A stretch of DNA of 64,000 nt from Alphaproteobacteria bacterium SO-S41 (GTDB lineage: Bacteria > Pseudomonadota > Alphaproteobacteria > Micropepsales > Micropepsaceae): positions 1,798,001-1,862,000 of the forward strand of contig AP024629.1 in assembly GCA_019670725.1 (NCBI GenBank), written 5' to 3'. The position numbers and the translations under genes were made by a program. This document shows, in pieces, positions 1-64,000 of the stretch (within the stretch, counting starts at the first letter, position 1; each line of letters begins with the position of its first letter). The notes below the pieces were generated by a model that saw only the letters and a program-made list of their open reading frames with translations, was not told the origin of the DNA and did not search any database.

Positions 1-1
1 G

Positions 2-775
2 TCGTCCGCCGACTGGAGCGAGAAGACGAAGATCACCGGCGGCACGGTCGTCGCGCTCTCGGCCGGTGCCGACACGTTTGCGACGCTCTCGTATGCGACC
101 AGCGAAGGCGATGCCTACAAGACGCCGCTGACGGTCTATGCGATCGGCGACGGGTCCAAGAAGCTGGAAGCCAGCATCGCCGGGCAGGCGACGGCGCTGG
201 TCGCGGCGGCCGATGGCTCGGGCTATGCCGTCATGCTGGAGCGCAAGGAAGACGCGGCGGAGAAAAAGGAAGACGTGCCCGCCGACGTGACGGACGAAGC
301 GGCGAAGGCCGAGTTCGAGCAGAAGCACGACGGCTACACGACCGAGATCGTCATGCTGGACGGAACCGGCAAGGAGACCGCGCGGGTGACAAGCTGGTAT
401 TCGACCTATGACACGATGGTCGGCAGCTATGAGGGCGGGACCGCGTATTTCATCGGCTACAGCAACGACAATCTGAAGATCGCCGCCGACGGCACCGCCT
501 CGATGTTCAAGCTGCCGCCGAGCTATCTCTACGGGATCGGCGTCGGCCCGGACGGCAAGAAGATCGCGGCCGGTTCGCTGCGCGACGGCACGGTCTACGA
601 TCTCGCCGCCGGGACCGGGAGCACCTACGAGCTCGACAACCAGGAAGGCTGGCCGGAATATTTCGAGGGCTTCGGCTTCGCGCCGGACGGCTCGGTCTAT
701 GGCGGCACCACGGCCTACCGCCTCGCCCATATCGGCGCGGACGGCACCATCATCGCGGCGAAGCCGGTTTATTGA
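2..775 (+). CDS. C-terminal part of a beta-propeller-like protein (5' end outside window)
   Basis: The frame is open from base 2 to the TGA at 773-775, so this is the last 257 residues of a protein whose start lies left of the window. The visible part consists of short beta-rich repeats with DG turns such as GPDGKK and APDGSV, which is the look of WD40/PD40-type propeller blades. An acidic-basic low-complexity insert (EDAAEKKEDV) lies around visible residues 82-91. No catalytic domain follows the blades before the stop, so a peptidase of the S9 type is unlikely unless the domain order is unusual. Substrate and location cannot be judged without the N-terminus. Confidence 0.6.
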   Translation, partial: SSADWSEKTKITGGTVVALSAGADTFATLSYATSEGDAYKTPLTVYAIGDGSKKLEASIAGQATALVAAADGSGYAVMLERKEDAAEKKEDVPADVTDEAAKAEFEQKHDGYTTEIVMLDGTGKETARVTSWYSTYDTMVGSYEGGTAYFIGYSNDNLKIAADGTASMFKLPPSYLYGIGVGPDGKKIAAGSLRDGTVYDLAAGTGSTYELDNQEGWPEYFEGFGFAPDGSVYGGTTAYRLAHIGADGTIIAAKPVY

Positions 776-813
776 TCGTGTAAGGGGCAGCCTGCGCCGC
801 CCCTCGTTCGATC

Positions 814-2262
814 CTACAAGCCGGCCGCCTGCTTCGACTTTCGCGTCAGGGAGTCGCGCAGCTTCACCTTCGCGGCGTTCTCATCGCCGCCCTGCGACTC
901 GACGACCGCGTCGCGATAGGCGCGGAGCACGTCATTGTCGTTACCGCTGGCATCGCGGCCATTGTCGCGAAGGATACGGCGGGCATCGGTTACGGAGTCT
1001 GCTGAACCCAGCGCGATCATCTCGTCGATCTTCGCCATGTCGCCGACCGGCGGCTTGGCGGGCAGCGGATGGTTGAAGAGGCGCGCGACATAGCCGGCCG
1101 AATACCAGGTCGCGTAACCGCGCCGATCGCCGCGTTCGTTGACGTTGTCGATCGTCCACGCGATGAGGGCGGTGCACGAAATCCCGCCGAGGATTGAAGC
1201 GAAGGCAATGGCGGCGCCGGCAACGATGCCTTCCGCCAGCAGATACTGCCATGTTGCCGCGAGCTGAGCGCCGGCGCGCTGGAAGAACTGCTTGAGCGCT
1301 TTTTCGCCGACATATTTGAAGACGGCTTTCCAACCGTCAGCGGAGAGGCCGATATTGATGGAGAACTTGATCGTGAACTTGAGCGGAACAGGGCCCGCAG
1401 CAAGTTTCAGCGTGTTCTTGCCGGTATAAGAGCCCTTGAAGCCGGCAAAGGCCGGGCTGCCCTCGATCGTAAACTCGTGGCCGATCGAGTAGCTCCCGTC
1501 ATCGCTGGTCCATGCCGTATTCTTGAAAGCCAGCTCGAAGGGCTCGGCGATGGCGGCGACGACTTTTTGTTTTTCGCTGGTTGCGACCGCCTTGGCGATT
1601 TTTTCAAGATATTGCGGCCCGAGCTTGTCGAGCGCGGCGCCAAATCCGACCTTCCAATCCTCGGTTAATTTGGCCTCCGCCGCGGCCTTCATCTTGTCCT
1701 TCTTGTACTGAAACTTGACCGCGGACTCGGTGACGATTTCGCCTTCAAAATTGATCTTCAAGACGGCGATAAAATATTTGTACTCGAAGAACTTCTTGGG
1801 ATCGGGCGGCAGTTTCACTTCGAAGCCGAATTTTTGTCCCGGCAGAAGGTCATAGACGTAGCCGGGGCCGGGATCGTCATCGAGTGAGATGACCGGCTCG
1901 GGCCGGTTGAAGACCTTTTCGCCACGCTCCATGCGGCCGACGATGGGGATCGCGATGTTCTCGCCGCCGCGGAAGCGCCGGTTCTTGCGATCGGCGGTTT
2001 CCGGGCAGCGGAAGGCATGGTGGTTGCCGAGATACCAGTTGACGATTTCCGGGACGAGTTTGCCTTTGACGATACTGCCCGGGAAATTGAACTCGATCAG
2101 CGCCTCGACGGGAACGTTGTGCCTTTCGGCGACGGACGTCCAACCCTCCTTCTTGCCGTCCCGGATCGTATAGCGGGCGGCCGTCTGGTCGGCTGGCGGC
2201 AGGTAGCTCTTCACCCGGTCGGAGTCTTTCAGCGCCGCTTTGGGTGCTTTCTCTAGTGCCAT
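814..2262 (-). CDS. hypothetical protein with LysM-like N-terminal region and a hydrophobic segment
   Basis: A 482-residue protein that I do not recognise. I chose the ATG at 2262 because GAGAGGGAAA lies just upstream; an ATG twelve codons earlier has no such site. The N-terminal part (about residues 24-95) combines a YTIRDG opening with SVAERHNVPVEALIEFN, which resembles a LysM-type fold and suggests binding to a surface glycan, but the match is loose. The middle is beta-rich with many Lys and Phe. A glycine/alanine-rich hydrophobic stretch near residues 345-375 could cross a membrane. The coding sequence has more T-rich and A-rich codons in its middle than neighbouring genes, so recent acquisition is possible. 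Confidence 0.6.
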   Translation of the reverse strand: MALEKAPKAALKDSDRVKSYLPPADQTAARYTIRDGKKEGWTSVAERHNVPVEALIEFNFPGSIVKGKLVPEIVNWYLGNHHAFRCPETADRKNRRFRGGENIAIPIVGRMERGEKVFNRPEPVISLDDDPGPGYVYDLLPGQKFGFEVKLPPDPKKFFEYKYFIAVLKINFEGEIVTESAVKFQYKKDKMKAAAEAKLTEDWKVGFGAALDKLGPQYLEKIAKAVATSEKQKVVAAIAEPFELAFKNTAWTSDDGSYSIGHEFTIEGSPAFAGFKGSYTGKNTLKLAAGPVPLKFTIKFSINIGLSADGWKAVFKYVGEKALKQFFQRAGAQLAATWQYLLAEGIVAGAAIAFASILGGISCTALIAWTIDNVNERGDRRGYATWYSAGYVARLFNHPLPAKPPVGDMAKIDEMIALGSADSVTDARRILRDNGRDASGNDNDVLRAYRDAVVESQGGDENAAKVKLRDSLTRKSKQAAGL

Positions 2263-2500
2263 CGTGTTTCCCTCTCGTCGCTGCCGCGATTGAACCATGG
2301 CGAGTCCGGTTCGGCGCTGCGGCCTTTCGCTGCATTGCAGCGACGCATTTGCTTGCGCATCGGGCGAAACAGGCGTGCGATGAGCTTCTCGGGAAGGCCT
2401 CCACGCCGCTCTCGCGCGCGCCTCATCCGGGATGTCAGAGCGCTGTCATGCGAACTGATTGACAGCGCTCTCAACGCTTCAAGCGGAAGAGGAGAGACGC

Positions 2501-4570
2501 ATGAGCGACACCAACGCCAAAGGAACCAGAACCGGCAGGCCAGACGGCGGCCCGCGCAATGCAGGGCCGCGCATGATCGCGATCGTCGGGCCGTATGGGT
2601 CAGGCAAGACGACGCTGCTGGAAAGCCTGTTGCACGCGACAGGTGCAACGACCCGCAAGGGCGCCGTCGCGGCGCGCAATACGATCGGCGATGCGAGCGC
2701 GGAGGCGCGCGGGCGGCAGATGTCGACCGAGCCGAATGCGGCCGTCACGACGTGGCTGGGCGACACCTACGCGTTCGTGGACTGCCCCGGCTCCATCGAA
2801 TTCCTGCATGACGCGCAGAACGTGATCGCGGCGTGCGACGCGGCGATCGTGGTCGCCGAGCCCGATCCCGCCAAGGCGCAGATGCTGCATCCCTTCATGA
2901 AGGCGCTGGAGGATGCGGGCGTGCCGCGGCTGGTCTTCGTCAACAAGATCGACAAATCCCAGGGCCGCATCCGCGACCTGTTGGAATATCTGCAGCCGAT
3001 GAGCGCGACGCCGCTGGTGCTGCGCCAAGTGCCGATCTGGGAGGACGGCGCGGTGACGGGGTTCATCGATCTCGCGCTGGAGCGGGCGCATCATTATCGC
3101 GAGCACGCGGCCTCGGAGATCGTCGAGATGCCCGGCGAGATGGCGGAGCGCGAGAAGCAGGCGCGCTACCAGATGCTGGAGACGATGGCCGACTACGACG
3201 AGCATCTGATGGAGGAGCTGCTCTCCGACATCGAGCCGCCGGCGGACGAGGTGTTCGCCGATCTCGCCAAGGAACTCGGGCAAGGGCAGATCGTGCCGGT
3301 GCTGCTGGGCAGCGCCGAGCGCGATAACGGCATTCGCCGCCTGCTGAAGGCGCTGCGCCATGACGTGCCGGACGTGAAGGCGACGGCGGCGCGGCTGGGC
3401 GCTTCGGGCGCCGATATCGCGCAGGTGATCCGCACGACGCATTCGGGGCAGGGCAAGCTCTCGCTCGCGCGGGTGCTGACCGGGACGATCAAGGACGGCG
3501 CGACGCTGATCCGTGGCGACGGCACCGAGGCGCGGGTCGGGGGCATGTTCCAGCCGTTCGGCGAGAAGCTGACCAAAGTAGGCTTTGCGAGCGCCGGCGA
3601 TCTGGTGGCGCTGGGGCGGCTCGATCCGGTGCAGACCGGCGATACGCTCTCGACGGCGAAGGGCGTCGCGGCGCTGGCGCAGGCCGGGGCGGTGGAGCCG
3701 GTCTATGCACTGAGCATTGCCGTCGCGGATCGCAAGGACGAGGTGAAGCTGACGGCGGCCTTGCACAAGCTGGCGGAGGAAGATCCGTCGCTGACCGTGC
3801 GGCACGATGCGGCGACGCATGAGCTGATCCTGTCGGGGCAGGGGGAAATCCACCTAAAGGTCGCGATGGACCGGCTCGCCTCAAAGTTCGGGTTGAAGGT
3901 GACCGCGAAGCCGCCGCGCGTGCCGTATCGCGAAACGTTGCGGAAGACCGTGACCAAGCATGCCCGGCACAAGAAGCAGTCGGGCGGGCATGGTCAGTTC
4001 GCCGATATCACCGTGGAGATCCGGCCCGTGGGACGGGGCGAAGGCTTCGTCTTCGAGGACCGCGTCACAGGTGGTGCGGTGCCGCGGCAATACATTCCCT
4101 CGGTCGAGCGCGGGGCACGGGAGGCGCTGGAGAAGGGCGCGTTCGGGTTCCCGGTGGTCGATGTCGCGGTGGCCTTGCTGGACGGCAAGTATCACGACGT
4201 CGATTCCTCGAACGAGGCCTTCATCATCGCCGGGCGTATGGCGATGAACGAGGCGCTGCCGGAGTGTTCGCCGGTGTTGCTGGAGCCGGTGATGGCGGTC
4301 GAGATCGCCGTGCCGAGCCATGCGACGGCGGCGGTGAACGGCATGGTCTCGAGCCGCCGCGGCCATATCCAGGGCTTCGACGCGCGGGCGAACTGGCCGG
4401 GCTGGGATGTCGTGAAGGCGCAGGTCCCGCAGGCCGAGCTGCAGTCGCTGATCGTCGAGCTGCGCTCGGCGACGCAGGGCGTGGGGAGCTACACCGCCAA
4501 GTTCGACCATCTCGCCGAACTGGTGGGCAAGCCGGCAGAGGCGGCGCTGGCGCACGCGCAGGCGGCTTAA
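2501..4570 (+). CDS. elongation factor G-like translational GTPase (paralogue)
   Basis: A 689-residue translational GTPase with the full EF-G domain length. The start ATG at 2501 follows GAGGAGAGACGC. The P-loop is GPYGSGKTT (residues 30-38) and the base-specificity motif is NKID (148-151). The G3 motif reads DCPGS (94-98), with Ser where classical EF-G and EF-Tu carry the catalytic His of DxPGH. This, and the absence of the rpsL/rpsG/tuf neighbourhood, mark it as the EF-G-like paralogue found in many bacteria rather than the housekeeping fusA. The role of this paralogue is not settled; ribosome association is likely from the conserved domains III-V (for example the RGHIQG loop near the C-terminal part). 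Confidence 0.85.
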   Translation: MSDTNAKGTRTGRPDGGPRNAGPRMIAIVGPYGSGKTTLLESLLHATGATTRKGAVAARNTIGDASAEARGRQMSTEPNAAVTTWLGDTYAFVDCPGSIEFLHDAQNVIAACDAAIVVAEPDPAKAQMLHPFMKALEDAGVPRLVFVNKIDKSQGRIRDLLEYLQPMSATPLVLRQVPIWEDGAVTGFIDLALERAHHYREHAASEIVEMPGEMAEREKQARYQMLETMADYDEHLMEELLSDIEPPADEVFADLAKELGQGQIVPVLLGSAERDNGIRRLLKALRHDVPDVKATAARLGASGADIAQVIRTTHSGQGKLSLARVLTGTIKDGATLIRGDGTEARVGGMFQPFGEKLTKVGFASAGDLVALGRLDPVQTGDTLSTAKGVAALAQAGAVEPVYALSIAVADRKDEVKLTAALHKLAEEDPSLTVRHDAATHELILSGQGEIHLKVAMDRLASKFGLKVTAKPPRVPYRETLRKTVTKHARHKKQSGGHGQFADITVEIRPVGRGEGFVFEDRVTGGAVPRQYIPSVERGAREALEKGAFGFPVVDVAVALLDGKYHDVDSSNEAFIIAGRMAMNEALPECSPVLLEPVMAVEIAVPSHATAAVNGMVSSRRGHIQGFDARANWPGWDVVKAQVPQAELQSLIVELRSATQGVGSYTAKFDHLAELVGKPAEAALAHAQAA

Positions 4571-4587
4571 GCCCGCGCCATCTGGAC

Positions 4588-4611
4588 GGCCGCGCGTTAG
4601 CGCGCGCGGCC
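4588..4611. terminator. GC-rich hairpin between convergent genes
   Basis: GGCCGCGCG at 4588-4596 pairs with CGCGCGGCC at 4603-4611. The hairpin lies between the stop of the EF-G-like gene and the end of purC, and contains the purC stop codon in its loop region. No U-run follows on either strand, so termination by this hairpin alone is uncertain. Confidence 0.4.
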
Positions 4612-5523
4612 GATGTCCAGCGGATGGCCGGTCAGCCGGCGATAGGTTTCGAGATAGCGGGCGCTTGTCGTGTCGATCACCTCGCGCGGCAAAGGCGGCG
4701 GCGGGGCTTCGCCGTTCCAGCGACCAGCGCGGCGTTCGGCGTCGAGATAGTCGCGCAGCGGCTGCTTGTCGAAACTCGCCTGCGCGCGGCCGGGCTCATA
4801 GGCATCGACCGGCCAGAAGCGTGAGCTGTCGGGGGTCATGACCTCGTCGATCAGCAGGATGTCGCCGTTCGCATCGCGGCCGAATTCGAACTTGGTGTCG
4901 GCGATGATGAAGCCGCGCTCGCGCGCGATGCGCTCGCCCTGCGCGTAGACCGTGCGCGCCAGGGTTTCGAGGGTGTGCGCGGCATCGCCGCCGACAACAT
5001 CGCGCATCTTCGCGATGGTGATGTTCTCGTCGTGGCCGGTTTCGGCCTTGGTCGCGGGGCTGAAGATCGACGGTTCGAGCTTGTCGCTTTCGCGGAGGCC
5101 TTCGGCGAGCTTTTCGCCGGCGAGCGTGCCGTGCGCGGCGTATTCCTTCCAGGCCGAGCCGGAGAGGTAGCCGCGGATCACGCACTCGACCGGGAAGACG
5201 GTAGTGCGGTGGCAAAGCATGGCGCGGCCGATGAGGGCGTCGCGGTGGCTCGCCAGCGCCGGGACCAGCCGGACGATCTCGTCGGCGTCGACGGCGATCA
5301 TGTGATGGCGGACCACGCCGCCGAGCTGGCGGAACCACCAGGCGCTGATCTGGGTCAGCACCGCGCCTTTCGACGGGATGGTCTCGCCCATCACCACGTC
5401 GAAGGCGCTGATGCGGTCGGTCGTCAACAGCAGCACGCGGTTGTCGCCGGCGTCATAGATGTCGCGGACCTTGCCGCGGCCGATCCGCGGCAGCGGCAGA
5501 TCGCTGGCGTGCATGGACGTCAT
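4597..5523 (-). CDS. purC: phosphoribosylaminoimidazole-succinocarboxamide synthase
   Basis: SAICAR synthase catalyses ATP-dependent ligation of CAIR and aspartate in purine biosynthesis, in the cytoplasm. The 308-residue protein has the family hallmarks in order: [10 protein letters not shown] near residue 15, [12 protein letters not shown] near 36, the [15 protein letters not shown] block near 120, and the IADTKFEFG / [14 protein letters not shown] block near 210-235. The length matches the longer SAICAR synthase type of about 300 residues rather than the 237-residue enteric type. Two in-frame ATGs, at 5523 and 5514, are both possible starts; neither has a strong ribosome binding site. It stands alone, convergent with the EF-G-like gene. 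Confidence 0.93.
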
Positions 5524-5604
5524 GTCGGGGAATCCTGTGGCAGATGACGAGACGGCACAGTTTAGGGGCGCGGCGTTTCGAACGCCATGCGCAGACTACG
5601 CGCG

Positions 5605-5874
5605 CTAATCGCTGCCGCCACCGCCGTCTCCGCCGCCGCTGTCGCCTGCGCCAGCGTCATGGCCGCCGTGCTCGTGGGTAGGGTGGGGGCTGTGGGCTGC
5701 TTCGCCGGCGGCGAGGATCGGCAGGATGAGGAGGGCGGCGTCCGCACCGTCGCCGGTGTTGCTGTTCGCCGCCGCCGGCCGGGACGTTTTTGACGCGAAG
5801 TGGCCGATGACCAGGAGGAGAACGACGAAGGCCGCGATGACGGCGGCAACGACTCCGATGACGGTCCATGACAT
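5605..5874 (-). CDS. small membrane protein with His-rich tail
   Basis: An 89-residue protein read from the ATG at 5874, preceded by GGGGGAA. Residues 3-24 form one strongly hydrophobic helix. A short second hydrophobic patch spans 45-57. Residues 61-72 hold five histidines (61, 64, 67, 69, 72), and the protein ends in a Gly/Asp-rich tail. The layout suggests a membrane-anchored peptide whose tail could bind a metal ion, but no family is recognised. The reading frame extends upstream of this ATG only by overlapping the real HAD gene on the other strand, so I do not accept the longer form. Confidence 0.6.
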   Translation of the reverse strand: MSWTVIGVVAAVIAAFVVLLLVIGHFASKTSRPAAANSNTGDGADAALLILPILAAGEAAHSPHPTHEHGGHDAGAGDSGGGDGGGGSD

Positions 5875-5952
5875 TGGCGGTTCCCCCGAGGCCGCCACAC
5901 TACGACATAAACGGTGACATGACTGCGGGGCGGCGGCGGGGTACGCAGCCTT

Positions 5953-6618
5953 ATGACCGATCTGAAGCCCGATCTCGTGATTTTCGACTGCGATGGCGTG
6001 CTGGTGGACAGCGAGGCGATCGCCAATGAGACGTTGGCCGGGGCGCTGTCGGAATGGGGGCTGGCGATGACCGGGCCGGAGGCGCGGGCGCGCTGGATCG
6101 GGCGGTCGATGACGACGGTCGAGGCCGAGCTGCGTCGGGAGCTGGGCGACCGGCTGCCGGAGGGGTGGCTGGAGGAGGTCGAGGCGCGGGATTTCGCGAT
6201 CTTCCGGGCGCGGCTGGAGGCCGTGCCGGCGGTGCGGGGGGCCATCGAGGCCGTGCAGGCGGCAGGGATCGCGACCTGCGTGGCGTCGTCGGGCTCGCAC
6301 GCCAAGATGGACGTGACGCTGGGTGTCACCGGGCTGAAGCCGCTGTTCGAGGGGCGGATCTACTCTTCGCGGCAGGTGGCGCGGGGGAAGCCGCATCCGG
6401 ATCTCTTCCTGTTCGCGGCTGCCGAGATGGGCATCGCACCGGAGCAGGCGGTGGTGATCGAGGACAGCCCGGCCGGGGTGACGGGCGCCGTGGCGGCGGG
6501 GATGCGGGTGCTGGGCTATGCCGGCGATCCCCTGACCGAGCGGGCGGCGCTGGCGGCGGCGGGGGCGGAGCTCTTCGAGGACATGCGCGACGTGCCGCGC
6601 CTGCTGGGGCTTGGCTAG
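5953..6618 (+). CDS. HAD-superfamily hydrolase (phosphatase / beta-phosphoglucomutase-like)
   Basis: A 221-residue HAD subfamily IA hydrolase with a complete active site. The nucleophile and acid are D12 and D14 in [10 protein letters not shown], motif II Ser is in ASSGS (111-115), the Lys of motif III is K146 in GKPHPD, and the motif IV acidic pair is E170-D171 in IEDSPAG. The helical cap lies between residues about 18 and 85. Members dephosphorylate small sugar phosphates such as phosphoglycolate or act as phosphoglucomutases; the substrate cannot be read from sequence. A second HAD-like gene of identical length begins 29 bases after its stop, on the same strand, presumably in one transcript. 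Confidence 0.85.
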   Translation: MTDLKPDLVIFDCDGVLVDSEAIANETLAGALSEWGLAMTGPEARARWIGRSMTTVEAELRRELGDRLPEGWLEEVEARDFAIFRARLEAVPAVRGAIEAVQAAGIATCVASSGSHAKMDVTLGVTGLKPLFEGRIYSSRQVARGKPHPDLFLFAAAEMGIAPEQAVVIEDSPAGVTGAVAAGMRVLGYAGDPLTERAALAAAGAELFEDMRDVPRLLGLG

Positions 6619-6647
6619 AGGGGGAGAGGGCGGGGTAGACTGAGGCC

Positions 6648-7313
6648 ATGCTCATCGTTCCGCCGCTCCATGTGATCTTCGCCTGCGACGGGGTGCTGAT
6701 CGACAGCACCTGGATCATTGCCGACTGCATCACCGAAGCGCTGGCCGAGATCGGGCTGACGCTGGAGCCGCTGGAGGTCCGGCAGCGCTATGCCGAGCTG
6801 CCGGTTTCCGCGGTGGCGGGGCAGGCGGAAGCGGAGACGGGGGCGCCGGTGCCCGAGGGCTGGGCGGAGCAGCTGGCGGCGGAGATCCAGACGCGGGTGA
6901 AATTCCGGGGCCGGCCGGTCCAGCATGTCGCCGATGCCGTGCGGAAGATCCAGGCGAAGGGGGTGCGGACCTCGGTCTGGTCGCCCGCGCCACCGGAGCG
7001 GATCACCGTGCCGCTGGGGATGACCGGGCTGCTCTATCTCTTCAACCCGCGCCTCTACAGCGCCGGGATCCTAGAGCGGGACGATGCCTGTCCGGAGATC
7101 CTGGCCCTGACGGCGCGCATCTCGGGAATCGTCCCGAACCGGACGGTGGTCGTCGACAGCACGGTGGCGGGGGTGGCGGCTGCTGTAGCGGCAGGCATGA
7201 CCCCGTTCGCCTATGTCGGCGACCGCAGCACCGACGCGGCAGGGCTGGCGGGGGCCGGGGCGACGCTGGTCAAGGACATGCGCGAGCTGCCCAAGGCGCT
7301 CAAGCTCGGATGA
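6648..7313 (+). CDS. HAD-like pseudoenzyme, tandem relative of the preceding hydrolase
   Basis: A 221-residue protein that aligns without gaps to the preceding HAD hydrolase (for example both have GWxE at 71-74, VTGL/MTGL at 125-128, AAGM at 181-184 and end in LKLG/LLGLG). The catalytic residues are replaced at the matching positions: A12 instead of the nucleophile Asp, D146 instead of the motif III Lys, and D170-S171 instead of E170-D171. The fold should be kept but phosphatase activity is very unlikely. The reading frame is intact and has no frameshift, so it is not a decaying pseudogene by appearance. A regulatory or scaffold role for the active neighbour is an inference. Confidence 0.8.
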   Translation: MLIVPPLHVIFACDGVLIDSTWIIADCITEALAEIGLTLEPLEVRQRYAELPVSAVAGQAEAETGAPVPEGWAEQLAAEIQTRVKFRGRPVQHVADAVRKIQAKGVRTSVWSPAPPERITVPLGMTGLLYLFNPRLYSAGILERDDACPEILALTARISGIVPNRTVVVDSTVAGVAAAVAAGMTPFAYVGDRSTDAAGLAGAGATLVKDMRELPKALKLG

Positions 7314-7318
7314 AAAAA

Positions 7319-7339
7319 GGCCGGGCACGAGGCCCGGCC
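7319..7339 (-). terminator. rho-independent terminator, stronger on the minus strand
   Basis: GGCCGGGC (7319-7326) pairs with GCCCGGCC (7332-7339). Read on the minus strand the stem is followed by a run of T (complement of A at 7313-7318); on the plus strand only a weak GTAGTTTG follows. It directly follows the HAD pseudoenzyme stop codon, so it may serve both directions, but the polarity of the T-run points to transcripts arriving from the trxB side. Confidence 0.65.
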
Positions 7340-7786
7340 GTAGTTTGCTTGAGGGAGGCGCGAGCCTTCCGAGGATGATGGAAGGCTCACCGATCCGCCC
7401 GGTCGACTGGGCGGAGAAGTCTGCGAATGACTAGCAAACGCAGTCTATGGACGGTCTATCGCCCAGGCGAGGGCGAGGCGCAAGCAGTTTATGCGACCGA
7501 TTCTCATATTTCTGGAAGCATGAATCGAATCAATGGATTGCAAGGCGATCCTCAGTCTTCGATTCGCCTTGTTGAGGGTTTGATTCCGCCTGTTGACGAT
7601 TTGATTCAGGTGGGTGCGGTTTGACTCTGCCGCCGCCCGAAAATCGCAACTACATAAATTGCGAGTCTTTGGAGTCGCTTGGGGTGAGGTGCTGGTTCGG
7701 CGAGTCCGGATGGGTCCGATCGCCTGAACACTGTTCGCGCAGGGGCCGCCGCATGGCGCGCGGCGGCCCGTTTTTGCGAACAGTGT
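7340..7786. other. gene-free interval between HAD pseudoenzyme and trxB
   Basis: About 450 bases without a convincing protein gene, with visibly lower G+C than the surroundings. It holds a hairpin CAAGGCGA (7541-7548) / TCGCCTTG (7564-7571), a TCGCAA...TTGCGA inverted pair near 7642-7665, several TTTGATTC repeats, and ends in a large nested palindrome. Terminators with T-runs point outward on opposite strands at its two ends, so a small RNA or a long trxB 3' untranslated region is possible. A 65-codon frame at 7427-7624 is not supported by a ribosome binding site or recognisable sequence. Confidence 0.4.
7743..7775 (+). terminator. rho-independent terminator on plus strand, inside a larger palindrome
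   Basis: GGGCCGCCGC (7743-7752) pairs with GCGGCGGCCC (7760-7769), followed by T5 at 7771-7775 on the plus strand. It is nested in an outer perfect 12-bp inverted repeat, AACACTGTTCGC (7727-7738) and GCGAACAGTGTT (7776-7787), whose right arm touches the trxB stop codon. No plus-strand protein gene is obvious immediately upstream. Confidence 0.65.
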
Positions 7787-8752
7787 TTACTGAGCGGCCT
7801 CGGCGACCTCGTGCTCGGTCGCGGCGAGGAAGCGTTCGGCTTCGAGGGCGGCCATACAGCCCATGCCGGCGGCAGTGACGGCCTGGCGGAAGACCTTGTC
7901 GGTGACGTCGCCCGCGGCGAAGACGCCGGGCACAGCAGTGGCGGTCGAGTCCGGCGCCTTGAGAAGATAGCCGCCCTCGTCCATCGGGAGCTGGCCCTTG
8001 AAGATCTCGGTCGCCGGTACATGGCCGATGGCGACGAAGAGGCCGTCGGCGGGCAGCGCGGTGAGCGCGCCGGTCTTGAGGTTACGCAGAGTCACGCCGG
8101 TGACGGAGACGGGCTCCTCGGTGCCGGTGACGGCCTCGATGGTCGAGTCCCAGACGACCGAAACTTTCGGGTTGGCGAAGAGCCGGGTCTGGTTGGTCAT
8201 GTCGGCGCGGAGGTGGTCGCGGCGGTGGACGAGGGTGACCTTCGAGGCGAAGTTGGTGAGGAACATCGCTTCCTCGACGGCGGTGTTGCCGCCGCCAACC
8301 ACGACCACTTCCTTGCCCCGGTAGAAGAAGCCGTCGCAGGTCGCGCAGGCCGAAACGCCGTGACCCTGGAAATGCTGCTCCGAGGGGAGGCCCAGCCACT
8401 TCGCCTGGGCGCCGGTCGCGACCACCAGCGTGTCGCAGGTATAGACCGCGCCGTCGTCGCCCCAGAGGCGGAAGGGACGGTGCGAGAGGTCGACCTTGAC
8501 GATCGTGTCGTGGACGAACTCGGTGCCGACATGCTTGGCCTGGTCCTGCATCTGGTCCATCAGCCAGGGGCCCTGGATCGCCTCGGCGAAGCCCGGATAG
8601 TTCTCGACCTCGGTCGTGATGGTGAGCTGGCCGCCGGGCTGCATGCCGTGGATGAGCAGCGGCTTCAGCATGGCGCGCGCGGCGTAGATCGCTGCGGTGT
8701 AGCCGGCGGGGCCTGAGCCCAGGACGATGACTTTGGCGTGGCGCTCGGCCAT
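7787..8752 (-). CDS. trxB: thioredoxin-disulfide reductase
   Basis: Thioredoxin reductase transfers electrons from NADPH through FAD to thioredoxin in the cytoplasm. The 321-residue protein has the FAD motif GSGPAG (12-17), the redox-active pair in CATCDG (C136 and C139), the NADPH motif VVGGGN (151-156) and the C-terminal FAD-binding GVFAAGDV block. The length is standard for the low-molecular-weight bacterial type. The start ATG at 8752 is preceded by GGAG. It is divergent from an Lrp/AsnC regulator, an arrangement seen in several alphaproteobacteria, with the shared control region at 8753-8913. Confidence 0.95.
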   Translation of the reverse strand: MAERHAKVIVLGSGPAGYTAAIYAARAMLKPLLIHGMQPGGQLTITTEVENYPGFAEAIQGPWLMDQMQDQAKHVGTEFVHDTIVKVDLSHRPFRLWGDDGAVYTCDTLVVATGAQAKWLGLPSEQHFQGHGVSACATCDGFFYRGKEVVVVGGGNTAVEEAMFLTNFASKVTLVHRRDHLRADMTNQTRLFANPKVSVVWDSTIEAVTGTEEPVSVTGVTLRNLKTGALTALPADGLFVAIGHVPATEIFKGQLPMDEGGYLLKAPDSTATAVPGVFAAGDVTDKVFRQAVTAAGMGCMAALEAERFLAATEHEVAEAAQ

Positions 8753-8768
8753 GGCGGACTCCGATACG

Positions 8769-8855
8769 ATATTGCGAGCTTAGTTAGTGGTTGGCCGCCC
8801 AAGCTGCAATCGGCTGGAATATTGCGGCAATTCGTTGCGGGATGGCGAAATATTG
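8769..8855. promoter_or_regulatory. three ATATTG repeats in the trxB/Lrp control region
   Basis: ATATTG occurs at 8769-8774, 8819-8824 and 8850-8855, all in the same orientation; the last two are 31 bases apart (about three helical turns) and the first two 50 apart. The sites lie between divergent trxB and the Lrp-type gene, so they are candidate binding sites for that regulator. This is inference from position and repetition. Confidence 0.35.
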
Positions 8856-8913
8856 TTGCCGTGACGCGACCAATCAGTGTTAAAGAGTTCGCCCACAATT
8901 CCACGGACTCGCG

Positions 8914-9390
8914 ATGCAGCGCATCAAGCTCGACTCAATCGACCGCAAGATCCTGGCTGAGCTCCAGGCCGACGGGCGCATGACCAATGTCGAACTCGCC
9001 AAGCGGGTGCAGATCTCGCCGCCGCCGTGCCTGCGCCGGGTGCGGGCGCTGGAGGAAGCCGGTTTCATCAAGGGCTATCACGCGCAGCTCGACCCCAAGT
9101 CGCTGGGCTTCGAGGTCGGCGTGTTCGTGCTGGTCGGCCTGTCGAGCCAGGCCGATACGGACCTGAAAGCCTTCGAGGAACAGACGCGCAAATGGCCGAT
9201 CGTGCGCGAGTGCTACATGCTGAACGGGCAGGACGATTACATCCTGCGCTGCGCGGCGCCGGACCTTTCGGCGTTCCAGAGCTTCCTGACGGAAGAGCTG
9301 ACCAAGGCGAAGAACGTGGCGCATGTGAAGACGTCGCTGATTGTGCGCACGGCGAAGGACGAGCCCGGCGTGCCGGTGCCGATGCGCTGA
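8914..9390 (+). CDS. Lrp/AsnC family transcriptional regulator
   Basis: A 158-residue protein with the Lrp/AsnC layout: an N-terminal helix-turn-helix opening with KLDSIDRKILAELQADGR and followed by a second helix ending in PPPCLRRVRALEEAG, then the C-terminal RAM ligand-binding domain from about residue 70 (GVFVLVGL, then YMLNGQDDYILR). Such proteins form octamers or hexadecamers that wrap DNA and often respond to amino acids. It starts at the ATG at 8914, divergent from trxB, and may control both itself and trxB. The ligand cannot be named. Confidence 0.9.
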   Translation: MQRIKLDSIDRKILAELQADGRMTNVELAKRVQISPPPCLRRVRALEEAGFIKGYHAQLDPKSLGFEVGVFVLVGLSSQADTDLKAFEEQTRKWPIVRECYMLNGQDDYILRCAAPDLSAFQSFLTEELTKAKNVAHVKTSLIVRTAKDEPGVPVPMR

Positions 9391-9397
9391 GGCTGAT

Positions 9398-9415
9398 GAC
9401 GGCGTTAACGCCGTC
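9398..9415. terminator. perfect 18-bp palindrome after the Lrp gene
   Basis: GACGGCGTTAACGCCGTC is a perfect palindrome eight bases after the Lrp-type stop codon. It can form a hairpin in RNA and may help end that transcript, though no long T-run follows. A protein-binding site for the following kinase gene is the alternative. Confidence 0.4.
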
Positions 9416-9543
9416 GTTCCGGACGCGCCGGATTCCGCGGTCACAGGCGGCCAGCACTTAAGACTTTGGGTGCAATTGAACGTATCGCACGCAGGGTTTT
9501 GCAACCCGCCCGGCCTATCATCCTGTTTCGGGTTCGGGATGCA

Positions 9544-10968
9544 ATGACTTCAGGCGGCCTCAAATCTTTCCTAGCGGACTGGTTCGACCCTCGGGATCCC
9601 GAGGCGCTGGAACTGAGGCGGGACCAGTTGTCCATCGCCGCCTCGGTCGCGCGTGGCGGACCCCTGCCGATGCTCTTTATCGTCGGCTGCATTGCCGCAA
9701 TCGCGCTCGAATGGCACGGCATCGCCTTGGTCGGCGGCTGGGTCGTCGGCGCCACGACGGCGATCTGTCTCAGCGACATCGTTCTGCGGCGGGTCAAGGC
9801 GCGGTTAAAAACGGGCGCATCCTATCGTGCCCTCAACGCAGCCTATGTCGCGAGCAGCGCTCTTATCGTCACCAGCCTCGCCTTGGCCGGGCCGTTGTTC
9901 TGGATCCAGGACAATGTCAGCAGCCATTTGTTTCTTTTGCTGCTGCTCATGATCGGGCCATCGCTGGCCGTTGCCCAGCAGGCGTCTCATCCGCCGACGG
10001 CGGCGATGGCTTCGATCTATCTGCTGACGGCGTTGGCGTTGTGCCTGCACCAAGGCGAGATGGCCTACACGCTGTTGGCGGTGGTTTGCCTGATCTTGCT
10101 GGCGATGCTCGCGAGCGTCGTCGTGCGGACGTCTCGGACCACTGTCGCGATGCTAACCCTGCGCAATTCGGAGCATCGGCTGCTTGAGCAGCAGAAGGAC
10201 CTCATGGCGCAGCAGGACGAGCTCGTCGCCCAGCTCCGCGACGCCAACCAGTCCAAGGCCGACTTCCTGGCGCGGATGAGCCATGAACTGCGCACGCCGC
10301 TGAACGCCGTGATCGGGTTTTCGGACGTGATGCGGCAGGAATCCTTGGGGCCGATCGGGACGCCGGCCTATCTCGACTATCTCGGCCATATCCATTCCAG
10401 CGGGTCGCATCTGCTGGGGCTGATCAACGACATTCTCGATCTCTCCAAGATGGAGGCCGGGCGCTTCGAGCTGCGCGAGGGCCTCGTCGATCTGTGGGAG
10501 GTCGTGCACGACGCGACCAGCATGGTGAAGCTGCGCGCCGCGGAAGGCGAGGTGACGCTGGTGAACGAGGTGCCGCAGGGCATCGAGCTGACGGCGGACG
10601 AGACGGCGGTGCGGCAGATCGCGATCAATGTCGTGACCAATGCCATCAAGTTCACCCCGCCGGGCGGGCAGGTGCGCTGGAGCGTCGGGCACGATCTCGA
10701 CGGCGCCTTGCTGCTGAAGATTACGGATACCGGCGTCGGCATCGCCGCGAGCGACATGGAGCGGGTGTTCGAGGCGTTCGGGCAGGCGCGGAACGGCTAC
10801 TCCGCCAAAGAGCGCGGGACCGGTCTCGGGCTGCCGATCGTGCGGACCCTGATGCGGTTGCATGGCGGCGAGGCGTTGCTCGACAGCGTGCCCGGCGAAG
10901 GCACGACGGTGACGCTGCGCTTCCCGAGCGGGCGGATCCGGTCGAACGGCCGCAAGGCGGCGGCCTAG
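9544..10968 (+). CDS. membrane-bound sensor histidine kinase
   Basis: A 474-residue kinase when read from the ATG at 9544; a longer form from 9466 is open but adds a poorly conserved-looking leader. Residues about 42-195 carry five to six hydrophobic helices with short loops and no evident periplasmic sensor domain. A short coiled coil (about 205-238) leads to HisKA with the phosphorylatable His at 247 in SHELRTPLN, then the ATPase domain with NVVTNAIKF, DTGVGI and GTGLGLPIV boxes. No response regulator gene is adjacent, so it is an orphan here. Its stop overlaps the stop of the convergent MFS gene by four bases. Confidence 0.88.
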   Translation: MTSGGLKSFLADWFDPRDPEALELRRDQLSIAASVARGGPLPMLFIVGCIAAIALEWHGIALVGGWVVGATTAICLSDIVLRRVKARLKTGASYRALNAAYVASSALIVTSLALAGPLFWIQDNVSSHLFLLLLLMIGPSLAVAQQASHPPTAAMASIYLLTALALCLHQGEMAYTLLAVVCLILLAMLASVVVRTSRTTVAMLTLRNSEHRLLEQQKDLMAQQDELVAQLRDANQSKADFLARMSHELRTPLNAVIGFSDVMRQESLGPIGTPAYLDYLGHIHSSGSHLLGLINDILDLSKMEAGRFELREGLVDLWEVVHDATSMVKLRAAEGEVTLVNEVPQGIELTADETAVRQIAINVVTNAIKFTPPGGQVRWSVGHDLDGALLLKITDTGVGIAASDMERVFEAFGQARNGYSAKERGTGLGLPIVRTLMRLHGGEALLDSVPGEGTTVTLRFPSGRIRSNGRKAAA

Positions 10969-12203
10969 CTCGCCCCGACGTCGCGCTGCGTCGTGATCCA
11001 GGCGACGGTCAGCGCGACGACATTGAGCGCGGCCGCCACCATGAAGGCCGCCCCGGGCACGCCGTAGCCCGCGCCGGCGCCGATCGCCCAAGCGAAGACC
11101 TGGCTGAACAGCAGCGGTCCGATCATACCGGAAATCCCGATGGCGCTGGCGAGAGCGCCCTGGAGCTTGCCCTGTTCGTCAGGCTTCACCCGGCGGGTCA
11201 TAAGCGCCTGAAGGGAAGGCCCCATCAGACCGGCCATGGCCTGGAAGCCGATGCCGATGAGGAAGATCCAGCCGACCGGTGCGAAGGCATAGATCAGCAT
11301 GCCGGCGATCGCGAAGCCGAGGCCGGTGCGCAACGCCAGCGCTTCGCCCAGCAGGCGGATGGCGGGGCGCATCAGCACCATCTGGACGATGATATTGCCG
11401 ACGCCGATCGCGGCCATCATCAGCCCGACATCGCGCTCGGTCCAGCCGTAGCGGTAGCCGGCATAGAGGACGGATGTGGACGGGATAACCCAGAAGGCGG
11501 TGTTCCAGATGACCGAGACCGCCGTCAGCCAGAAGACCTCGCCATGTTCGCGCAGGAAGCCGAGCGATCCGATCGGGTTCGCCTTGCGCCACGAGAAAGC
11601 GGAGCGGCGCTCCGGCGGAAGCGACTCGGGCAGCGCGAACCAGCCATAGGCGGTGTTGAGCAGGCACAGCCCCGCGGCGATCCAGAAGGGGAGGCGGGGA
11701 TCGACCTCGCCCGCGAGGCCGCCGAGCGCCGGGCCGATAACAAAGCCGAGCCCGAACGCGGCGCCGACCATGCCGAAGGACTGCGCCCGTTTCTCGGGCG
11801 GCGTCACGTCGGCGATATAGGCGTTGGCGGTGGAGAAACTGGCGCCGGTGACGCCGGAAAGGACGCGCCCGACGAAGAGCCAGGCGAGCGTCGGCGCCAG
11901 CGCCATCAGCATGAAGTCGAGGCCGTGGCCGAAGATCGAGATGAGCAGGACGGGGCGCCGGCCAAAGCGGTCGGAGAGGCTGCCGATGATGGGCGAGAAG
12001 AAGAACTGCGCGATTGCGAAGGTCAGGCCGAAATAGCCGTAGATCGCAGCGGCGGAGGCGTTGTCGCCGCCTTCGAACCCCAGCACGAGATGCGGCAGGA
12101 CGGGGATGATGATGCCCATCGCCAGCACGTCGAGCACGACGGTGATGAAGACGAAGACAAGCGCCGCCTGACGGCGGGGTGGGAGCAGCGGCGGCGTTTC
12201 CAT
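10965..12203 (-). CDS. MFS transporter, Tet (TCR) family-like drug/H+ antiporter
   Basis: A 412-residue, twelve-helix inner-membrane exporter of the major facilitator superfamily. The N-terminal helix contains [17 protein letters not shown], followed by motif [15 protein letters not shown] at residues 74-87 and the antiporter-type motif [19 protein letters not shown] in helix 5, both characteristic of TetA-like proteins. Chromosomal members of this family export varied compounds and need not give tetracycline resistance. The ATG at 12203 is preceded by CTAGGA. It lies downstream of the glycosyltransferase pair on the same strand with a 33-base gap, so co-transcription is possible. Confidence 0.88.
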
Positions 12204-12236
12204 CGGCTGGTCCTAGCGTGCTTCGCGCCGGTGCGG

Positions 12237-13337
12237 CTAGAGCGCGGCGTGGTAGGCGCGCAACAGCAGCGCGGTGTAGGCGATGAGCGGGCGGCGGCCG
12301 AGATAGAGCTGGTAGAAGCGGCGGCCGGCCTCCGCGATGTCGCGGTGATGGCCGGGGGCGCTGAGCTCACGGTCGACGATGGTTTCGATCTCCGTTTCGC
12401 CCGTGACTTCGAGGAAGTCCGCGCCGGCGCAGAGCTTGGGGAAATAGAAGAGGTCGAAGGGCGAGGCGTATTTGACGAGGGCGCTGTTGCTCTTGAGACC
12501 GAGCGCGACGCGCGAGCAGGTGGCGCCGTTGCCGTCGAGCGAGAGGATGAAGCGGTTCTGCCACTGCTCTGGCCAGCCGAGGCGCGGCTTGAAATAGGGC
12601 TGACGCTCCAGCAGCGCCTTGGCGGCGTCGGTGCACTGGACGATTTCGGAGATCCGGAAATCGATGTGGGGATGGCAGACGAAGTGCGCGGCGGCGATGA
12701 GGCGCGGGTTGGTGGGGTTGAGAATGTCTTCGACGTCGTGGAGCTGGCCGCTGGAACTGCCGGCGAAGACGGCGCGGATCGCCTTGGCGTCATAGGGTAC
12801 GCGGTCGGTTTGGCGCAGGTACCAATTCCAGTTCAGGAAATCGATGTCGGGCAGGAGGATGGCGTTCGACTGCGCGGTGTTCTGGAAGGCGAAGACCGGC
12901 ACGTCCGACTGGCCGAGCGGATGATCGTTGACGTCGATCGCGAGGCTCAGGTCAAGCTTCAGGCGGGCGGCGGCGAGGGCGGCCTGCAGTAGCGCGCGAT
13001 AGCGGCGGACGCGTGCCTGGAATTGCGGCATCTGCATCGCGATCAGCGGCGTCTCGTCGACCAGGCCTTTGGGCCGGACGGTGATCGCGCCGGAGCGGAT
13101 GTCGAAGACGAAGATGTTGGCGTGGGCGCGATTGAGCGCGTCGAAGGTCTCGTCCAGCGTCGCGCGATTGAAGGGCGAGGCCTTCCAGGGATCGACCTGA
13201 CGCGCTGCGAGGTCGTGGAGGCCGCTGTCCACGGCGTCGAGATCGAGCCGGCCCGTCCAGGTCGCGCCGGCGAAATTGAGCCTGTCCTGCAGCCAGAGCT
13301 TGGCGCGGCCGGCGAAGCGGAGATCGTCCGGCGGCAT
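12237..13337 (-). CDS. CAP10/GT90-like glycosyltransferase
   Basis: A 366-residue protein resembling the CAP10/KTELC1 (GT90) family. The best-conserved part is in the last third: RFILSLDGNGATCSRVA followed by LGLKSNSALVKYASPFDLFYFPKL, the pattern typical of GT90 enzymes, which transfer sugars such as glucose or xylose to glycan or protein acceptors. Bacterial members usually sit in lipopolysaccharide or capsule loci. No signal peptide is visible, so it should be cytoplasmic. Its ATG overlaps the stop of the upstream GT4 gene in TGATG, so the two are translationally coupled. Confidence 0.7.
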   Translation of the reverse strand: MPPDDLRFAGRAKLWLQDRLNFAGATWTGRLDLDAVDSGLHDLAARQVDPWKASPFNRATLDETFDALNRAHANIFVFDIRSGAITVRPKGLVDETPLIAMQMPQFQARVRRYRALLQAALAAARLKLDLSLAIDVNDHPLGQSDVPVFAFQNTAQSNAILLPDIDFLNWNWYLRQTDRVPYDAKAIRAVFAGSSSGQLHDVEDILNPTNPRLIAAAHFVCHPHIDFRISEIVQCTDAAKALLERQPYFKPRLGWPEQWQNRFILSLDGNGATCSRVALGLKSNSALVKYASPFDLFYFPKLCAGADFLEVTGETEIETIVDRELSAPGHHRDIAEAGRRFYQLYLGRRPLIAYTALLLRAYHAAL

Positions 13338-14413
13338 CAGGCGGGTGCGGCCCAGAGGCGGCGATAGACGTCGTTCATCGTCTCGGCCTCGCGGGTCAGC
13401 GTGTGCTGGGCGAGCGCCTTGGCGCGGCCGGCGCGGCCCATCGCTTCGGCGCGCGCGGGATCGGCGAGGAGGGGTTCGATGCCGGCGATGAGGGCTTCGA
13501 GGTCGTCGGGCGGCACGATGAGGCCGGTCTCGCCTTCGGCGACGAGATAGGGCGCGGCGCCGGTACGGGTGGCGACGACGGCGGCGCCGGAGGCCATGGC
13601 CTCCAGCGGCGTCAGGCCGAAGCCTTCATTGCGCATCGGGGCGACGTAAAGCGTGACGCGTCGGTACCAGAGCGGCATTTCCGCCTGCGGCCGCTCGCCG
13701 AGGAGGGCGATGCGGTTCTCCATGTCGGTTTCGGCGATGCGGCGCTTGAGGGCGGCGATGAATCCGGCCTCCTCCCACGCCATCAGGCCGGTGATGACGG
13801 CGGTCCAGTCGGGGTATTTCGGGAGGAGGCGGATCATCGCCTCGATGAAGAGGTCGGAGCCTTTCTGGTGGCGCACACGGCCGAAGACGCCGATGCCGTA
13901 TTTGCCGGGGAGACCGCTTTCGGCCCATTCCGCCGCGCGGTCTTCGGCGGGCTGGAACTTCTGGGGGTTCACGCCGTGATGGACAATGTAGACGGGCGTT
14001 TCGACATCGACGAAGGCGGCGGAGAATTCGGACGGCGTGACGATGGCGTCCATGCGGCGCATCAGCCAGCGGGTGAGGCCGGTGCGCTTGCGTTGCGCCG
14101 CGCTGGTGAAAACGAGTTTCCACTTCTGGCGCAGGACATGGCGCAGGAAGAGGCCGATGAACATCTCGTCGTTGCGGCGCGCATGCCAGATGCGATGGCT
14201 GAGGCCGCCCGGCGGTTTCGACCAGCCGCGGGTGAAGAGCTGCAACACGCCGATGCGCGGCACGTTAGGCGGCAGATAGGGCCCGACGCTGGCGATGGCG
14301 ATCGACTTCGCCTGTTCCGGCACCACGGCCACGATCGAGGCCGTGCCGCCGGAATAGCGATAGTGCAGATTGGGCGCGACGGCCGCGACCTGGCGCAGAT
14401 CGACCTTGGTCAC
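13337..14413 (-). CDS. glycosyltransferase family 4 (GT-B fold)
   Basis: A 358-residue GT-B glycosyltransferase beginning with GTG at 14413 behind a strong GGGGAGGAAAA site. The C-terminal nucleotide-sugar domain begins near residue 170 with GIGVFGRVRHQKGSDLFIEA and has the EX7E motif in NEGFGLTPLEAMASG, in which the two Glu bind the donor. Members use nucleotide-activated sugars to build lipopolysaccharide, exopolysaccharide or glycolipids. It is the first gene of a coupled pair with the GT90-like gene. Donor and acceptor cannot be told from sequence. Confidence 0.88.
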   Translation of the reverse strand: MTKVDLRQVAAVAPNLHYRYSGGTASIVAVVPEQAKSIAIASVGPYLPPNVPRIGVLQLFTRGWSKPPGGLSHRIWHARRNDEMFIGLFLRHVLRQKWKLVFTSAAQRKRTGLTRWLMRRMDAIVTPSEFSAAFVDVETPVYIVHHGVNPQKFQPAEDRAAEWAESGLPGKYGIGVFGRVRHQKGSDLFIEAMIRLLPKYPDWTAVITGLMAWEEAGFIAALKRRIAETDMENRIALLGERPQAEMPLWYRRVTLYVAPMRNEGFGLTPLEAMASGAAVVATRTGAAPYLVAEGETGLIVPPDDLEALIAGIEPLLADPARAEAMGRAGRAKALAQHTLTREAETMNDVYRRLWAAPA

Positions 14414-14419
14414 GCGTTT

Positions 14420-14565
14420 TCCTCCCCTGCAAAGCGCAGCGGCGCGGGGGAGGGGGACCGCGAAGCGGTGGAGGGGGCGGATGAAGCGCGGTGCCCTGTG
14501 AGAACACGTGCCCCCCTCCGGCCCTGCGGGCCTGCCTCCCCCCGCAAGCGGGGGGAGAAAGGGAG
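14420..14565. repeat. dispersed intergenic palindromic repeat, copy 1
   Basis: The interval between the GT4 gene and greA is filled by G/C-rich palindromes. The 35-base core at 14446-14480 is an exact reverse complement of 25329-25363. A second segment at 14507-14560 contains a hairpin of six C and six G around GCAAGC. Both copies are flanked by poly-C/poly-G hairpins with different loops, as expected of an extragenic palindrome family. Confidence 0.75.
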
Positions 14566-14567
14566 CA

Positions 14568-15041
14568 TTAGACGTATTTGACCTTGAGGATCGCGTAGCT
14601 CTTGGCGCCGGCGGGCGCGGCGACCTCGACGCTGTCGCCGATTGTCTTTCCGATCAGGGCGCGGGCGAGGGGCGAGGAGATCGAGATGCGCTTCAGCTTC
14701 AGGTCGGCTTCGATGTCGCCGACGATCTGATAGGTCGCTTCCTTCTCAGTGTCCTCATCGACGACGGTGACGGTGGCGCCGAACTTCACGATCTTGCCGG
14801 TGAACTTCGAGGGGTCGATGACCTGGGCGCGCGCGGCGATGTCCTCGAGTTCGAGGATGCGGCCTTCGATGAAGCCCTGCTGCTCTTTCGCGGCGTGGTA
14901 CTCGGCATTTTCCGACAGATCGCCATGGGCGCGCGCTTCCGCGATCGCGCGGATCACAGCCGGCCGTTGAACCGATTTGAGGTTCTGGATTTCCTCCTCG
15001 AGCTTCAAGTGCCCCAGGCCGGTCATCGGTACTTTCTCCAT
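14568..15041 (-). CDS. greA: transcription elongation factor GreA
   Basis: A 157-residue protein of normal GreA length. GreA inserts its coiled coil into the secondary channel of RNA polymerase and stimulates cleavage of backtracked transcripts. The N-terminal coiled coil contains [20 protein letters not shown] with the conserved acidic tip (D and E of DLSENAEY), and the C-terminal FKBP-like domain contains [18 protein letters not shown]. The ATG at 15041 follows AAGGAGTTGAGTA. It stands as a single gene upstream of an intergenic repeat and is separated by about 420 bases from the next gene. Confidence 0.96.
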
Positions 15042-15464
15042 TACTCAACTCCTTAGCGTGGCTCGCGAACTTCAGCCGCGACGGTGCCCGGGAGCGTCAA
15101 AGCCGCCCTCGCGCGCGGCACTGGGGCCTCGCGACGGGCGGCTTGATCTCCTCATGATCACTGTCTGCGGGTCGGAGCCTTGGCCTTCCCTGCCGGACGG
15201 ATAACCCCTCCGGCGCAGTCAGAAACGGTAGTCCCCGCCGGGGCGGACTTCAAGAGTCTTGCGTGCGCGTGCGGTAAGCAACTGATATCAAACAATATTA
15301 CGAAACCGCGCGGGACGGCGAGCGGGGCGATTGTTCACAAATGTTCCAATTTGGTCGGGCGATGGGCCCTGGCCCGGCCCCTGCGAGGGGCGGCGTCGGG
15401 GCTGCTTCCGTGGCCCTGCAATCCGTGATTGGCCGTGGGGCGGTCACCCGCCTAAGGCTGCGTC
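15042..15464. other. gene-free interval upstream of greA
   Basis: About 420 bases between divergent greA and a HAD gene. I see no convincing gene or RNA family. It contains an AT-rich patch near 15275-15305 and a TGTTC direct repeat at 15332-15346 with ten-base periodicity. Promoters for both flanking genes must lie here. Confidence 0.5.
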
Positions 15465-16129
15465 ATGTTCGAGGCGGTGATTTTCGACTGCGATGGCGTG
15501 CTCGTCGACAACGAGGTCGTCCTCCACGCGATTGAGCTGGAGGTGCTGGCCGAGATCGGCCTCGCCTACGAGCCAGCGGTGTTCAAGGCGCGTTTCATGG
15601 GGCTGAACGATGCCGCCTTCTTCGCCGGGTTGGAAGCCGACGCAATGGCGCGGCTCGGCCGATCGGTTGTCGCGGAGATCAAGCCGGTGATGGAGGAGCG
15701 CTATGCCGTGCGGCGCGACCTAATCGGCGAAGTGCGGGGTGCGGCTGCCGCGGTCGCGGCCCTCGGCGGGCGGGCGAAGGCGGTCGCGAGTTCCAGCGGG
15801 GTCGCGAGTCTTGAGCGCAAACTGCGACGGATCGCGCTGTGGGCGCCCTTCGCGCCGCATGTTTATTCCGCTGATCTGGTGGCAGAGGCGAAACCCGCGC
15901 CCGATCTTTTCCTGTTCACGGCAGAGCAGCTTGGCGTGGCCCCGGCGCGGTGCCTGGTGATCGAGGACAGCGTCAACGGCGTGCGGGCCGGCATCGCTGC
16001 CGGCATGACCGTCTGGGGCTTCGCCGGCGGCGGACATATGAACGACGGCATGGCGGCGCGCCTGAGCGAGGCTGGCGCCGCACGCGTCATTGCCGACTGG
16101 ACTGAAGGCGCAGACTTACTCGGCGCGCT

Positions 16130-16139
<10 letters not shown>
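15465..16139 (+). CDS. HAD-superfamily hydrolase
   Basis: A 224-residue HAD subfamily IA protein with all four motifs: [10 protein letters not shown] (D8 and D10), the motif II Ser in ASSSGVAS, the motif III Lys in EAKPAPDLF, and the acidic pair in IEDSVNG. It is related to the pair at 5953-7313 but shorter at its start and clearly diverged. A small phosphorylated metabolite is the likely substrate. The gene is convergent with carB and overlaps its last ten bases. Confidence 0.85.
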
Positions 16140-19390
<3,251 letters not shown>

Positions 19391-19496
19391 GCAAGTCCTC
19401 GCGCGCGCAACGGGCCGCGCTTGAGACACGACTCGTCAAATCCGGAATGTGGGTTAAGCGGATCGTCTAGAGGGCGTTGCGGTGCGGCACAAGAAA

Positions 19497-19523
19497 AAAG
19501 GCCGGTCCCGAGGACCGGCCTTT
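19497..19523 (-). terminator. rho-independent terminator of cspA
   Basis: A 12-bp stem (19497-19508 with 19512-19523) with a three-base loop, followed on the minus strand by a T6 run from the A residues at 19494-19499. It lies 38 bases after the cspA stop codon. Confidence 0.85.
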
Positions 19524-19560
19524 CAAATCCGAAAGCACGGCGCCGAAGCGCCGGGTTTCC

Positions 19561-19770
19561 TTAGAGCGCCTTGAGCTGGCCAGCCGAGCTCTTGCCGCTG
19601 CGGCTGTCGCGCTCGACCTCGAACGAGACCTTCTGGCCTTCGTTCAGGGAGCTCATGCCAGCGCGCTCGACCGCGGAGATGTGCACGAACACATCGCCCG
19701 AGCCGCCATCGGGCTGGATGAAGCCGAAGCCCTTCTGGGCGTTGAACCATTTAACAGTGCCGGTAGCCAT
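19561..19770 (-). CDS. cold-shock protein (CspA family)
   Basis: A 69-residue single-domain cold-shock protein that binds single-stranded RNA and DNA and acts as an RNA chaperone. RNP1 is KGFGFI (13-18) and RNP2 is VFVHI (27-31); the opening [17 protein letters not shown] is diagnostic. It is a single gene with its own terminator and a leader of unknown length that contains a short strong hairpin upstream of the ATG. It sits between carB and a small basic protein gene that runs the other way. Confidence 0.95.
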
Positions 19771-19801
19771 GTATTTTCGTCCTTGAACCTTGAAGTACGA
19801 C

Positions 19802-19819
19802 CGGCCCGGACCCGGGCCG
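19802..19819 (-). promoter_or_regulatory. leader hairpin upstream of the cold-shock gene
   Basis: CGGCCCGG (19802-19809) pairs with CCGGGCCG (19812-19819), 32-49 bases upstream of the cold-shock start codon. Cold-shock mRNAs commonly have structured leaders that refold with temperature, so this is a candidate, provided transcription starts upstream of it. Confidence 0.35.
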
Positions 19820-20048
19820 CCGATCTATTTCGAGGTTGTTTTGGGGAAAAATCCGTGTCCGCGAAAAGGGCGAAAAAGGAATGTCCGCCGAGCAAGCGCG
19901 AATTCGATTTACCCAGAATGACAGTTTTTTGCCGCCACGGCCAGTTAATTCGCCAGACGAGCCAGAATTGCTTTAATATGACCGGCGGAGCGCGCGGAAT
20001 TCGCGCCACTATTTTTTACGCGGCCGATCGGTTGCGGGAAGGTTTGCC

Positions 20049-20309
20049 ATGACGAATACACTCCTGGAGAAGCTGCCCACCCTGTCGGACGGCGACCTCA
20101 ACAGCCTGCGCGCCAATGCGACGCGCCTGAGCGAGACCGGCTCCAAGAAGCAGAAGGACGCGGCGGCCGAATTGCTGCCCGCGATCGAGGAAGAAACCGC
20201 CGCGCGTGCGCAGGCGAAGGTCGAGAAGGCCGCCGCCGCCAAGGCCGCGCGCCCGAAGGCCCGCAAGAAGGTGCCGGCCAAGGTTGAGGCCCTGGACGAC
20301 GCCGCCTAG
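20049..20309 (+). CDS. small Lys/Ala-rich protein, paralogue of the protein at 21741
   Basis: An 86-residue protein starting at the ATG at 20049 behind GGGAAGG. The first half is helical and shares about 26 of 45 positions (hand count) with the protein at 21741, with the common pattern L..L.ANA.RL......KQ.D.AAELLPA.E.E.AAR. The second half is a low-complexity Lys/Ala/Pro tail like that of histone-H1-type DNA-binding proteins. I recognise no named family. A nucleic-acid-binding role is suggested only by the tail. It is divergent from the cold-shock gene and convergent with the DUF5694 gene. Confidence 0.65.
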   Translation: MTNTLLEKLPTLSDGDLNSLRANATRLSETGSKKQKDAAAELLPAIEEETAARAQAKVEKAAAAKAARPKARKKVPAKVEALDDAA

Positions 20310-20315
20310 ATCCGA

Positions 20316-21107
20316 CTATTCCGGCAAGAAGTCGTTCGGCTCGACCAGTTCGAAGCCCGGCGTTTCGGTGACGCACTGACGCAGCAGGAACGCGTGGCCT
20401 GAGCCGAACAGCACGACGACGCGGTCGCCGGGCTGCGAGAGCTGCACGAGGCGCGCACAGGTCAGCAAATTGCGCTTTTGCCACGCCGCCAGAAGCAGGG
20501 CGCCCGGCTGCTCGCCGCCGCCGCCGATCTTCGCGACCACCCGGTAAAAGGCATTGTCCGCAACGATATGCGCGGGTTCGTTGAGATAGCGCAGGACGCC
20601 GCCGAGCGAGCCGGTATCGACCTTCTCCTGCGTGGCTGCGACCGACACTTCGATCAGGTTCATGGCGTCGTCGAGGATCGCGGTCTGATCGTGCGCCTTG
20701 GCGTAGGCCTCGACCGGCTCGAACGGGAAATCGCCATCGACATCGATGCCATGGACCTTGGTCAGGCCCAGCGTCTTGGCGAGGCGGAAGCCGACCTGGA
20801 CGACTTCGTTGCGCGAGGGCTCAAGCGAGCCATCCAGATACTTGGCGTAGCGTTCGTCGGCCAGAGCGGCCGGCCATTCGACGGCGACCTCGGTCGGCGC
20901 GAAGCGGGCGAGGGCGTCGTTGATGGCGACCAGTTCGGCCTGCCGCTTCTCCGTCAGCACGTCATCGACGGAGACGTTCATCTTGTCCTGATTGGCGTTC
21001 GACATGTGGGTCGTGCCGAGGATCATCACGCGGACCGGGTCGGCGGCGGATGACGGCACGGCGCCGAAAGCGGCGGCGGCAAGAATGGCGGTCAGGATCG
21101 TGCGCAT
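20316..21107 (-). CDS. exported DUF5694-like protein
   Basis: A 263-residue protein with a clear signal peptide (MRTILTAILAAAAFGAVPSSA, cleaved near residue 21-22). The mature part opens with VRVMILGTTHMSN and has EVAVEWPA and LFGSGHAFLLR motifs, the pattern of the DUF5694/TraB-like families whose His, Glu and terminal GxGH residues resemble a metal-dependent site. It should be periplasmic. The start ATG at 21107 follows GGGGGAAC. The function of the family is unknown. It may be cotranscribed with the exported protein upstream on the same strand, 75 bases away. Confidence 0.65.
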   Translation of the reverse strand: MRTILTAILAAAAFGAVPSSAADPVRVMILGTTHMSNANQDKMNVSVDDVLTEKRQAELVAINDALARFAPTEVAVEWPAALADERYAKYLDGSLEPSRNEVVQVGFRLAKTLGLTKVHGIDVDGDFPFEPVEAYAKAHDQTAILDDAMNLIEVSVAATQEKVDTGSLGGVLRYLNEPAHIVADNAFYRVVAKIGGGGEQPGALLLAAWQKRNLLTCARLVQLSQPGDRVVVLFGSGHAFLLRQCVTETPGFELVEPNDFLPE

Positions 21108-21181
21108 GTTCCCCCCAGGCGTCTTGAGAGTAGGCTAGGCGCTTTAGCGCTGGGGGCTTGTAGCGAGCGTGCAGCGGGGCG

Positions 21182-21589
21182 CTATTTCTTCACGACCACG
21201 GTCTCCCAGCCGTCATAGGTGACGCCGGTCGTGTTGGCAGTGACGCAGACCTTGATGGTGAGCTGGTCGAAGGTGTCAGGCACCATGGCTGCATTGGTGG
21301 CCGCGATGATCGCCTTGCCGCCATCGCTGGCCTCGGCCATGACAAAACCGTTCTCGGTCAGGACCTTGGAGATCGCCGTGATCTTGTCGGCCTCGCCGAA
21401 GAAATAAAAGCTGGTGGGGCGCATCCGTTCGGCGATGTCGCCGGCCTTCTTCAATTGATCGTAAGTCTTGGTGTTCTCGGCCTTGAGGGCCGGTTCCGAA
21501 CAGTCGTTCAGGTCGGCGGCGAAGGCGGGGGCGGCGAGGGGGGCGGCAATTACCAGGGTACGCAACAGCAAATGCATGGCACGCGGCAT
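21182..21589 (-). CDS. exported protein with RraB-like domain
   Basis: A 135-residue protein with a signal peptide ending near AFA-AD (residue 24). The mature region has SFYFFGEADKITAISKVLTEN and the closing TYDGWETVV, which resemble the ribonuclease E inhibitor RraB fold (a small alpha/beta domain often ending in YDGWE). An export signal is at odds with a cytoplasmic RNase E partner, so the fold may be reused for something else. Two cysteines in the mature chain could form a disulfide. It starts at the ATG at 21589 with GGAGC upstream. Confidence 0.5.
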   Translation of the reverse strand: MPRAMHLLLRTLVIAAPLAAPAFAADLNDCSEPALKAENTKTYDQLKKAGDIAERMRPTSFYFFGEADKITAISKVLTENGFVMAEASDGGKAIIAATNAAMVPDTFDQLTIKVCVTANTTGVTYDGWETVVVKK

Positions 21590-21740
21590 GGGCAGGCAGC
21601 TCCGGGAGTCTGGGTTGTCCTCACGCTAGCGTGATGTCATCGGGCTGTCATCCGGGATGCGGCAGCCCGTCGCGGAATCATGGGCAGCGCCGCGCGACTC
21701 CTCTAGAACCCGCCGTCTTGAAGGGGAGCCAACGCCGATC

Positions 21741-22061
21741 ATGAGCATTTCAGACCGCCTGCCGGGCATGAGCCTGACCGAACTGACGCGGCTGCACGCC
21801 AATGCGGTGCGGCTGGCCGAAGGCGCGCCGGGCAAGCAGCGGGACCAGGCGGCGGAGCTGCTGCCCGCGCTGGAGGGGGAGATCGCGGCGCGGCGTGAGG
21901 GCAAGCGCAAGACGGTCGCGAAGGTGCCCAAAGCCGAGGGCGCGCCCAAGGCGCCGCGCGAGGCGAAGCCCCGGGCGCCGAAAGTGCCCAAGCCGCCGAA
22001 GACGGAATCGCAGAAGGCGGATGAATTCCTGGCCGGGGTCAACGAGGCGCTTAAGCGCTAG
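21741..22061 (+). CDS. small Lys/Pro-rich protein, paralogue of the protein at 20049
   Basis: A 106-residue protein read from the ATG at 21741; an upstream in-frame start at 21657 would add an unlikely leader. Residues 5-52 share the conserved helical domain with the protein at 20049, including HANAVRL and AAELLPALE. The following 35 residues are a Lys/Pro/Ala tail, and the last 20 form a second short helix (KADEFLAGVNEALKR) not found in the paralogue. The strongly basic tail suggests contact with nucleic acid. No family name is recognised. Its end overlaps a convergent zinc-ribbon gene by eleven bases. Confidence 0.65.
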   Translation: MSISDRLPGMSLTELTRLHANAVRLAEGAPGKQRDQAAELLPALEGEIAARREGKRKTVAKVPKAEGAPKAPREAKPRAPKVPKPPKTESQKADEFLAGVNEALKR

Positions 22062-22281
22062 CGCGCCACGCGACCTTGTGCATGCCGCGCTCGTGGCACT
22101 TGGGACAGCGGAAGCCGATGGAGGGCGAGCCGCTCGCCTTGTAGCGCAGGCCGCCGAGATCCCAGATCGAGGTCTGCGTGCCGCAGTTCGGGCAGGTCGC
22201 GATCCATTGCCGCGACTCGGCCTCGGCCGCCGCCCTGGTCTTGGCGGACATGAACCACATGACGAAACTGCGCATGCCCAT
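22051..22281 (-). CDS. small zinc-ribbon protein
   Basis: A 76-residue protein with two CxxC pairs, C30-PN-C33 and C59-PK-C62, forming a likely zinc ribbon between short beta strands. The ATG at 22281 follows GGGGAGCTCGTCAT. No family is recognised; such proteins often bind RNA, DNA or protein partners. It is the last gene of a minus-strand run from carA (alpha/beta hydrolase, HD phosphohydrolase, this gene), with a 38-base gap to the HD gene. Confidence 0.65.
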   Translation of the reverse strand: MGMRSFVMWFMSAKTRAAAEAESRQWIATCPNCGTQTSIWDLGGLRYKASGSPSIGFRCPKCHERGMHKVAWRASA

Positions 22282-22319
22282 ATGACGAGCTCCCCAAAAG
22301 CGCGGCGTGTGGAAGGCCG

Positions 22320-22964
22320 TTATGACGCGGCGAGCGCCGTCCGTTCAGCCGTCATGTTGTCGCGGGCCTGTGCGCCATAGACGGCTTCGAACCGGTCGGT
22401 GCGGAAGACGCGAGGCTGGGCGAGGGCGTTGGCGAGGAACGCGCCGCGACCGGTGCGCCAGTTCTCGTCGCTGACGGCGGCGTATTCACGGCGGACGTTC
22501 GCGACATAGCGGCGATAGGTCTTGGGGTCGGCGCCGAGGATCGAGAAGTCGGCGTCAAGGAAGAGATCGTCGTCGGCATCCGCGCCGCCCTTGGTGTGGG
22601 CGGCGGTGGCGCGGATGAGGCGGGCGACGCGCTTCACGAAGGCGGGCGTCGCGCCGAGGTCGGTGAGTTCCTCGATCGCCCGCAGCGCGCTCTTCTCTTC
22701 GTTATCCTTGGCGGCCGGGTCGTAGAGGATGTCGTGATACCAGGCGGCGAAAGCGAGGCGGCTCGGCTCCTTCGCGTCGGCGGCGTGTTCGACGAGACGC
22801 GCGAAGATGAAGTCGAGATGCTCCAGCGTGTGATAGGCGCGGTGCGGCTCGGAATAAGCGGCGACGATGCCGTCGAAATAGCGGTCGGCGCCGAGCTCGT
22901 TGCGGGTGGCGAGCGTGTCGGCGGTCCAGCGGGCCTTCAAGCGGTCGCGCAGCGCCGTGGTCAT
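22320..22964 (-). CDS. predicted HD-superfamily metal-dependent phosphohydrolase
   Basis: A 214-residue protein of the HD superfamily group represented by COG4339. The metal-ligand pattern is readable: YHTLEHL (44-50), HD in WYHDILYD (H77, D78), H123 in AAHT and an acidic strand LFLDADFSILG (135-145). The substrate is unknown; related proteins act on nucleotides or phosphoesters. Its start overlaps the stop of the upstream alpha/beta hydrolase by four bases (ATGA), so the two are translationally coupled. Confidence 0.82.
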   Translation of the reverse strand: MTTALRDRLKARWTADTLATRNELGADRYFDGIVAAYSEPHRAYHTLEHLDFIFARLVEHAADAKEPSRLAFAAWYHDILYDPAAKDNEEKSALRAIEELTDLGATPAFVKRVARLIRATAAHTKGGADADDDLFLDADFSILGADPKTYRRYVANVRREYAAVSDENWRTGRGAFLANALAQPRVFRTDRFEAVYGAQARDNMTAERTALAAS

Positions 22965-23761
22965 GCCGCGCTGAGGAAGTCGATCATGGCGGGGAAGGCC
23001 GCGCGGTCCTGGACCATGAAGACGTGGCCGCCGTCGAAGAATTCCAGCTTCGCGCCGGGAATGCGCGCGGCCATGTTGTGCTGGGTTTCCGGCAGCGCGA
23101 TGCCGTCATAGCGGCCGGCGGCGATGAGGACCGGGCAGGCGATCTCGGCGAGCCGGTCCCAGGTGTCGTGACCGGCGCGGGCGGCGAGCTGGCGGCGATA
23201 GCCCTCGACCGCGACGGGATCGCGGGCCGCCTCTGCCTTCGTCACCATGGCGATGAGGGCGGCATATTCGTCCGGGTGCGCCGCGGACCAGGCGGCGTCG
23301 CGGCGGGTGTCGCCGGCGGGGATGAGGGTGCGGGCGCGCTCGTCGCTGCTGAGATGGGCGAGCTTGTGGAACGGGTAGGACGCGCCGCCGGCGCCGCCTG
23401 GCGAGGTGCAGGCGAGCACGGCGCGCGAGACGCGCTGGGGGTGGCGGATCAGGAGTTCGAGCAGGACCATGCCGCCGAACGAGGCGCCCATGACGCGCAC
23501 TCGGTCCCAGCCGAGATGGTCGAGCAGCGCCGCCGCGTCGTCGGCATAGTCGGCCATGGTGTAGTCGGCTTCGGGCTTGGTGGTCTGGCCGAGGCCGCGC
23601 TGGTCGTAGCTGACCAGATCGAAGGCTTTCGACAGCGGGCTCTGCATCTGGTTTGGACGGTTGCGCAGATCGCCGCCGGAGCCGGCGATGAAGAGCAGCG
23701 GCGGACCTTCGCCGGCGCGCTCGTAGTAGACATCGAGATCGCGGAGTTTGGCGAAGGTCAT
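22961..23761 (-). CDS. alpha/beta-fold hydrolase
   Basis: A 266-residue cytoplasmic alpha/beta hydrolase. The oxyanion region is LLFIAGSGGDLRNRPN near residue 22, the nucleophile elbow is GASFGG near 96-101, an acid is likely in the strand LIAAGRYDGIALPE, and the catalytic His is in DGGHVFMVQ near residue 246. The profile matches 3-oxoadipate enol-lactonase-like and related esterases, but the substrate is not determinable. It lies 41 bases downstream of carA on the same strand and is coupled to the HD gene that follows. Confidence 0.85.
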   Translation of the reverse strand: MTFAKLRDLDVYYERAGEGPPLLFIAGSGGDLRNRPNQMQSPLSKAFDLVSYDQRGLGQTTKPEADYTMADYADDAAALLDHLGWDRVRVMGASFGGMVLLELLIRHPQRVSRAVLACTSPGGAGGASYPFHKLAHLSSDERARTLIPAGDTRRDAAWSAAHPDEYAALIAMVTKAEAARDPVAVEGYRRQLAARAGHDTWDRLAEIACPVLIAAGRYDGIALPETQHNMAARIPGAKLEFFDGGHVFMVQDRAAFPAMIDFLSAA

Positions 23762-23801
23762 GGCGGGCCTCTTGGTCGGGCGTCGGCCTTAGTCTAGCCG
23801 C

Positions 23802-25001
23802 TCAGCCCGCCTTCTTCTCCATCAGGTCGGCGAAGCGGTGGAAGAGGTAGTGGCTGTCGTGGGGGCCGGGGCTGGCTTCGGGGTGGTACTGGACGCCGAA
23901 GACGGGCTTGTCGGACCAGGCGATGCCGGCATTGGAGCCGTCGAACAGCGAGACGTGGGTTTCGCTGACATTGGCGGGGAGGCTGGCGGCGTCGACCGTG
24001 AAGCCGTGATTCATCGAAGTGATCTCGACCTTGCCGGTGACCATGTCCTTCACGGGATGGTTCGCGCCGTGATGGCCCTGGGTCATCTTCTTGGTCTGGC
24101 CACCCGCCGCGAGGGCGAGCATCTGGTGGCCGAGGCAGATGCCGAAGACCGGCGTGCCGGTCTCGATCAACGCTTTAATGATGGGGACGGCGTAGGCGCC
24201 GGTCGCGGCCGGGTCGCCGGGGCCGTTGGAGAGGAAGACGCCGTTGGGTTTGTGGCGAAGGATGTCGGCGGCCGAGGCGCTGGCGGGGACGACGGTGACG
24301 TCGGCGCCGATGCCGGCAAGCTCGCGCAGGATGTTCGACTTGATGCCGTAGTCGATGGCGACAACCTTGAACTTCGCGGCGCCTTCGCGTGCGGCGTAGC
24401 CGTCGTTCCAGACCCACGGGGTTTCGGTCCAGGGGTAGGACTGGGCGGCGGTGACGTCCTTCGCGAGGTCCATGCCTTCAAGGCCCGGCCAGGCGCGGGC
24501 TTCGGCGAGGAGGGCGTCGATGTCGAAATTCCCCGCGGGGTCGTGCGCGATGACGCCGTTGGGCATGCCGTTTTCGCGGATGAGGCGGGCGAGGCGGCGG
24601 GTGTCGATGCCGGAGAGGCCGACAATGCCGCGGGCCGCGAGCCAGTCGGGCAGGGTGCCGCCGCTGCGATAGTTCGACGGGGCGGTGACGGGCGCCTTCA
24701 CGATGAGGCCGCGCACGGCGGGGGTTTTCGCCTCGAGGTCTTCGAGGTTGGCGCCGACATTGCCGATATGGGGGAAGGTGAAGCAGACGATCTGGCCGGC
24801 ATAGGAAGGGTCGGTCAGGATCTCTTGATAGCCGGTCATCGCGGTGTTGAAGCAGACCTCGGCGACGCGGCTGCCGGTGGCGCCGAAACCATGGCCGTAG
24901 AAGATTTCGCCCCCTGCCAGGACGAGGACACCGGTCGGCTTGGCGCGCGAAACGGCGGCGCCCGCTGCGGTGGCGGACGAGGAAGCGGGGGCGTCGGTCA
25001 T
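23802..25001 (-). CDS. carA: carbamoyl-phosphate synthase small subunit (glutamine amidotransferase)
   Basis: A 399-residue glutaminase subunit that releases ammonia from glutamine for CarB. The N-terminal CarA domain contains GEIFYGHGFGATG and FNTAMTGYQEILTDPSYAGQ, and the class I amidotransferase domain holds the nucleophilic Cys in GICLGHQML and the His/Glu of the triad in QYHPEASPGPHD. A 20-residue Ala/Ser-rich N-terminal extension precedes the conserved start; the ATG at 25001 has GGAGA upstream. It is not adjacent to carB, which lies 4.4 kb downstream on the same strand with unrelated genes on both strands between. Confidence 0.96.
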   Translation of the reverse strand: MTDAPASSSATAAGAAVSRAKPTGVLVLAGGEIFYGHGFGATGSRVAEVCFNTAMTGYQEILTDPSYAGQIVCFTFPHIGNVGANLEDLEAKTPAVRGLIVKAPVTAPSNYRSGGTLPDWLAARGIVGLSGIDTRRLARLIRENGMPNGVIAHDPAGNFDIDALLAEARAWPGLEGMDLAKDVTAAQSYPWTETPWVWNDGYAAREGAAKFKVVAIDYGIKSNILRELAGIGADVTVVPASASAADILRHKPNGVFLSNGPGDPAATGAYAVPIIKALIETGTPVFGICLGHQMLALAAGGQTKKMTQGHHGANHPVKDMVTGKVEITSMNHGFTVDAASLPANVSETHVSLFDGSNAGIAWSDKPVFGVQYHPEASPGPHDSHYLFHRFADLMEKKAG

Positions 25002-25328
25002 GCTCTGGTCTCCGGCCGTGCGCGCGGGCGGCGCTGGGCCGCTCGGCGTGCAGACTCTCGGTGGATTTCCGGGTGTCTAGGGCCGGGGGACGGGGGCGTC
25101 AAGGATGTGGGCCGGGGTGGAATTGATATGGGATTTTTTTGGGGGGTGTAGCCCCGGACCTGGCGGCGGACCGATTCAAAGCCGCGCGCGCCACCGCGGC
25201 GGCGGATTTCCGCGGCGCAGGCGGCGCATTGAACCGCGCGATCGTATTCGAACCTCGGTTTTCGAGGTTTGTTGGTTGGGATGCCGCGCGAGGATGGGCG
25301 TGAAACCGGGGAGCCCGGTGCGCTGCAT

Positions 25329-25363
25329 CCGCCCCCTCCACCGCTTCGCGGTCCCCCTCCCCC
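25329..25363. repeat. dispersed intergenic palindromic repeat, copy 2
   Basis: Exact reverse complement of 14446-14480 over 35 bases. The core itself contains a short palindrome around CCGCTTCGCGG. It is followed by a hairpin CTCCCCC...GGGGGAG (25357-25376), parallel to the G/C hairpin next to copy 1. Confidence 0.8.
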
Positions 25364-25455
25364 GTAAACGGGGGAGGAAAGATTCGGCGATCTGTCTTCG
25401 TCCGTTCAAGCCCATCACCACGCCATCTCCCTTCAAGAGAAAGATAGCGGATATA

Positions 25456-25489
25456 GGAATATTTTCAAGACATATCTTGGCGATATTCC
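25456..25489. repeat. AT-rich nested palindrome after the dehydrogenase gene
   Basis: Outer arms GGAATAT (25456-25462) and ATATTCC (25483-25489) enclose inner arms CAAGA (25466-25470) and TCTTG (25475-25479). It starts eight bases after the dehydrogenase stop codon. It may fold in the 3' end of that mRNA, but lacks a classical GC stem and T-run. Confidence 0.4.
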
Positions 25490-25496
25490 GTCGCTT

Positions 25497-26576
25497 TTAG
25501 GGGCGCAGGACCGTCATGGCGAAGGGACCGGCGGTGGCGGCGGCGTGGGCGACGGCTTCGTTGGCGCGGTCCAAGGGGAATTCGGCGACGTCGTACTGCG
25601 TAAGGTCAATGAGGCCGGCGCGGATGAGGTTCGCCATCAGGGTCGCGGCGTGGGGCGGGTACATCCACTGGCCGTGAATGGTGATGCAGTTGCGCATGAT
25701 CCAGGCATAGGGAAGTTCGAGCCCGGCGCCGCCCTGCATGTTGATACCGCCCATCAGCACGATGCGGCCGTTGGGGCGTACCGTCATGAGCGCGGCGCGG
25801 GCCTGGGTGGCGTCGGCGGCGGGCGGCAGGATGTCGAAGACGCAGTCGATCGGGCCGGGCGCGGCGGCGCGGATGGCGGCATGGTCGGTCACCTCGTCGC
25901 CGGTCATGCGGACGGTGCGGACGCGCGGTCCGAAGCGGCGCTCCAGATCGACGAGGGCGGCGGCGTTGCGTCCGGTGGCGACGATCCATGCGGCGCCCAT
26001 CGCCAGCGCGACGGCGACCGCGGCACCGCCGAAACCGCCGGTCGCGCCGCTGACGACGACAGTCTCGCCGGGCTGGAGCTTTGCGGCAAGGAAGCCGCCA
26101 TAGGGGACGAGGAGCGAGCCCATCTTAACCCAGCGGCCGGCCTCGGCGGGATCAAGCGCGCCGATGCGGATGGCGTTTTCTGTGGGGACGCGGGTCTGTT
26201 CCGCCCACGCGCCGTCGCGGAAATGACGCTGGAGGCGAAGGCCGCCTTCGCCGCGGGCACTGATCCCCTGAAGCGTGATGTCGGGATTGGCCGCGTCGTC
26301 GCGCGAGCGGAAGGTGGGGTCGCAATAGACCCAGTCGCCGACGGCGAGTTTCGTCGCGTCCGGCCCGACCGCGCGGACGCGGCCGATCGCGCCGCCACCG
26401 GGGACGCAGGGGAGTTCCAGCGCGTATTGGCGTTGGCCGCTGAGGACTTCGCCGGAATAGGCCAGGACGCCGGTGGCGACGACATCGACGACGACCGCGC
26501 CCATGCCGGGGGTGGGGGCGGGGACATCTTCGATGACGAGCGGGGTGCCGAAGGCTTTGAGGACGGCGGCTTTCAT
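25497..26576 (-). CDS. zinc-type/MDR-family alcohol dehydrogenase or quinone oxidoreductase
   Basis: A 359-residue medium-chain dehydrogenase/reductase. I chose the ATG at 26576, preceded by AAGGAACG; the longer frame reads through a palindromic repeat. The catalytic GroES-like domain begins MKAAVLKAFGTPLVIEDVP, and the NAD(P)H Rossmann motif is SGATGGFGGAAVAVALAMGA at about residue 170. No complete structural zinc Cys cluster is visible, which favours the zinc-independent quinone reductase-like side of the family. It is divergent from an XRE regulator about 230 bases away, which probably controls it. Confidence 0.82.
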   Translation of the reverse strand: MKAAVLKAFGTPLVIEDVPAPTPGMGAVVVDVVATGVLAYSGEVLSGQRQYALELPCVPGGGAIGRVRAVGPDATKLAVGDWVYCDPTFRSRDDAANPDITLQGISARGEGGLRLQRHFRDGAWAEQTRVPTENAIRIGALDPAEAGRWVKMGSLLVPYGGFLAAKLQPGETVVVSGATGGFGGAAVAVALAMGAAWIVATGRNAAALVDLERRFGPRVRTVRMTGDEVTDHAAIRAAAPGPIDCVFDILPPAADATQARAALMTVRPNGRIVLMGGINMQGGAGLELPYAWIMRNCITIHGQWMYPPHAATLMANLIRAGLIDLTQYDVAEFPLDRANEAVAHAAATAGPFAMTVLRP

Positions 26577-26607
26577 GGGTGCGTTCCTTGGGGTTCGTTC
26601 TTCTCTC

Positions 26608-26720
26608 GTCATCCCGGCCGGAGCGCAGCGGAGAGCCGGGACCCAGGTGACTGGGCATGGTGCCTGCTGCCCCTGGGTCCCGGGTCTCGGGCGCCTCACG
26701 GCGGCCTCGCCCGGGATGAC
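26608..26720. repeat. long palindromic intergenic element
   Basis: Arms GTCATCCCGG (26608-26617) and CCGGGATGAC (26711-26720) enclose about 93 bases with further internal complementarity (CCGGGACCCAGG with CCTGGGTCCCGG). This is the form of the extragenic palindromes that open with CGTCATCCCGGCCGGAGCG in many alphaproteobacteria. It lies in the divergent control region between the dehydrogenase and the XRE regulator. Confidence 0.7.
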
Positions 26721-26806
26721 ATGAGTGTGGTAGTCGTCGTCCCAAGGTCGATGCAGGCCTGGTATTATCCTAGGACTAAGAGACCCTGCCTGAACGGAGC
26801 AGCGCG

Positions 26807-27586
26807 ATGGCGATGAGCGAGATGCATCAGAGCGAGCTGGGCGATTTCCTGCGCTCGCGGCGGGCGCAGCTGAGCCCCAAGGCGGTGGGGCTGACGAGCG
26901 GGCGGCGGCGGCGGACGCCGGGCTTGCGGCGCGAGGAGGTGGCGGAGCTCGCGGGGATCGGGGTCGATTGGTACAGCCGGCTGGAGCAGGGCCGCGCGGT
27001 CAGCCCGTCAGTGACGACGATCGATGCGCTGGCGCGGGCGCTGAGGCTGACCAAGGTTGACCACGCACATCTGAAGGCGCTGACGCGGAGCGGACCGCGG
27101 CGGCCGTTCGCGATCGAGACCGTGCCGGAGATCGTGCGGCGGACGGTCGAGGCGCTGACGCTGCCCGCCTACATCACCGGGCGGCGCTGGGATGTGCTCA
27201 CCTGGAACGCGGCGGCGGAGGAGGTGTTCGGGTTCGGGCGCCTCGCGGATGGCGAGCGCAATGTCCTGCTGTCGATGTTCACGCGGGCCGGAACGCGCAA
27301 GCTGTTCGGGTCGAGCTGGACCGGCGAGGCACAGCGCATGATCGCGCAGTTCCGCGCGACGCATGATCTGTGGGCGGGCGATCCGGCGTTTCGCGACCTC
27401 GTGGCGCGGCTGCGCGCTGAAAGTGCCGAGTTCGCGGCGTGGTGGGAACGGCACGACATTCGCGGCATCGCAGGGGGCGAGAAGGCGCTGAGCCATCCCA
27501 AGAAGGGCGCGCTGCGCCTCTCCTATGCGACGTTCCAATCGAACGACGATCCGGCGCTGAAGCTGGTGATCTATACGCCGGGGTGA
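26807..27586 (+). CDS. XRE-family regulator with MmyB-like ligand-binding domain
   Basis: A 259-residue regulator. Residues about 10-85 form an XRE helix-turn-helix (LGDFLRSRRAQLSPKAVGL, RTPGLRREEVAELAGIGVDW, YSRLEQGRAVSPS), and residues about 100-255 form the MmyB-like domain (WDVLTWNAAAEEVFGF), which in related proteins binds a fatty acid-like or other small ligand. Members usually sit divergent to and control a dehydrogenase or reductase gene, as here with the MDR gene at 25497. Two close ATGs at 26807 and 26813 are possible starts. Confidence 0.88.
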   Translation: MAMSEMHQSELGDFLRSRRAQLSPKAVGLTSGRRRRTPGLRREEVAELAGIGVDWYSRLEQGRAVSPSVTTIDALARALRLTKVDHAHLKALTRSGPRRPFAIETVPEIVRRTVEALTLPAYITGRRWDVLTWNAAAEEVFGFGRLADGERNVLLSMFTRAGTRKLFGSSWTGEAQRMIAQFRATHDLWAGDPAFRDLVARLRAESAEFAAWWERHDIRGIAGGEKALSHPKKGALRLSYATFQSNDDPALKLVIYTPG

Positions 27587-27626
27587 GGGTGGGTATGGCG
27601 CGTCGTCGCCATTCCTTTTCCCATTG

Positions 27627-27713
27627 CCGTCATGGCCGCCCTTGAGGCGGCCATCCAGGGCGAGCGGCAGTGCGGTGGCAACTGGATGGCCGGGTCAGGC
27701 CCGGCCATGACGG
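27627..27713. repeat. palindromic intergenic element between convergent genes
   Basis: CCGTCATGGCCG (27627-27638) pairs perfectly with CGGCCATGACGG (27702-27713). The inside also has GGCCGCC/GGCGGCC and GGCCGGG/CCCGGCC pairs. It fills the space between the XRE gene and the convergent reductase, and may also act as a bidirectional terminator. Confidence 0.7.
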
Positions 27714-27746
27714 TAGAAATAAAGCTGTTTCTTGAAGAGGGCTAGG

Positions 27747-28775
27747 TTAGGTGGAATCGGCGGCGAGGAGGCTTTCCGCACAGGCGATGATGGTTTCCTT
27801 CGCCGGGCGGGATTTCCAGCCGAGGACGCGTTCGGATTTCGCGGAATTGAAGACGTGCTTGCGGCCGAGGGTCGGGGTGAGCGCGCGCAAGGGCGGCATG
27901 AAACGGGCGGCGAGGCGGACAAGCCAGTTGGGCAGGCGGCGGGTTGGAATTTTCGGCGCGCGCGCGCCGAACGCGGTGCGCAGAGTCGTCGCGACATCTT
28001 CAACCCACATGAACTCGCCGGTGCCGATGAAGCGCTGGCCAACGGCCTCGGGCGCGGTCATCGCCTTGATGTGCAGGTCCGCAAGGTCGCGGACGTCGAC
28101 GACGCAGAAGCCGGTCTTGAAGAGGCCGGGCATCTTGCCGCGCAGGATCGCGTTGATGACCTGGACCGAGCCGCGCTGGGCGGGGTTCAGCGTTGGGCCG
28201 AAGATGGCGCTGGGGAGGACGGTCACGAATTCGGTCGCGCCGCCTTCGCTGGCCATGAAGTCCCAGGCGGCGCGTTCGGCGAGGATTTTCGAGCGGCGAT
28301 AGGCGTTGTTGGCGGGGTCGTTCGGGTCGGTCCAGACGGTTTCGTCGTTGAAGCTGTCCGGTCCCTGAAGCGGTGCCGCGCATGCGGCGCAGGACGAGGT
28401 GAAGACGACGCGCTTCACGCCCGCCTTCACGGCGGCGCGGAGGACGCGGAGCGTGCCTTCGCGGGCGGGCGTCGTGAGGTCGGCGCCGGCGCTCGCGCCA
28501 TCACCCGCGCCGCCATCCATCGGCGAGGCGACATGGAGAACGTAATCGATGCCGGCCATCGCGGCGTCCCAGCCGGCGTCGCTCAGGAGGTCGGCGGTGG
28601 CGAAGGTGAGGGCGTCGCCCGGTGGGGTGACGGTGGCGACGGCGGTGCGGACGGCGGCTTCCTTGGCGGGGCTGCGGACTGTCGTGCGGACGCCGTAGCC
28701 CTGTTCGAGCAGGCGGACGATCACCCAGCCCGCGACGTAGCCGGTGCCGCCGGTGACGAGGACGGTGTGGGGCAT
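27747..28775 (-). CDS. extended SDR: NAD(P)-dependent epimerase/dihydroflavonol-reductase-like protein
   Basis: A 342-residue extended short-chain dehydrogenase. The nucleotide motif is VTGGTGYVAG at residues 6-15, the substrate strand reads YVLHVASPM near 76, and the catalytic Tyr and Lys are in YRRSK near 160 with an upstream FTSSCAA Ser. The closest familiar group is the dihydroflavonol-4-reductase/cinnamoyl-CoA-reductase-like aldehyde reductases. It is divergent from a TetR regulator across a 83-base spacer that has repeated GTCTACA motifs, so regulation by that protein is likely. Confidence 0.85.
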   Translation of the reverse strand: MPHTVLVTGGTGYVAGWVIVRLLEQGYGVRTTVRSPAKEAAVRTAVATVTPPGDALTFATADLLSDAGWDAAMAGIDYVLHVASPMDGGAGDGASAGADLTTPAREGTLRVLRAAVKAGVKRVVFTSSCAACAAPLQGPDSFNDETVWTDPNDPANNAYRRSKILAERAAWDFMASEGGATEFVTVLPSAIFGPTLNPAQRGSVQVINAILRGKMPGLFKTGFCVVDVRDLADLHIKAMTAPEAVGQRFIGTGEFMWVEDVATTLRTAFGARAPKIPTRRLPNWLVRLAARFMPPLRALTPTLGRKHVFNSAKSERVLGWKSRPAKETIIACAESLLAADST

Positions 28776-28797
28776 GGGGGCTTCCTTGTGGAATAAT

Positions 28798-28837
28798 GTC
28801 TACAGTCGTATACATATGTTGTGCTCATAAGTCTACA
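28798..28837. promoter_or_regulatory. candidate TetR operator with repeated GTCTACA
   Basis: GTCTACA occurs at 28798-28804 and 28831-28837, 33 bases apart, in the short spacer between the divergent reductase and TetR genes. Between them lies GTATAC, itself palindromic, within GTCGTATACATATG. The position suggests an operator region for the adjacent TetR protein. Confidence 0.35.
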
Positions 28838-28858
28838 AGTGTTTGATTGAGGGGTTTC

Positions 28859-29446
28859 GTGGCGGCGACGAAAACGGCACCGCGGCGTCGCAACGCGGCG
28901 ACGACACGCGCGGCGATATTGGAATCCGCGCGGCGGGCGTTCGTGGCGCGGGGCTATGACGGCGCGGGGGTGCGCGAGATCGCGGAGGGCGCGGGCGTCA
29001 CGGCAATGCTGGTGAACCGCTATTTCGGGTCGAAGGAGAAGCTGTTCGCAGAGGTGGTCGCGGCGGCGATGGCGGCGCCGAGCATCCTGACGCAAGAGAA
29101 TGTGCATGCCGCCGATGCCGGCGCGCGGATCGCGCGCGAGATGGTGGCAGCGACGGCGGCGGGCGCGACGCCGCTGGACGGGTTCCTGATCATGTTGCGC
29201 TCGGCCTCGAGCGAGCGGGCGGCGGAGATCGGGCAGGTCGAGATCGGCAAGCGCCACGAGCGGACGCTGGTCGACGCGATGTCCGGTCGCGACGCGGCCG
29301 TGCGCGCGGCGCTCGTGCTGGCGCTGACCGCGGGGCTGCAGGTGATGCGCCAGATGATCGCGCTGCCGGCGCTCGCGAAGGCCGAGCCGGCGGTGTTGCA
29401 GCGCATGCTGGCGCCAGTGATTCAGTTGCTGCTGCGCGGTCCATAG
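28859..29446 (+). CDS. TetR/AcrR family transcriptional regulator
   Basis: A 195-residue regulator read from the GTG at 28859, which has GAGGGG five bases upstream; a TTG at 28847 is an alternative. The N-terminal helix-turn-helix spans RAAILESARRAFVARGYDG, then VREIAEGAGVTAMLVNRYFGS, the usual TetR pattern with NRYF in place of the more common YYHF. The C-terminal ligand-binding part is helical and without a recognisable subfamily. It should repress the divergent SDR gene and itself. A hairpin terminator follows. Confidence 0.9.
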   Translation: MAATKTAPRRRNAATTRAAILESARRAFVARGYDGAGVREIAEGAGVTAMLVNRYFGSKEKLFAEVVAAAMAAPSILTQENVHAADAGARIAREMVAATAAGATPLDGFLIMLRSASSERAAEIGQVEIGKRHERTLVDAMSGRDAAVRAALVLALTAGLQVMRQMIALPALAKAEPAVLQRMLAPVIQLLLRGP

Positions 29447-29484
29447 CCGGTTGCCGACTGCTTGCGGCGAGCGCGGTTTGATAC

Positions 29485-29512
29485 AGCCACACCGTTCGGT
29501 AACGGTGTGGCT
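29485..29512 (+). terminator. terminator hairpin after the TetR gene
   Basis: AGCCACACCGTT (29485-29496) pairs perfectly with AACGGTGTGGCT (29501-29512) around the loop CGGT, followed by CTTAAG. The stem is strong; the T-run is weak. Confidence 0.65.
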
Positions 29513-29560
29513 CTTAAGCTGCCGCATCGATGATGCGACGCTGAGTGCGATATCCCGCCG

Positions 29561-30004
29561 ATGAGTGACGTTGGAAACCGGATTCCGTTTGCGGACGCGC
29601 TCTATGAGGCGGCGGTTGTCGCCTGGCGCGTGGCGTTTCTGGCGGGTCCGGTCATCTGCTGCGCCGCCATACCGGTCGCCACCCTTCTGGGCGGGCTTGT
29701 GGCCGGCCGTCTCTCGGGCGTCTGGGGTCTTACGCCCCTGTTCGCGATACCCATCGGCATCGTGGCGTCCTTCACCATCGGCATCGCCGTCGCGGCGCTG
29801 GTGGAGCATTACGCGCGCGGGTCGGCCTGGGTCTATGCCGGGGCCGCGGCGGTGATCCCGGTGATCTGGAGCGTGTTCGAGCCGCGGCCGTTTGGCTCGG
29901 CCCTGGCTCTGGTCATCGCCTTCCACATGGTCGGCTACGCGCTCGCGTTCTGCCTGATGATACGGCTGCGGCGGCCCGCGCCGGTGGACGCATCGGCGGC
30001 CTGA
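29561..30004 (+). CDS. small integral membrane protein
   Basis: A 147-residue protein with four predicted hydrophobic helices at about residues 20-50, 55-82, 88-105 and 112-135, and a short charged C-terminus (RLRRPAPVD). Cysteines at 34-35 lie in the first helix. No conserved family or catalytic motif is recognised. It starts at the ATG at 29561 and ends 13 bases before the convergent YitT-family gene. Confidence 0.6.
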   Translation: MSDVGNRIPFADALYEAAVVAWRVAFLAGPVICCAAIPVATLLGGLVAGRLSGVWGLTPLFAIPIGIVASFTIGIAVAALVEHYARGSAWVYAGAAAVIPVIWSVFEPRPFGSALALVIAFHMVGYALAFCLMIRLRRPAPVDASAA

Positions 30005-30016
30005 GGCGGCGCGCGG

Positions 30017-30631
30017 TCAGTAGCCGGTGTAGCGGCCAGCCTTGTGGTTGAAGAAGAGGACCGCGCTGATCGCGGTGGCGCTGACCACCGAGAGCGCGAA
30101 GGCCGGCAGGGGCATAAAGAACGCCGCGGCGCCGAGGATGACGATGTCGGAGACGGCCTGCACATAGCCGGCGGGGACGTTCCAACGCTTCTGTGCGAAG
30201 AGCGCGACCGCCGTGAAGCCGCCGACGCTCGCCTGGTGGCGGGCAAGGGCGAGAACGCCCATTCCCAGCATCGTGCCGCCGCCGATCGCGGCGAAGACGG
30301 GGTCGATCTCGAGATGATGGATGATGAGCGGGCCGAGGTAACCGGCGCCGAGCAGGACAAGGTTCACCAGGACGCTCTTGGCGGTGAACTCGCGGCCCAT
30401 GGTGAGATACGAGACCGCGTAGAAGGGCAGGTTGATCACGAAGAAGGCGAGGGCGGGCGCGACGCCGGTGAGGAGATGGGCCAGCAAAGCGAGGCCGGCG
30501 ACGCCGCCGGTGGTGAGCCCGGCGCTTTGCAGCATCACCAGCCCGACGAAGATGAAGAGGCAGCCCATGAAGATCGCATGGGCGTCTTCGAGGACGGTGT
30601 GTTCGAGGCGGCTGGGCGGGGCGGGCGGCAT
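30017..30631 (-). CDS. YitT family membrane protein
   Basis: A 204-residue inner-membrane protein with five to six helices. The GLTTGGVAGLALLAHLLTG segment near residues 38-56 and INLPFYAVSYLTMGREF near 65-81 are characteristic of the YitT (COG1284) family, whose function is unknown and possibly transport. The C-terminal DUF2179 domain of longer Gram-positive members is absent, as usual for this short form. The ATG at 30631 is preceded by AGAAGGAC. Confidence 0.82.
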   Translation of the reverse strand: MPPAPPSRLEHTVLEDAHAIFMGCLFIFVGLVMLQSAGLTTGGVAGLALLAHLLTGVAPALAFFVINLPFYAVSYLTMGREFTAKSVLVNLVLLGAGYLGPLIIHHLEIDPVFAAIGGGTMLGMGVLALARHQASVGGFTAVALFAQKRWNVPAGYVQAVSDIVILGAAAFFMPLPAFALSVVSATAISAVLFFNHKAGRYTGY

Positions 30632-30816
30632 GGGCAGTCCTTCTGGGCGGAACGACGTGCCGTTTTCCGAGCGTTTCCCTGATTTTTGGCCACCTAGCCC
30701 GGCCCTCCGCCCAAGGGCAAGACCGCGGGGCTGTGGATAGAATCAAAGCGAACGTGGAATCAGCGAAATTGTGCTATCCACGCCCTCCCGTTCATTCCAT
30801 TTGCCTGTGAGAGAGT

Positions 30817-31272
30817 ATGCGTCAGCAATTCACCGACGCCATGAAAGAGGCCATGAAGGCCGGCGACAAGGCGCGGCTTTCGACGATCCGTCTGATCATC
30901 GCCGCCATCAAGGATCGCGACATCGTCGCGCGCGGCGAGGGCAAGGAGACCGCGACCGACGAGGAGCTGATGCAGCTTCTGCAGAAGATGGCGAAGCAGC
31001 GCGCGGATTCGATCACCCAGTTCCAGGCCGCGGGGCGGCAGGATCTGGTCGACAAGGAGACCGCCGAGAAGATCGTCATTGAAAGCTATCTGCCGAGCCA
31101 AATGGACGCCGACGCGACACGTGCGGCGATCGCCGGCGTCATCGCCGAGACGGGCGCGGCGGGCATGAAGGACATGGGCAAGGTCATGACGGCGCTGAAG
31201 GCGAAGTATGCGGGGACGATGGACTTCTCCAAGGCGAACGGCGTCGTGAAGGAATTGCTGAGCGCGGCTTAG
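30817..31272 (+). CDS. GatB/YqeY domain-containing protein
   Basis: A 151-residue YqeY-like protein: an all-helical domain related to the tail domain of the GatB amidotransferase subunit. Conserved features are MKAGDKARLSTIRLIIAAIKDRDI, DEELMQLLQKMAKQRADSI and the closing GKVMTALKAKYAGTMDFSKA. The family may help Asn/Gln charging of tRNA or act in another tRNA-related step; this is not established. It precedes dnaG and rpoD, replacing rpsU of the enteric macromolecular-synthesis operon, which is the usual arrangement in alphaproteobacteria. A palindromic repeat separates it from dnaG. Confidence 0.9.
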   Translation: MRQQFTDAMKEAMKAGDKARLSTIRLIIAAIKDRDIVARGEGKETATDEELMQLLQKMAKQRADSITQFQAAGRQDLVDKETAEKIVIESYLPSQMDADATRAAIAGVIAETGAAGMKDMGKVMTALKAKYAGTMDFSKANGVVKELLSAA

Positions 31273-31294
31273 GCTGCATTTAGAGAGTGCGTGG

Positions 31295-31398
31295 TTCGAG
31301 GCTACGCGCGTGCCGCGCTTCGCACCTCACCATGACGAGCGTGTTGGATTGCACCATCCTTCGTCATCCTGAGGTGATCGCCTACGGCGAGCCTCGAA
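31295..31398. repeat. palindromic intergenic element between yqeY-like gene and dnaG
   Basis: TTCGAGGCT (31295-31303) pairs with AGCCTCGAA (31390-31398), with inner complementary CTTCGCACCTCA and CTGAGGTG-type segments and the phrase TTCGTCATCCTGAGGTG. This matches the appearance of a common alphaproteobacterial extragenic repeat. Its right end is 32 bases from the dnaG start codon, so it lies in or near the dnaG leader. Confidence 0.7.
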
Positions 31399-31430
31399 GG
31401 ACGCAGGGTGGTTGAGAGGGACGGAACGAG

Positions 31431-33362
31431 TTGGCGTTCGACGAGGCCTTTCTTGATGAGCTGAAAGCGCGCGTTCGCGTGGCCGATGTGGTCGGGCGGC
31501 GGGTGAAGCTTGTGCGCAAGGGCCGCGAGTTCATGGGCCTGTGCCCATTCCACTCGGAGAAGTCGCCCTCGTTTTCGGTCAATGAGCAGAAGGGTTTTTA
31601 CCACTGCTTCGGCTGCGGCGCGCATGGCGATGCGATCAAGTTCGTCTGCGAGACCGAGGGTCTGAATTTCCGCGAGGCAGTGGAGCGGCTGGCCGGCGAA
31701 GCGGGCTTGCAGATGCCCGAGGAGTCGCCGTTCCAGCGCGAGCGCGAGGAGAAGCGACGGACGCTCTATGACGTCATCGCGCTGGCGCAGGTGTTCTTCC
31801 GCGAGCGGCTGGCTGGGTCGGGCGGTAGTGCGGCGCGGGCCTACATCGCCAAGCGCGAACTGGACGCGGCGACGGTCGAGCGGTTCGGGATGGGGCTGGC
31901 GCCCGAGGGGCGGACGACGCTGATCCAGCACCTGACGCAGAAGGGCGTGCCGGTCGGCGAGATCGTCGAGGCGGGTCTCGCCGTGGTGCCGGAGGGGCAG
32001 AGCGAGCCGATCGATTTCTTCCGCAATCGCCTCACCATTCCGATCGGCGACTCGCGGGGACGGATTATCGCGTTCGGCGCGCGGACGCTGCTGCCTGACG
32101 GGAAGCCCAAATACATCAATACCGGCGAGACGCCGCTCTTCCACAAGGGGCGGACGCTCTACAATCTGGACCGCGCGCGAAAGCCCGCGCATGACGCGCA
32201 GACGATCATCGTCGCCGAGGGCTATCTCGACGTCATCGCGCTGGCGAAAGCGGGGATCGAGAACGCCGTCGCGCCGCTGGGCACCGCGCTGACCGAGGAC
32301 CAGATCGGCCTGCTGTGGCGCGTGGCGCCGGAGCCGATCCTCTGCTTCGACGGGGACGCGGCCGGGCAGCGTGCGGCGCACAAGGCGATCGACCGAGCGC
32401 TGCCGTTGCTGAAGCCCGGCCAGTCGCTGCGCTTCGCCTTCCTGCCCGACGGGCTCGATCCCGACGACCTCATCAAGCGCGACGGGGCGGCGGCGATGGA
32501 GGCGGTGCTGAAGGCGGCGCGGCCGCTGATCGAGGTGTTCTGGGAGCGCGAGCGGGATCTGGCGGACACCTCCACCCCCGAGCGCCGGGCGGCGCTGCAG
32601 CACCGGATCGAAGGGGCGGCGGACTCAATCGCCGACGCTGTCGTCCGCGACCACTACAAGCGTGAGTTGAAAGACCGGTTGTGGGGCCTGTTCCGGCCGC
32701 AGCGGCCCGTGCGGGCAGCGGGTGTCGGCATTCCGTTACGGCAGCTTGGCGGGGGGGCGCTGAAGCCCTCGCTGCGCCGGCCGCCACCGCCGCGCGGCCG
32801 GTTCGGTGCCGTGCCGCCGCCGGTTTATGGCCAAAATCCGCCTTCCCTCCGCAACAGCGCCGCGGTGAAGACGGGCGGGACCCAGGTTCCGATCCGGGCG
32901 GAGGCGGAACTCGCCTTCCTGCTTGTGCGCTATCCCGGTGTGGTTTTGCAGGATTACGAAGCGGTCGAGCAGATTTCCTTCCTCGCGCCGCATCTGGAGG
33001 TCCTGAAGATCGAGGTCCTTCATTTCGCGGTAGAGAATCATGTGCTTGATGAATCGGTGCTGAAAGACCATTTATGCGCTCAGGGATTAGCCGAAACCCT
33101 ATCCGGACTGGAAAACAGAGACGCTTTTGCGCTAGATCGGGCGGCATCCGCCGGTCTGTCGCCTGATGAGGTCTTGGTCAGATGGCGGGAGGCGGTGGCA
33201 TCTCAACGGCGTATGCACGCTCTCAGCCCGGCCGCTCGCCGGGCTCGGGGCGATTGGGCGCGGGACCAGAGCGAAGGCGCGCGGCGCTCGCTCGAGGAAG
33301 CTGAGGCCGCGCTGAAGCGCAGTTTCGAGGCGGCTTCGGGCGATGGCGAGGCCGAACTTTAA
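31431..33362 (+). CDS. dnaG: DNA primase
   Basis: A 643-residue primase that makes RNA primers at the replication fork. The start is a TTG at 31431, giving the usual opening AFDEAFLDELKARV. The zinc-binding domain uses C38, H41, C59 and C62 (CPFH...CFGC), the TOPRIM core has VAEGYLD and CFDGDAAG metal-binding acidic motifs near residues 263 and 305, and the C-terminal region that should bind DnaB helicase is present, joined by a Pro/Arg-rich linker near residues 425-480. It is followed 40 bases later by rpoD. The non-ATG start may hold translation low. Confidence 0.95.
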   Translation: MAFDEAFLDELKARVRVADVVGRRVKLVRKGREFMGLCPFHSEKSPSFSVNEQKGFYHCFGCGAHGDAIKFVCETEGLNFREAVERLAGEAGLQMPEESPFQREREEKRRTLYDVIALAQVFFRERLAGSGGSAARAYIAKRELDAATVERFGMGLAPEGRTTLIQHLTQKGVPVGEIVEAGLAVVPEGQSEPIDFFRNRLTIPIGDSRGRIIAFGARTLLPDGKPKYINTGETPLFHKGRTLYNLDRARKPAHDAQTIIVAEGYLDVIALAKAGIENAVAPLGTALTEDQIGLLWRVAPEPILCFDGDAAGQRAAHKAIDRALPLLKPGQSLRFAFLPDGLDPDDLIKRDGAAAMEAVLKAARPLIEVFWERERDLADTSTPERRAALQHRIEGAADSIADAVVRDHYKRELKDRLWGLFRPQRPVRAAGVGIPLRQLGGGALKPSLRRPPPPRGRFGAVPPPVYGQNPPSLRNSAAVKTGGTQVPIRAEAELAFLLVRYPGVVLQDYEAVEQISFLAPHLEVLKIEVLHFAVENHVLDESVLKDHLCAQGLAETLSGLENRDAFALDRAASAGLSPDEVLVRWREAVASQRRMHALSPAARRARGDWARDQSEGARRSLEEAEAALKRSFEAASGDGEAEL

Positions 33363-33402
33363 GATCATGCTGCGGGCGTAGCGCACGCAAGCCGGGAACC
33401 AA

Positions 33403-35640
<2,238 letters not shown>

Positions 35641-35643
35641 AAC

Positions 35644-35672
35644 AAAGGCCCGGCTCACCGCCGGGCCTTTTT
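35644..35672. terminator. bidirectional rho-independent terminator after rpoD
   Basis: AAAGGCCCGGC (35644-35654) pairs with GCCGGGCCTTT (35660-35670), with T5 to 35672 on the plus strand. It lies between convergent rpoD and the PPOX-type gene. Confidence 0.9.
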
Positions 35673-35675
35673 CGT

Positions 35676-36266
35676 TCAGGGCCTGGCGCGCGGCGGAACG
35701 ACGTCGCGGAAGACGTCGAATTCTTTCCACACCGGCTCGACCGGCGCTTCGCCTTCGCGGGGTGTGTAGATCGAGGTGCCGTCCGGGGCGGGGATGTAGC
35801 GGGGGCAGTTGGGGAAGATCGCCTCGGCTTTTACGCGCACGATCAATTGCGCGCCGGGGCTGGCCGCCATCAGCGGGTCGTCTTGGCTGACAGTCGCTGT
35901 GCCGTTCACGCGCAGCCGCTTTGCCTTCGCGCCCATTTCGATGAAGAGCAGGCCGACGGCGGGGTTCGCCAGCACGTTGCCGAGGCTCTTGAACATGCCG
36001 TTGCCGTCATAGTCGGGGAAGGCGAGTTCGTCGGCTGATGTCACCGTGACGAAGCCGGGCAGGCCGCCCTTGAACGAACAATCTGGCCGGCCGTCGGCAT
36101 CGGCCGTCGCGAGGAAGAAGAAGGCGGCGCCCTCAATGAAGGCGCGGTCGCTATCGGTGAAGGTGCGGTGCAGCGTCACCTGCTCCAAGCGGTCCGCAAG
36201 AAGTCGGCTGCCGAACGCGTCCTGCAGCTCGCGGTTGCCGGCGTGATAGAGCGTGCTCGCGTCCAT
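35676..36266 (-). CDS. pyridoxamine 5'-phosphate oxidase-like flavin protein
   Basis: A 196-residue protein of the PNPOx-like split-barrel family. Diagnostic segments are FFLATADADGRPDCSFKGG near residues 50-68, LAFPDYDGNGMFKSLGNVL near 81-99, and ANPAVGLLFIE near 101. Such proteins bind FMN or F420 and reduce or oxidise small substrates; this one resembles the uncharacterised general-stress or MSMEG-type members rather than true PdxH. Start ATG at 36266, behind GGGGAGATAA. Confidence 0.82.
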   Translation of the reverse strand: MDASTLYHAGNRELQDAFGSRLLADRLEQVTLHRTFTDSDRAFIEGAAFFFLATADADGRPDCSFKGGLPGFVTVTSADELAFPDYDGNGMFKSLGNVLANPAVGLLFIEMGAKAKRLRVNGTATVSQDDPLMAASPGAQLIVRVKAEAIFPNCPRYIPAPDGTSIYTPREGEAPVEPVWKEFDVFRDVVPPRARP

Positions 36267-36353
36267 GGCGTTATCTCCCCGCCTCTAATCTAGCACATGC
36301 GGGCCGGCTTGGCGGTGGCCAGCGGCCACCGTCCGCCGATGGGATCGCGTCCG

Positions 36354-36692
36354 CTAGATCTGCTCGAACCCCGCATAGATCATGCGCTGGCCGTCGAAGG
36401 GCATCTTGGTGTCCTTCATGCGCGGATCGGCCATGACTTTTTCCCAGGCGGCGTCGCGGGCGGCCTTGTCGGGCCAGGTGATCCAGCCGAAGGCGACGGT
36501 CTCGCCCTGCGCCGCCGCGACGGCGCGCTTGAAGTCGGTTTGCTTGCCGTCGGGAACATCGTTGCCCCAGGCGTCGACCACTTCGGTGGCGCCGAACTCC
36601 TTGAAGATCTTGGCGGTGGCGCGGGCGAATTCGACATAGGCGGCCTTGGCCTCGGTCGGCACGGCGATCACGGTGGCGTCGATATAGGGCAT
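36354..36692 (-). CDS. DUF1428 family protein
   Basis: A 112-residue protein read from the ATG at 36692 with CAGGAGG upstream; the longer frame runs into the control region. The pattern MPYIDATVIAVPTEAKAAY, then FKEFGATEVVDAWGNDVPDG and MPFDGQRMIYAGFE is the DUF1428 (YbaA-like) family, a dimeric ferredoxin-like alpha/beta barrel of unknown function. It is divergent from an HxlR regulator with a palindromic operator candidate in the 98-base spacer. Confidence 0.88.
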   Translation of the reverse strand: MPYIDATVIAVPTEAKAAYVEFARATAKIFKEFGATEVVDAWGNDVPDGKQTDFKRAVAAAQGETVAFGWITWPDKAARDAAWEKVMADPRMKDTKMPFDGQRMIYAGFEQI

Positions 36693-36770
36693 GGCGTCCT
36701 CCTGATGTGCTGCGGGTTTCACACCCGGCTTGAGAAGGCTAGCCATACGAGTTACTATAAGCAACAGTGA

Positions 36771-36787
36771 AGTTATAAAAAATAACT
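36771..36787. promoter_or_regulatory. candidate HxlR operator
   Basis: AGTTAT (36771-36776) and ATAACT (36782-36787) form a perfect inverted repeat around five A residues, and a related AGTTACT half-site lies upstream at 36750-36756. The palindrome ends three bases before the GTG of the HxlR gene, so binding there would block its own translation start region and the divergent DUF1428 promoter. Confidence 0.55.
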
Positions 36788-36790
36788 AAC

Positions 36791-37447
36791 GTGAGTTCGC
36801 GGACCTATGACGATGCCTGCGCCACTGCGCACGCGCTCGACCTGATCGGCGAGCGCTGGGCGTTGCTGGTCATGCGCGAGCTGATGATGGGGCCGCGGCG
36901 GTTCGGCGATCTGCGCGCGAGCCTTTCGGGACTCAGCGCCAATGTCCTGACGCAGCGGCTGGAGGGGCTGGAGGCAGCCGGCATCGTGCGCCGGCGCCGG
37001 CTGCCGCCGCCGGCGAATGTGCAGACCTATGAACTGACCGAATGGGGGCTGGAGGCCGAGCCGATCCTGCTGACGCTCGGCAAATGGGCGACACGTTCGC
37101 CGCTGCATGACCCGACACTGCCCTTCAGCCCCGTCGCACTGATGCTGTCGTTCCGCGCGAAGTTCGAGGCGGCGAAAACGAAGGGCATGACCGTCCTGAT
37201 CGGCTTCCGGTTCGGCGAAGAGAGTTTCGCCGTGGGGGTGCGAAAGGGCGTGCTGAGCACCGAGCGCGGCGTGGCCGTGGCGCCGGATGTCGAGGTCACC
37301 GGAACGCCGTCGGCCATGGCGGGCCTCGTTTACGGCAAGGCGCCGTTGGCGGAGCTGGAGCGGCAGGGGGCGTTGAGCGTGACCGGCGACCGGGCGGCGC
37401 TGCAGCGTTTCGCCGACCTCTATGTGATGCCGCCCAAAGCCGGGTAG
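36791..37447 (+). CDS. HxlR-family transcriptional regulator with C-terminal SCP2-like extension
   Basis: A 218-residue protein starting with GTG at 36791. Residues 6-100 are a winged helix of the HxlR type (ALDLIGERWALLVMRELMMG, RFGDLRASLSGLSANVLTQRL, YELTEWG). Unlike minimal HxlR proteins of about 110 residues, it continues for another 110 residues into a domain resembling a sterol-carrier-type fold (FRFGEESFAVGVRKG), which may bind a lipophilic signal. It is divergent from the DUF1428 gene and probably controls it. Confidence 0.88.
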   Translation: MSSRTYDDACATAHALDLIGERWALLVMRELMMGPRRFGDLRASLSGLSANVLTQRLEGLEAAGIVRRRRLPPPANVQTYELTEWGLEAEPILLTLGKWATRSPLHDPTLPFSPVALMLSFRAKFEAAKTKGMTVLIGFRFGEESFAVGVRKGVLSTERGVAVAPDVEVTGTPSAMAGLVYGKAPLAELERQGALSVTGDRAALQRFADLYVMPPKAG

Positions 37448-37477
37448 GCTGATGGCCTAAGTTGGATGGGGGACGCA

Positions 37478-37651
37478 ATGGAACGCACACGACAGATCGC
37501 GATGGGCATGGCGTTGTTCTGCATGGTCGTGGGCATCGTGCTGATCGGGATGGATATCGCGAGGGTCGGCAGGTTCCTAGTGATCGGTCTGGCGATGGTC
37601 GTCGTCGGCCTGGGCGCCGGGCTGGCCGCGCGGGGCAGCAAGGCGTCGTGA
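37478..37651 (+). CDS. small two-helix membrane protein
   Basis: A 57-residue protein from the ATG at 37478, preceded by GGGGGAC. Two hydrophobic helices, at residues about 10-27 and 33-50, are joined by a short loop with Arg and Asp. No family is recognised. It lies between the HxlR regulator and the DUF4287 gene on the same strand. Confidence 0.5.
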   Translation: MERTRQIAMGMALFCMVVGIVLIGMDIARVGRFLVIGLAMVVVGLGAGLAARGSKAS

Positions 37652-37724
37652 GCGTAACGGGCGCCGGTGCCGGTTGAATATCGGCGAGGGCAGAGTCAGG
37701 CTGACGACGTTTCAGGGGGACATC

Positions 37725-38294
37725 ATGGCATCACTGGACAAGGCGATCGCTACGCAGCTCGGCAATATCGAAAAGAAGACGGGCAAGACGCTCGCGGCGC
37801 TGGGCAAGGCCATCGCGGCATCGGGCAAGACAAAGCACGGCGAGATCAGGGCGTGGCTGATCGAAGCCTATGGGCTGGGGTACGGAGACGCGAATACGCT
37901 CGCCGGCGTGACGCTGAAGGGCCTGCCGGCGGCGCCGGTCGCCAGCGGTGCGGCCGATGGCGTGCTGGACGAAATCTACCAAGGCAAGAAGGCCGGGCAG
38001 CGTCCTATCCATGAGGCGCTGATGGCGGCGATCGAGAAATTCGGGCCGTTCGAGATCGCGCCGAAGAAAGGCTATGTCTCGCTGCGCCGGAAGAAGCAAT
38101 TCGCGATGCTGGGGCCGAAGACGAATGAACGTTTCGAGCTGGGGCTGAACCTGAAGGAAGACGCCGGGGATCCGCGCGCTAAGGCGCTGCCGGCCGGCGG
38201 GATGTGTCAGTATGCGGTTCCCCTGACGGTCGCAGGCGAGGTCGATGCGGCGCTGATTGCGCTGGTGCGCCGCGCCTATGACGCCGCGGGCTGA
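37725..38294 (+). CDS. DUF4287/DUF5655 domain protein
   Basis: A 189-residue protein beginning at the ATG at 37725 behind CAGGGGGAC. Residues 1-65 match the DUF4287 pattern (QLGNIEKKTGKTLAALGKAI, KHGEIRAWLIEAYGLGYGDAN), and residues about 75-189 match DUF5655 (YVSLRRKKQFAMLGPKTNE, FELGLNL), a small fold related to restriction-associated or transport-associated domains of unknown function. The two domains often occur together. A SnoaL-like gene follows after three bases. Confidence 0.75.
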   Translation: MASLDKAIATQLGNIEKKTGKTLAALGKAIAASGKTKHGEIRAWLIEAYGLGYGDANTLAGVTLKGLPAAPVASGAADGVLDEIYQGKKAGQRPIHEALMAAIEKFGPFEIAPKKGYVSLRRKKQFAMLGPKTNERFELGLNLKEDAGDPRAKALPAGGMCQYAVPLTVAGEVDAALIALVRRAYDAAG

Positions 38295-38297
38295 CCG

Positions 38298-38693
38298 GTG
38301 GCGCACGATTTCGTTCAGCTGACGCGCACCTATCTGGCGGCGCTGGAGGCCGGCGACGAGGCGGCGGTGTTCGCCTGTTTCCATCCCGAGATCGAACAGA
38401 TCGAATGGCCCAATGCGCTGGTGAAGGCGGGCGCGACGCGCGATCTCGCCTATCTGAAAGCCAGTTTCGCCAAGGGCAAGACGGTGATCGACGGCCAGCG
38501 CTATGACATCAAGAAGCTGTTCGGCGCGGGCGACGAGGTGGCGTTCGAGGCGGTGTGGACGGGTGTGCTGCAGGTGCCGCTGCGCACGCTGAAGGCGGGC
38601 GACACGATGACCGCCTATATCGCCTCGTTCCTGACGTTCCGCGACGGGCTGATCGTCTCGCAGCGCAGCTATGATTGCTTCGAGCCGTTCTGA
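38298..38693 (+). CDS. SnoaL/NTF2-like protein
   Basis: A 131-residue protein starting at GTG 38298, three bases after the preceding stop, so translation is probably coupled. It has the NTF2-like cone fold pattern: an N-terminal helix with YLAALEAGDEAAVFACFHPEI, then alternating strands ending in SFLTFRDGLIVSQRSYDCFEPF. Members are small enzymes or ligand-binding proteins acting on hydrophobic compounds; the substrate is not readable. Confidence 0.75.
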   Translation: MAHDFVQLTRTYLAALEAGDEAAVFACFHPEIEQIEWPNALVKAGATRDLAYLKASFAKGKTVIDGQRYDIKKLFGAGDEVAFEAVWTGVLQVPLRTLKAGDTMTAYIASFLTFRDGLIVSQRSYDCFEPF

Positions 38694-38708
38694 GGTCATA
38701 GTCGGCGC

Positions 38709-39860
38709 ATGAGCTCGAATGCGATCGTGGCGCCCATCGCCGCCTGGCTGCTGAACGAGGCGAAGGCGTTGCCCTCGCTGGATGTGGTGGTCGATGCGCT
38801 GTGCGAGCGACTGAATGTGGCGGGCGTGCCGATCGACCGGGCGATCATGAGCACGCAGACACTGCACGCGATCCATTTGTCCTATTTCCGGCTGTGGCAG
38901 AGCGACGGGTCACATGTCTCGGACACGTTCGACCGCGACGAGGTGCATCTGGGCTATTTCGAGCGCAGTCCGCTGCGGGTGATCGTCGAGACCGGCCAGC
39001 CCGTGGAGCTGCGCGTCGCGGAGACGCCGGACGAGGCCTACGGCATCGTGCCGGACCTGAAGCGTGACGGGTACACGCATTATCTGGCCGTGCCGCTGCA
39101 CTTCTCGGACGGCGTCAATAATCAGTTGAGCTGGGCGACCAAGCGGGCGGGCGGTTTCACGGAGGACGATGTCGCGGTGCTGCGGGCGATCGAGCCGGCG
39201 CTGTCGGCGGCGCTGGAGATCCGCATGCTGCGCCGGGCGATGGTGGAGACGCTGCAGACCTATCTGGGCGATGAGCCCGGGCGCCGCGTGGCGCAGGGCG
39301 CGATCGTGCGCGGCGAGGTCAGCGAGATCAAGGCGGCGATCCTGTTCGCCGACCTGCGCGGCTTCACGGCGAGTTCGATGCATCTGGGCAGCGACGTGCT
39401 GGTGCAGTTGCTGAACGATTATTACGCGTGCCTGATTCCGGCGGTCGAGCGGCAGGGCGGCGACGTGCTGAAGCTGATCGGCGACGGGATGCTGGCGATC
39501 TTCCCCGATGCCGAGGGCGATGCGCCGCTGCGCGCGTTGGCCGCGGCGTGCGAGGCGCAGGCCGCGATCGGCGAGGCCAATGCGCGGGGCAGCGAGTGGC
39601 CGGAACTGGCGGCGGGGATCGCGCTGCATCACGGCACTGCCGCCTATGGCAATATCGGCTCGACCACGCGGCTGGATTTCACGGTGATCGGCCGCGACGT
39701 CAATCTCGCGAGCCGCATCTGCGGCATCTGCCGCGAGGCGGGCGCGCCGGTGCTGATGTCCGAAGCGTTCTGCGACCGGCTGGGCGGTGACGCCGAAGAG
39801 GTCGGCGTCTTCGCGCTGCGCGGCATTGCCGAGGCGGTGACGCTGTACCGGCCGCTCTAG
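38709..39860 (+). CDS. class III adenylate/guanylate cyclase
   Basis: A 383-residue cytoplasmic protein. Residues about 20-175 resemble a GAF-type sensor domain and residues about 205-383 are the cyclase homology domain. The two metal-binding Asp are D215 in FADLRGFT and D259 in LIGDGMLAIF; transition-state Asn332 and Arg336 are in VNLASR. All key residues are present, so it should make a cyclic nucleotide, most likely cAMP. What the GAF-like part senses is unknown. Its stop overlaps the convergent flavin reductase gene by four bases. Confidence 0.88.
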   Translation: MSSNAIVAPIAAWLLNEAKALPSLDVVVDALCERLNVAGVPIDRAIMSTQTLHAIHLSYFRLWQSDGSHVSDTFDRDEVHLGYFERSPLRVIVETGQPVELRVAETPDEAYGIVPDLKRDGYTHYLAVPLHFSDGVNNQLSWATKRAGGFTEDDVAVLRAIEPALSAALEIRMLRRAMVETLQTYLGDEPGRRVAQGAIVRGEVSEIKAAILFADLRGFTASSMHLGSDVLVQLLNDYYACLIPAVERQGGDVLKLIGDGMLAIFPDAEGDAPLRALAAACEAQAAIGEANARGSEWPELAAGIALHHGTAAYGNIGSTTRLDFTVIGRDVNLASRICGICREAGAPVLMSEAFCDRLGGDAEEVGVFALRGIAEAVTLYRPL

Positions 39861-40492
39861 CCGATGGTCGCTTCGGTCTCGTCGCGGGGGCGGCGCATCT
39901 GGATGAGCTCGCGCACTACGGCGTAGTCGCCCCAGCTGCCGCAGCGGGCAAGGGGTTCGGCGGCGGCCGTGTCGTAGACGCCGTTCTTGATGAAGGCGCG
40001 GTCGATGTGGATGCCGACGACCTGGCCGATGATGAGTGTCGAACTGGTCGGGCGGCCGTCGAGGTCGTCGAGGTCAATCACTTGGAGCGTACGGCACTCC
40101 ATGCTGGCGGGGCTGGCCGCGACGCGCGGGGCGACGACGATGCGGCAGGGCGCTGGCTCGACGCCGGCCTTGCGCATTTCATCGATGCCGTGCGGCCAGG
40201 CGTAGGACGTTGCCGACATGCGTTCCGCGAGAGCGAGGCTGACGACATTGTAGACGAAGGCGCCGGTGTCGCGGGCGTTGACGATGGTGTCGGCATGGCG
40301 GTCGCCCGCGAAGGCGAGGATCGGCGGATCGGAGCTGAGCGCGTTGAAGAACGAGTAGGGCGCGAGGTTGACGGCGCCGGAGGTGCTGAGCGTCGAAATC
40401 CAGCCGATGGGGCGGGGCGCGACGATCGCCTTGAAGGGATCGTGCCGGAGCCCGTGGCCGTTGCCGGGTTCGTAGAAGTGAGCATCAGTCAT
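39857..40492 (-). CDS. flavin reductase family protein
   Basis: A 211-residue FMN-binding split-barrel protein of the flavin reductase/DIM6-NTAB type: FKAIVAPRPIGWISTLS near residues 20-36, NLAPYSFFNALSSDPP near 42-57, and a terminal block with YAVVRELIQMRRP. Such proteins reduce flavin with NAD(P)H or carry FMN for other oxidations. It lies downstream of the DNA-repair operon on the same strand but its own ATG at 40492 follows ten bases after that operon's last stop codon, so read-through transcription is possible. Confidence 0.85.
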   Translation of the reverse strand: MTDAHFYEPGNGHGLRHDPFKAIVAPRPIGWISTLSTSGAVNLAPYSFFNALSSDPPILAFAGDRHADTIVNARDTGAFVYNVVSLALAERMSATSYAWPHGIDEMRKAGVEPAPCRIVVAPRVAASPASMECRTLQVIDLDDLDGRPTSSTLIIGQVVGIHIDRAFIKNGVYDTAAAEPLARCGSWGDYAVVRELIQMRRPRDETEATIG

Positions 40493-40501
40493 GGATGCAT
40501 A

Positions 40502-41962
40502 CTAGGCGGCGTCGCCCAGCTTTTCGAGGGCGCGGGCAGCGGTCTTCAGGTCGGCGACGAAGCGACGATATTCGGTGGCCGCGACGACGGCGTCGGTGAC
40601 GCGCAGCAGGAAGGACGGGTGCACGGTGACGATGCCGCGATGGGCCCCGAGGTCCATCAGCGTGCCGCGTTCCTTCATCACAGGCACAGTGCGTTCGGCG
40701 AGAGCATAGGCGGCGGTGGCGCCGAGGGCGACGACGAGACGCGGGCGGACCAGCGCGAGTTCGCGGCTGAGCCACCAGCGACAGGTCTTGATCTCCGACA
40801 TGTTCGGCTTCTGGTGGATGCGGCGCTTGCCACGCAGTTCGTATTTGAAATGCTTCACGGCGTTGGTGACGTAGACCTCGTCGCGGTCGATGCCGGCATC
40901 GCCGAGCGCCTTGTTGAACATCTTGCCGGCGGGGCCGACGAAGGGGTGGCCGGCGAGGTCTTCCTGATCGCCGGGCTGTTCGCCAACGAAGAGCAGCGCG
41001 GCGCGGGGCGGGCCTTCACCGAACACGGTCTGCGTGGCGTGCTTGTGGAGCGGGCAACGGGTGCAGCCGGCGGCTTGGTCGCGCAGGGTAGCGAGTGTGG
41101 TGGGTTCCCCGCTGGCCTCGGTTTCGCGCGCCGTAATCTCCTCCGCCCGGCGCTCCGCGATCCGCGTGGCGAAGCGCGGCGCGGCATCGGCCGGGCGGTC
41201 CACCATGGACTGCGCACGCGCGCCTGCCTGCCTCAACATCTCCGGAACTGCTCTGGTTTCAGGCATGTCGCGCCAATACCGCTTGGGCATCTCGCGCAGC
41301 ATTGCACCAACATGGAGGCGGGCGGGGTTGAAGATCGTGCGGTAGTAGGTGTTCCAGAGGCCGTCGAGGACAGCGTCGTTTTCCTCGGGCGGACGCGGCG
41401 CGCCGGGGCCGAAGGTGATCTCGCCGTTCCGCCACGCCGCGCTGCCGCTAGGCGTGACGATCAGCCAGTTCATCGTGGCGAAGCGCTCAATGAAGAAGGG
41501 CAACGCGCGGCGGAGGATGTGGTGCTGTGGCTCGAACCAGGCGGTGAAGAGCGGGCCGTCTTCACCGGGTTGTTCACGGAAGCGCAGGAAGGCGTGCATC
41601 TTGTGGATGTCGCGGCGGACAGCACGAGCATAGTCGAGCGCACGGCCGAGAATGGGGTCGTTCGCCTGGTCGAGCACGCCGGGCTCGCCGCGCGCGATGC
41701 GCCAAAGCAGTGCGTAGAGGAGATCGAAGCGGTCGGGCGCGCTGTGACAGGCGACGTTGTCGAGCAGTTCGATGAAGGCGCGGGGGACGGCGAAGGCGGG
41801 CGGCGTGGCCTCGGCGGTTTCGGGCGGCGGCGGGAGGAGCGGCGCGTTGCCGTCGGCGGAGAAGGTGACGGCGCCGGGCGCGAGGCCCTGCGCGATGCAG
41901 CGCCGGGCGGCGTCGCGGAAGGCCGCGCCGTCGGCGTCTTCGGCGAGGACGAGCGCGTACAC
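40502..41962 (-). CDS. DUF4130-UdgX fusion (uracil-DNA glycosylase family protein)
   Basis: A 486-residue two-domain repair protein. The first about 240 residues are a DUF4130 domain (putative DNA metabolism protein, TIGR03915-like), including YALLWRIARGEPGVL and ARAVRRDIHKMHAFLRFRE. The rest is a UdgX-type uracil-DNA glycosylase: the iron-sulfur Cys pair in GCTRCPLH, motif A GEQPGDQEDLAGHPFVGPAG, the diagnostic loop KRRIHQKP with H383, and HPS near the end. In UdgX this His attacks the deoxyribose and stays covalently bound to the DNA after uracil removal. Start GTG at 41962, four bases after the radical SAM stop; the longer upstream frame overlaps that gene and lacks support. Confidence 0.88.
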   Translation of the reverse strand: MYALVLAEDADGAAFRDAARRCIAQGLAPGAVTFSADGNAPLLPPPPETAEATPPAFAVPRAFIELLDNVACHSAPDRFDLLYALLWRIARGEPGVLDQANDPILGRALDYARAVRRDIHKMHAFLRFREQPGEDGPLFTAWFEPQHHILRRALPFFIERFATMNWLIVTPSGSAAWRNGEITFGPGAPRPPEENDAVLDGLWNTYYRTIFNPARLHVGAMLREMPKRYWRDMPETRAVPEMLRQAGARAQSMVDRPADAAPRFATRIAERRAEEITARETEASGEPTTLATLRDQAAGCTRCPLHKHATQTVFGEGPPRAALLFVGEQPGDQEDLAGHPFVGPAGKMFNKALGDAGIDRDEVYVTNAVKHFKYELRGKRRIHQKPNMSEIKTCRWWLSRELALVRPRLVVALGATAAYALAERTVPVMKERGTLMDLGAHRGIVTVHPSFLLRVTDAVVAATEYRRFVADLKTAARALEKLGDAA

Positions 41963-41966
41963 GGGA

Positions 41967-43193
41967 CTAGAACAACGTGAGCTGGGCCGGGGGCGGCGTG
42001 AGGCGCGCGCGCAGGACTTCGGCGTCGAGCTGGGGGCCGGGGTGGTGGTCGTCGGTGGTGAAGAAGGCACGGGCGCGGCGGACGGCGCCGGCGAGGCGCG
42101 CCACATCCGCATAGCGCAACCGCGCATGACGGCGGGCGGCGATGAGGCGATCGACGGCGGTGACGCCGAGGCCGGGGATGCGGAGCAGGTCCTCGCGGGG
42201 GGCGGCGTTGATATCGACGGGGAAGCGGCCGCGATTGCGCAGTGCCCAGGCGAGCTTGGGATCGATCGAGAGATCGAGCATGCCGTCGTCCATCGCGCCC
42301 GCGAGTTCGGGTAGCTCGAATTCGTAGTGCTTCAGCAGCCAGTCGGACTGGTAGAGGCGATGTTCGCGGACGAGTTCGACAGGCTTGGTGGGGAGGATCG
42401 AGGAGGGGTGACCGTTGGGCGTGAAGGCGGCGTAGTAGACGCGCTTCAACTGATAGGCGGCGTAGAGCGTGGCGCTGGTCTCCATGATGTCGAGATCGCT
42501 GGAGGCGTCGGCGCCGACGATCATCTGCGTGCTTTGACCCGCTGGGGCGAACTTGCGCTTGGGTTCGTCGGCGGCTTCGTCGATGAGGCCGCGGGTGACG
42601 GCCATGCCGCGCTTGATGCCGCGGGACGATTTCTCGGGCGCGAGCGTCGCCAGCGTTTCCTCCTTGGCGAGTTCGATGTTCATCGACAGGCGGTCGGCAT
42701 AGAGGCCGGCCTCGGCGATGAGGTCGTCGCTCGCGCCGGGGATGGTCTTCAAATGGATGTAACCGCGATAGCCGTGGTCGAGGCGCAGCGATTTCGCGAC
42801 GCGGACCATGTCGGCCATCGTGTCGTCCTCGGAGCGGGCGATGCCGGAGGAGAGGAAGAGGCCCTCGATGCAGTTGCGGCGGTAGAGGTCGAGGGTCAGC
42901 GTCACGACCTCCTCGACCGTGAAGCGGGCGCGGCGGACATTGCTGGAGCGGCGGCTGACGCAATAGGCGCAGTCGTAGATGCAGAAGTTCGTGAGCAGAA
43001 TCTTCAGCAGCGAGATGCAACGGCCGTCGGGCGTGTAGGCGTGACAGATGCCTGCGCCAGTGACCGAGCCGATCCCGCCCTTCGTCGCACCGGGCCGCTT
43101 GCCGCCCGAGGAGGCGCAGGAGGCGTCGTATTTGGCGGCGTCGGCGAGGATTTCGAGCTTCGCGATCAGGGGATCAGCGGGCTGCGTGTTCAT
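41967..43193 (-). CDS. putative DNA modification/repair radical SAM protein
   Basis: A 408-residue radical SAM protein of the group paired with DUF4130-UdgX proteins (TIGR03916-like). The cluster-binding motif is CIYDCAYC with C71, C75 and C78, followed by the GxIxG-like IEGLFLSSGI and SAM-binding segments. A helix-hairpin-helix motif (INAAPREDLLRIPGLGVTAVDRLIAARR region, about residues 320-348) can bind DNA. The chain ends in QLTLF (404-408), which matches the bacterial beta-clamp-binding consensus. A LexA box covers its start codon. The reaction on DNA is unknown. Confidence 0.88.
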   Translation of the reverse strand: MNTQPADPLIAKLEILADAAKYDASCASSGGKRPGATKGGIGSVTGAGICHAYTPDGRCISLLKILLTNFCIYDCAYCVSRRSSNVRRARFTVEEVVTLTLDLYRRNCIEGLFLSSGIARSEDDTMADMVRVAKSLRLDHGYRGYIHLKTIPGASDDLIAEAGLYADRLSMNIELAKEETLATLAPEKSSRGIKRGMAVTRGLIDEAADEPKRKFAPAGQSTQMIVGADASSDLDIMETSATLYAAYQLKRVYYAAFTPNGHPSSILPTKPVELVREHRLYQSDWLLKHYEFELPELAGAMDDGMLDLSIDPKLAWALRNRGRFPVDINAAPREDLLRIPGLGVTAVDRLIAARRHARLRYADVARLAGAVRRARAFFTTDDHHPGPQLDAEVLRARLTPPPAQLTLF

Positions 43194-43202
43194 GTATTGT
43201 TC
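43188..43202. promoter_or_regulatory. LexA (SOS) box over the start codon of the radical SAM gene
   Basis: GTTC (43188-43191), seven bases, GTTC (43199-43202) is a perfect match to the alphaproteobacterial direct-repeat SOS consensus GTTC-N7-GTTC. On the coding strand it reads GAAC-N7-GAAC and contains the ATG (43191-43193) and part of the AGGAA ribosome binding site. Repression by LexA would block initiation, and DNA damage would switch the two-gene repair operon on. Confidence 0.8.
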
Positions 43203-43268
43203 CTAACGCCATTCGGCCGCTATAGCAAGGTTAAGAGCTTACGGAGCGGGGCGTCGGGTGGATCAAAT

Positions 43269-44396
43269 TTACTCGTCAGGTCCGCGGGTTAGCGCGGGTC
43301 CGACCGGTGCGCCGGTGCGGCGTTCGTCGCGCTGGGCGACCCATTCGGTGAGGTTGCGGCCGTAGAGGAGCGCGTCAGGGTGAGCGGTCTGGAGCCAGGC
43401 GATCATCTTCTCGCGGATTTCGCAGCGCAGATCGAAGGTCGCGGGCGCATTGCGGGCGCTGGCGAGGCAGCGGACCTCCATCACGCGGTCGCGGAGATCG
43501 GTGACGGCGAGGTTGACGACGCGCTTGTCCCAGAGGGGCGAGGCCGAACAGATCTCGTTCAACTTGGCGCGCATCGCCTCAACGGGAGCCGCGTGGCTGA
43601 CATAGATCATCGCGGTGCCGATGAGGGCGGCGGTCTCGCGGGTCCAGTTCTGGAAGGGCGTCTGGATAAAGTAAGTGAGGGGGACGACGAGACGGCGCCA
43701 GTCCCACAGGCGCACGACGACATAGGTCGCGTTGATCTCCTCGATCCAGCCCCATTCGTTCTCGACGATGACGGCATCGTCGATGCGGATCGGCTGCGTC
43801 ATCGCGATCTGCATGCCGGCGATGAGATTGGTGAGCAGCGGCTGGAGCGAGAGACCGACGATGATGCCCGCCGCGCCGCCGGCGGCGAGCAAGCTGACAC
43901 CCCATTCACGGACGCTGGAGATCGTCATCAGTGCGAAGCCGGCCGTGATGATGACGATGAGCGTGCCCAGCGCGCGGCGCAGGATGCGAAGCTGGGTGAT
44001 GTGCTTGCGGGCGAGGAGATTGTCTTCGACGTCGATCTTGAAGCGCTTCATGTAGAGCGCGCTCGCGACGTCGAGCGCGATGAAGACGACCCAGCCCACC
44101 AGTAGAACGAAGAGGACGAGGGTGATCTGCTGGAGTAGTGCGGTCTCGTAGGGTTCCAGCGGCGCGACGCCGGCGGCGCGGCCGACGAGGACCAGCATCA
44201 GAGCCAGTCTTATCGGGCGATGGATGCGGGCGAGGAGGTTGCGCCAGAACTCGGAGCGGCGCGCGAGGACGCGGCGCAGGGTCCACATCACGGCCCAGTG
44301 CAGCGACCAAGCGAGGATCATCGCGCCGGCAATGAGGACGAGGCTGATGGCCCAGTTGGGCAGGAAGCCCAGATTGTCTGCGATGGCGGCGCCCAT
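43269..44396 (-). CDS. mechanosensitive ion channel (MscS family)
   Basis: A 375-residue MscS-type channel. Four hydrophobic helices precede the pore-lining helix ...GVSLLAAGGAAGIIVGLSLQ (about residues 167-190), followed by the conserved beta domain with PIRIDDAVIVENEWGWIEEINATYVVVRLWDWRR. The cytosolic C-terminal domain contains QTPFQNWTRE. It should open on membrane tension and release osmolytes. The start is the ATG at 44396; a TTG three codons upstream is an alternative. It is downstream of the signalling genes on the same strand but separated by 36 bases. Confidence 0.9.
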   Translation of the reverse strand: MGAAIADNLGFLPNWAISLVLIAGAMILAWSLHWAVMWTLRRVLARRSEFWRNLLARIHRPIRLALMLVLVGRAAGVAPLEPYETALLQQITLVLFVLLVGWVVFIALDVASALYMKRFKIDVEDNLLARKHITQLRILRRALGTLIVIITAGFALMTISSVREWGVSLLAAGGAAGIIVGLSLQPLLTNLIAGMQIAMTQPIRIDDAVIVENEWGWIEEINATYVVVRLWDWRRLVVPLTYFIQTPFQNWTRETAALIGTAMIYVSHAAPVEAMRAKLNEICSASPLWDKRVVNLAVTDLRDRVMEVRCLASARNAPATFDLRCEIREKMIAWLQTAHPDALLYGRNLTEWVAQRDERRTGAPVGPALTRGPDE

Positions 44397-44432
44397 CCGA
44401 AACAAACGTTTCGGGGCGGGTGCGGTTCCGAA

Positions 44433-45671
44433 CTAGGCCGCGAAGATTTCAGTGGCGCTGAGCCGGACCGGGCGGCCTTCGACCTGCATGAGATCCGCGA
44501 TAACCGAGCCGCTGACATGTGTAAAACCGCCTGCCCATGCGGCGAGCACGAGTTCGCGCTTACGCATGGCGTGGCCGACGACCAGCGTACGCGGGGCGAC
44601 GAGCGCATCGGCGAGCTTCTGGATGCGCTTGATTTCGGCCTGGCTGCTGCGCTCGGCCGCGCCGTCGAAGACGATGGCGATGCCGGCGAGGCCCGCGTCG
44701 CGCCAGCGCGGTAGCGGCGGTGCGTCACCGTTCGTGCGCGCGATCGCCGCGCGGCAGAACGGGCGCACGGAATTGACGAGATCGATCATGCGGCTCTGCG
44801 GCATGCCGTCGGGGCAATCACAAAGCTCGACGACGACCAATTGCGCGAAGTCGCCGAGCAGCGCGCGGAAGTGATCGCGGACGATCAGCCGTTCGCGCGA
44901 AGGCGTCAGCGCGTCGAGCGGAACGGGAAGATGGAGGCCGAAGCGGACACCGTCCGCCTTGGCCTGGCGCAGAACTTCGGCGGCGAAGTCGATGATCTGC
45001 GCCGTAACGACGCCGGCATTGCGCGGGCCAAGATCGGTCAATTTCACCGGGACGATCGAGTTGCCGATCTCCTCGAAAATCGTGGGCTGAATGAGGAAGG
45101 AGGCGATGGCGCCGTGGAAGCTGTGCCAGATCGGTTCGAGCGTCAGGGAGGCCTCGATCCGCGGGCTGACCTGGACGATGAAGCGCTGCGACTTGCCGAG
45201 TTTCCAGGCCGAGAGCGGCCCGGGCGATTTGCGGTCGGAGAGTTCGGCAGGCGCGGCGTTCATCGCGTCGAGGATGTCCTCGGGCGCGATCTCGGCGGCG
45301 GCGATGCCATCGGCGGCGATGCCGCTCGCGACGAGGATCTTGATCGCCGCCGACACGCCGGCGCCGAGGAAGTAGCCGAACGTCTCCTTCGCGACATGGC
45401 CGCAGCAGGCGATCGCGATCGCGCGGGTGGCGTCGGGCTGGATCGTGATGAACTGCGTGTCCGACAGACGGATCAGCATATCCGTCGCGCGCGCCCGTTT
45501 CTTGAAGGCGCGCTGGATGTAGTCCTCGACCTGTTCGGCGCGGCGTTCCCAGCGGGCGGGATCGTGCTGGCGGATCGCCGCGACGTCGATGATATTGACG
45601 ATGCCCTGGGCGTAGGAGTCCGGGCTGAGCTGTTCGAGCAGCTTGGTGGGATCTGCGTCGGCGAAGTTCAT
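44433..45671 (-). CDS. possible degenerate GGDEF/EAL-like signalling protein
   Basis: A 412-residue cytoplasmic protein. Residues about 50-100 (RATDMLIRLSDTQFITIQP) recall the strand arrangement of a GGDEF domain without its signature loop, and residues about 215-400 (FGLHLPVPLDALTPS, FAQLVVVELCDC, LAGIAIVFDGAAE, ending GFTHVSGSVIAD) recall the order of strands in an EAL barrel without the EAL, DDFG or metal-binding residues. It would be a non-catalytic binding or scaffold protein. The gene follows a single-domain response regulator by 16 bases on the same strand, which supports a signalling role. Assignment is tentative. Confidence 0.5.
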   Translation of the reverse strand: MNFADADPTKLLEQLSPDSYAQGIVNIIDVAAIRQHDPARWERRAEQVEDYIQRAFKKRARATDMLIRLSDTQFITIQPDATRAIAIACCGHVAKETFGYFLGAGVSAAIKILVASGIAADGIAAAEIAPEDILDAMNAAPAELSDRKSPGPLSAWKLGKSQRFIVQVSPRIEASLTLEPIWHSFHGAIASFLIQPTIFEEIGNSIVPVKLTDLGPRNAGVVTAQIIDFAAEVLRQAKADGVRFGLHLPVPLDALTPSRERLIVRDHFRALLGDFAQLVVVELCDCPDGMPQSRMIDLVNSVRPFCRAAIARTNGDAPPLPRWRDAGLAGIAIVFDGAAERSSQAEIKRIQKLADALVAPRTLVVGHAMRKRELVLAAWAGGFTHVSGSVIADLMQVEGRPVRLSATEIFAA

Positions 45672-45687
45672 GCGCGCACCGCAGCCG

Positions 45688-46083
45688 TCACACCAGCGTG
45701 ACGGCGTCGCGAGCCGCCAGCTTGTCGTTCACCAGCGCGATGAGCTCGTCATTGAGGAAGGGCTTCTGCAGGAACGCATCGGCGCCGACCTCGTGCGCAA
45801 GCGCGCGGAAGATGCCGGGGTCCAGCCGGCCGCAACCGCTGAGCGCGACGATGACCACGTCCTGCGAGCGCTGACGGATCTGGCGAATGGTGTCGAAGCC
45901 TTCGCGCTCGGGCATGATGATGTCGCTGACGACAACGTCGAAGCGTGCGGCCTCAAAGGCGGCGAGGCCGCGATTGCCGTCGCCGGCCAAGACGGTGTCG
46001 AACCCCGCATAGCGGAAGACACCCTCCAGCACACGGGCGAGGGCGGGCTCGTCGTCGATTACCAGAACCCGTGGCTTCGTCAT
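45688..46083 (-). CDS. single-domain response regulator
   Basis: A 131-residue stand-alone receiver domain read from the ATG at 46083 with AAGGAACGG upstream. The acidic pocket is D10-D11, the phosphorylated Asp is D54 in SDIIMP, the switch Ser is S82 and the Lys is K107 in LQKPF. There is no output domain, so it acts by binding partners. The degenerate GGDEF/EAL-like gene starts 16 bases after its stop, and the two are probably cotranscribed. Confidence 0.9.
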   Translation of the reverse strand: MTKPRVLVIDDEPALARVLEGVFRYAGFDTVLAGDGNRGLAAFEAARFDVVVSDIIMPEREGFDTIRQIRQRSQDVVIVALSGCGRLDPGIFRALAHEVGADAFLQKPFLNDELIALVNDKLAARDAVTLV

Positions 46084-46259
46084 CGCACCGTTCCTTGGCG
46101 TTCCAGTGATGCGCAAGTCCGGTTAATTCGGAATAAAACCGCTACGCAAAATGCGTGATTTGGCGTGGTAACGCGCGCCCGCTCACAGCGGCCAAATTGA
46201 AACAACAGCCAATGTCCGAATTGGTTCCATCGCGCGACATTTTTCTCGCGCGGGCGGTC

Positions 46260-46664
46260 TTAAGGCTGGGGTTCGCCGGTCTGGGTCGCCAGGCATTCGT
46301 CAACCACGGCAAGCAGTTGCTTGCGGGTGAAGGGCTTGCGGATAATCGCCGTTGCGCCGAGCTTGCTGGACAATTCCAGGTAGTCCACGTCCTTGGTCGC
46401 ACCCGCGCGGGGCACGCCGCCGGTGATCGCGATGATCGGCACGGCGTTGCGCTGCCGCCGGATGGTCATAATGAATTCGATGCCTTCGACTTCAGGCATC
46501 AGGAGATCGGAAATAACGAGGTCGAAGGCGGTGCCGGTCTCCAGAGCCTTCAGACCCTCGCCGCCGTGACGGGCAAGCGTGACGTCATGTCCCGCGAATT
46601 CGAGCTGGCTGCGGATTGTCTCGCTGACCAATGGGTCGTCTTCGACCAAGAGTACCGACGCCAT
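46260..46664 (-). CDS. single-domain response regulator
   Basis: A 134-residue receiver domain. The acidic pocket is E8-D9-D10, the phosphoryl acceptor is D53 in SDLLMP, the switch Thr is T81 in ITGG and the Lys is K110 in RKPF. It begins three bases after the stop of the hybrid histidine kinase on the same strand, so kinase and regulator form a coupled operon and probably exchange phosphate. No output domain is present, so the final target must be a separate protein. Confidence 0.9.
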   Translation of the reverse strand: MASVLLVEDDPLVSETIRSQLEFAGHDVTLARHGGEGLKALETGTAFDLVISDLLMPEVEGIEFIMTIRRQRNAVPIIAITGGVPRAGATKDVDYLELSSKLGATAIIRKPFTRKQLLAVVDECLATQTGEPQP

Positions 46665-46667
46665 TGT

Positions 46668-49406
46668 TCAGAGCCCCTCGTGCGGCTGTGTCTTGGTCCG
46701 CTCGTCGAGCACGCTGCGGATCTTGTCCGCGAGGTCCTGGCGGCGATACGGTTTTTGCAGAAGGTTCACGCCGGCATCGAGCCGTCCGTGATGGACGATC
46801 GCGTTCTCGGTGTAACCTGATGTGAACAGGACCGGCAGGTCCGGCTTCAGGATCTTGGCGGCATCCGCGAGCTGCCGCCCGCCCATGCCGCCGGGCATCA
46901 CGACATCGGTGAAGAGCAGGTCGAAGTCGCCTTGCTTCAGCGCATCGAGCCCCTTCTGGCCGTCTTCGACCGCGGTCACGCGGTAGCCGAGACTGGTAAG
47001 GAGGCCCGTGACGTGAGTGCGGACGAGATCGTCATCCTCGACCACCAGGATCAGTTCGGCGCCGCCCTTGCCGGCGTTGCGCGGCGCGGCCGAAGGCTGG
47101 TCGGCGTGGGCGAGCGCGCGCGGCAGGTAGAGCTTGATCGTCGTGCCGTGGCCGAGTTCGGAATAGATTTTCACATGGCCGCGCGACTGTTTGACGAAGC
47201 CGTAGACCATACTGAGGCCAAGGCCGCTGCCCTTGCCGACATCCTTGGTCGTGAAGAAAGGCTCGAAGGCGTGGGCGATCGTTTCGGCGTCCATGCCCGA
47301 CCCGGTGTCGGAGACCGCGACCATGACATACGCGCCAGCCGTCACGTCCGTGTGCTGGGCGGCGTAGTCTTCATCGAGATGGGCATTCGCGGTCTCGATC
47401 GTCATGCGGCCGCCGCCCGCCATCGCGTCGCGGGCGTTGATGCAGAGATTGAGCAGCGCGCTCTCGAGCTGCGGCGCGTCGATGAGAGCGCCCCACAGGC
47501 CTTCGCTGCGCACGAATTCGATCTCGAACTGCTCGCCGAGCGTGCGGCGCAGCAGGCCGTCCATGTCGGTCACCAGCGCGCCGACATCGGTCGTCTTGGG
47601 ATCGAGCGGCTGGCGGCGCGCGAAGGCGAGCAGGCGGTTGGTGAGTTCGGCGCCGCGCTGGGCCGCCTTCTCGGTCATGTCGGCGAGGCGCTGGAGTTCG
47701 GGCCGGTCGCCGAGGCGCTCGGTGAGCATTTCGGAATTGCCGAGAATGACGGTGAGCAGATTGTTGAAGTCGTGCGCGACGCCTCCCGTGAGCTGGCCGA
47801 CGGCTTCGAGACGCTGCGACTGGCGGAGCTGGGCCTCGAGTTTGCGCCGTTCGGTGACGTCCACCATCGCGCCGACCATGCGCATGGGCTTGCCCTCCGC
47901 ATCGCGGATGACGAAGGCGCGGTCGGAGATATTGGCGTAGGAACCGTCGGCGCGCTGGAAGCGGTATTCGCCCGTCCAGCTATCGACCGTGCCGTCGCTG
48001 ACCGCCTGAATGGCGTCGAGGGTGCGCTGGCGATCCTCGGGATGGACGCTCTGACGCCAGGTGCCGTTCTCCGTCAGCGGCGCGTCCGGGCCGTAGCCGA
48101 ACACCGCAAGAGCGCCCTCGCTGCGCCAGATGACGCCGGTCGCGAGGTCCCAGTCCCAAATGACGTCGGAGGTCGCCTTGGTGATGGTGCGGAAGCGTTC
48201 CTCGTTGAGGCGCAACTCCTCCGCCACCTTGCGGCGAGCGGTGATGTCGCGCTCCACGGTGATCCAGCGCGTGTAGTTGCCGCTCTCGTCGGCGATGGGC
48301 GTGATCTCGAGATCGACCCAGTATTCCTCGCCGGACTTGGAATAGCGCAGGAGCTCGGAGCGAACGGTCTGGTTGGCGCGGATCGCCTCGCGGATGCGCG
48401 CGATTTCCTTCTGGTCGGTGCGCGGGCCGCTGAGGCTGCGCGAGGAGCGGCCGACGATCTCGTCGCGGGCATAGCCGGTGCGGCGGACGAAGGCATCGTT
48501 GACGTAGATGATCTGGCGTTCGAGCGGATCGTCGCCGACCGCGCCGGAAATCACGACAATGTCGTTGAGCCGCGCCACTGCGGTTTCGAGCAGGTTCAGG
48601 TGTTCCTGCTGCGCGCGCTCCGCCGTGATGTCCTGGAGATAGACCGCAAGCCCTTCAGACGAGGGATGGGCGCTGATGCTGAGCCACTTGGCGACGGCGG
48701 GGATGAAGGCCTGGAAGCTGACCGGCTGGCGGGTTTCGATCGCCCGCAGGTAATGCTCGTAGACGGCGGCATCGCCGAGCGCGCCGGGCGTCAGATCGCG
48801 CCAGACATGCTTGCCGGCAAGGCCGGTGCCGGTGACGTCGATCAGCTCGTGCGCCTTGCGGTTGGCGAAGACGAAATAGCCGTCATTGTCGATGCTGGCG
48901 AAGCCGTCGCTGATATTGTCGAGGTCGCGATGCAGGCGCTCGGCAATGTGCCGCGACTCGGCGCGCGCGCTGATGAGGTCGGCTATATTCCGTGCGGTCG
49001 AGAGCCGGGCGGGGCGGCCCTGATACTCGATCGTGTGGCTGCGGACATCGACATGAAAGACGCTGCCGTCTTTGCGCCGGTGTACCCAGGTCTTCGCTTC
49101 GGTCAGCGCGTCGAGCGAGCGGCTCGCCATGTGGCGGACGAGCGTGTCGACTTCTTCTGGCGGACGGATCTCCTTGATGGTCATGCCGAGGAATTCGTCC
49201 TCGGAATAACCGTAGTCCTTCACGGCGGCATGATTGACGTCGAGAAACTGCAGCGTCACGAGATCGAAAATCCACATCGGGTCGGGATGGGATTTGAAGA
49301 ACTGAAGATAGGGCGAGGTCATGCGCAGACCCATGCGCGCAGCCCGGATGACGGTGCGCTGCAATGCGTCTGTCCAAATGCGGTCTTCACGACGCGCACG
49401 CCCCAT
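46668..49406 (-). CDS. multi-PAS hybrid histidine kinase
   Basis: A 912-residue soluble sensor kinase. Four PAS modules are visible at about residues 34-145, 155-265, 270-395 and 402-520, each with strands and the DITA/DVTERR linker. HisKA follows with H545 in GGVAHDFNNLLT, then the ATPase domain with N657 (CINARD), DTGSG (700-704) and GSGLGLSMV, and a C-terminal receiver with D834 in TDVVMP and K885. The HDFNNLL phosphorylation box is typical of PAS-rich alphaproteobacterial kinases. Start ATG at 49406 with GGAGGG close upstream; ATGs at 49334 and 49322 are alternatives. The lack of a membrane segment means it senses inside the cell. Confidence 0.92.
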   Translation of the reverse strand: MGRARREDRIWTDALQRTVIRAARMGLRMTSPYLQFFKSHPDPMWIFDLVTLQFLDVNHAAVKDYGYSEDEFLGMTIKEIRPPEEVDTLVRHMASRSLDALTEAKTWVHRRKDGSVFHVDVRSHTIEYQGRPARLSTARNIADLISARAESRHIAERLHRDLDNISDGFASIDNDGYFVFANRKAHELIDVTGTGLAGKHVWRDLTPGALGDAAVYEHYLRAIETRQPVSFQAFIPAVAKWLSISAHPSSEGLAVYLQDITAERAQQEHLNLLETAVARLNDIVVISGAVGDDPLERQIIYVNDAFVRRTGYARDEIVGRSSRSLSGPRTDQKEIARIREAIRANQTVRSELLRYSKSGEEYWVDLEITPIADESGNYTRWITVERDITARRKVAEELRLNEERFRTITKATSDVIWDWDLATGVIWRSEGALAVFGYGPDAPLTENGTWRQSVHPEDRQRTLDAIQAVSDGTVDSWTGEYRFQRADGSYANISDRAFVIRDAEGKPMRMVGAMVDVTERRKLEAQLRQSQRLEAVGQLTGGVAHDFNNLLTVILGNSEMLTERLGDRPELQRLADMTEKAAQRGAELTNRLLAFARRQPLDPKTTDVGALVTDMDGLLRRTLGEQFEIEFVRSEGLWGALIDAPQLESALLNLCINARDAMAGGGRMTIETANAHLDEDYAAQHTDVTAGAYVMVAVSDTGSGMDAETIAHAFEPFFTTKDVGKGSGLGLSMVYGFVKQSRGHVKIYSELGHGTTIKLYLPRALAHADQPSAAPRNAGKGGAELILVVEDDDLVRTHVTGLLTSLGYRVTAVEDGQKGLDALKQGDFDLLFTDVVMPGGMGGRQLADAAKILKPDLPVLFTSGYTENAIVHHGRLDAGVNLLQKPYRRQDLADKIRSVLDERTKTQPHEGL

Positions 49407-49527
49407 TCCCTCCGTCGCAGCGATTCACATAGCCTTACATGATTTCGCGCCATGGCAACGCGACTTCGCGTCACCGCACGCGATGATCTGGCAACCTTTA
49501 GTTGAACTTCGTGCGAGGTCGGCGCGC

Positions 49528-50574
49528 CTAGGCTGCGGCGGCCTGGCGGAAGGAGACCATGCGGCCGCTGCGCTCATCCCAAAGGGCGTTGCGCGCGTTC
49601 ATGAAGGCGGCGCCGAGCGTAAGCACGGGGAGCTTTCCCATCTCGGGAATCGCCTCATGACACGCCTGCAGCCGGTAGTTCGGCACGCGTGAGTTAAGAT
49701 GGTGGATGTGGTGGAAGCCGATATTGCCGGTGAACCATTGCAGCACGCGCGGCAGCTTCAGGAATGAGCTGCCTTTGAGCGAGGCATCGACCGCATTCCA
49801 CGTCTCGCCGCGCGCCCACAAGGTCGCTTCGAAGCGGTGCTGCACGGAGAACAGGAAGACGCCGACGATGGCGGCCGTCGCGATGATCGGGATCTGTACT
49901 GCGAGCACAGTGCCGAAGCCGAGCCACAAACCCATGCCGATGAAGAGCGCGAGCAGGATGGCGTTGTTGAGATGCACCGCGAGTCGTTCGCGCAGCCAGG
50001 CGCGGGGTGTGTCGAAGGGCAGGCGATAGATGACCAGGAAGACGAGCGGCGGGATCAGCATCAGGTAGATGACGGGATGGCGCAGCAGGCGATAGCGCCA
50101 CTGCTCGCTGCCGGACATCGCGCGGTACTCTTCGACGGTGTTGCAGGTCGAGTAGATATCGACGCCGGTGTCGCGACGGTCGAGATTGTTCCAGGTCGCG
50201 TGATGACCGGCATGCTGGCGGCGCCAGTTGGCGAAAGGTGTAAAGGTCACGACGCCGCAGATCAGACCGACGATACTGTTGGCGCGGTCCGACCGGAAGA
50301 ACGAGCCGTGGCCGCAATCGTGCTGGATGATGAAGATACGGACGACAAATCCGCCGGCGACGATGCCGAGCGCAAGGGTGAGCGGGTAGCTCCACCAGGC
50401 GTCGATCCCGATGATGTAGTACATCGCGATGACGAGGCCGACGAGCGGCGCGAAGGAGTTGGCGATCTGCCAAAGGCTTCGGAGAAGCGTGGGTCGCTGG
50501 AAGTCGGAAACGGCGGCCTTCAAGGCGGCTCGCTGCTGCCGTTCGCCCTCAGTGGGCGCGATGGGTGATGTCAC
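49528..50574 (-). CDS. acyl-lipid fatty acid desaturase
   Basis: A 348-residue membrane desaturase that introduces double bonds into membrane lipid acyl chains. The three His boxes are HDCGH (85-89), HAGHH (121-125) and HHIHH (288-292), which bind the di-iron centre, and hydrophobic helices flank them. The arrangement fits the omega-6/delta-12 class of bacterial acyl-lipid desaturases. The start is GTG at 50574 with a weak ribosome binding site. It is a single gene divergent from glutathione peroxidase. Confidence 0.88.
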   Translation of the reverse strand: MTSPIAPTEGERQQRAALKAAVSDFQRPTLLRSLWQIANSFAPLVGLVIAMYYIIGIDAWWSYPLTLALGIVAGGFVVRIFIIQHDCGHGSFFRSDRANSIVGLICGVVTFTPFANWRRQHAGHHATWNNLDRRDTGVDIYSTCNTVEEYRAMSGSEQWRYRLLRHPVIYLMLIPPLVFLVIYRLPFDTPRAWLRERLAVHLNNAILLALFIGMGLWLGFGTVLAVQIPIIATAAIVGVFLFSVQHRFEATLWARGETWNAVDASLKGSSFLKLPRVLQWFTGNIGFHHIHHLNSRVPNYRLQACHEAIPEMGKLPVLTLGAAFMNARNALWDERSGRMVSFRQAAAA

Positions 50575-50735
50575 GAAGGGCTTTCAAAGGACGGCGCGTC
50601 GCCGTCGGCTATTAACCTAGCACGATTTCGCGGCGTCGTCCCGCCAATGTTGGCGGCTGACAATCTGTCGGTGGGCGGTCCCTTGAACCGGCCGGGGAAC
50701 GAGCGCACCAAAGGCGATCAGAATTGGGGATGGCC

Positions 50736-51227
50736 ATGGCCGACGAGAAAAGCATCTACGATTTCACGCTGGAAACCCTGCAGGGGAAGCCGCTGCCGCT
50801 GAAGCAGTTCGAAGGGCGGCCGATCATCATCGTCAACACCGCGTCGAAGTGCGGATTCACGCCGCAATACAAAGGCTTGCAAGCGGTTTGGACCGAGCGG
50901 AAGGAAGACGGGCTGGTGATTATCGGCATCCCTTCCAACGATTTCGGCAAGCAGGAGCCGGGCGGGGCGGGCGAGATCGCGGAGTTCTGCGAGATCAATT
51001 ACGGGGTCGATTTCCCGATCGCCGCCAAGACCCCGGTGAGCGGCCGCGATGCTCATCCGATCATCAAGTTTCTGGGCGGCGAGGGCGGGTTCCTGTCGAA
51101 GCCGCGCTGGAACTTCTACAAATACCTGGTGGGCCGCGACGGCCACCTGTCGACCTGGTTCTCGAGCCTGACGAAGCCTGAGTCGGCATCGTTCAAGCGG
51201 GCGGTCGACAAGATCGTGAAGAAGTAG
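50736..51227 (+). CDS. glutathione peroxidase (cysteine type)
   Basis: A 163-residue thiol peroxidase of the GPx family. The ATG at 50736 is chosen because GGGGA lies five bases before it; ATG 50730 and TTG 50724 are in frame. The catalytic residues are C39 in NTASKCGFTPQY, the Gln in SNDFGKQEPG, and the Trp and Asn in RWNFYKYL. A Cys replaces the selenocysteine of animal enzymes, and such bacterial forms often use thioredoxin. It protects against lipid and hydrogen peroxides. Confidence 0.93.
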   Translation: MADEKSIYDFTLETLQGKPLPLKQFEGRPIIIVNTASKCGFTPQYKGLQAVWTERKEDGLVIIGIPSNDFGKQEPGGAGEIAEFCEINYGVDFPIAAKTPVSGRDAHPIIKFLGGEGGFLSKPRWNFYKYLVGRDGHLSTWFSSLTKPESASFKRAVDKIVKK

Positions 51228-51283
51228 ACGCGCGTTCTGATCTGGATCAAGGCGCGGCGTGACCGCCGCGCTAGGTTCGGATC

Positions 51284-51499
51284 ATGACACCGTCTCAGAT
51301 CGCCAAACGCCATTTCGAGGCCGCGCTCGCCGAGGCCGCCGCTGACAGCCAAGATCAGGAGGCCGTGGCGCGCGGCTTTCTCGGCCTCGTCGTCGCGGCG
51401 TTCCTGGAGCGGCGCGGGCTCGCGGATGCACGGGCCGAGCTGCTGGCGGCGGCGGAGAACGCCGATCCCGACACGGACTACGCGTTCATGCGGCCTTGA
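51284..51499 (+). CDS. small hypothetical protein
   Basis: A 71-residue helical protein starting at the ATG at 51284. It is rich in Ala and Glu (AALAEAAADSQDQEAVARG, LERRGLADARAELLAAAEN) and may be one or two helices. No family or domain is recognised. It lies 57 bases after glutathione peroxidase on the same strand and 71 before a small lipoprotein. Confidence 0.5.
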   Translation: MTPSQIAKRHFEAALAEAAADSQDQEAVARGFLGLVVAAFLERRGLADARAELLAAAENADPDTDYAFMRP

Positions 51500-51569
51500 T
51501 CTGGACGCCGGACGGCGCGAGGGTCGGGCCGTTCATCGCCCGTTAGCCTTGTTCGGGTTAGGCAAAGAC

Positions 51570-51776
51570 ATGCGCAAGATCCTGCCCCTTCTCACCGTCG
51601 CCGCGTCGTTCCTGGGGCTTTCGGGCTGCATGGCCGTGAGCGCGGTCGGGACCGCGGTCGATGTGGTCGGCACGGCCGTCAGCACGACCGCCGATGTCGC
51701 GGGTTCCGCGGTCGGCGCGATCACGCCGGACGACGACTGCAAGAACGGCCGCGATTCCGATGGCGACGAGTGCTGA
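51570..51776 (+). CDS. small outer-membrane-type lipoprotein
   Basis: A 68-residue protein from the ATG at 51570. The signal peptide ends in a lipobox LSGC, with Cys at 20, so the mature protein is lipid-anchored. The next 32 residues repeat small residues (VSAVGTAVDVVGTAVST) as in short amphipathic or glycine-zipper-like lipoproteins, and the C-terminal end is acidic with two Cys. The ATG, rather than the upstream in-frame start, gives the proper signal peptide. Confidence 0.72.
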   Translation: MRKILPLLTVAASFLGLSGCMAVSAVGTAVDVVGTAVSTTADVAGSAVGAITPDDDCKNGRDSDGDEC

Positions 51777-51800
51777 GCACTGCCGCTCTCCACGCATAAA

Positions 51801-51824
51801 AAAGGCCCGGCGAACCGGGCCTTT
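51801..51824. terminator. bidirectional rho-independent terminator
   Basis: AAAGGCCCGG (51801-51810) pairs with CCGGGCCTTT (51815-51824) around CGAA, with an A-run upstream and T-run downstream. It separates the lipoprotein from the convergent S9 peptidase. Confidence 0.88.
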
Positions 51825-51844
51825 CTCATTTCAGGGATCTCCAA

Positions 51845-53893
51845 TCAGGGCGTCGGCTTGGCGGCCAGCGCGTCCGTGAGGCCGGGCACGTGGTCGGCGC
51901 CTTCCAGTACCTGAAGGCTGGCGCCGTCGAAGTCCGTGCCGACCGGCTGGTAGCGGCCGCCGAGGCATTGCGACAGGAAGCCTTCCGAGATCGCGTAGAA
52001 CGAGGTGCGGTTGGCGGGCTTGGCGAAGCCGTGGCCTTCGTCGGGATAGAGGACGTAGGTGACGGGCAGGCCCTTCTCCTTCATCGCATTCACGATCTGG
52101 TCCGACTCGTCCTTGTTGACGCGCGGATCGTTGGCGCCCTGGGCAACCAGCAGCGGGCGCTGGATGTCGCCGATCTTGGTGATGGGCGAGCGCGAGGCGA
52201 GGAACGCCTTGCCTTCCTCGGTCGTCGGGTCGCCGACGCGGCGATAGAGCTGCGGCTTGCCCGATTCCCAATAGGGCGGGATCGTGTTCATGAAGGTATT
52301 GAGGTTGGTCACGCCCACGATGTCGACGCCGCAGGCGAAGGTGGTGGGCGTGAACGTCATACCAACCATGGTCGCGTAGCCGCCGTAGGAGCCGCCATAG
52401 ATCGCGACCTTGTCGGGCGTCGTGATGCCTTCATCCTCGGCCCATTTCACGGCGTCGAGCAGGTCGTCATGCATCTTGCCGCCCCATTCGCGGTCGGCGG
52501 CGTTGATGAAGTTCTTCCCGTAGCCGGTGGAGCCGCGATAGTTCACCTGGAGCACCGCATAGCCGCGATTGGCGAGCCACTGCGCCTCGGCATCGTAGCC
52601 GTACTGGTCCTGCGCCCACGGGCCGCCATGGACGTTCAGCACCATCGGCACCGGGGTTTCGGGCTTGCCGTCGCCGTTGGTGTCGGCGCCCGCGGGGAGC
52701 GTGAGGAACGAGGGCAGGGTCAGTCCATCGCGCGACTTGATCTCGACGCCGTACATCGGGGCGAGCGTGTCGTCGGCGAGGGCGGGGCGGACGTCGAACA
52801 GCTTGGTCAGCGTCTTCGCCTTGCGGTCGTAGAGCTGGTAGTTGACCGAGGCCGTGACGGGATCGTTGGTCAGCACCCAGACAGTGTTGTCGCGGGACTG
52901 GCTGTTCAGCGTCCACTGGCCCTTGAGGTTCGCGTTCAGGAAGTCGATGTCGCCCTGGATCGCCGGATCGATCGCGGTCCATTCGGTCTTCAGATAGTGG
53001 GTCGAGTAGGCGAGCAGCGCACCGCTGACCGGATCGGCGATCGTGCCCTGGATATCGGCCTTGGGATCCTGGGCGACGACCTTGGTCTCGCCCGTTTCCA
53101 GATTGGTCGCGGTGACGGCGATCGTGTCGCGGTCGCGGCTTTCGATAAAGTAGAGCGTCTTGCCGTCGGTGGTCATGCCGGCGGGGGCGGTGGTCTGCGC
53201 GTCCTCGAAGCCGATCTTGGTGTAGGAAGTCGCCTTCAGCGCGTCATCCAGCTTGAAGACCTCGACGCTGCCGTCCTGGTTCGCCTTGCTGGCGAAGCGC
53301 AGCTTCAGCGCGTCGTCGACGACGTAGCCGTCATACTCCTCGGTGTTGTCGGCGATCTTGGTGAGCGCGCCGGTGCGGGTGTTGAGCAGATAGGGGTCGA
53401 AATAGCGGGGGTCGCGGTTGTTGAGGCCGATGACCATCTCGTCCGGACGGCTCTCGCTGCCGCCGAAGGGCACGACGCGCGTCTTGGGGAAATCGGTGAT
53501 CAGCTTGTTTTCACCGGTCGCGGGATCGGCGCTGTAGAGCAGGAAGTTCTCATCGCCGCCCTTGTCGTTCAGGTAGAGGACCACGGCGCTGTTGTTGGCC
53601 CAGAAGATCTGGCGGATCGGGCGGTCGGTCGAGGCCGTGACGACCTTCGCCTCGTCGACCTTGCCGGCCGGCGCGACCCAGATGTTGAGCACGCCGTTGC
53701 TGGGCGCCAGGAAAGCGATCCACTGACCGTCGGGGCTGATCTGGGCGTTGGTCTTGGAGGGGTTGCCGAAGAGCTCGGCGCGGGGAATGAGCGGGGCGCC
53801 GCCTTCCTGCGCGTGGGCCGCGAAGACCGCGGTGGGGACGAAGGCGGTGGTGGCGGCGAGGAAGAACCAAAGGGCGCTTTTCGATTTCGACAT
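51845..53893 (-). CDS. S9 family (prolyl oligopeptidase-type) peptidase, exported
   Basis: A 682-residue serine peptidase with a signal peptide (cleaved near AAHA-QEG, residue 29). The N-terminal beta propeller spans about residues 40-380 and the alpha/beta-hydrolase domain the rest, with the nucleophile in YGGSYGGYATM, a catalytic Asp in ANDPRVNKDES and His in DEGHGFAKP. The length and order match dipeptidyl-peptidase/acylaminoacyl-peptidase members of S9. It probably degrades peptides in the periplasm. Start ATG at 53893 with AAGGAAAC upstream. Confidence 0.93.
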   Translation of the reverse strand: MSKSKSALWFFLAATTAFVPTAVFAAHAQEGGAPLIPRAELFGNPSKTNAQISPDGQWIAFLAPSNGVLNIWVAPAGKVDEAKVVTASTDRPIRQIFWANNSAVVLYLNDKGGDENFLLYSADPATGENKLITDFPKTRVVPFGGSESRPDEMVIGLNNRDPRYFDPYLLNTRTGALTKIADNTEEYDGYVVDDALKLRFASKANQDGSVEVFKLDDALKATSYTKIGFEDAQTTAPAGMTTDGKTLYFIESRDRDTIAVTATNLETGETKVVAQDPKADIQGTIADPVSGALLAYSTHYLKTEWTAIDPAIQGDIDFLNANLKGQWTLNSQSRDNTVWVLTNDPVTASVNYQLYDRKAKTLTKLFDVRPALADDTLAPMYGVEIKSRDGLTLPSFLTLPAGADTNGDGKPETPVPMVLNVHGGPWAQDQYGYDAEAQWLANRGYAVLQVNYRGSTGYGKNFINAADREWGGKMHDDLLDAVKWAEDEGITTPDKVAIYGGSYGGYATMVGMTFTPTTFACGVDIVGVTNLNTFMNTIPPYWESGKPQLYRRVGDPTTEEGKAFLASRSPITKIGDIQRPLLVAQGANDPRVNKDESDQIVNAMKEKGLPVTYVLYPDEGHGFAKPANRTSFYAISEGFLSQCLGGRYQPVGTDFDGASLQVLEGADHVPGLTDALAAKPTP

Positions 53894-54047
53894 CGAGGGA
53901 CGTTTCCTTCTGAAGGGTGCAGCGGTCCGTCCGGCTTTGCGGCCGCCGGCGCTGCTTGCCCAAGCCTATAGCCCAGCCGGGCCTGTCCTTCATCCGGATT
54001 TACCCCCGTGAGGCGCCAACTGCGCCTCACGGAGCGGTGATCACAGC

Positions 54048-54764
54048 TCAGTTCAGTTCGAACACCACGCTAACCTGGGCGGTGAGGCCGACCTGGCCTG
54101 TCGCGATGGGCACATCGACGCTGGCGGCGTTCATGGTCTGCATCTGCATGGGTTGGTCGGACATGTAGGATTCGGAGATCGACAGCGGCCGGCCGACCAC
54201 CGCGCCGAGCGCGCCGGCCATGAGGTCGGCCTTCGCCTTCGCATCCTTCATCGCGGCGACGCGGGCATCGGCGATCGCGGCGTCCTTGTCCTGGACGTCG
54301 AAGCTGAGGCCGTTGATCTCGTTCGCGCCGGCCGAGACGGTGAGGTCGAGGATTTCGCCGAGGCGGGAGATGTCCTTGACCTTCAGGGCGACGCCGTTGC
54401 GTGCCTGATAGCCGGTGAGCTTCGCGACCGAGCCGCTGGTGTCGTAGATGGGCGAGAGGCTGAGACCGCTGGTCTGGATGTCCGTGACCCCGAGGCCGAG
54501 CGATTTGAGGCCGTCGATCACCGCCTGCATCGATTTGTTGTTGGCGTCGAGCGCCTCGCGTGCGGTCGGTGCGCTGGAGGTGACGCCGAGCGACAGGCGG
54601 GCGATGTCGGGCGTCATGGCGCTGTCGCCCTTGCCGGTGATGGAGATGGTGCGGGGCGGCTGGGGCGCCGCCTCGGTCTCGCCGTGGGCGGGAGCGGCGG
54701 TCAGGGTGGTGAGCGCCGCCGTGCTGAGCAGGGCGGCCGTGGCGAGGGCGAGGACGGTTTTCAT
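54048..54764 (-). CDS. periplasmic SIMPL (DUF541) domain protein
   Basis: A 238-residue exported protein from the ATG at 54764, behind AAAGGAGG. Residues 1-27 are a signal peptide. The mature part begins with ISITGKGDSAMTPDIARLSLGV and contains YQARNGVALKV and a long helix DARVAAMKDAKAKADLMAGALG, the usual SIMPL domain. The family is linked to stress responses at the cell envelope, but its molecular role is not defined. It is a single gene upstream of the S9 peptidase on the same strand, 154 bases away. Confidence 0.88.
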   Translation of the reverse strand: MKTVLALATAALLSTAALTTLTAAPAHGETEAAPQPPRTISITGKGDSAMTPDIARLSLGVTSSAPTAREALDANNKSMQAVIDGLKSLGLGVTDIQTSGLSLSPIYDTSGSVAKLTGYQARNGVALKVKDISRLGEILDLTVSAGANEINGLSFDVQDKDAAIADARVAAMKDAKAKADLMAGALGAVVGRPLSISESYMSDQPMQMQTMNAASVDVPIATGQVGLTAQVSVVFELN

Positions 54765-54866
54765 CGAGGAGCCTCCTTTGGCTGGCGCCATCAACGCCCG
54801 CGATTGAGCCCGAAGTGGGGCGGGCCTTGCGGCCCCGGCCAAGGCTGACTATGCGAGGAGCCGGTG

Positions 54867-54943
54867 GGGCCTGTAGCTCAGTTGGTTAGAGCGGGCCGCT
54901 CATAACGGTCTGGTCCCAGGTTCAAGTCCTGGCGGGCCCACCA
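54867..54943 (+). tRNA. tRNA-Ile2 (anticodon CAU, lysidine-modified)
   Basis: A complete cloverleaf of 77 bases with CCA encoded. The anticodon loop is CTCATAA, so the anticodon is CAU. The acceptor stem pairs G1-C72, G2-C71, G3-C70, C4-G69 and C5-G68, and C4-G69 plus C5-G68 are the pairs TilS uses to recognise Ile2, which favours Ile2 over elongator Met. The T-loop region CCAGG TTCAAGT CCTGG also fits Ile2. Modified to lysidine, it would read AUA codons. The SDR gene on the other strand ends five bases beyond the CCA. Confidence 0.9.
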
Positions 54944-54948
54944 AACCC

Positions 54949-55743
54949 TCATCCGATCGAGCGGCCGCCGTCGATGACGAGTTCGGTGCCGGTGACGTAG
55001 CTGCTCTCGTCGCTGGCGAGCCAGAGGATGCCGGCGGCGACCTCGTCCGCTTCGCCGGCGCGGCCGAGGGGGACAGCGTTCTTCGTTAAGGCTTCGAGCG
55101 TGGGACCGCGGGGACGGGTGTTGGAGCCGTCGCCTGACGTGCCGATGAGGGTGTCCCAGATCGCGGTCGCGACGATGCCAGGGTGGAGCGAGTTGACACG
55201 GACATTGTCCCTCGCCGCGGCGCATTCCAGCGCGACCGCCTTAGTAAAGTAGCGCACGCCCGCCTTGGTCGCGCAGTAGCCAGAGGCATTGGCCGATGCC
55301 TTGAGGCCGGCGATCGAGGAGACATTGATGATGCTGCCGCCGCCGCTCTCGCGGAGGAGCGGCAGGCCGTGCTTCACGCCGAGGAAGACGCCGTCGAGAT
55401 TGACCGCGGTCTGGCGGCGCCAATCGGCAAGGCTCATCTGCGTGACCGGGCCGGAGAGGCCGATGCCGGCATTGTTGACGAGGATGTCGAGTCGACCGAA
55501 ACGCGTGCGGATGTCGTCAATGACAGAGATCCACGAGTCTTCATCGGTGACATCGTGGGTGAGGAAGACGGCCTTGCCGCCGTCTTCGGTGATGTCGGCA
55601 ATCAGTGCCGCGCCGCGCTCGGCCTGGAGGTCGGTCGCGATGACGGTGGCGCCTTCGCGCGCGAGGGTCAGCGCGGCGGCGCGGCCGAGGCCGTTGGCGG
55701 CGCCGGTGATGCAGGCGATCTTGCCGTTCACGCGTCCGGCCAT
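54949..55743 (-). CDS. classical short-chain dehydrogenase
   Basis: A 264-residue SDR. The NAD(P) motif is TGAANGLG (13-20), the NNAGIG strand lies near 90, and the catalytic Ser-Tyr-Lys are in NVSSIAG, YCATK near residues 140-160. The C-terminus SSYVTGTELVIDGGRSIG is the usual one for this family. It is the last gene of a four-gene operon. The substrate is unknown; hydroxy compounds or keto-esters are typical. Confidence 0.9.
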   Translation of the reverse strand: MAGRVNGKIACITGAANGLGRAAALTLAREGATVIATDLQAERGAALIADITEDGGKAVFLTHDVTDEDSWISVIDDIRTRFGRLDILVNNAGIGLSGPVTQMSLADWRRQTAVNLDGVFLGVKHGLPLLRESGGGSIINVSSIAGLKASANASGYCATKAGVRYFTKAVALECAAARDNVRVNSLHPGIVATAIWDTLIGTSGDGSNTRPRGPTLEALTKNAVPLGRAGEADEVAAGILWLASDESSYVTGTELVIDGGRSIG

Positions 55744-55749
55744 GGCGGC

Positions 55750-56205
55750 TTACGCGGCCAGGACGGCGCGGACGACCGCCATCTGGTCGAAGAAGGGGCG
55801 CTCGCAGATGATCTTGTCGCCGCCTTCGGGGAACTCGAACGTTGCGGCCATGCGAACCTTGAACGACTTGCCGGTCGGCGGGACGACGCGGTCGGGCAGC
55901 GTCAGCGGCCCGAGATGCGTGCCGGTGAGGAAGAACTCGACGAGCACGGTGTTGCTCGTATCGTCATGGGCGAGCGCTATGATCTCGTTGCCCTGATCGG
56001 GGAAGGGCGTACGCGAGGCTTTGAAATACGCGCGCACCGCCTCCTCTCCATCGGCTGAACTGCCGGGGCCGTAGAACTCGTAGCGCGGGTGTTCGAAGGT
56101 CGCGATGACGGCGTCCCAGTCGCAGGCGCATTCCAGCGCCATGTGATCGCGGACGGTCTTGAGGCGGCGGGCGGCGAGGTCGGTGGTCACGGGTGAGGCT
56201 TTCAA
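55750..56205 (-). CDS. SnoaL/NTF2-like protein
   Basis: A 151-residue NTF2-like fold protein with an N-terminal helix containing DHMALECACDWDAVIATFEHPRYEF region and a beta sheet closed by FEFPEGGDKIICERPFFDQ. It lies between the quinone oxidoreductase and SDR of the same operon. The TTG at 56205 overlaps the stop of the upstream gene; a GTG at 56190 is the alternative start. Members act as small isomerases, hydrolases or ligand binders, so this fits an operon for breakdown of a hydrophobic compound, without telling which one. Confidence 0.72.
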   Translation of the reverse strand: MKASPVTTDLAARRLKTVRDHMALECACDWDAVIATFEHPRYEFYGPGSSADGEEAVRAYFKASRTPFPDQGNEIIALAHDDTSNTVLVEFFLTGTHLGPLTLPDRVVPPTGKSFKVRMAATFEFPEGGDKIICERPFFDQMAVVRAVLAA

Positions 56206-57173
56206 TCGAGGGTCAGGACGATCTTGCCGAAATGCTGATTCGCGGCCATGCGGGCGAAGGCGGCGGCGAAATCGCCGAGCGGATAGGTGTGGTCGACGGG
56301 CAGGTTGAGCTTTCCGTCCGCGAGTGCCGTGCCGAGGGCGGTGGAGGTCGCGGCCATCACGGCTTCGACTTCAGCGGCGCTGCGGGTGCGGAAGGTAACG
56401 CCGACATAGGTGATGCGGCGGAGGGCATGGAGGTCGAAGTTGAACTCGCCCGTGTTGCCGCCGAGCCGCCCGACATTGACGATGCGGCCACCGATCCGGG
56501 TCGCGTGGAGATTGGCATTCATCAGCGGGCCGGCGACCTGGTCGATCACGAGATCGACGCCCTTGCCGCCGGTCGCTTCGGTGACGGAAGCAACCCAGCT
56601 GGGGTCGCGTGTGTCGATAGCGAGGTCGGCGCCGAATTCGGCGAGGCGGGCGCGGCGCTCGGCGGTGGTGGAGGAGCCGATGACGAGGCCCGCGCCGAGG
56701 AATTTCGCGATCTGCAGGCCCATCAGGCCGACGCCGGTGCTGGCGCCCTGGATAAGGACGCTCTGGCCGGGCTGGAGCTTCCCGTTGGTGACGATGGCGT
56801 CGTGCATGGTCTGCAACGCGACGGGGAGGCCGGCGGCTTCGGTGAACGAGAGCCGATCCGGCATCGCGTAGACGCGGCGCTGATGGGCGACGGCGTATTC
56901 GGAGTAACCGCTGCCACCGGCCGCCATCACGCGGTCGCCGGTTTTCCAGCGCTCGACATTCGCGCCGACCTCGACGATCTCGCCGGCCCATTCGAGGCCG
57001 AGGGAGAGGCCGGCGCCGCCGACTTTGCCGTGCGCGGCACCCTTCAGCATGAAGAGATCGGCCCGGTTGAGGGCCGCGGCCCTAATGCGGACGAGGATGT
57101 CGTCGGGACCGGGCGTCGGCGCGGCGACGTCGCGGAGGATCGGGCCGTCAGGGCTGGAGACGACGGCGCGCAT
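56202..57173 (-). CDS. quinone oxidoreductase-like MDR protein
   Basis: A 323-residue medium-chain reductase of the zinc-independent NADPH:quinone oxidoreductase type. I chose the ATG at 57173, which overlaps the stop of the VOC gene in TGATG. The opening MRAVVSSPDGPILRDVAAP and the Rossmann motif QGASTGVGLMGLQIAKFLGA near residue 145 are characteristic, and the closing FGKIVLTLD is typical of the family. It probably reduces quinones or enones with NADPH. Second gene of the TetR-facing operon. Confidence 0.86.
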   Translation of the reverse strand: MRAVVSSPDGPILRDVAAPTPGPDDILVRIRAAALNRADLFMLKGAAHGKVGGAGLSLGLEWAGEIVEVGANVERWKTGDRVMAAGGSGYSEYAVAHQRRVYAMPDRLSFTEAAGLPVALQTMHDAIVTNGKLQPGQSVLIQGASTGVGLMGLQIAKFLGAGLVIGSSTTAERRARLAEFGADLAIDTRDPSWVASVTEATGGKGVDLVIDQVAGPLMNANLHATRIGGRIVNVGRLGGNTGEFNFDLHALRRITYVGVTFRTRSAAEVEAVMAATSTALGTALADGKLNLPVDHTYPLGDFAAAFARMAANQHFGKIVLTLD

Positions 57174-57700
57174 CAGGCGACCGTGCGGATCGGGTCGGTG
57201 CCGTCCCACTCACGGGCGACGCGGCGGATGTGTTCGAAGAACTTGCCCTTCGCGCCGCTGATGTCGGAGATCTCGACGCAGGTGCCGGGATAGCGGCCGG
57301 TATCGAAATAGCAGAAGCGCCCTTGATCGCCGCCGATCTGGCCTTCGTGGCCGACCGTGTAGCCGAGCGCGAGGGCCTTGTCGTAGAGCGGCTGGAACTC
57401 CTGCGTCCAATAGGCGACGTGCTGGAGGCCTTCATGGCCGGCGTCGAGGAAGTCCTTGTAGATGGACGGCGCGTCGTTCAGCTGCTGGATGAGCTCGATC
57501 TGGAGGTCGCCCGAATTGGCGAGCGCGACGCTCATCTCCATGGGCGAGTCGATGCCGCGGTAGCGGAAATAGTCGGTGTTCACCTTGGGCACGTAGAACC
57601 ACGGGCCGACGCCGAGGACGTTCACCCAGTGGTCCATCGTCGCGCGGATGTCGCGCACGACATAGCCGTTCTGCGTGACGCTTCCGAAAATGCGGCTCAT
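57173..57700 (-). CDS. VOC family (glyoxalase-like) protein
   Basis: A 175-residue vicinal oxygen chelate protein, from the ATG at 57700 with GGGAGCTCCC upstream. It has the paired beta-alpha-beta modules: NGYVVRDIRATMDHWVNVLGVGPW in the first and GHEGLQHVAYWTQEF, GYTVGHEGQIGGDQGR in the second, with His and Glu ligands for a metal ion in IELIQQ and GTCVEISD. Its relatives include methylmalonyl-CoA epimerases, dioxygenases and fosfomycin-type transferases. It is the first gene of the operon divergent from a TetR regulator. Confidence 0.85.
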   Translation of the reverse strand: MSRIFGSVTQNGYVVRDIRATMDHWVNVLGVGPWFYVPKVNTDYFRYRGIDSPMEMSVALANSGDLQIELIQQLNDAPSIYKDFLDAGHEGLQHVAYWTQEFQPLYDKALALGYTVGHEGQIGGDQGRFCYFDTGRYPGTCVEISDISGAKGKFFEHIRRVAREWDGTDPIRTVA

Positions 57701-57738
57701 GGGAGCTCCCTGCATCTCGTCCCGACTGCTTGCAGGAC

Positions 57739-57759
57739 AATGTTTTATGTTATTACATT
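57739..57759. promoter_or_regulatory. candidate TetR operator
   Basis: A 21-base imperfect palindrome with arms AATGT (57739-57743) and ACATT (57755-57759), and AT-rich centre TTTATGTTATT. It lies midway between the VOC gene start and the TetR gene start, and a related AAATGTTATAC half-site occurs downstream near 57787. Placement fits control of both divergent transcripts. Confidence 0.5.
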
Positions 57760-57805
57760 GGATCACGCCCGCGCGCCGATCAAGCTAAATGTTATACGGC
57801 CCAAC

Positions 57806-58432
57806 ATGAGACTCGCCGCCCCAACCGCCCGTAAGACGCCGCGCGCCTATCACCATGGCGATCTGCGCGAGGCCCTGATCGCCGCTGCGATGGCCGAAGT
57901 GCAGGCGAACGGTGCCGACGGTGTGAACTTCAGTGCGCTGGCACGGACTGTGGGTGTGTCGCAGGCGGCACCCTATCGCCATTTCGCCGATCGCGACGAA
58001 CTGCTGGCCGCAGTGGCGGCAGAAGCGTTCCGGTCGTTCAGCGCGTCGCTGGCGGCGGAGATGCAGAAGGCGTCGCGCCGGTCGCCCGTGGGGCAATTGG
58101 CGCATGCCTATCTCGGGTTGGGCGTGAAGCAGATCGGGCTATATCGGCTGATGTACGGGCTGCATCTCGTGCAGCGCTCGTCGATCGGCAGCGAACTGCA
58201 GGTCGCGGTCGAAATGGGATTTCGCGAGATCCTTGCCATCATGGGCGAAGGGACGGACGCGCAGCTGCGCGAGCGCATCGCGCTGGGATTGTGGACGTCG
58301 CTGCACGGGGTGGTGATGCTGGTCGATCAGGGGCTCTTCCCGCTGAAGACCAGAAAGGTGACGACCGAGAATCTGGTGGATGACTTCGTCGCCGCCGCCG
58401 AACGCGCCATCGCCGCGGCAAAGCCGCGCTAA
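57806..58432 (+). CDS. TetR/AcrR family regulator
   Basis: A 208-residue regulator from the ATG at 57806. The DNA-binding domain reads YHHGDLREALIAAAMAEVQAN, then LARTVGVSQAAPYRHFADRDEL, a standard TetR helix-turn-helix with recognition helix ending in YRHF. The C-terminal half (LGLGVKQIGLYRLMYGLH, then LWTSLHGVVMLVDQGLFP) resembles the TetR_C domain found in regulators of lipid or aromatic catabolism. It is divergent from the VOC operon with an operator candidate between. Confidence 0.92.
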   Translation: MRLAAPTARKTPRAYHHGDLREALIAAAMAEVQANGADGVNFSALARTVGVSQAAPYRHFADRDELLAAVAAEAFRSFSASLAAEMQKASRRSPVGQLAHAYLGLGVKQIGLYRLMYGLHLVQRSSIGSELQVAVEMGFREILAIMGEGTDAQLRERIALGLWTSLHGVVMLVDQGLFPLKTRKVTTENLVDDFVAAAERAIAAAKPR

Positions 58433-58445
58433 GCGGCATCGCGAA

Positions 58446-58471
58446 CTTCCCCCGCGCGGAGGCGGGGGAAG
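58446..58471. terminator. GC-rich hairpin between convergent genes
   Basis: CTTCCCCCGC (58446-58455) pairs perfectly with GCGGGGGAAG (58462-58471). It lies between the convergent TetR gene and an exported-protein gene. No T-run follows; the C/G runs resemble the flanking hairpins of the dispersed repeats. Confidence 0.45.
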
Positions 58472-58480
58472 GGCAGGCGA

Positions 58481-59143
58481 TTACATCGCGCTGACTTGCG
58501 AGATCGTGCGGATGGTCACGACGCCCTTGGTGATCTGGTAGTTGATCACCGAGCCGGTCGCGGCTTCACCCTCGAATTTCAGATAGGCGGGAACGGGAAT
58601 TTCGCCGCCATAGGAGAGGACGCCGTCGTCCTTGGCATCAAGGCCGGGGATGGCCTTCACCACGTCCGCGACCGGCGCGCCGAGGCTGGGCAGGGTGCTG
58701 GTGAGGACGAGCGGCGTGGTCGGGGCGACGCAGGTGGGCGTGTCGCCGGCCGGTGCGACTTCCACGACGACGAAGTTGATACCGTAATTGTTGCCCATGA
58801 CGCCGTCGGACACGAACCAGGCCAGCGACGCGGGCGCGGTGGCATTCGCGGGCAGGGCGTAGCAGAGCCAGGACTTGCCGCGATTCTCGCCGTTGAAGTC
58901 GGAGATCTCGCCGCCATAGGTCTTCTGCAGGTCGGTGAGGGAGGTCAGCTCGAGCTGGACTTCGGTCTCGCCGATCTTGAGGCCATGGGCGGGCAGCGGC
59001 TCGACATTCTCGGTCGTCAGCGTTTCGTCGTAGAGCAGCTTGAAGCCGGGCGTGGCGGGCTCGGGCTGTTCGGCGGCGAAGGCGGGGGCGAGGAAAGCGG
59101 TCGTGGCGAAAACCGCGCCGGCGGCCATAAGCAGGTTCTTCAT
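58481..59143 (-). CDS. exported hypothetical protein
   Basis: A 220-residue secreted or periplasmic protein from the ATG at 59143, with AGGAAAA upstream; a longer frame has an arginine-rich leader unsuited to export. The signal peptide MKNLLMAAGAVFATTAFLAP is cleaved near AFAAE (residue 24). The mature protein is beta-rich with two cysteines and has no recognised domain. It sits between the TetR gene, which is convergent, and an alpha/beta hydrolase on the same strand. Confidence 0.65.
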   Translation of the reverse strand: MKNLLMAAGAVFATTAFLAPAFAAEQPEPATPGFKLLYDETLTTENVEPLPAHGLKIGETEVQLELTSLTDLQKTYGGEISDFNGENRGKSWLCYALPANATAPASLAWFVSDGVMGNNYGINFVVVEVAPAGDTPTCVAPTTPLVLTSTLPSLGAPVADVVKAIPGLDAKDDGVLSYGGEIPVPAYLKFEGEAATGSVINYQITKGVVTIRTISQVSAM

Positions 59144-59370
59144 ACTGATAATTTTCCTAGACCATGAGAAGCAGGTCGCGTGCCCCGATGCGGCCCGCGA
59201 TAAAGTAGTCGTTTCGGATCGGCTGGAACCGCGAACCGGTGCGGATGGCACGCTATCGGTCATGCCGGATGAACAGGGGATGACCCAATCGCGGCAGGAT
59301 CAGGGCACGCGCAAGCAGCTACGGCCAGAGATGCGGGCGCCTCTGTACGAAAACAACAAAACCAGCGCTA

Positions 59371-60204
59371 TCAGATGCGGGCGTCGAGCCAGGCCTGGAT
59401 GTCGGCCATCACGCTTTCCTTGCCGAGATCGGCGAGGGGGTCGTGGACGTGGTCCTCGTAGAGCTTCAGCGTCTTGTCGGTCGAGCCGGCATGGTCGTGG
59501 AAGAACTGGCTGCCCTGCCACTTCGTCGCCTTGTCCTTCTTGCCGTGCAGGATGAGGACGGGGAGGGTGATCTGCGGGAAGCCGGTCTTCAGCCGCTCGT
59601 CGGCGCGGGCGAGTGCGGCGACGGTCTTGGTCGGCTGGGTCTCGTGGTCGATCAGCGGATCCTCGTTCAGGTGCTTCACCCAGGCGGGATCGCGCGAGAA
59701 GTCCTCATTCTTGAGGCGCAGGACATGGGCGTGCGGGAAGAGGTGGCTGATGCCCTTCAGCACGGCGAGCGCGAAATCGGGCGCCGGGATCTGGAAGGCG
59801 AAGCTCTCGCAGATGAGGCCCTTGATCTCCGACTGGTGCTCCAGCGCGTAGACGCAGGACGTCACGCCGCCGGCGGAGTGGCCGAGCAGGAAGACCGGTA
59901 GGCCGGGCTCGCGCGACTTGGCGAAGAGGATGCAGGCGTGGAGGTCGCTGACATAGTCGTCGACGGTGTCGACATAGAAGCGTTCGCCGTCCGACTTGCC
60001 GCGCCCGCGCAGATCGACCGCGTAGACCGCGAGGCCGCTGGCGGCGAACTGCTCCGCCACCCAGGCATATTGCCCGCTATGCGCGTTGAAGCCGGGGCAG
60101 ATCGCAACCACCGCGCGGGGTGGGCCGTCTGGACGCCATGAGCGGACGTGAAGCTTGAGCTCGCCGGAGCCGGGAATGGTCTCTTCGGTCGTCGCGATGG
60201 CCAT
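59371..60204 (-). CDS. alpha/beta hydrolase, monoacylglycerol lipase-like
   Basis: A 277-residue cytoplasmic hydrolase from the ATG at 60204, behind AGGAGC. The oxyanion region is CPGFNAHSGQY, the nucleophile elbow GHSAGG near residue 105, the acid in LHGKKDKATK and the His in YEDHVHDPL. The AVYAVDLRGRGKSDGERFY segment is typical of the serine aminopeptidase/monoacylglycerol lipase group. It probably hydrolyses monoacylglycerols or lysophospholipids. No operon partner is obvious. Confidence 0.85.
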   Translation of the reverse strand: MAIATTEETIPGSGELKLHVRSWRPDGPPRAVVAICPGFNAHSGQYAWVAEQFAASGLAVYAVDLRGRGKSDGERFYVDTVDDYVSDLHACILFAKSREPGLPVFLLGHSAGGVTSCVYALEHQSEIKGLICESFAFQIPAPDFALAVLKGISHLFPHAHVLRLKNEDFSRDPAWVKHLNEDPLIDHETQPTKTVAALARADERLKTGFPQITLPVLILHGKKDKATKWQGSQFFHDHAGSTDKTLKLYEDHVHDPLADLGKESVMADIQAWLDARI

Positions 60205-60320
60205 CGAAAGCTCCTGAATTGCGTGCCGTGGTGCCATAGCATTCGATGTTGCGCATCACGCGGTGACGGATCGCCGCGGCGATCGTTGACAGGCGGAAGC
60301 GCTGCGCCTACGCGGTGCGC

Positions 60321-60722
60321 ATGCGGCGGATGATTTTGCCAAGATCGGTTGGCTGGGGGCGCGATCTGATGATCGCGCTGGCGTTGTTCGCCGCCGTGCT
60401 GCGGGCGTTGGTGCCGCAGGGCTTCATGCTGTCGGCCGAGGGCGGCGAACCGTCGATCGTCATCTGTACCGCCGACGGCATGCGCACGGTGACGGGCGAG
60501 CCGACCGACAAGCAGAAGCCGAGCGATGTGCTGGCCGGTATGAACGCGCCCTGCGCCTTTGCCGGGCTCGGCGCGATGGCGCCGCCGCCTGTGCTCCATG
60601 TCGTTGCGGTGGAGCAGGCGATCCGTCTCGTCCTGCTGACGCCCAACGAGACGCCCCGGCTTCTTTCAAGCACGGCCTTCCGGCTGCAGGCGCCACGCGC
60701 GCCGCCTTCTCTCCACGCCTGA
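60321..60722 (+). CDS. DUF2946-like protein
   Basis: A 133-residue protein from the ATG at 60321; ATG 60330 and GTG 60315 are in frame. It has an N-terminal hydrophobic helix (ALALFAAVLRALVPQGFML) and then the DUF2946 pattern of PQGFML, IVICTADG and APCAFAG, with paired cysteines. DUF2946 genes very often precede TonB-dependent receptors or copper genes, as here, where a receptor starts 64 bases downstream. A metal-related role is inferred from context. Confidence 0.7.
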   Translation: MRRMILPRSVGWGRDLMIALALFAAVLRALVPQGFMLSAEGGEPSIVICTADGMRTVTGEPTDKQKPSDVLAGMNAPCAFAGLGAMAPPPVLHVVAVEQAIRLVLLTPNETPRLLSSTAFRLQAPRAPPSLHA

Positions 60723-60786
60723 TCGTCTGAACCCGAAGGCGATGCGCTGGCGCGCGCCGCCGTCCGATCTCGTGTGGAGCATTGTC

Positions 60787-63096
60787 ATGTCTGTGTTGAA
60801 GTCGCGCGCGTGGGTGCGCGTGTTGTTGTCGTCCGTCGCGCTGGGAAGCGTTGCTGAGGCGCAGGTTGAATGGCCTGCGGCGGGGGCGTCGAAGACGTCC
60901 GAGACCGTCGTCGTCACGGGGCAGCGCGTGCCCGCGGGGCGGACGACCAGCCCGGCGCCGCGCGAAACGGTGACGGCGGCGGAGGCCGCCGAGCGGATCA
61001 ATGTCGTCAATACCGAGGACATTCTCAAATACCTGCCGAGCATCTTCGTCAGGAAGCGTCACATCGGCGACATCCAGGACCCGATCACCACGCGGACGTC
61101 GGGCGTGGGGCAGAGTGCACGGAGCCTGATCTTCGCGGACGGGATTCTGCTGTCCTCGCTGATCGGCAACAACAACTCCGCGGCCTCGCCGCATTGGGGG
61201 ATGGTGGCGCCGGAGGACATCGCCAAGGTCGACGTGATGTATGGGCCGTTCGGTGCCGCTTATGCCGGCAACTCGGTGGGCGCGGTGGTGGAGATCACCA
61301 CACGGATGCCGGACCGGCTCGAGGTCGATGGCAAGACGCTGGCAGGGTTTCAGAGCTTCAGCCAGTACGGCACGTCAGGCACCTATGACGCGTATCAGGT
61401 GAGCGCGGGCTTAGGCGACCGGAGTGGCGCGTTCGCCTGGCGGCTCAGCCTCAACCATGTCGGCTCACATAGCCAGCCGCTGGCCTATGTGACGCTCGCG
61501 CGTCCGGTGGCACCAACCAGTGTGGGGACAGTGGTGACCGGCGCATTCGCGGGGATCAACCGCACAGGCGCGCCGATCGCGATCATCGGGGCCGGCGGGT
61601 TCGAGCATCAGCAACAGGATACGGCGACGCTTAAGCTGACCTATGACCTGACGCCCCACTGGCGTGTCGCCTATACGGCGAGCCTGTTCGTGCAGGACAA
61701 CGATGCCGAGGCCGAGACCTATCTGCGCAGCGCGAGCGGCGCGCCGGTCTATGCGGGCGCGGTGAATATCGGCGGCTATGCCTACACGATCGCGGCGAGT
61801 GCGTTTTCCAACAATGTCTATCGGCTCGACCAGAAGCATCTGGCGCAGGCGTTGTCGTTGACTGGTGAAGGCGACGGCGATTGGGACTGGAGTTTCATTG
61901 CGACGCGCTACGACTATCTGGATGACGAGCAGCGGACGCCCAGCGTCGCGCTGCCTTCGGCCTCTGCGGGCGGCGCGGGCACGCTGGCGCGGTATTCGGG
62001 CACGGGCTGGACGACGCTGGACGCCAAGGCGGTGTGGCGGGCGAGCGATGCGCTCGCCGTCAGCTTCGGCCTGCATCGAGATGCCGTGTCGCTGGATCTC
62101 AAGCGCTTCACGACGGCGGACTGGGTCGGCGGTCCGGCGGGGGCGCTGGCGAGTGAGGCGCGCGGCCAGACGGAGACGAAGGCGGCCTGGGTGCAGGGCG
62201 TCTGGGAGGTCGCGCCGGCGGTGACGGCGACGCTTGGCCTGCGCATCGAGGACTGGCGCGCGTCGGACGGCTACAACTATTCGCTGAGTCCGGCGCTGGC
62301 GGTGACGCAACCTGAAGTGTCGGGGACGTTCAGCTCGCCCAAGGCCTCGCTGGCGTGGCGGCCGGACGACGCGTGGACGGTGACGGCGTCGTGGGGCGTC
62401 GCCTATCGCATGCCGACGGTGACGGAACTGTATCAGACGATCACGACGGGCGCGGTGCTAACGGTGCCCAATCCGAACCTAAGGCCCGAGCATGCGAACA
62501 GCTATGACCTTTCGGTCGCCTATGCCCGCGGCGAAGGGCGGGTGCGACTGTCGCTGTTCGCCGAGGATCTGGACGATGCACTGATCTCGCAATCGGCACC
62601 GCTGGTGCCGGGATCGACGACGCTGTTCAGCTATGTCCAGAACATTGACGAGGTGCGATCGCGCGGCGTTGAAGCCGTCTTCGACTGGAACAATGTGCTG
62701 ATCGACGGGCTGCAGCTTTCGGGCGCCGTGACCTATGTCGATTCCGAGATTGTCTCTGACCCCGCCTTTCGCGCGGCGGAGGGCAAGCGGACGCCGCAGA
62801 TCCCGCGCTGGCGGGCGACGCTGGCGGCGACCTGGCGGCCGACAGAGGCGCTCTCGCTGACGCTGGCGGGGCGGTATGGCGACCGGTCCTACGGGACGAT
62901 CGACAATAGCGATGTCGTCTCCGACACTTACCAGGGATTCGACGACTATTTCGTGGTGGATGCGCGGGTGCGTTACCAGCTCAACGAGCACTGGTCGGCC
63001 TCGGTCGGGGTGGACAATCTGAACGACGACCGGTCGTTCATTTTCCACCCGTTTCCGCAGCGAACGGTGCTGTTCGACCTGCACTATTCGGGCTGA
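60787..63096 (+). CDS. TonB-dependent outer membrane receptor
   Basis: A 769-residue receptor from the ATG at 60787, preceded by GTGGAG. The signal peptide is cleaved near AEA-QVE (residue 25). A TonB-box-like SETVVVTGQ segment leads into the plug domain (residues about 45-170: LKYLPSIFVRKRH, GVGQSARSLIFADG, VDVMYGPFGAAYAGNSVGA), followed by a 22-strand barrel ending in the aromatic C-terminal LFDLHYSG. It imports a chelated metal or other large ligand, driven by TonB. The DUF2946 neighbour suggests copper, but the sequence does not fix the ligand. Confidence 0.93.
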   Translation: MSVLKSRAWVRVLLSSVALGSVAEAQVEWPAAGASKTSETVVVTGQRVPAGRTTSPAPRETVTAAEAAERINVVNTEDILKYLPSIFVRKRHIGDIQDPITTRTSGVGQSARSLIFADGILLSSLIGNNNSAASPHWGMVAPEDIAKVDVMYGPFGAAYAGNSVGAVVEITTRMPDRLEVDGKTLAGFQSFSQYGTSGTYDAYQVSAGLGDRSGAFAWRLSLNHVGSHSQPLAYVTLARPVAPTSVGTVVTGAFAGINRTGAPIAIIGAGGFEHQQQDTATLKLTYDLTPHWRVAYTASLFVQDNDAEAETYLRSASGAPVYAGAVNIGGYAYTIAASAFSNNVYRLDQKHLAQALSLTGEGDGDWDWSFIATRYDYLDDEQRTPSVALPSASAGGAGTLARYSGTGWTTLDAKAVWRASDALAVSFGLHRDAVSLDLKRFTTADWVGGPAGALASEARGQTETKAAWVQGVWEVAPAVTATLGLRIEDWRASDGYNYSLSPALAVTQPEVSGTFSSPKASLAWRPDDAWTVTASWGVAYRMPTVTELYQTITTGAVLTVPNPNLRPEHANSYDLSVAYARGEGRVRLSLFAEDLDDALISQSAPLVPGSTTLFSYVQNIDEVRSRGVEAVFDWNNVLIDGLQLSGAVTYVDSEIVSDPAFRAAEGKRTPQIPRWRATLAATWRPTEALSLTLAGRYGDRSYGTIDNSDVVSDTYQGFDDYFVVDARVRYQLNEHWSASVGVDNLNDDRSFIFHPFPQRTVLFDLHYSG

Positions 63097-63182
63097 AGGC
63101 GGGGCACGTTGCCCGGGGGCGCGTCCTTAGGTAAAGAGCGCCCCAACCCGCAACACCGCCGCCCCTGCCGAGGAGCCCGCCC

Positions 63183-64000
63183 ATGGCGTCCTATCAATAC
63201 GTCTACGTGATGAAGCAGCTGTCCAAGTCCTATACGGGCGGGAAGCAGGTGCTGAAGGATATCTATCTCTCGTTCTATCCGGGCGCAAAGATCGGCGTGC
63301 TGGGCGTCAACGGCTCGGGCAAGTCGACCCTGCTGAAGATCATGGCGGGGCTCGACAAGGAATTCACCGGCGAGGCCTGGGCGGCCGAGGGCGCGCGGAT
63401 CGGCTATCTGGAGCAGGAGCCGCAGCTCGATCCGACCAAGAGCGTGCGCGAGAACGTCATGATGGGCGTCGCCAAGAAGAAGGCGCTGCTCGACCGCTAC
63501 AACGAGATCGCGGCGGACTATTCGGACGAGACCGCCGACGAGATGGCCCAGCTGCAGGACCAGATCGACGCGCAGAACCTGTGGGATCTCGACAGCCAGA
63601 TCGACCAGGCGATGGACGCGCTGCGCTGTCCGCCCGACGATGCCGATGTCGAGAAGCTCTCAGGTGGCGAGCGTCGCCGCGTGGCGCTGTGCCGCCTGCT
63701 GCTCGACCAGCCCGACCTGCTGCTGCTGGACGAACCGACCAACCACCTCGACGCGGAGTCAGTGGCGTGGCTGGAAGGCCATCTGCGGACCTATCCGGGC
63801 GCGATCCTGATCGTCACCCACGACCGCTACTTCCTCGACAATGTCACCGGCTGGATCCTGGAGCTCGATCGCGGGCAGGGCATTCCCTACGAGGGCAACT
63901 ACACCCAGTGGCTGGCGCAGAAGCAGAAGCGCCTGGCGCAGGAAGGCCGCGAGGACGAGGCCCGGCAGAAGACCCTCGCGCGTGAGCAGGAGTGGATCGC
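63183..64000 (+). CDS. ettA: energy-dependent translational throttle protein EttA, 5' part
   Basis: The first 272 residues of an ABC-F ATPase, cut by the window edge. It begins [19 protein letters not shown], with Walker [10 protein letters not shown] near residues 40-48, the ABC signature [11 protein letters not shown] near 160-170, Walker [13 protein letters not shown] near 179-190, and the H-loop TH in the strand after. The arm subdomain between Walker A and signature is present. EttA binds the ribosomal E-site when ATP/ADP ratio is low and controls entry into elongation. The second ATPase half lies right of the window. Confidence 0.94.

Follow-up and report, generated by a model that had tools for sequence, protein, structure and literature searches.

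A GTTC-N7-GTTC box at the start of a radical SAM gene is very likely (probability of about 0.92) a working LexA operator of the operon that this gene forms with the gene for a DUF4130-UdgX fusion, and the gene pair is very probably switched on by DNA damage. The box lies in a 64-kb stretch of alphaproteobacterial DNA, the whole of which was analysed and is referred to as the window. In Alphaproteobacteria, the radical SAM/DUF4130/UdgX pair is very consistently marked by a LexA box, and other clades have a LexA-type operator of their own at this position, a pattern suggesting that the enzymes very probably work on DNA associated with damage and are not housekeeping proteins.

Layout of the operon start

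As read from the window sequence, GTTCATGTATTGTTC at positions 43188-43202 matches GTTC-N7-GTTC, and along the radical SAM gene, which is encoded on the minus strand (41967-43193), it reads GAACAATACATGAAC. Its designation as a predicted LexA operator, on the same strand, draws on the sequence, the rank of the site in the genome, and its conservation in orthologues. The ATG of the radical SAM gene (minus strand, 43193-43191) is located inside the box and is the sole in-frame ATG, GTG, or TTG from the upstream stop codon to the conserved part of the protein. A ribosome-binding-site-like AGGA (minus strand, 43204-43201) has two of its four bases in common with the box. An earlier note on this DNA had described a perfect GTTC-N7-GTTC at 43188-43202, spanning the ATG and part of the ribosome-binding site, and the sequence bears this description out.

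With regard to promoter elements, a scan of the window site for a consensus sigma-70 promoter found none. Judged by spacing, TTGCTA (minus strand, 43223-43228) is a candidate -35 element; its first base is 35 nt upstream of the ATG, which is the commonest TTG-to-start distance in relatives. TAGGAA (minus strand, 43200-43205), located 17 bp past TTGCTA, is a weak candidate -10 element, likewise chosen by spacing, and its use would place the transcript start at about the ATG.

Box frequency and conservation in orthologues

A motif of eight fixed bases might fall over a gene start by chance and have no regulatory role, and the frequency of the motif is compatible with such an origin. The window contains two exact matches, compared with an average of 1.74 over 100 shuffled sequences (two or more in 54 of the 100), and the whole genome (4.44 Mb) has 70 matches against 42 for a reversed control pattern. 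Motif counts were rejected as evidence for the box, since the window count is no better than chance. A chance origin nevertheless deserves almost no credence in view of the orthologues: the box occurs near the start in 141 of 145 distinct alphaproteobacterial upstream regions (119 in one orientation and 22 in the opposite one), amid flanking sequences that, by eye, are divergent among relatives, whereas the reversed control pattern occurs in only 4 of these 145. Where a clade has another LexA motif, moreover, it is mostly that motif that stands at the operon. The 145 upstream regions represent 149 alphaproteobacterial loci minus four with identical upstreams (L126, L127, L140, and L180), and the exact box is missing from L063, L143, L177, and L186. 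The search for the box in orthologous operons had been proposed in the earlier note, and its prediction held.

Named loci were obtained from a scan of public genomes, from which the best 80 of at least 591 confirmed stretches were used. Among these best 80, the box lies within -220 to +20 of the conserved codon in 71, comprising 71 of the 74 loci taken as alphaproteobacterial (including L135, titled only Proteobacteria) and none of the other six. The reversed pattern occurs within the same interval in two of the 80, and the remainder of these loci gives a background of 0.0045 boxes per 240 bp. The nine named loci of this set without a box are the six non-alphaproteobacteria together with L143, L177, and L186. 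In addition, all 44 further alphaproteobacterial genomes with a radical SAM protein over the TIGR03916 cut-off carry the box. The distribution of TIGR03916 is patchy: its cut-off is exceeded in 8 of 96 genomes at family level, 25 of 385 at class level, and 84 of 398 at phylum level; matches under the cut-off (16 of 24, 16 of 41, and 15 of 99, respectively) were excluded.

Some upstream regions show arrangements of their own. L143, a metagenome-assembled genome of Rhodospirillales, has GAACAAACGTTC near the start codon in place of the alphaproteobacterial box; this is a GAAC-N4-GTTC palindrome, which we take to be the Gram-positive LexA type. Nine loci (L064, L198, L204, L234-L236, L239, L240, and L271, two of them titled Bradyrhizobium) carry an inverted box, GTTCATGATATGTTC, followed by TAATATAAAGCTA, about 130 nt before the conserved codon.

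Rank of the site in its genome

The 70 genome matches were scored with a matrix built from 62 distinct boxes upstream of the radical SAM gene in other genomes. With a score of 23.6, the window box ranks 8th, and its spacer is T/A-rich like those of the boxes in other genomes. Genes at other high-scoring sites include uvrA and ssb (6th), a PA0069-type radical SAM gene (7th; L105, presumably COG1533), an HhH-GPD glycosylase gene (9th), dinB (10th), imuA (12th; 64 bits, below the family cut-off of 150), uvrB (13th), and a metallo-beta-lactamase-fold gene and a helicase gene (18th). The lexA box ranks 21st with a score of 14.5, and the recA box ranks 24th with a score of 13.0 (box at 1370672, RecA match from 1370825, a distance of about 140 bp). 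These scores, low against that of the window box, indicate that the matrix, which is built on the radical SAM gene family itself, favours the window box over the lexA and recA boxes; the SOS-gene neighbours of the other high-scoring sites are the independent part of the rank evidence. The genome's LexA (L095) comprises a LexA_DNA_bind domain (PF01726) and an S24 peptidase domain (PF00717), and the box of its own gene is GTTCTAGTTTAGTTC, the first base of which is 59 nt before the start codon.

High-scoring sites also occur at genes not known for an SOS role, such as those for a pseudouridine synthase (3rd), a LigT-like protein (4th), glyoxalases, and a TerC-type protein, and at the top-ranked site (L102) no gene could be named. 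Four genes of the window's genome that are not classical SOS genes, three of the glyoxalase superfamily and one for a glutathione S-transferase (L011, L013, L034, and L033), have high-scoring LexA-type boxes nearby. The second match in the window (1375-1389) ranks 54th of the 70 and is probably due to chance. The box at the radical SAM gene can be distinguished from a chance match because it lies on a gene start, has a T/A-rich spacer, and is conserved in orthologues.

Exchange of the operator between clades

Outside Alphaproteobacteria, 35 orthologues were available (29 and 6 from two surveys), and GTTC-N7-GTTC was found in none of them. Exact CTGT-N8-ACAG, on the other hand, occurs in 20 of the 35 and in none of the 145 alphaproteobacterial upstreams. 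The loose form, CTG-N10-CAG, is present in 25 of the 35 but also in 13 of the 145, so that only the exact form discriminates and the loose one says less. Individual genomes illustrate the agreement between operon and lexA. Aquabacterium has CTGTACATAAATACAG at the operon and CTGTATAAAATGACAG at its own lexA, and a genome of Chthoniobacteraceae has TGTTCAATAGAACA and TGTTCACTAGAACA at the respective genes; in a second verrucomicrobial genome, TGTCCACGCGAACA at the operon (one mismatch) compares with TGTTCTCACGAACA at lexA. The Salinisphaera operon carries CTGTATATAGTTACAC, also with one mismatch, and none of the patterns tried was found at its lexA. None of the motifs tried was found at the operon in L218 and L270. 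Five xanthomonad-type orthologues carry another palindrome (exact in four, with one mismatch in L243), which is unlike the box of their lexA.

Apart from these five, the operator, as far as can be told from the sequences, follows the host's LexA. A site that changes in step with the host LexA would be kept for LexA and hardly for any other reason, and we take LexA to be the probable reader of the site and the operator exchange to be the strongest evidence for this. In a protein tree of 159 rows, made with FastTree only and with a CTGT label that covers the loose form and single mismatches, at least five operator-class changes are required among the rows with one of four motifs and ten once rows with no motif are counted (mean of 37.3 after shuffling), although the number of switches is not firm because well-supported branches force fewer and the long branches of L063 and L218 meet.

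Overlap with a probable promoter and with the start codon

In the 119 boxes of GAAC orientation, the spacer reads like TAT(C/A)(A/G)T, as seen at box positions 6-11 (T 87, A 104, T 59, C 53 or A 44, A 67 or G 43, and T 61 of 119). A TTG starts 18 nt ahead of the box in 29 of these 119 and 17 nt ahead of it in 10, and a TTG at 18 nt gives a 17-bp spacing to the spacer as a -10 element. Under a mechanical rule that takes the first ATG, GTG, or TTG, the start codon begins 17 nt past the box start in 41 of the 119, close to the expected transcript start of such a promoter. The -10-like spacer, the TTG spacing, and the start distance together suggest that bound LexA would, in many of the relatives, cover the -10 element of a promoter with little or no leader; outside the window's genus, the box seems to overlie this element.

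These features, together with the ATG inside the window box, might also mean that the bases are conserved for a promoter (its -10 element) or for a start codon and not for LexA. Such an origin is very improbable, if slightly less so than pure chance, since a promoter would not require flanking GAAC elements at a distance of 7 bp, the box has the opposite orientation in 22 of the 141 upstreams (in some of them about 130 nt before the conserved codon), and in other clades it is exchanged for CTGT-N8-ACAG or TGTTC-N4-GAACA. A promoter and an operator overlap here and need not compete as explanations.

The position of the box over the ATG, as described in the earlier note, stands for the window's genus and does not extend to relatives in general. 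Of the 119 same-orientation boxes, 10 contain the beginning of the start codon assigned by the mechanical rule (six GTG and four ATG). Eight of these 10 sequences have a further in-frame ATG downstream, and only in the window's genus (L041 and L042) is the sole usable start codon located inside the box. Start-codon overlap as a general feature was rejected, as elsewhere the start codon follows the box.

For the window's genus, LexA might instead act as a roadblock downstream of the promoter, and a box that covers the ATG would then give weaker or partly translational regulation. In the window and its congener L041, the box indeed covers the ATG and the TTG begins 26 nt before the box, 8 nt beyond the usual 18. 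The distance from this TTG to the ATG, however, is 35 nt, a value shared by 24 of 60 sequences, and leaves room for a promoter whose -10 element overlaps the box; we regard the roadblock as unlikely. The TTG may itself be due to chance, the two sequences being related.

A different palindrome in Xanthomonadaceae

In Xanthomonas dyei and Stenotrophomonas sepilia, the operon is preceded by GTCTCA-N5-TGAGAC instead of a LexA-type box, and, of the three lexA genes found there, two have TTAGTAGTAATACTA, which continues to TTAGTAGTAATACTACTAA. Of 60 genomes in the family of G560, which was taken to be Xanthomonadaceae, 41 contain the exact palindrome, and the reversed control was found in none. Palindrome loci of Xanthomonas, Stenotrophomonas, and relatives comprise L147, L200, L213-L217, L243-L245, L291-L320, and L352-L369. 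In a gene survey with one palindrome site from each of 30 genomes, 11 sites lie at a DEAD/DEAH helicase gene (10 within the set distance and L303 just outside), five at the radical SAM/UdgX operon, four at mraZ, one at recA, and one at dnaB, and eight have no assigned gene. In Stenotrophomonas, exact palindromes also precede uvrA (L215) and a helicase gene (L213); the same holds for a helicase gene in Xanthomonas (L216) and for the radical SAM/UdgX operon in G857 (L353). Among 16 further loci with a one-mismatch palindrome, four were named: dnaB (L358), mraZ (L361, which at 98.3 bits falls just short of its cut-off of 98.35), the gene for a PA0069-type radical SAM protein (L363), and a ribonucleotide reductase gene (L367, partial). 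Some of the remaining 12 lie at other or unnamed genes, an aminotransferase gene (L360) among them.

As the palindrome differs from the local lexA box, it may mark a separate damage regulon. A tentative view, to which we give somewhat less than an even chance, is that the operon is a portable repair module placed under whichever damage regulator the host has, and that the rare palindrome GTCTCA-N5-TGAGAC in Xanthomonadaceae belongs to a separate, possibly undescribed damage or replication-stress regulon with a reader other than that of the lexA box. Among the titles listed for Xanthomonas uvrA and LexA-independent damage control, none deals with this palindrome. The operon provides a clean case of operator replacement and, in Xanthomonadaceae, a lead to a different regulon.

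Enzymes of the operon and proposed mechanism

The radical SAM protein belongs to TIGR03916 (514 bits against a cut-off of 343.5), and the cysteines of its CX3CX2C iron-sulphur motif (C62, C66, and C69 in A1 numbering) are invariant in 18 sequences. A weak helix-hairpin-helix (ComEA-related) match at profile positions 320-375 of the family (E 0.0097) agrees with COG4277, which we take to be the TIGR03916 family. The predicted model (pLDDT 84.6) matches generic radical SAM folds, with HydE first (E 8.3e-8). Spore photoproduct lyase was absent from the 50 listed of 81 PDB matches to this model (E <= 0.001) and from a profile search of PDB sequences with the family. An identity of the window protein as SplB/spore photoproduct lyase was dropped, the family being TIGR03916 and the folds generic.

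The second gene (minus strand, 40502-41962) encodes a fusion of DUF4130 (TIGR03915) and UdgX (TIGR03914), identified by family matches. Its probable start is a GTG at 41962, 4 nt past the radical SAM stop codon; the mechanical open reading frame begins at 42127, and the GTG is preferred because the domain match begins at residue 65 of this longer frame. The UdgX part scores 314.8 bits against a cut-off of 189.95 and aligns with solved UdgX structures over 188 residues (E 9e-46), and GEQPG (motif A), KRRIH (R-loop), and HPSFLLR are all present. For the predicted DUF4130 model (pLDDT 86.6), a structure search gave no significant match (best E 0.015, TM about 0.2). With generic folds for the radical SAM model and no significant match for DUF4130, no function was read from the structures.

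A UdgX downstream of the radical SAM gene was detected in 31 of 75 loci by the strict KRRIH pattern (L082 being dropped as too short) and in 64 of the 69 loci that are 6500 bases or longer by the looser GEQPG pattern. An open frame of more than 250 codons precedes GEQPG in at least 66 of the 80 named loci (best 80 of at least 591). In the window, a flavin-reductase-like gene (PF01613; 39857-40492) follows in the same direction, starting 9 bases past the UdgX fusion, with which it may be co-transcribed.

For LexA binding, repression, and induction, we infer the following scheme from the sequences. Briefly, in the undamaged cell, LexA would be bound to the GTTC direct repeat and keep RNA polymerase off the operon promoter or the first transcribed bases. 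Upon damage, RecA on single-stranded DNA would cause the self-cleavage of LexA, the operator would be freed, and both proteins of the operon would be made. UdgX would then cut out uracil and covalently cap the abasic site, and the radical SAM and DUF4130 parts would act on damaged or modified DNA. Our best, though rather doubtful, guess at a more specific division of labour gives UdgX the removal of uracil and the capping of the abasic site; the radical SAM and DUF4130 parts would work on these same lesions or on the crosslink.

Comparison with known systems

SOS control of this gene pair has already been reported. In the part of the source that was available, LexA-type motifs, two in number, are described in Bacteroidetes upstream of the COG1573-COG4277 pair, and the same uracil-DNA-glycosylase system is stated to have been reported as SOS-regulated in Verrucomicrobia and Alphaproteobacteria, with a study of Verrucomicrobia (2016) and a regulon paper on Caulobacter (2008) cited as the earlier work (PMC8565304). 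The operon described here has the same composition, a uracil-DNA glycosylase and a partner under a LexA-type motif; the available text concerns motifs of Bacteroidetes, whereas 145 alphaproteobacterial upstreams and 35 others were surveyed here (PMC8565304). The earlier note's placement of the operon in the SOS response is supported by the 141 of 145 conserved boxes and by the other LexA box types outside the class, but it is not new (PMC8565304); what is added here is the breadth of the conservation and the exchange of the operator.

A search for titles on LexA control of the TIGR03916 family in other proteobacterial classes found none, subscription journals being mostly outside its range. 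Among Caulobacter papers, the accessible main texts of PMC12700426, PMC6120978, PMC12907096, and PMC4211646 do not name uracil or radical SAM, their supplements being outside the search, and the text searched of another gives four genes of the uracil-DNA-glycosylase family without a LexA placement (PMC1839093). According to the available part of its text, one of these papers describes GTTC-N7-GTTC as the alphaproteobacterial LexA box in the Caulobacter SOS regulon, with the same motif and spacing as in the window (PMC12700426). The window box differs from the Caulobacter type in overlapping the start codon, which comes after the box in most relatives of the radical SAM gene.

The UdgX part shares GEQPG, KRRIH, and HPSFLLR at motif B with UdgX of the Mycobacterium smegmatis type (PDB 6ajo, presumably from that organism, and others), from which it differs in being fused to DUF4130 and encoded second in a radical SAM operon. 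At motif B, the window protein has F, compared with S or A in the portion of the literature source available (PMC10359453). DUF4130 has been described as an enzyme with a predicted role in mutagenesis, found in association with SplB-like radical SAM proteins and with uracil-DNA glycosylases, that might modify thymines (PMC3765255). SplB radical SAM repair proteins (COG1533) are, as far as the accessible text states, SOS-regulated in several bacteria (PMC8565304). The window protein would have radical SAM chemistry, DNA repair, and SOS control in common with SplB, and it belongs to a different family, TIGR03916, in contrast to NF033668 for the SplB type.
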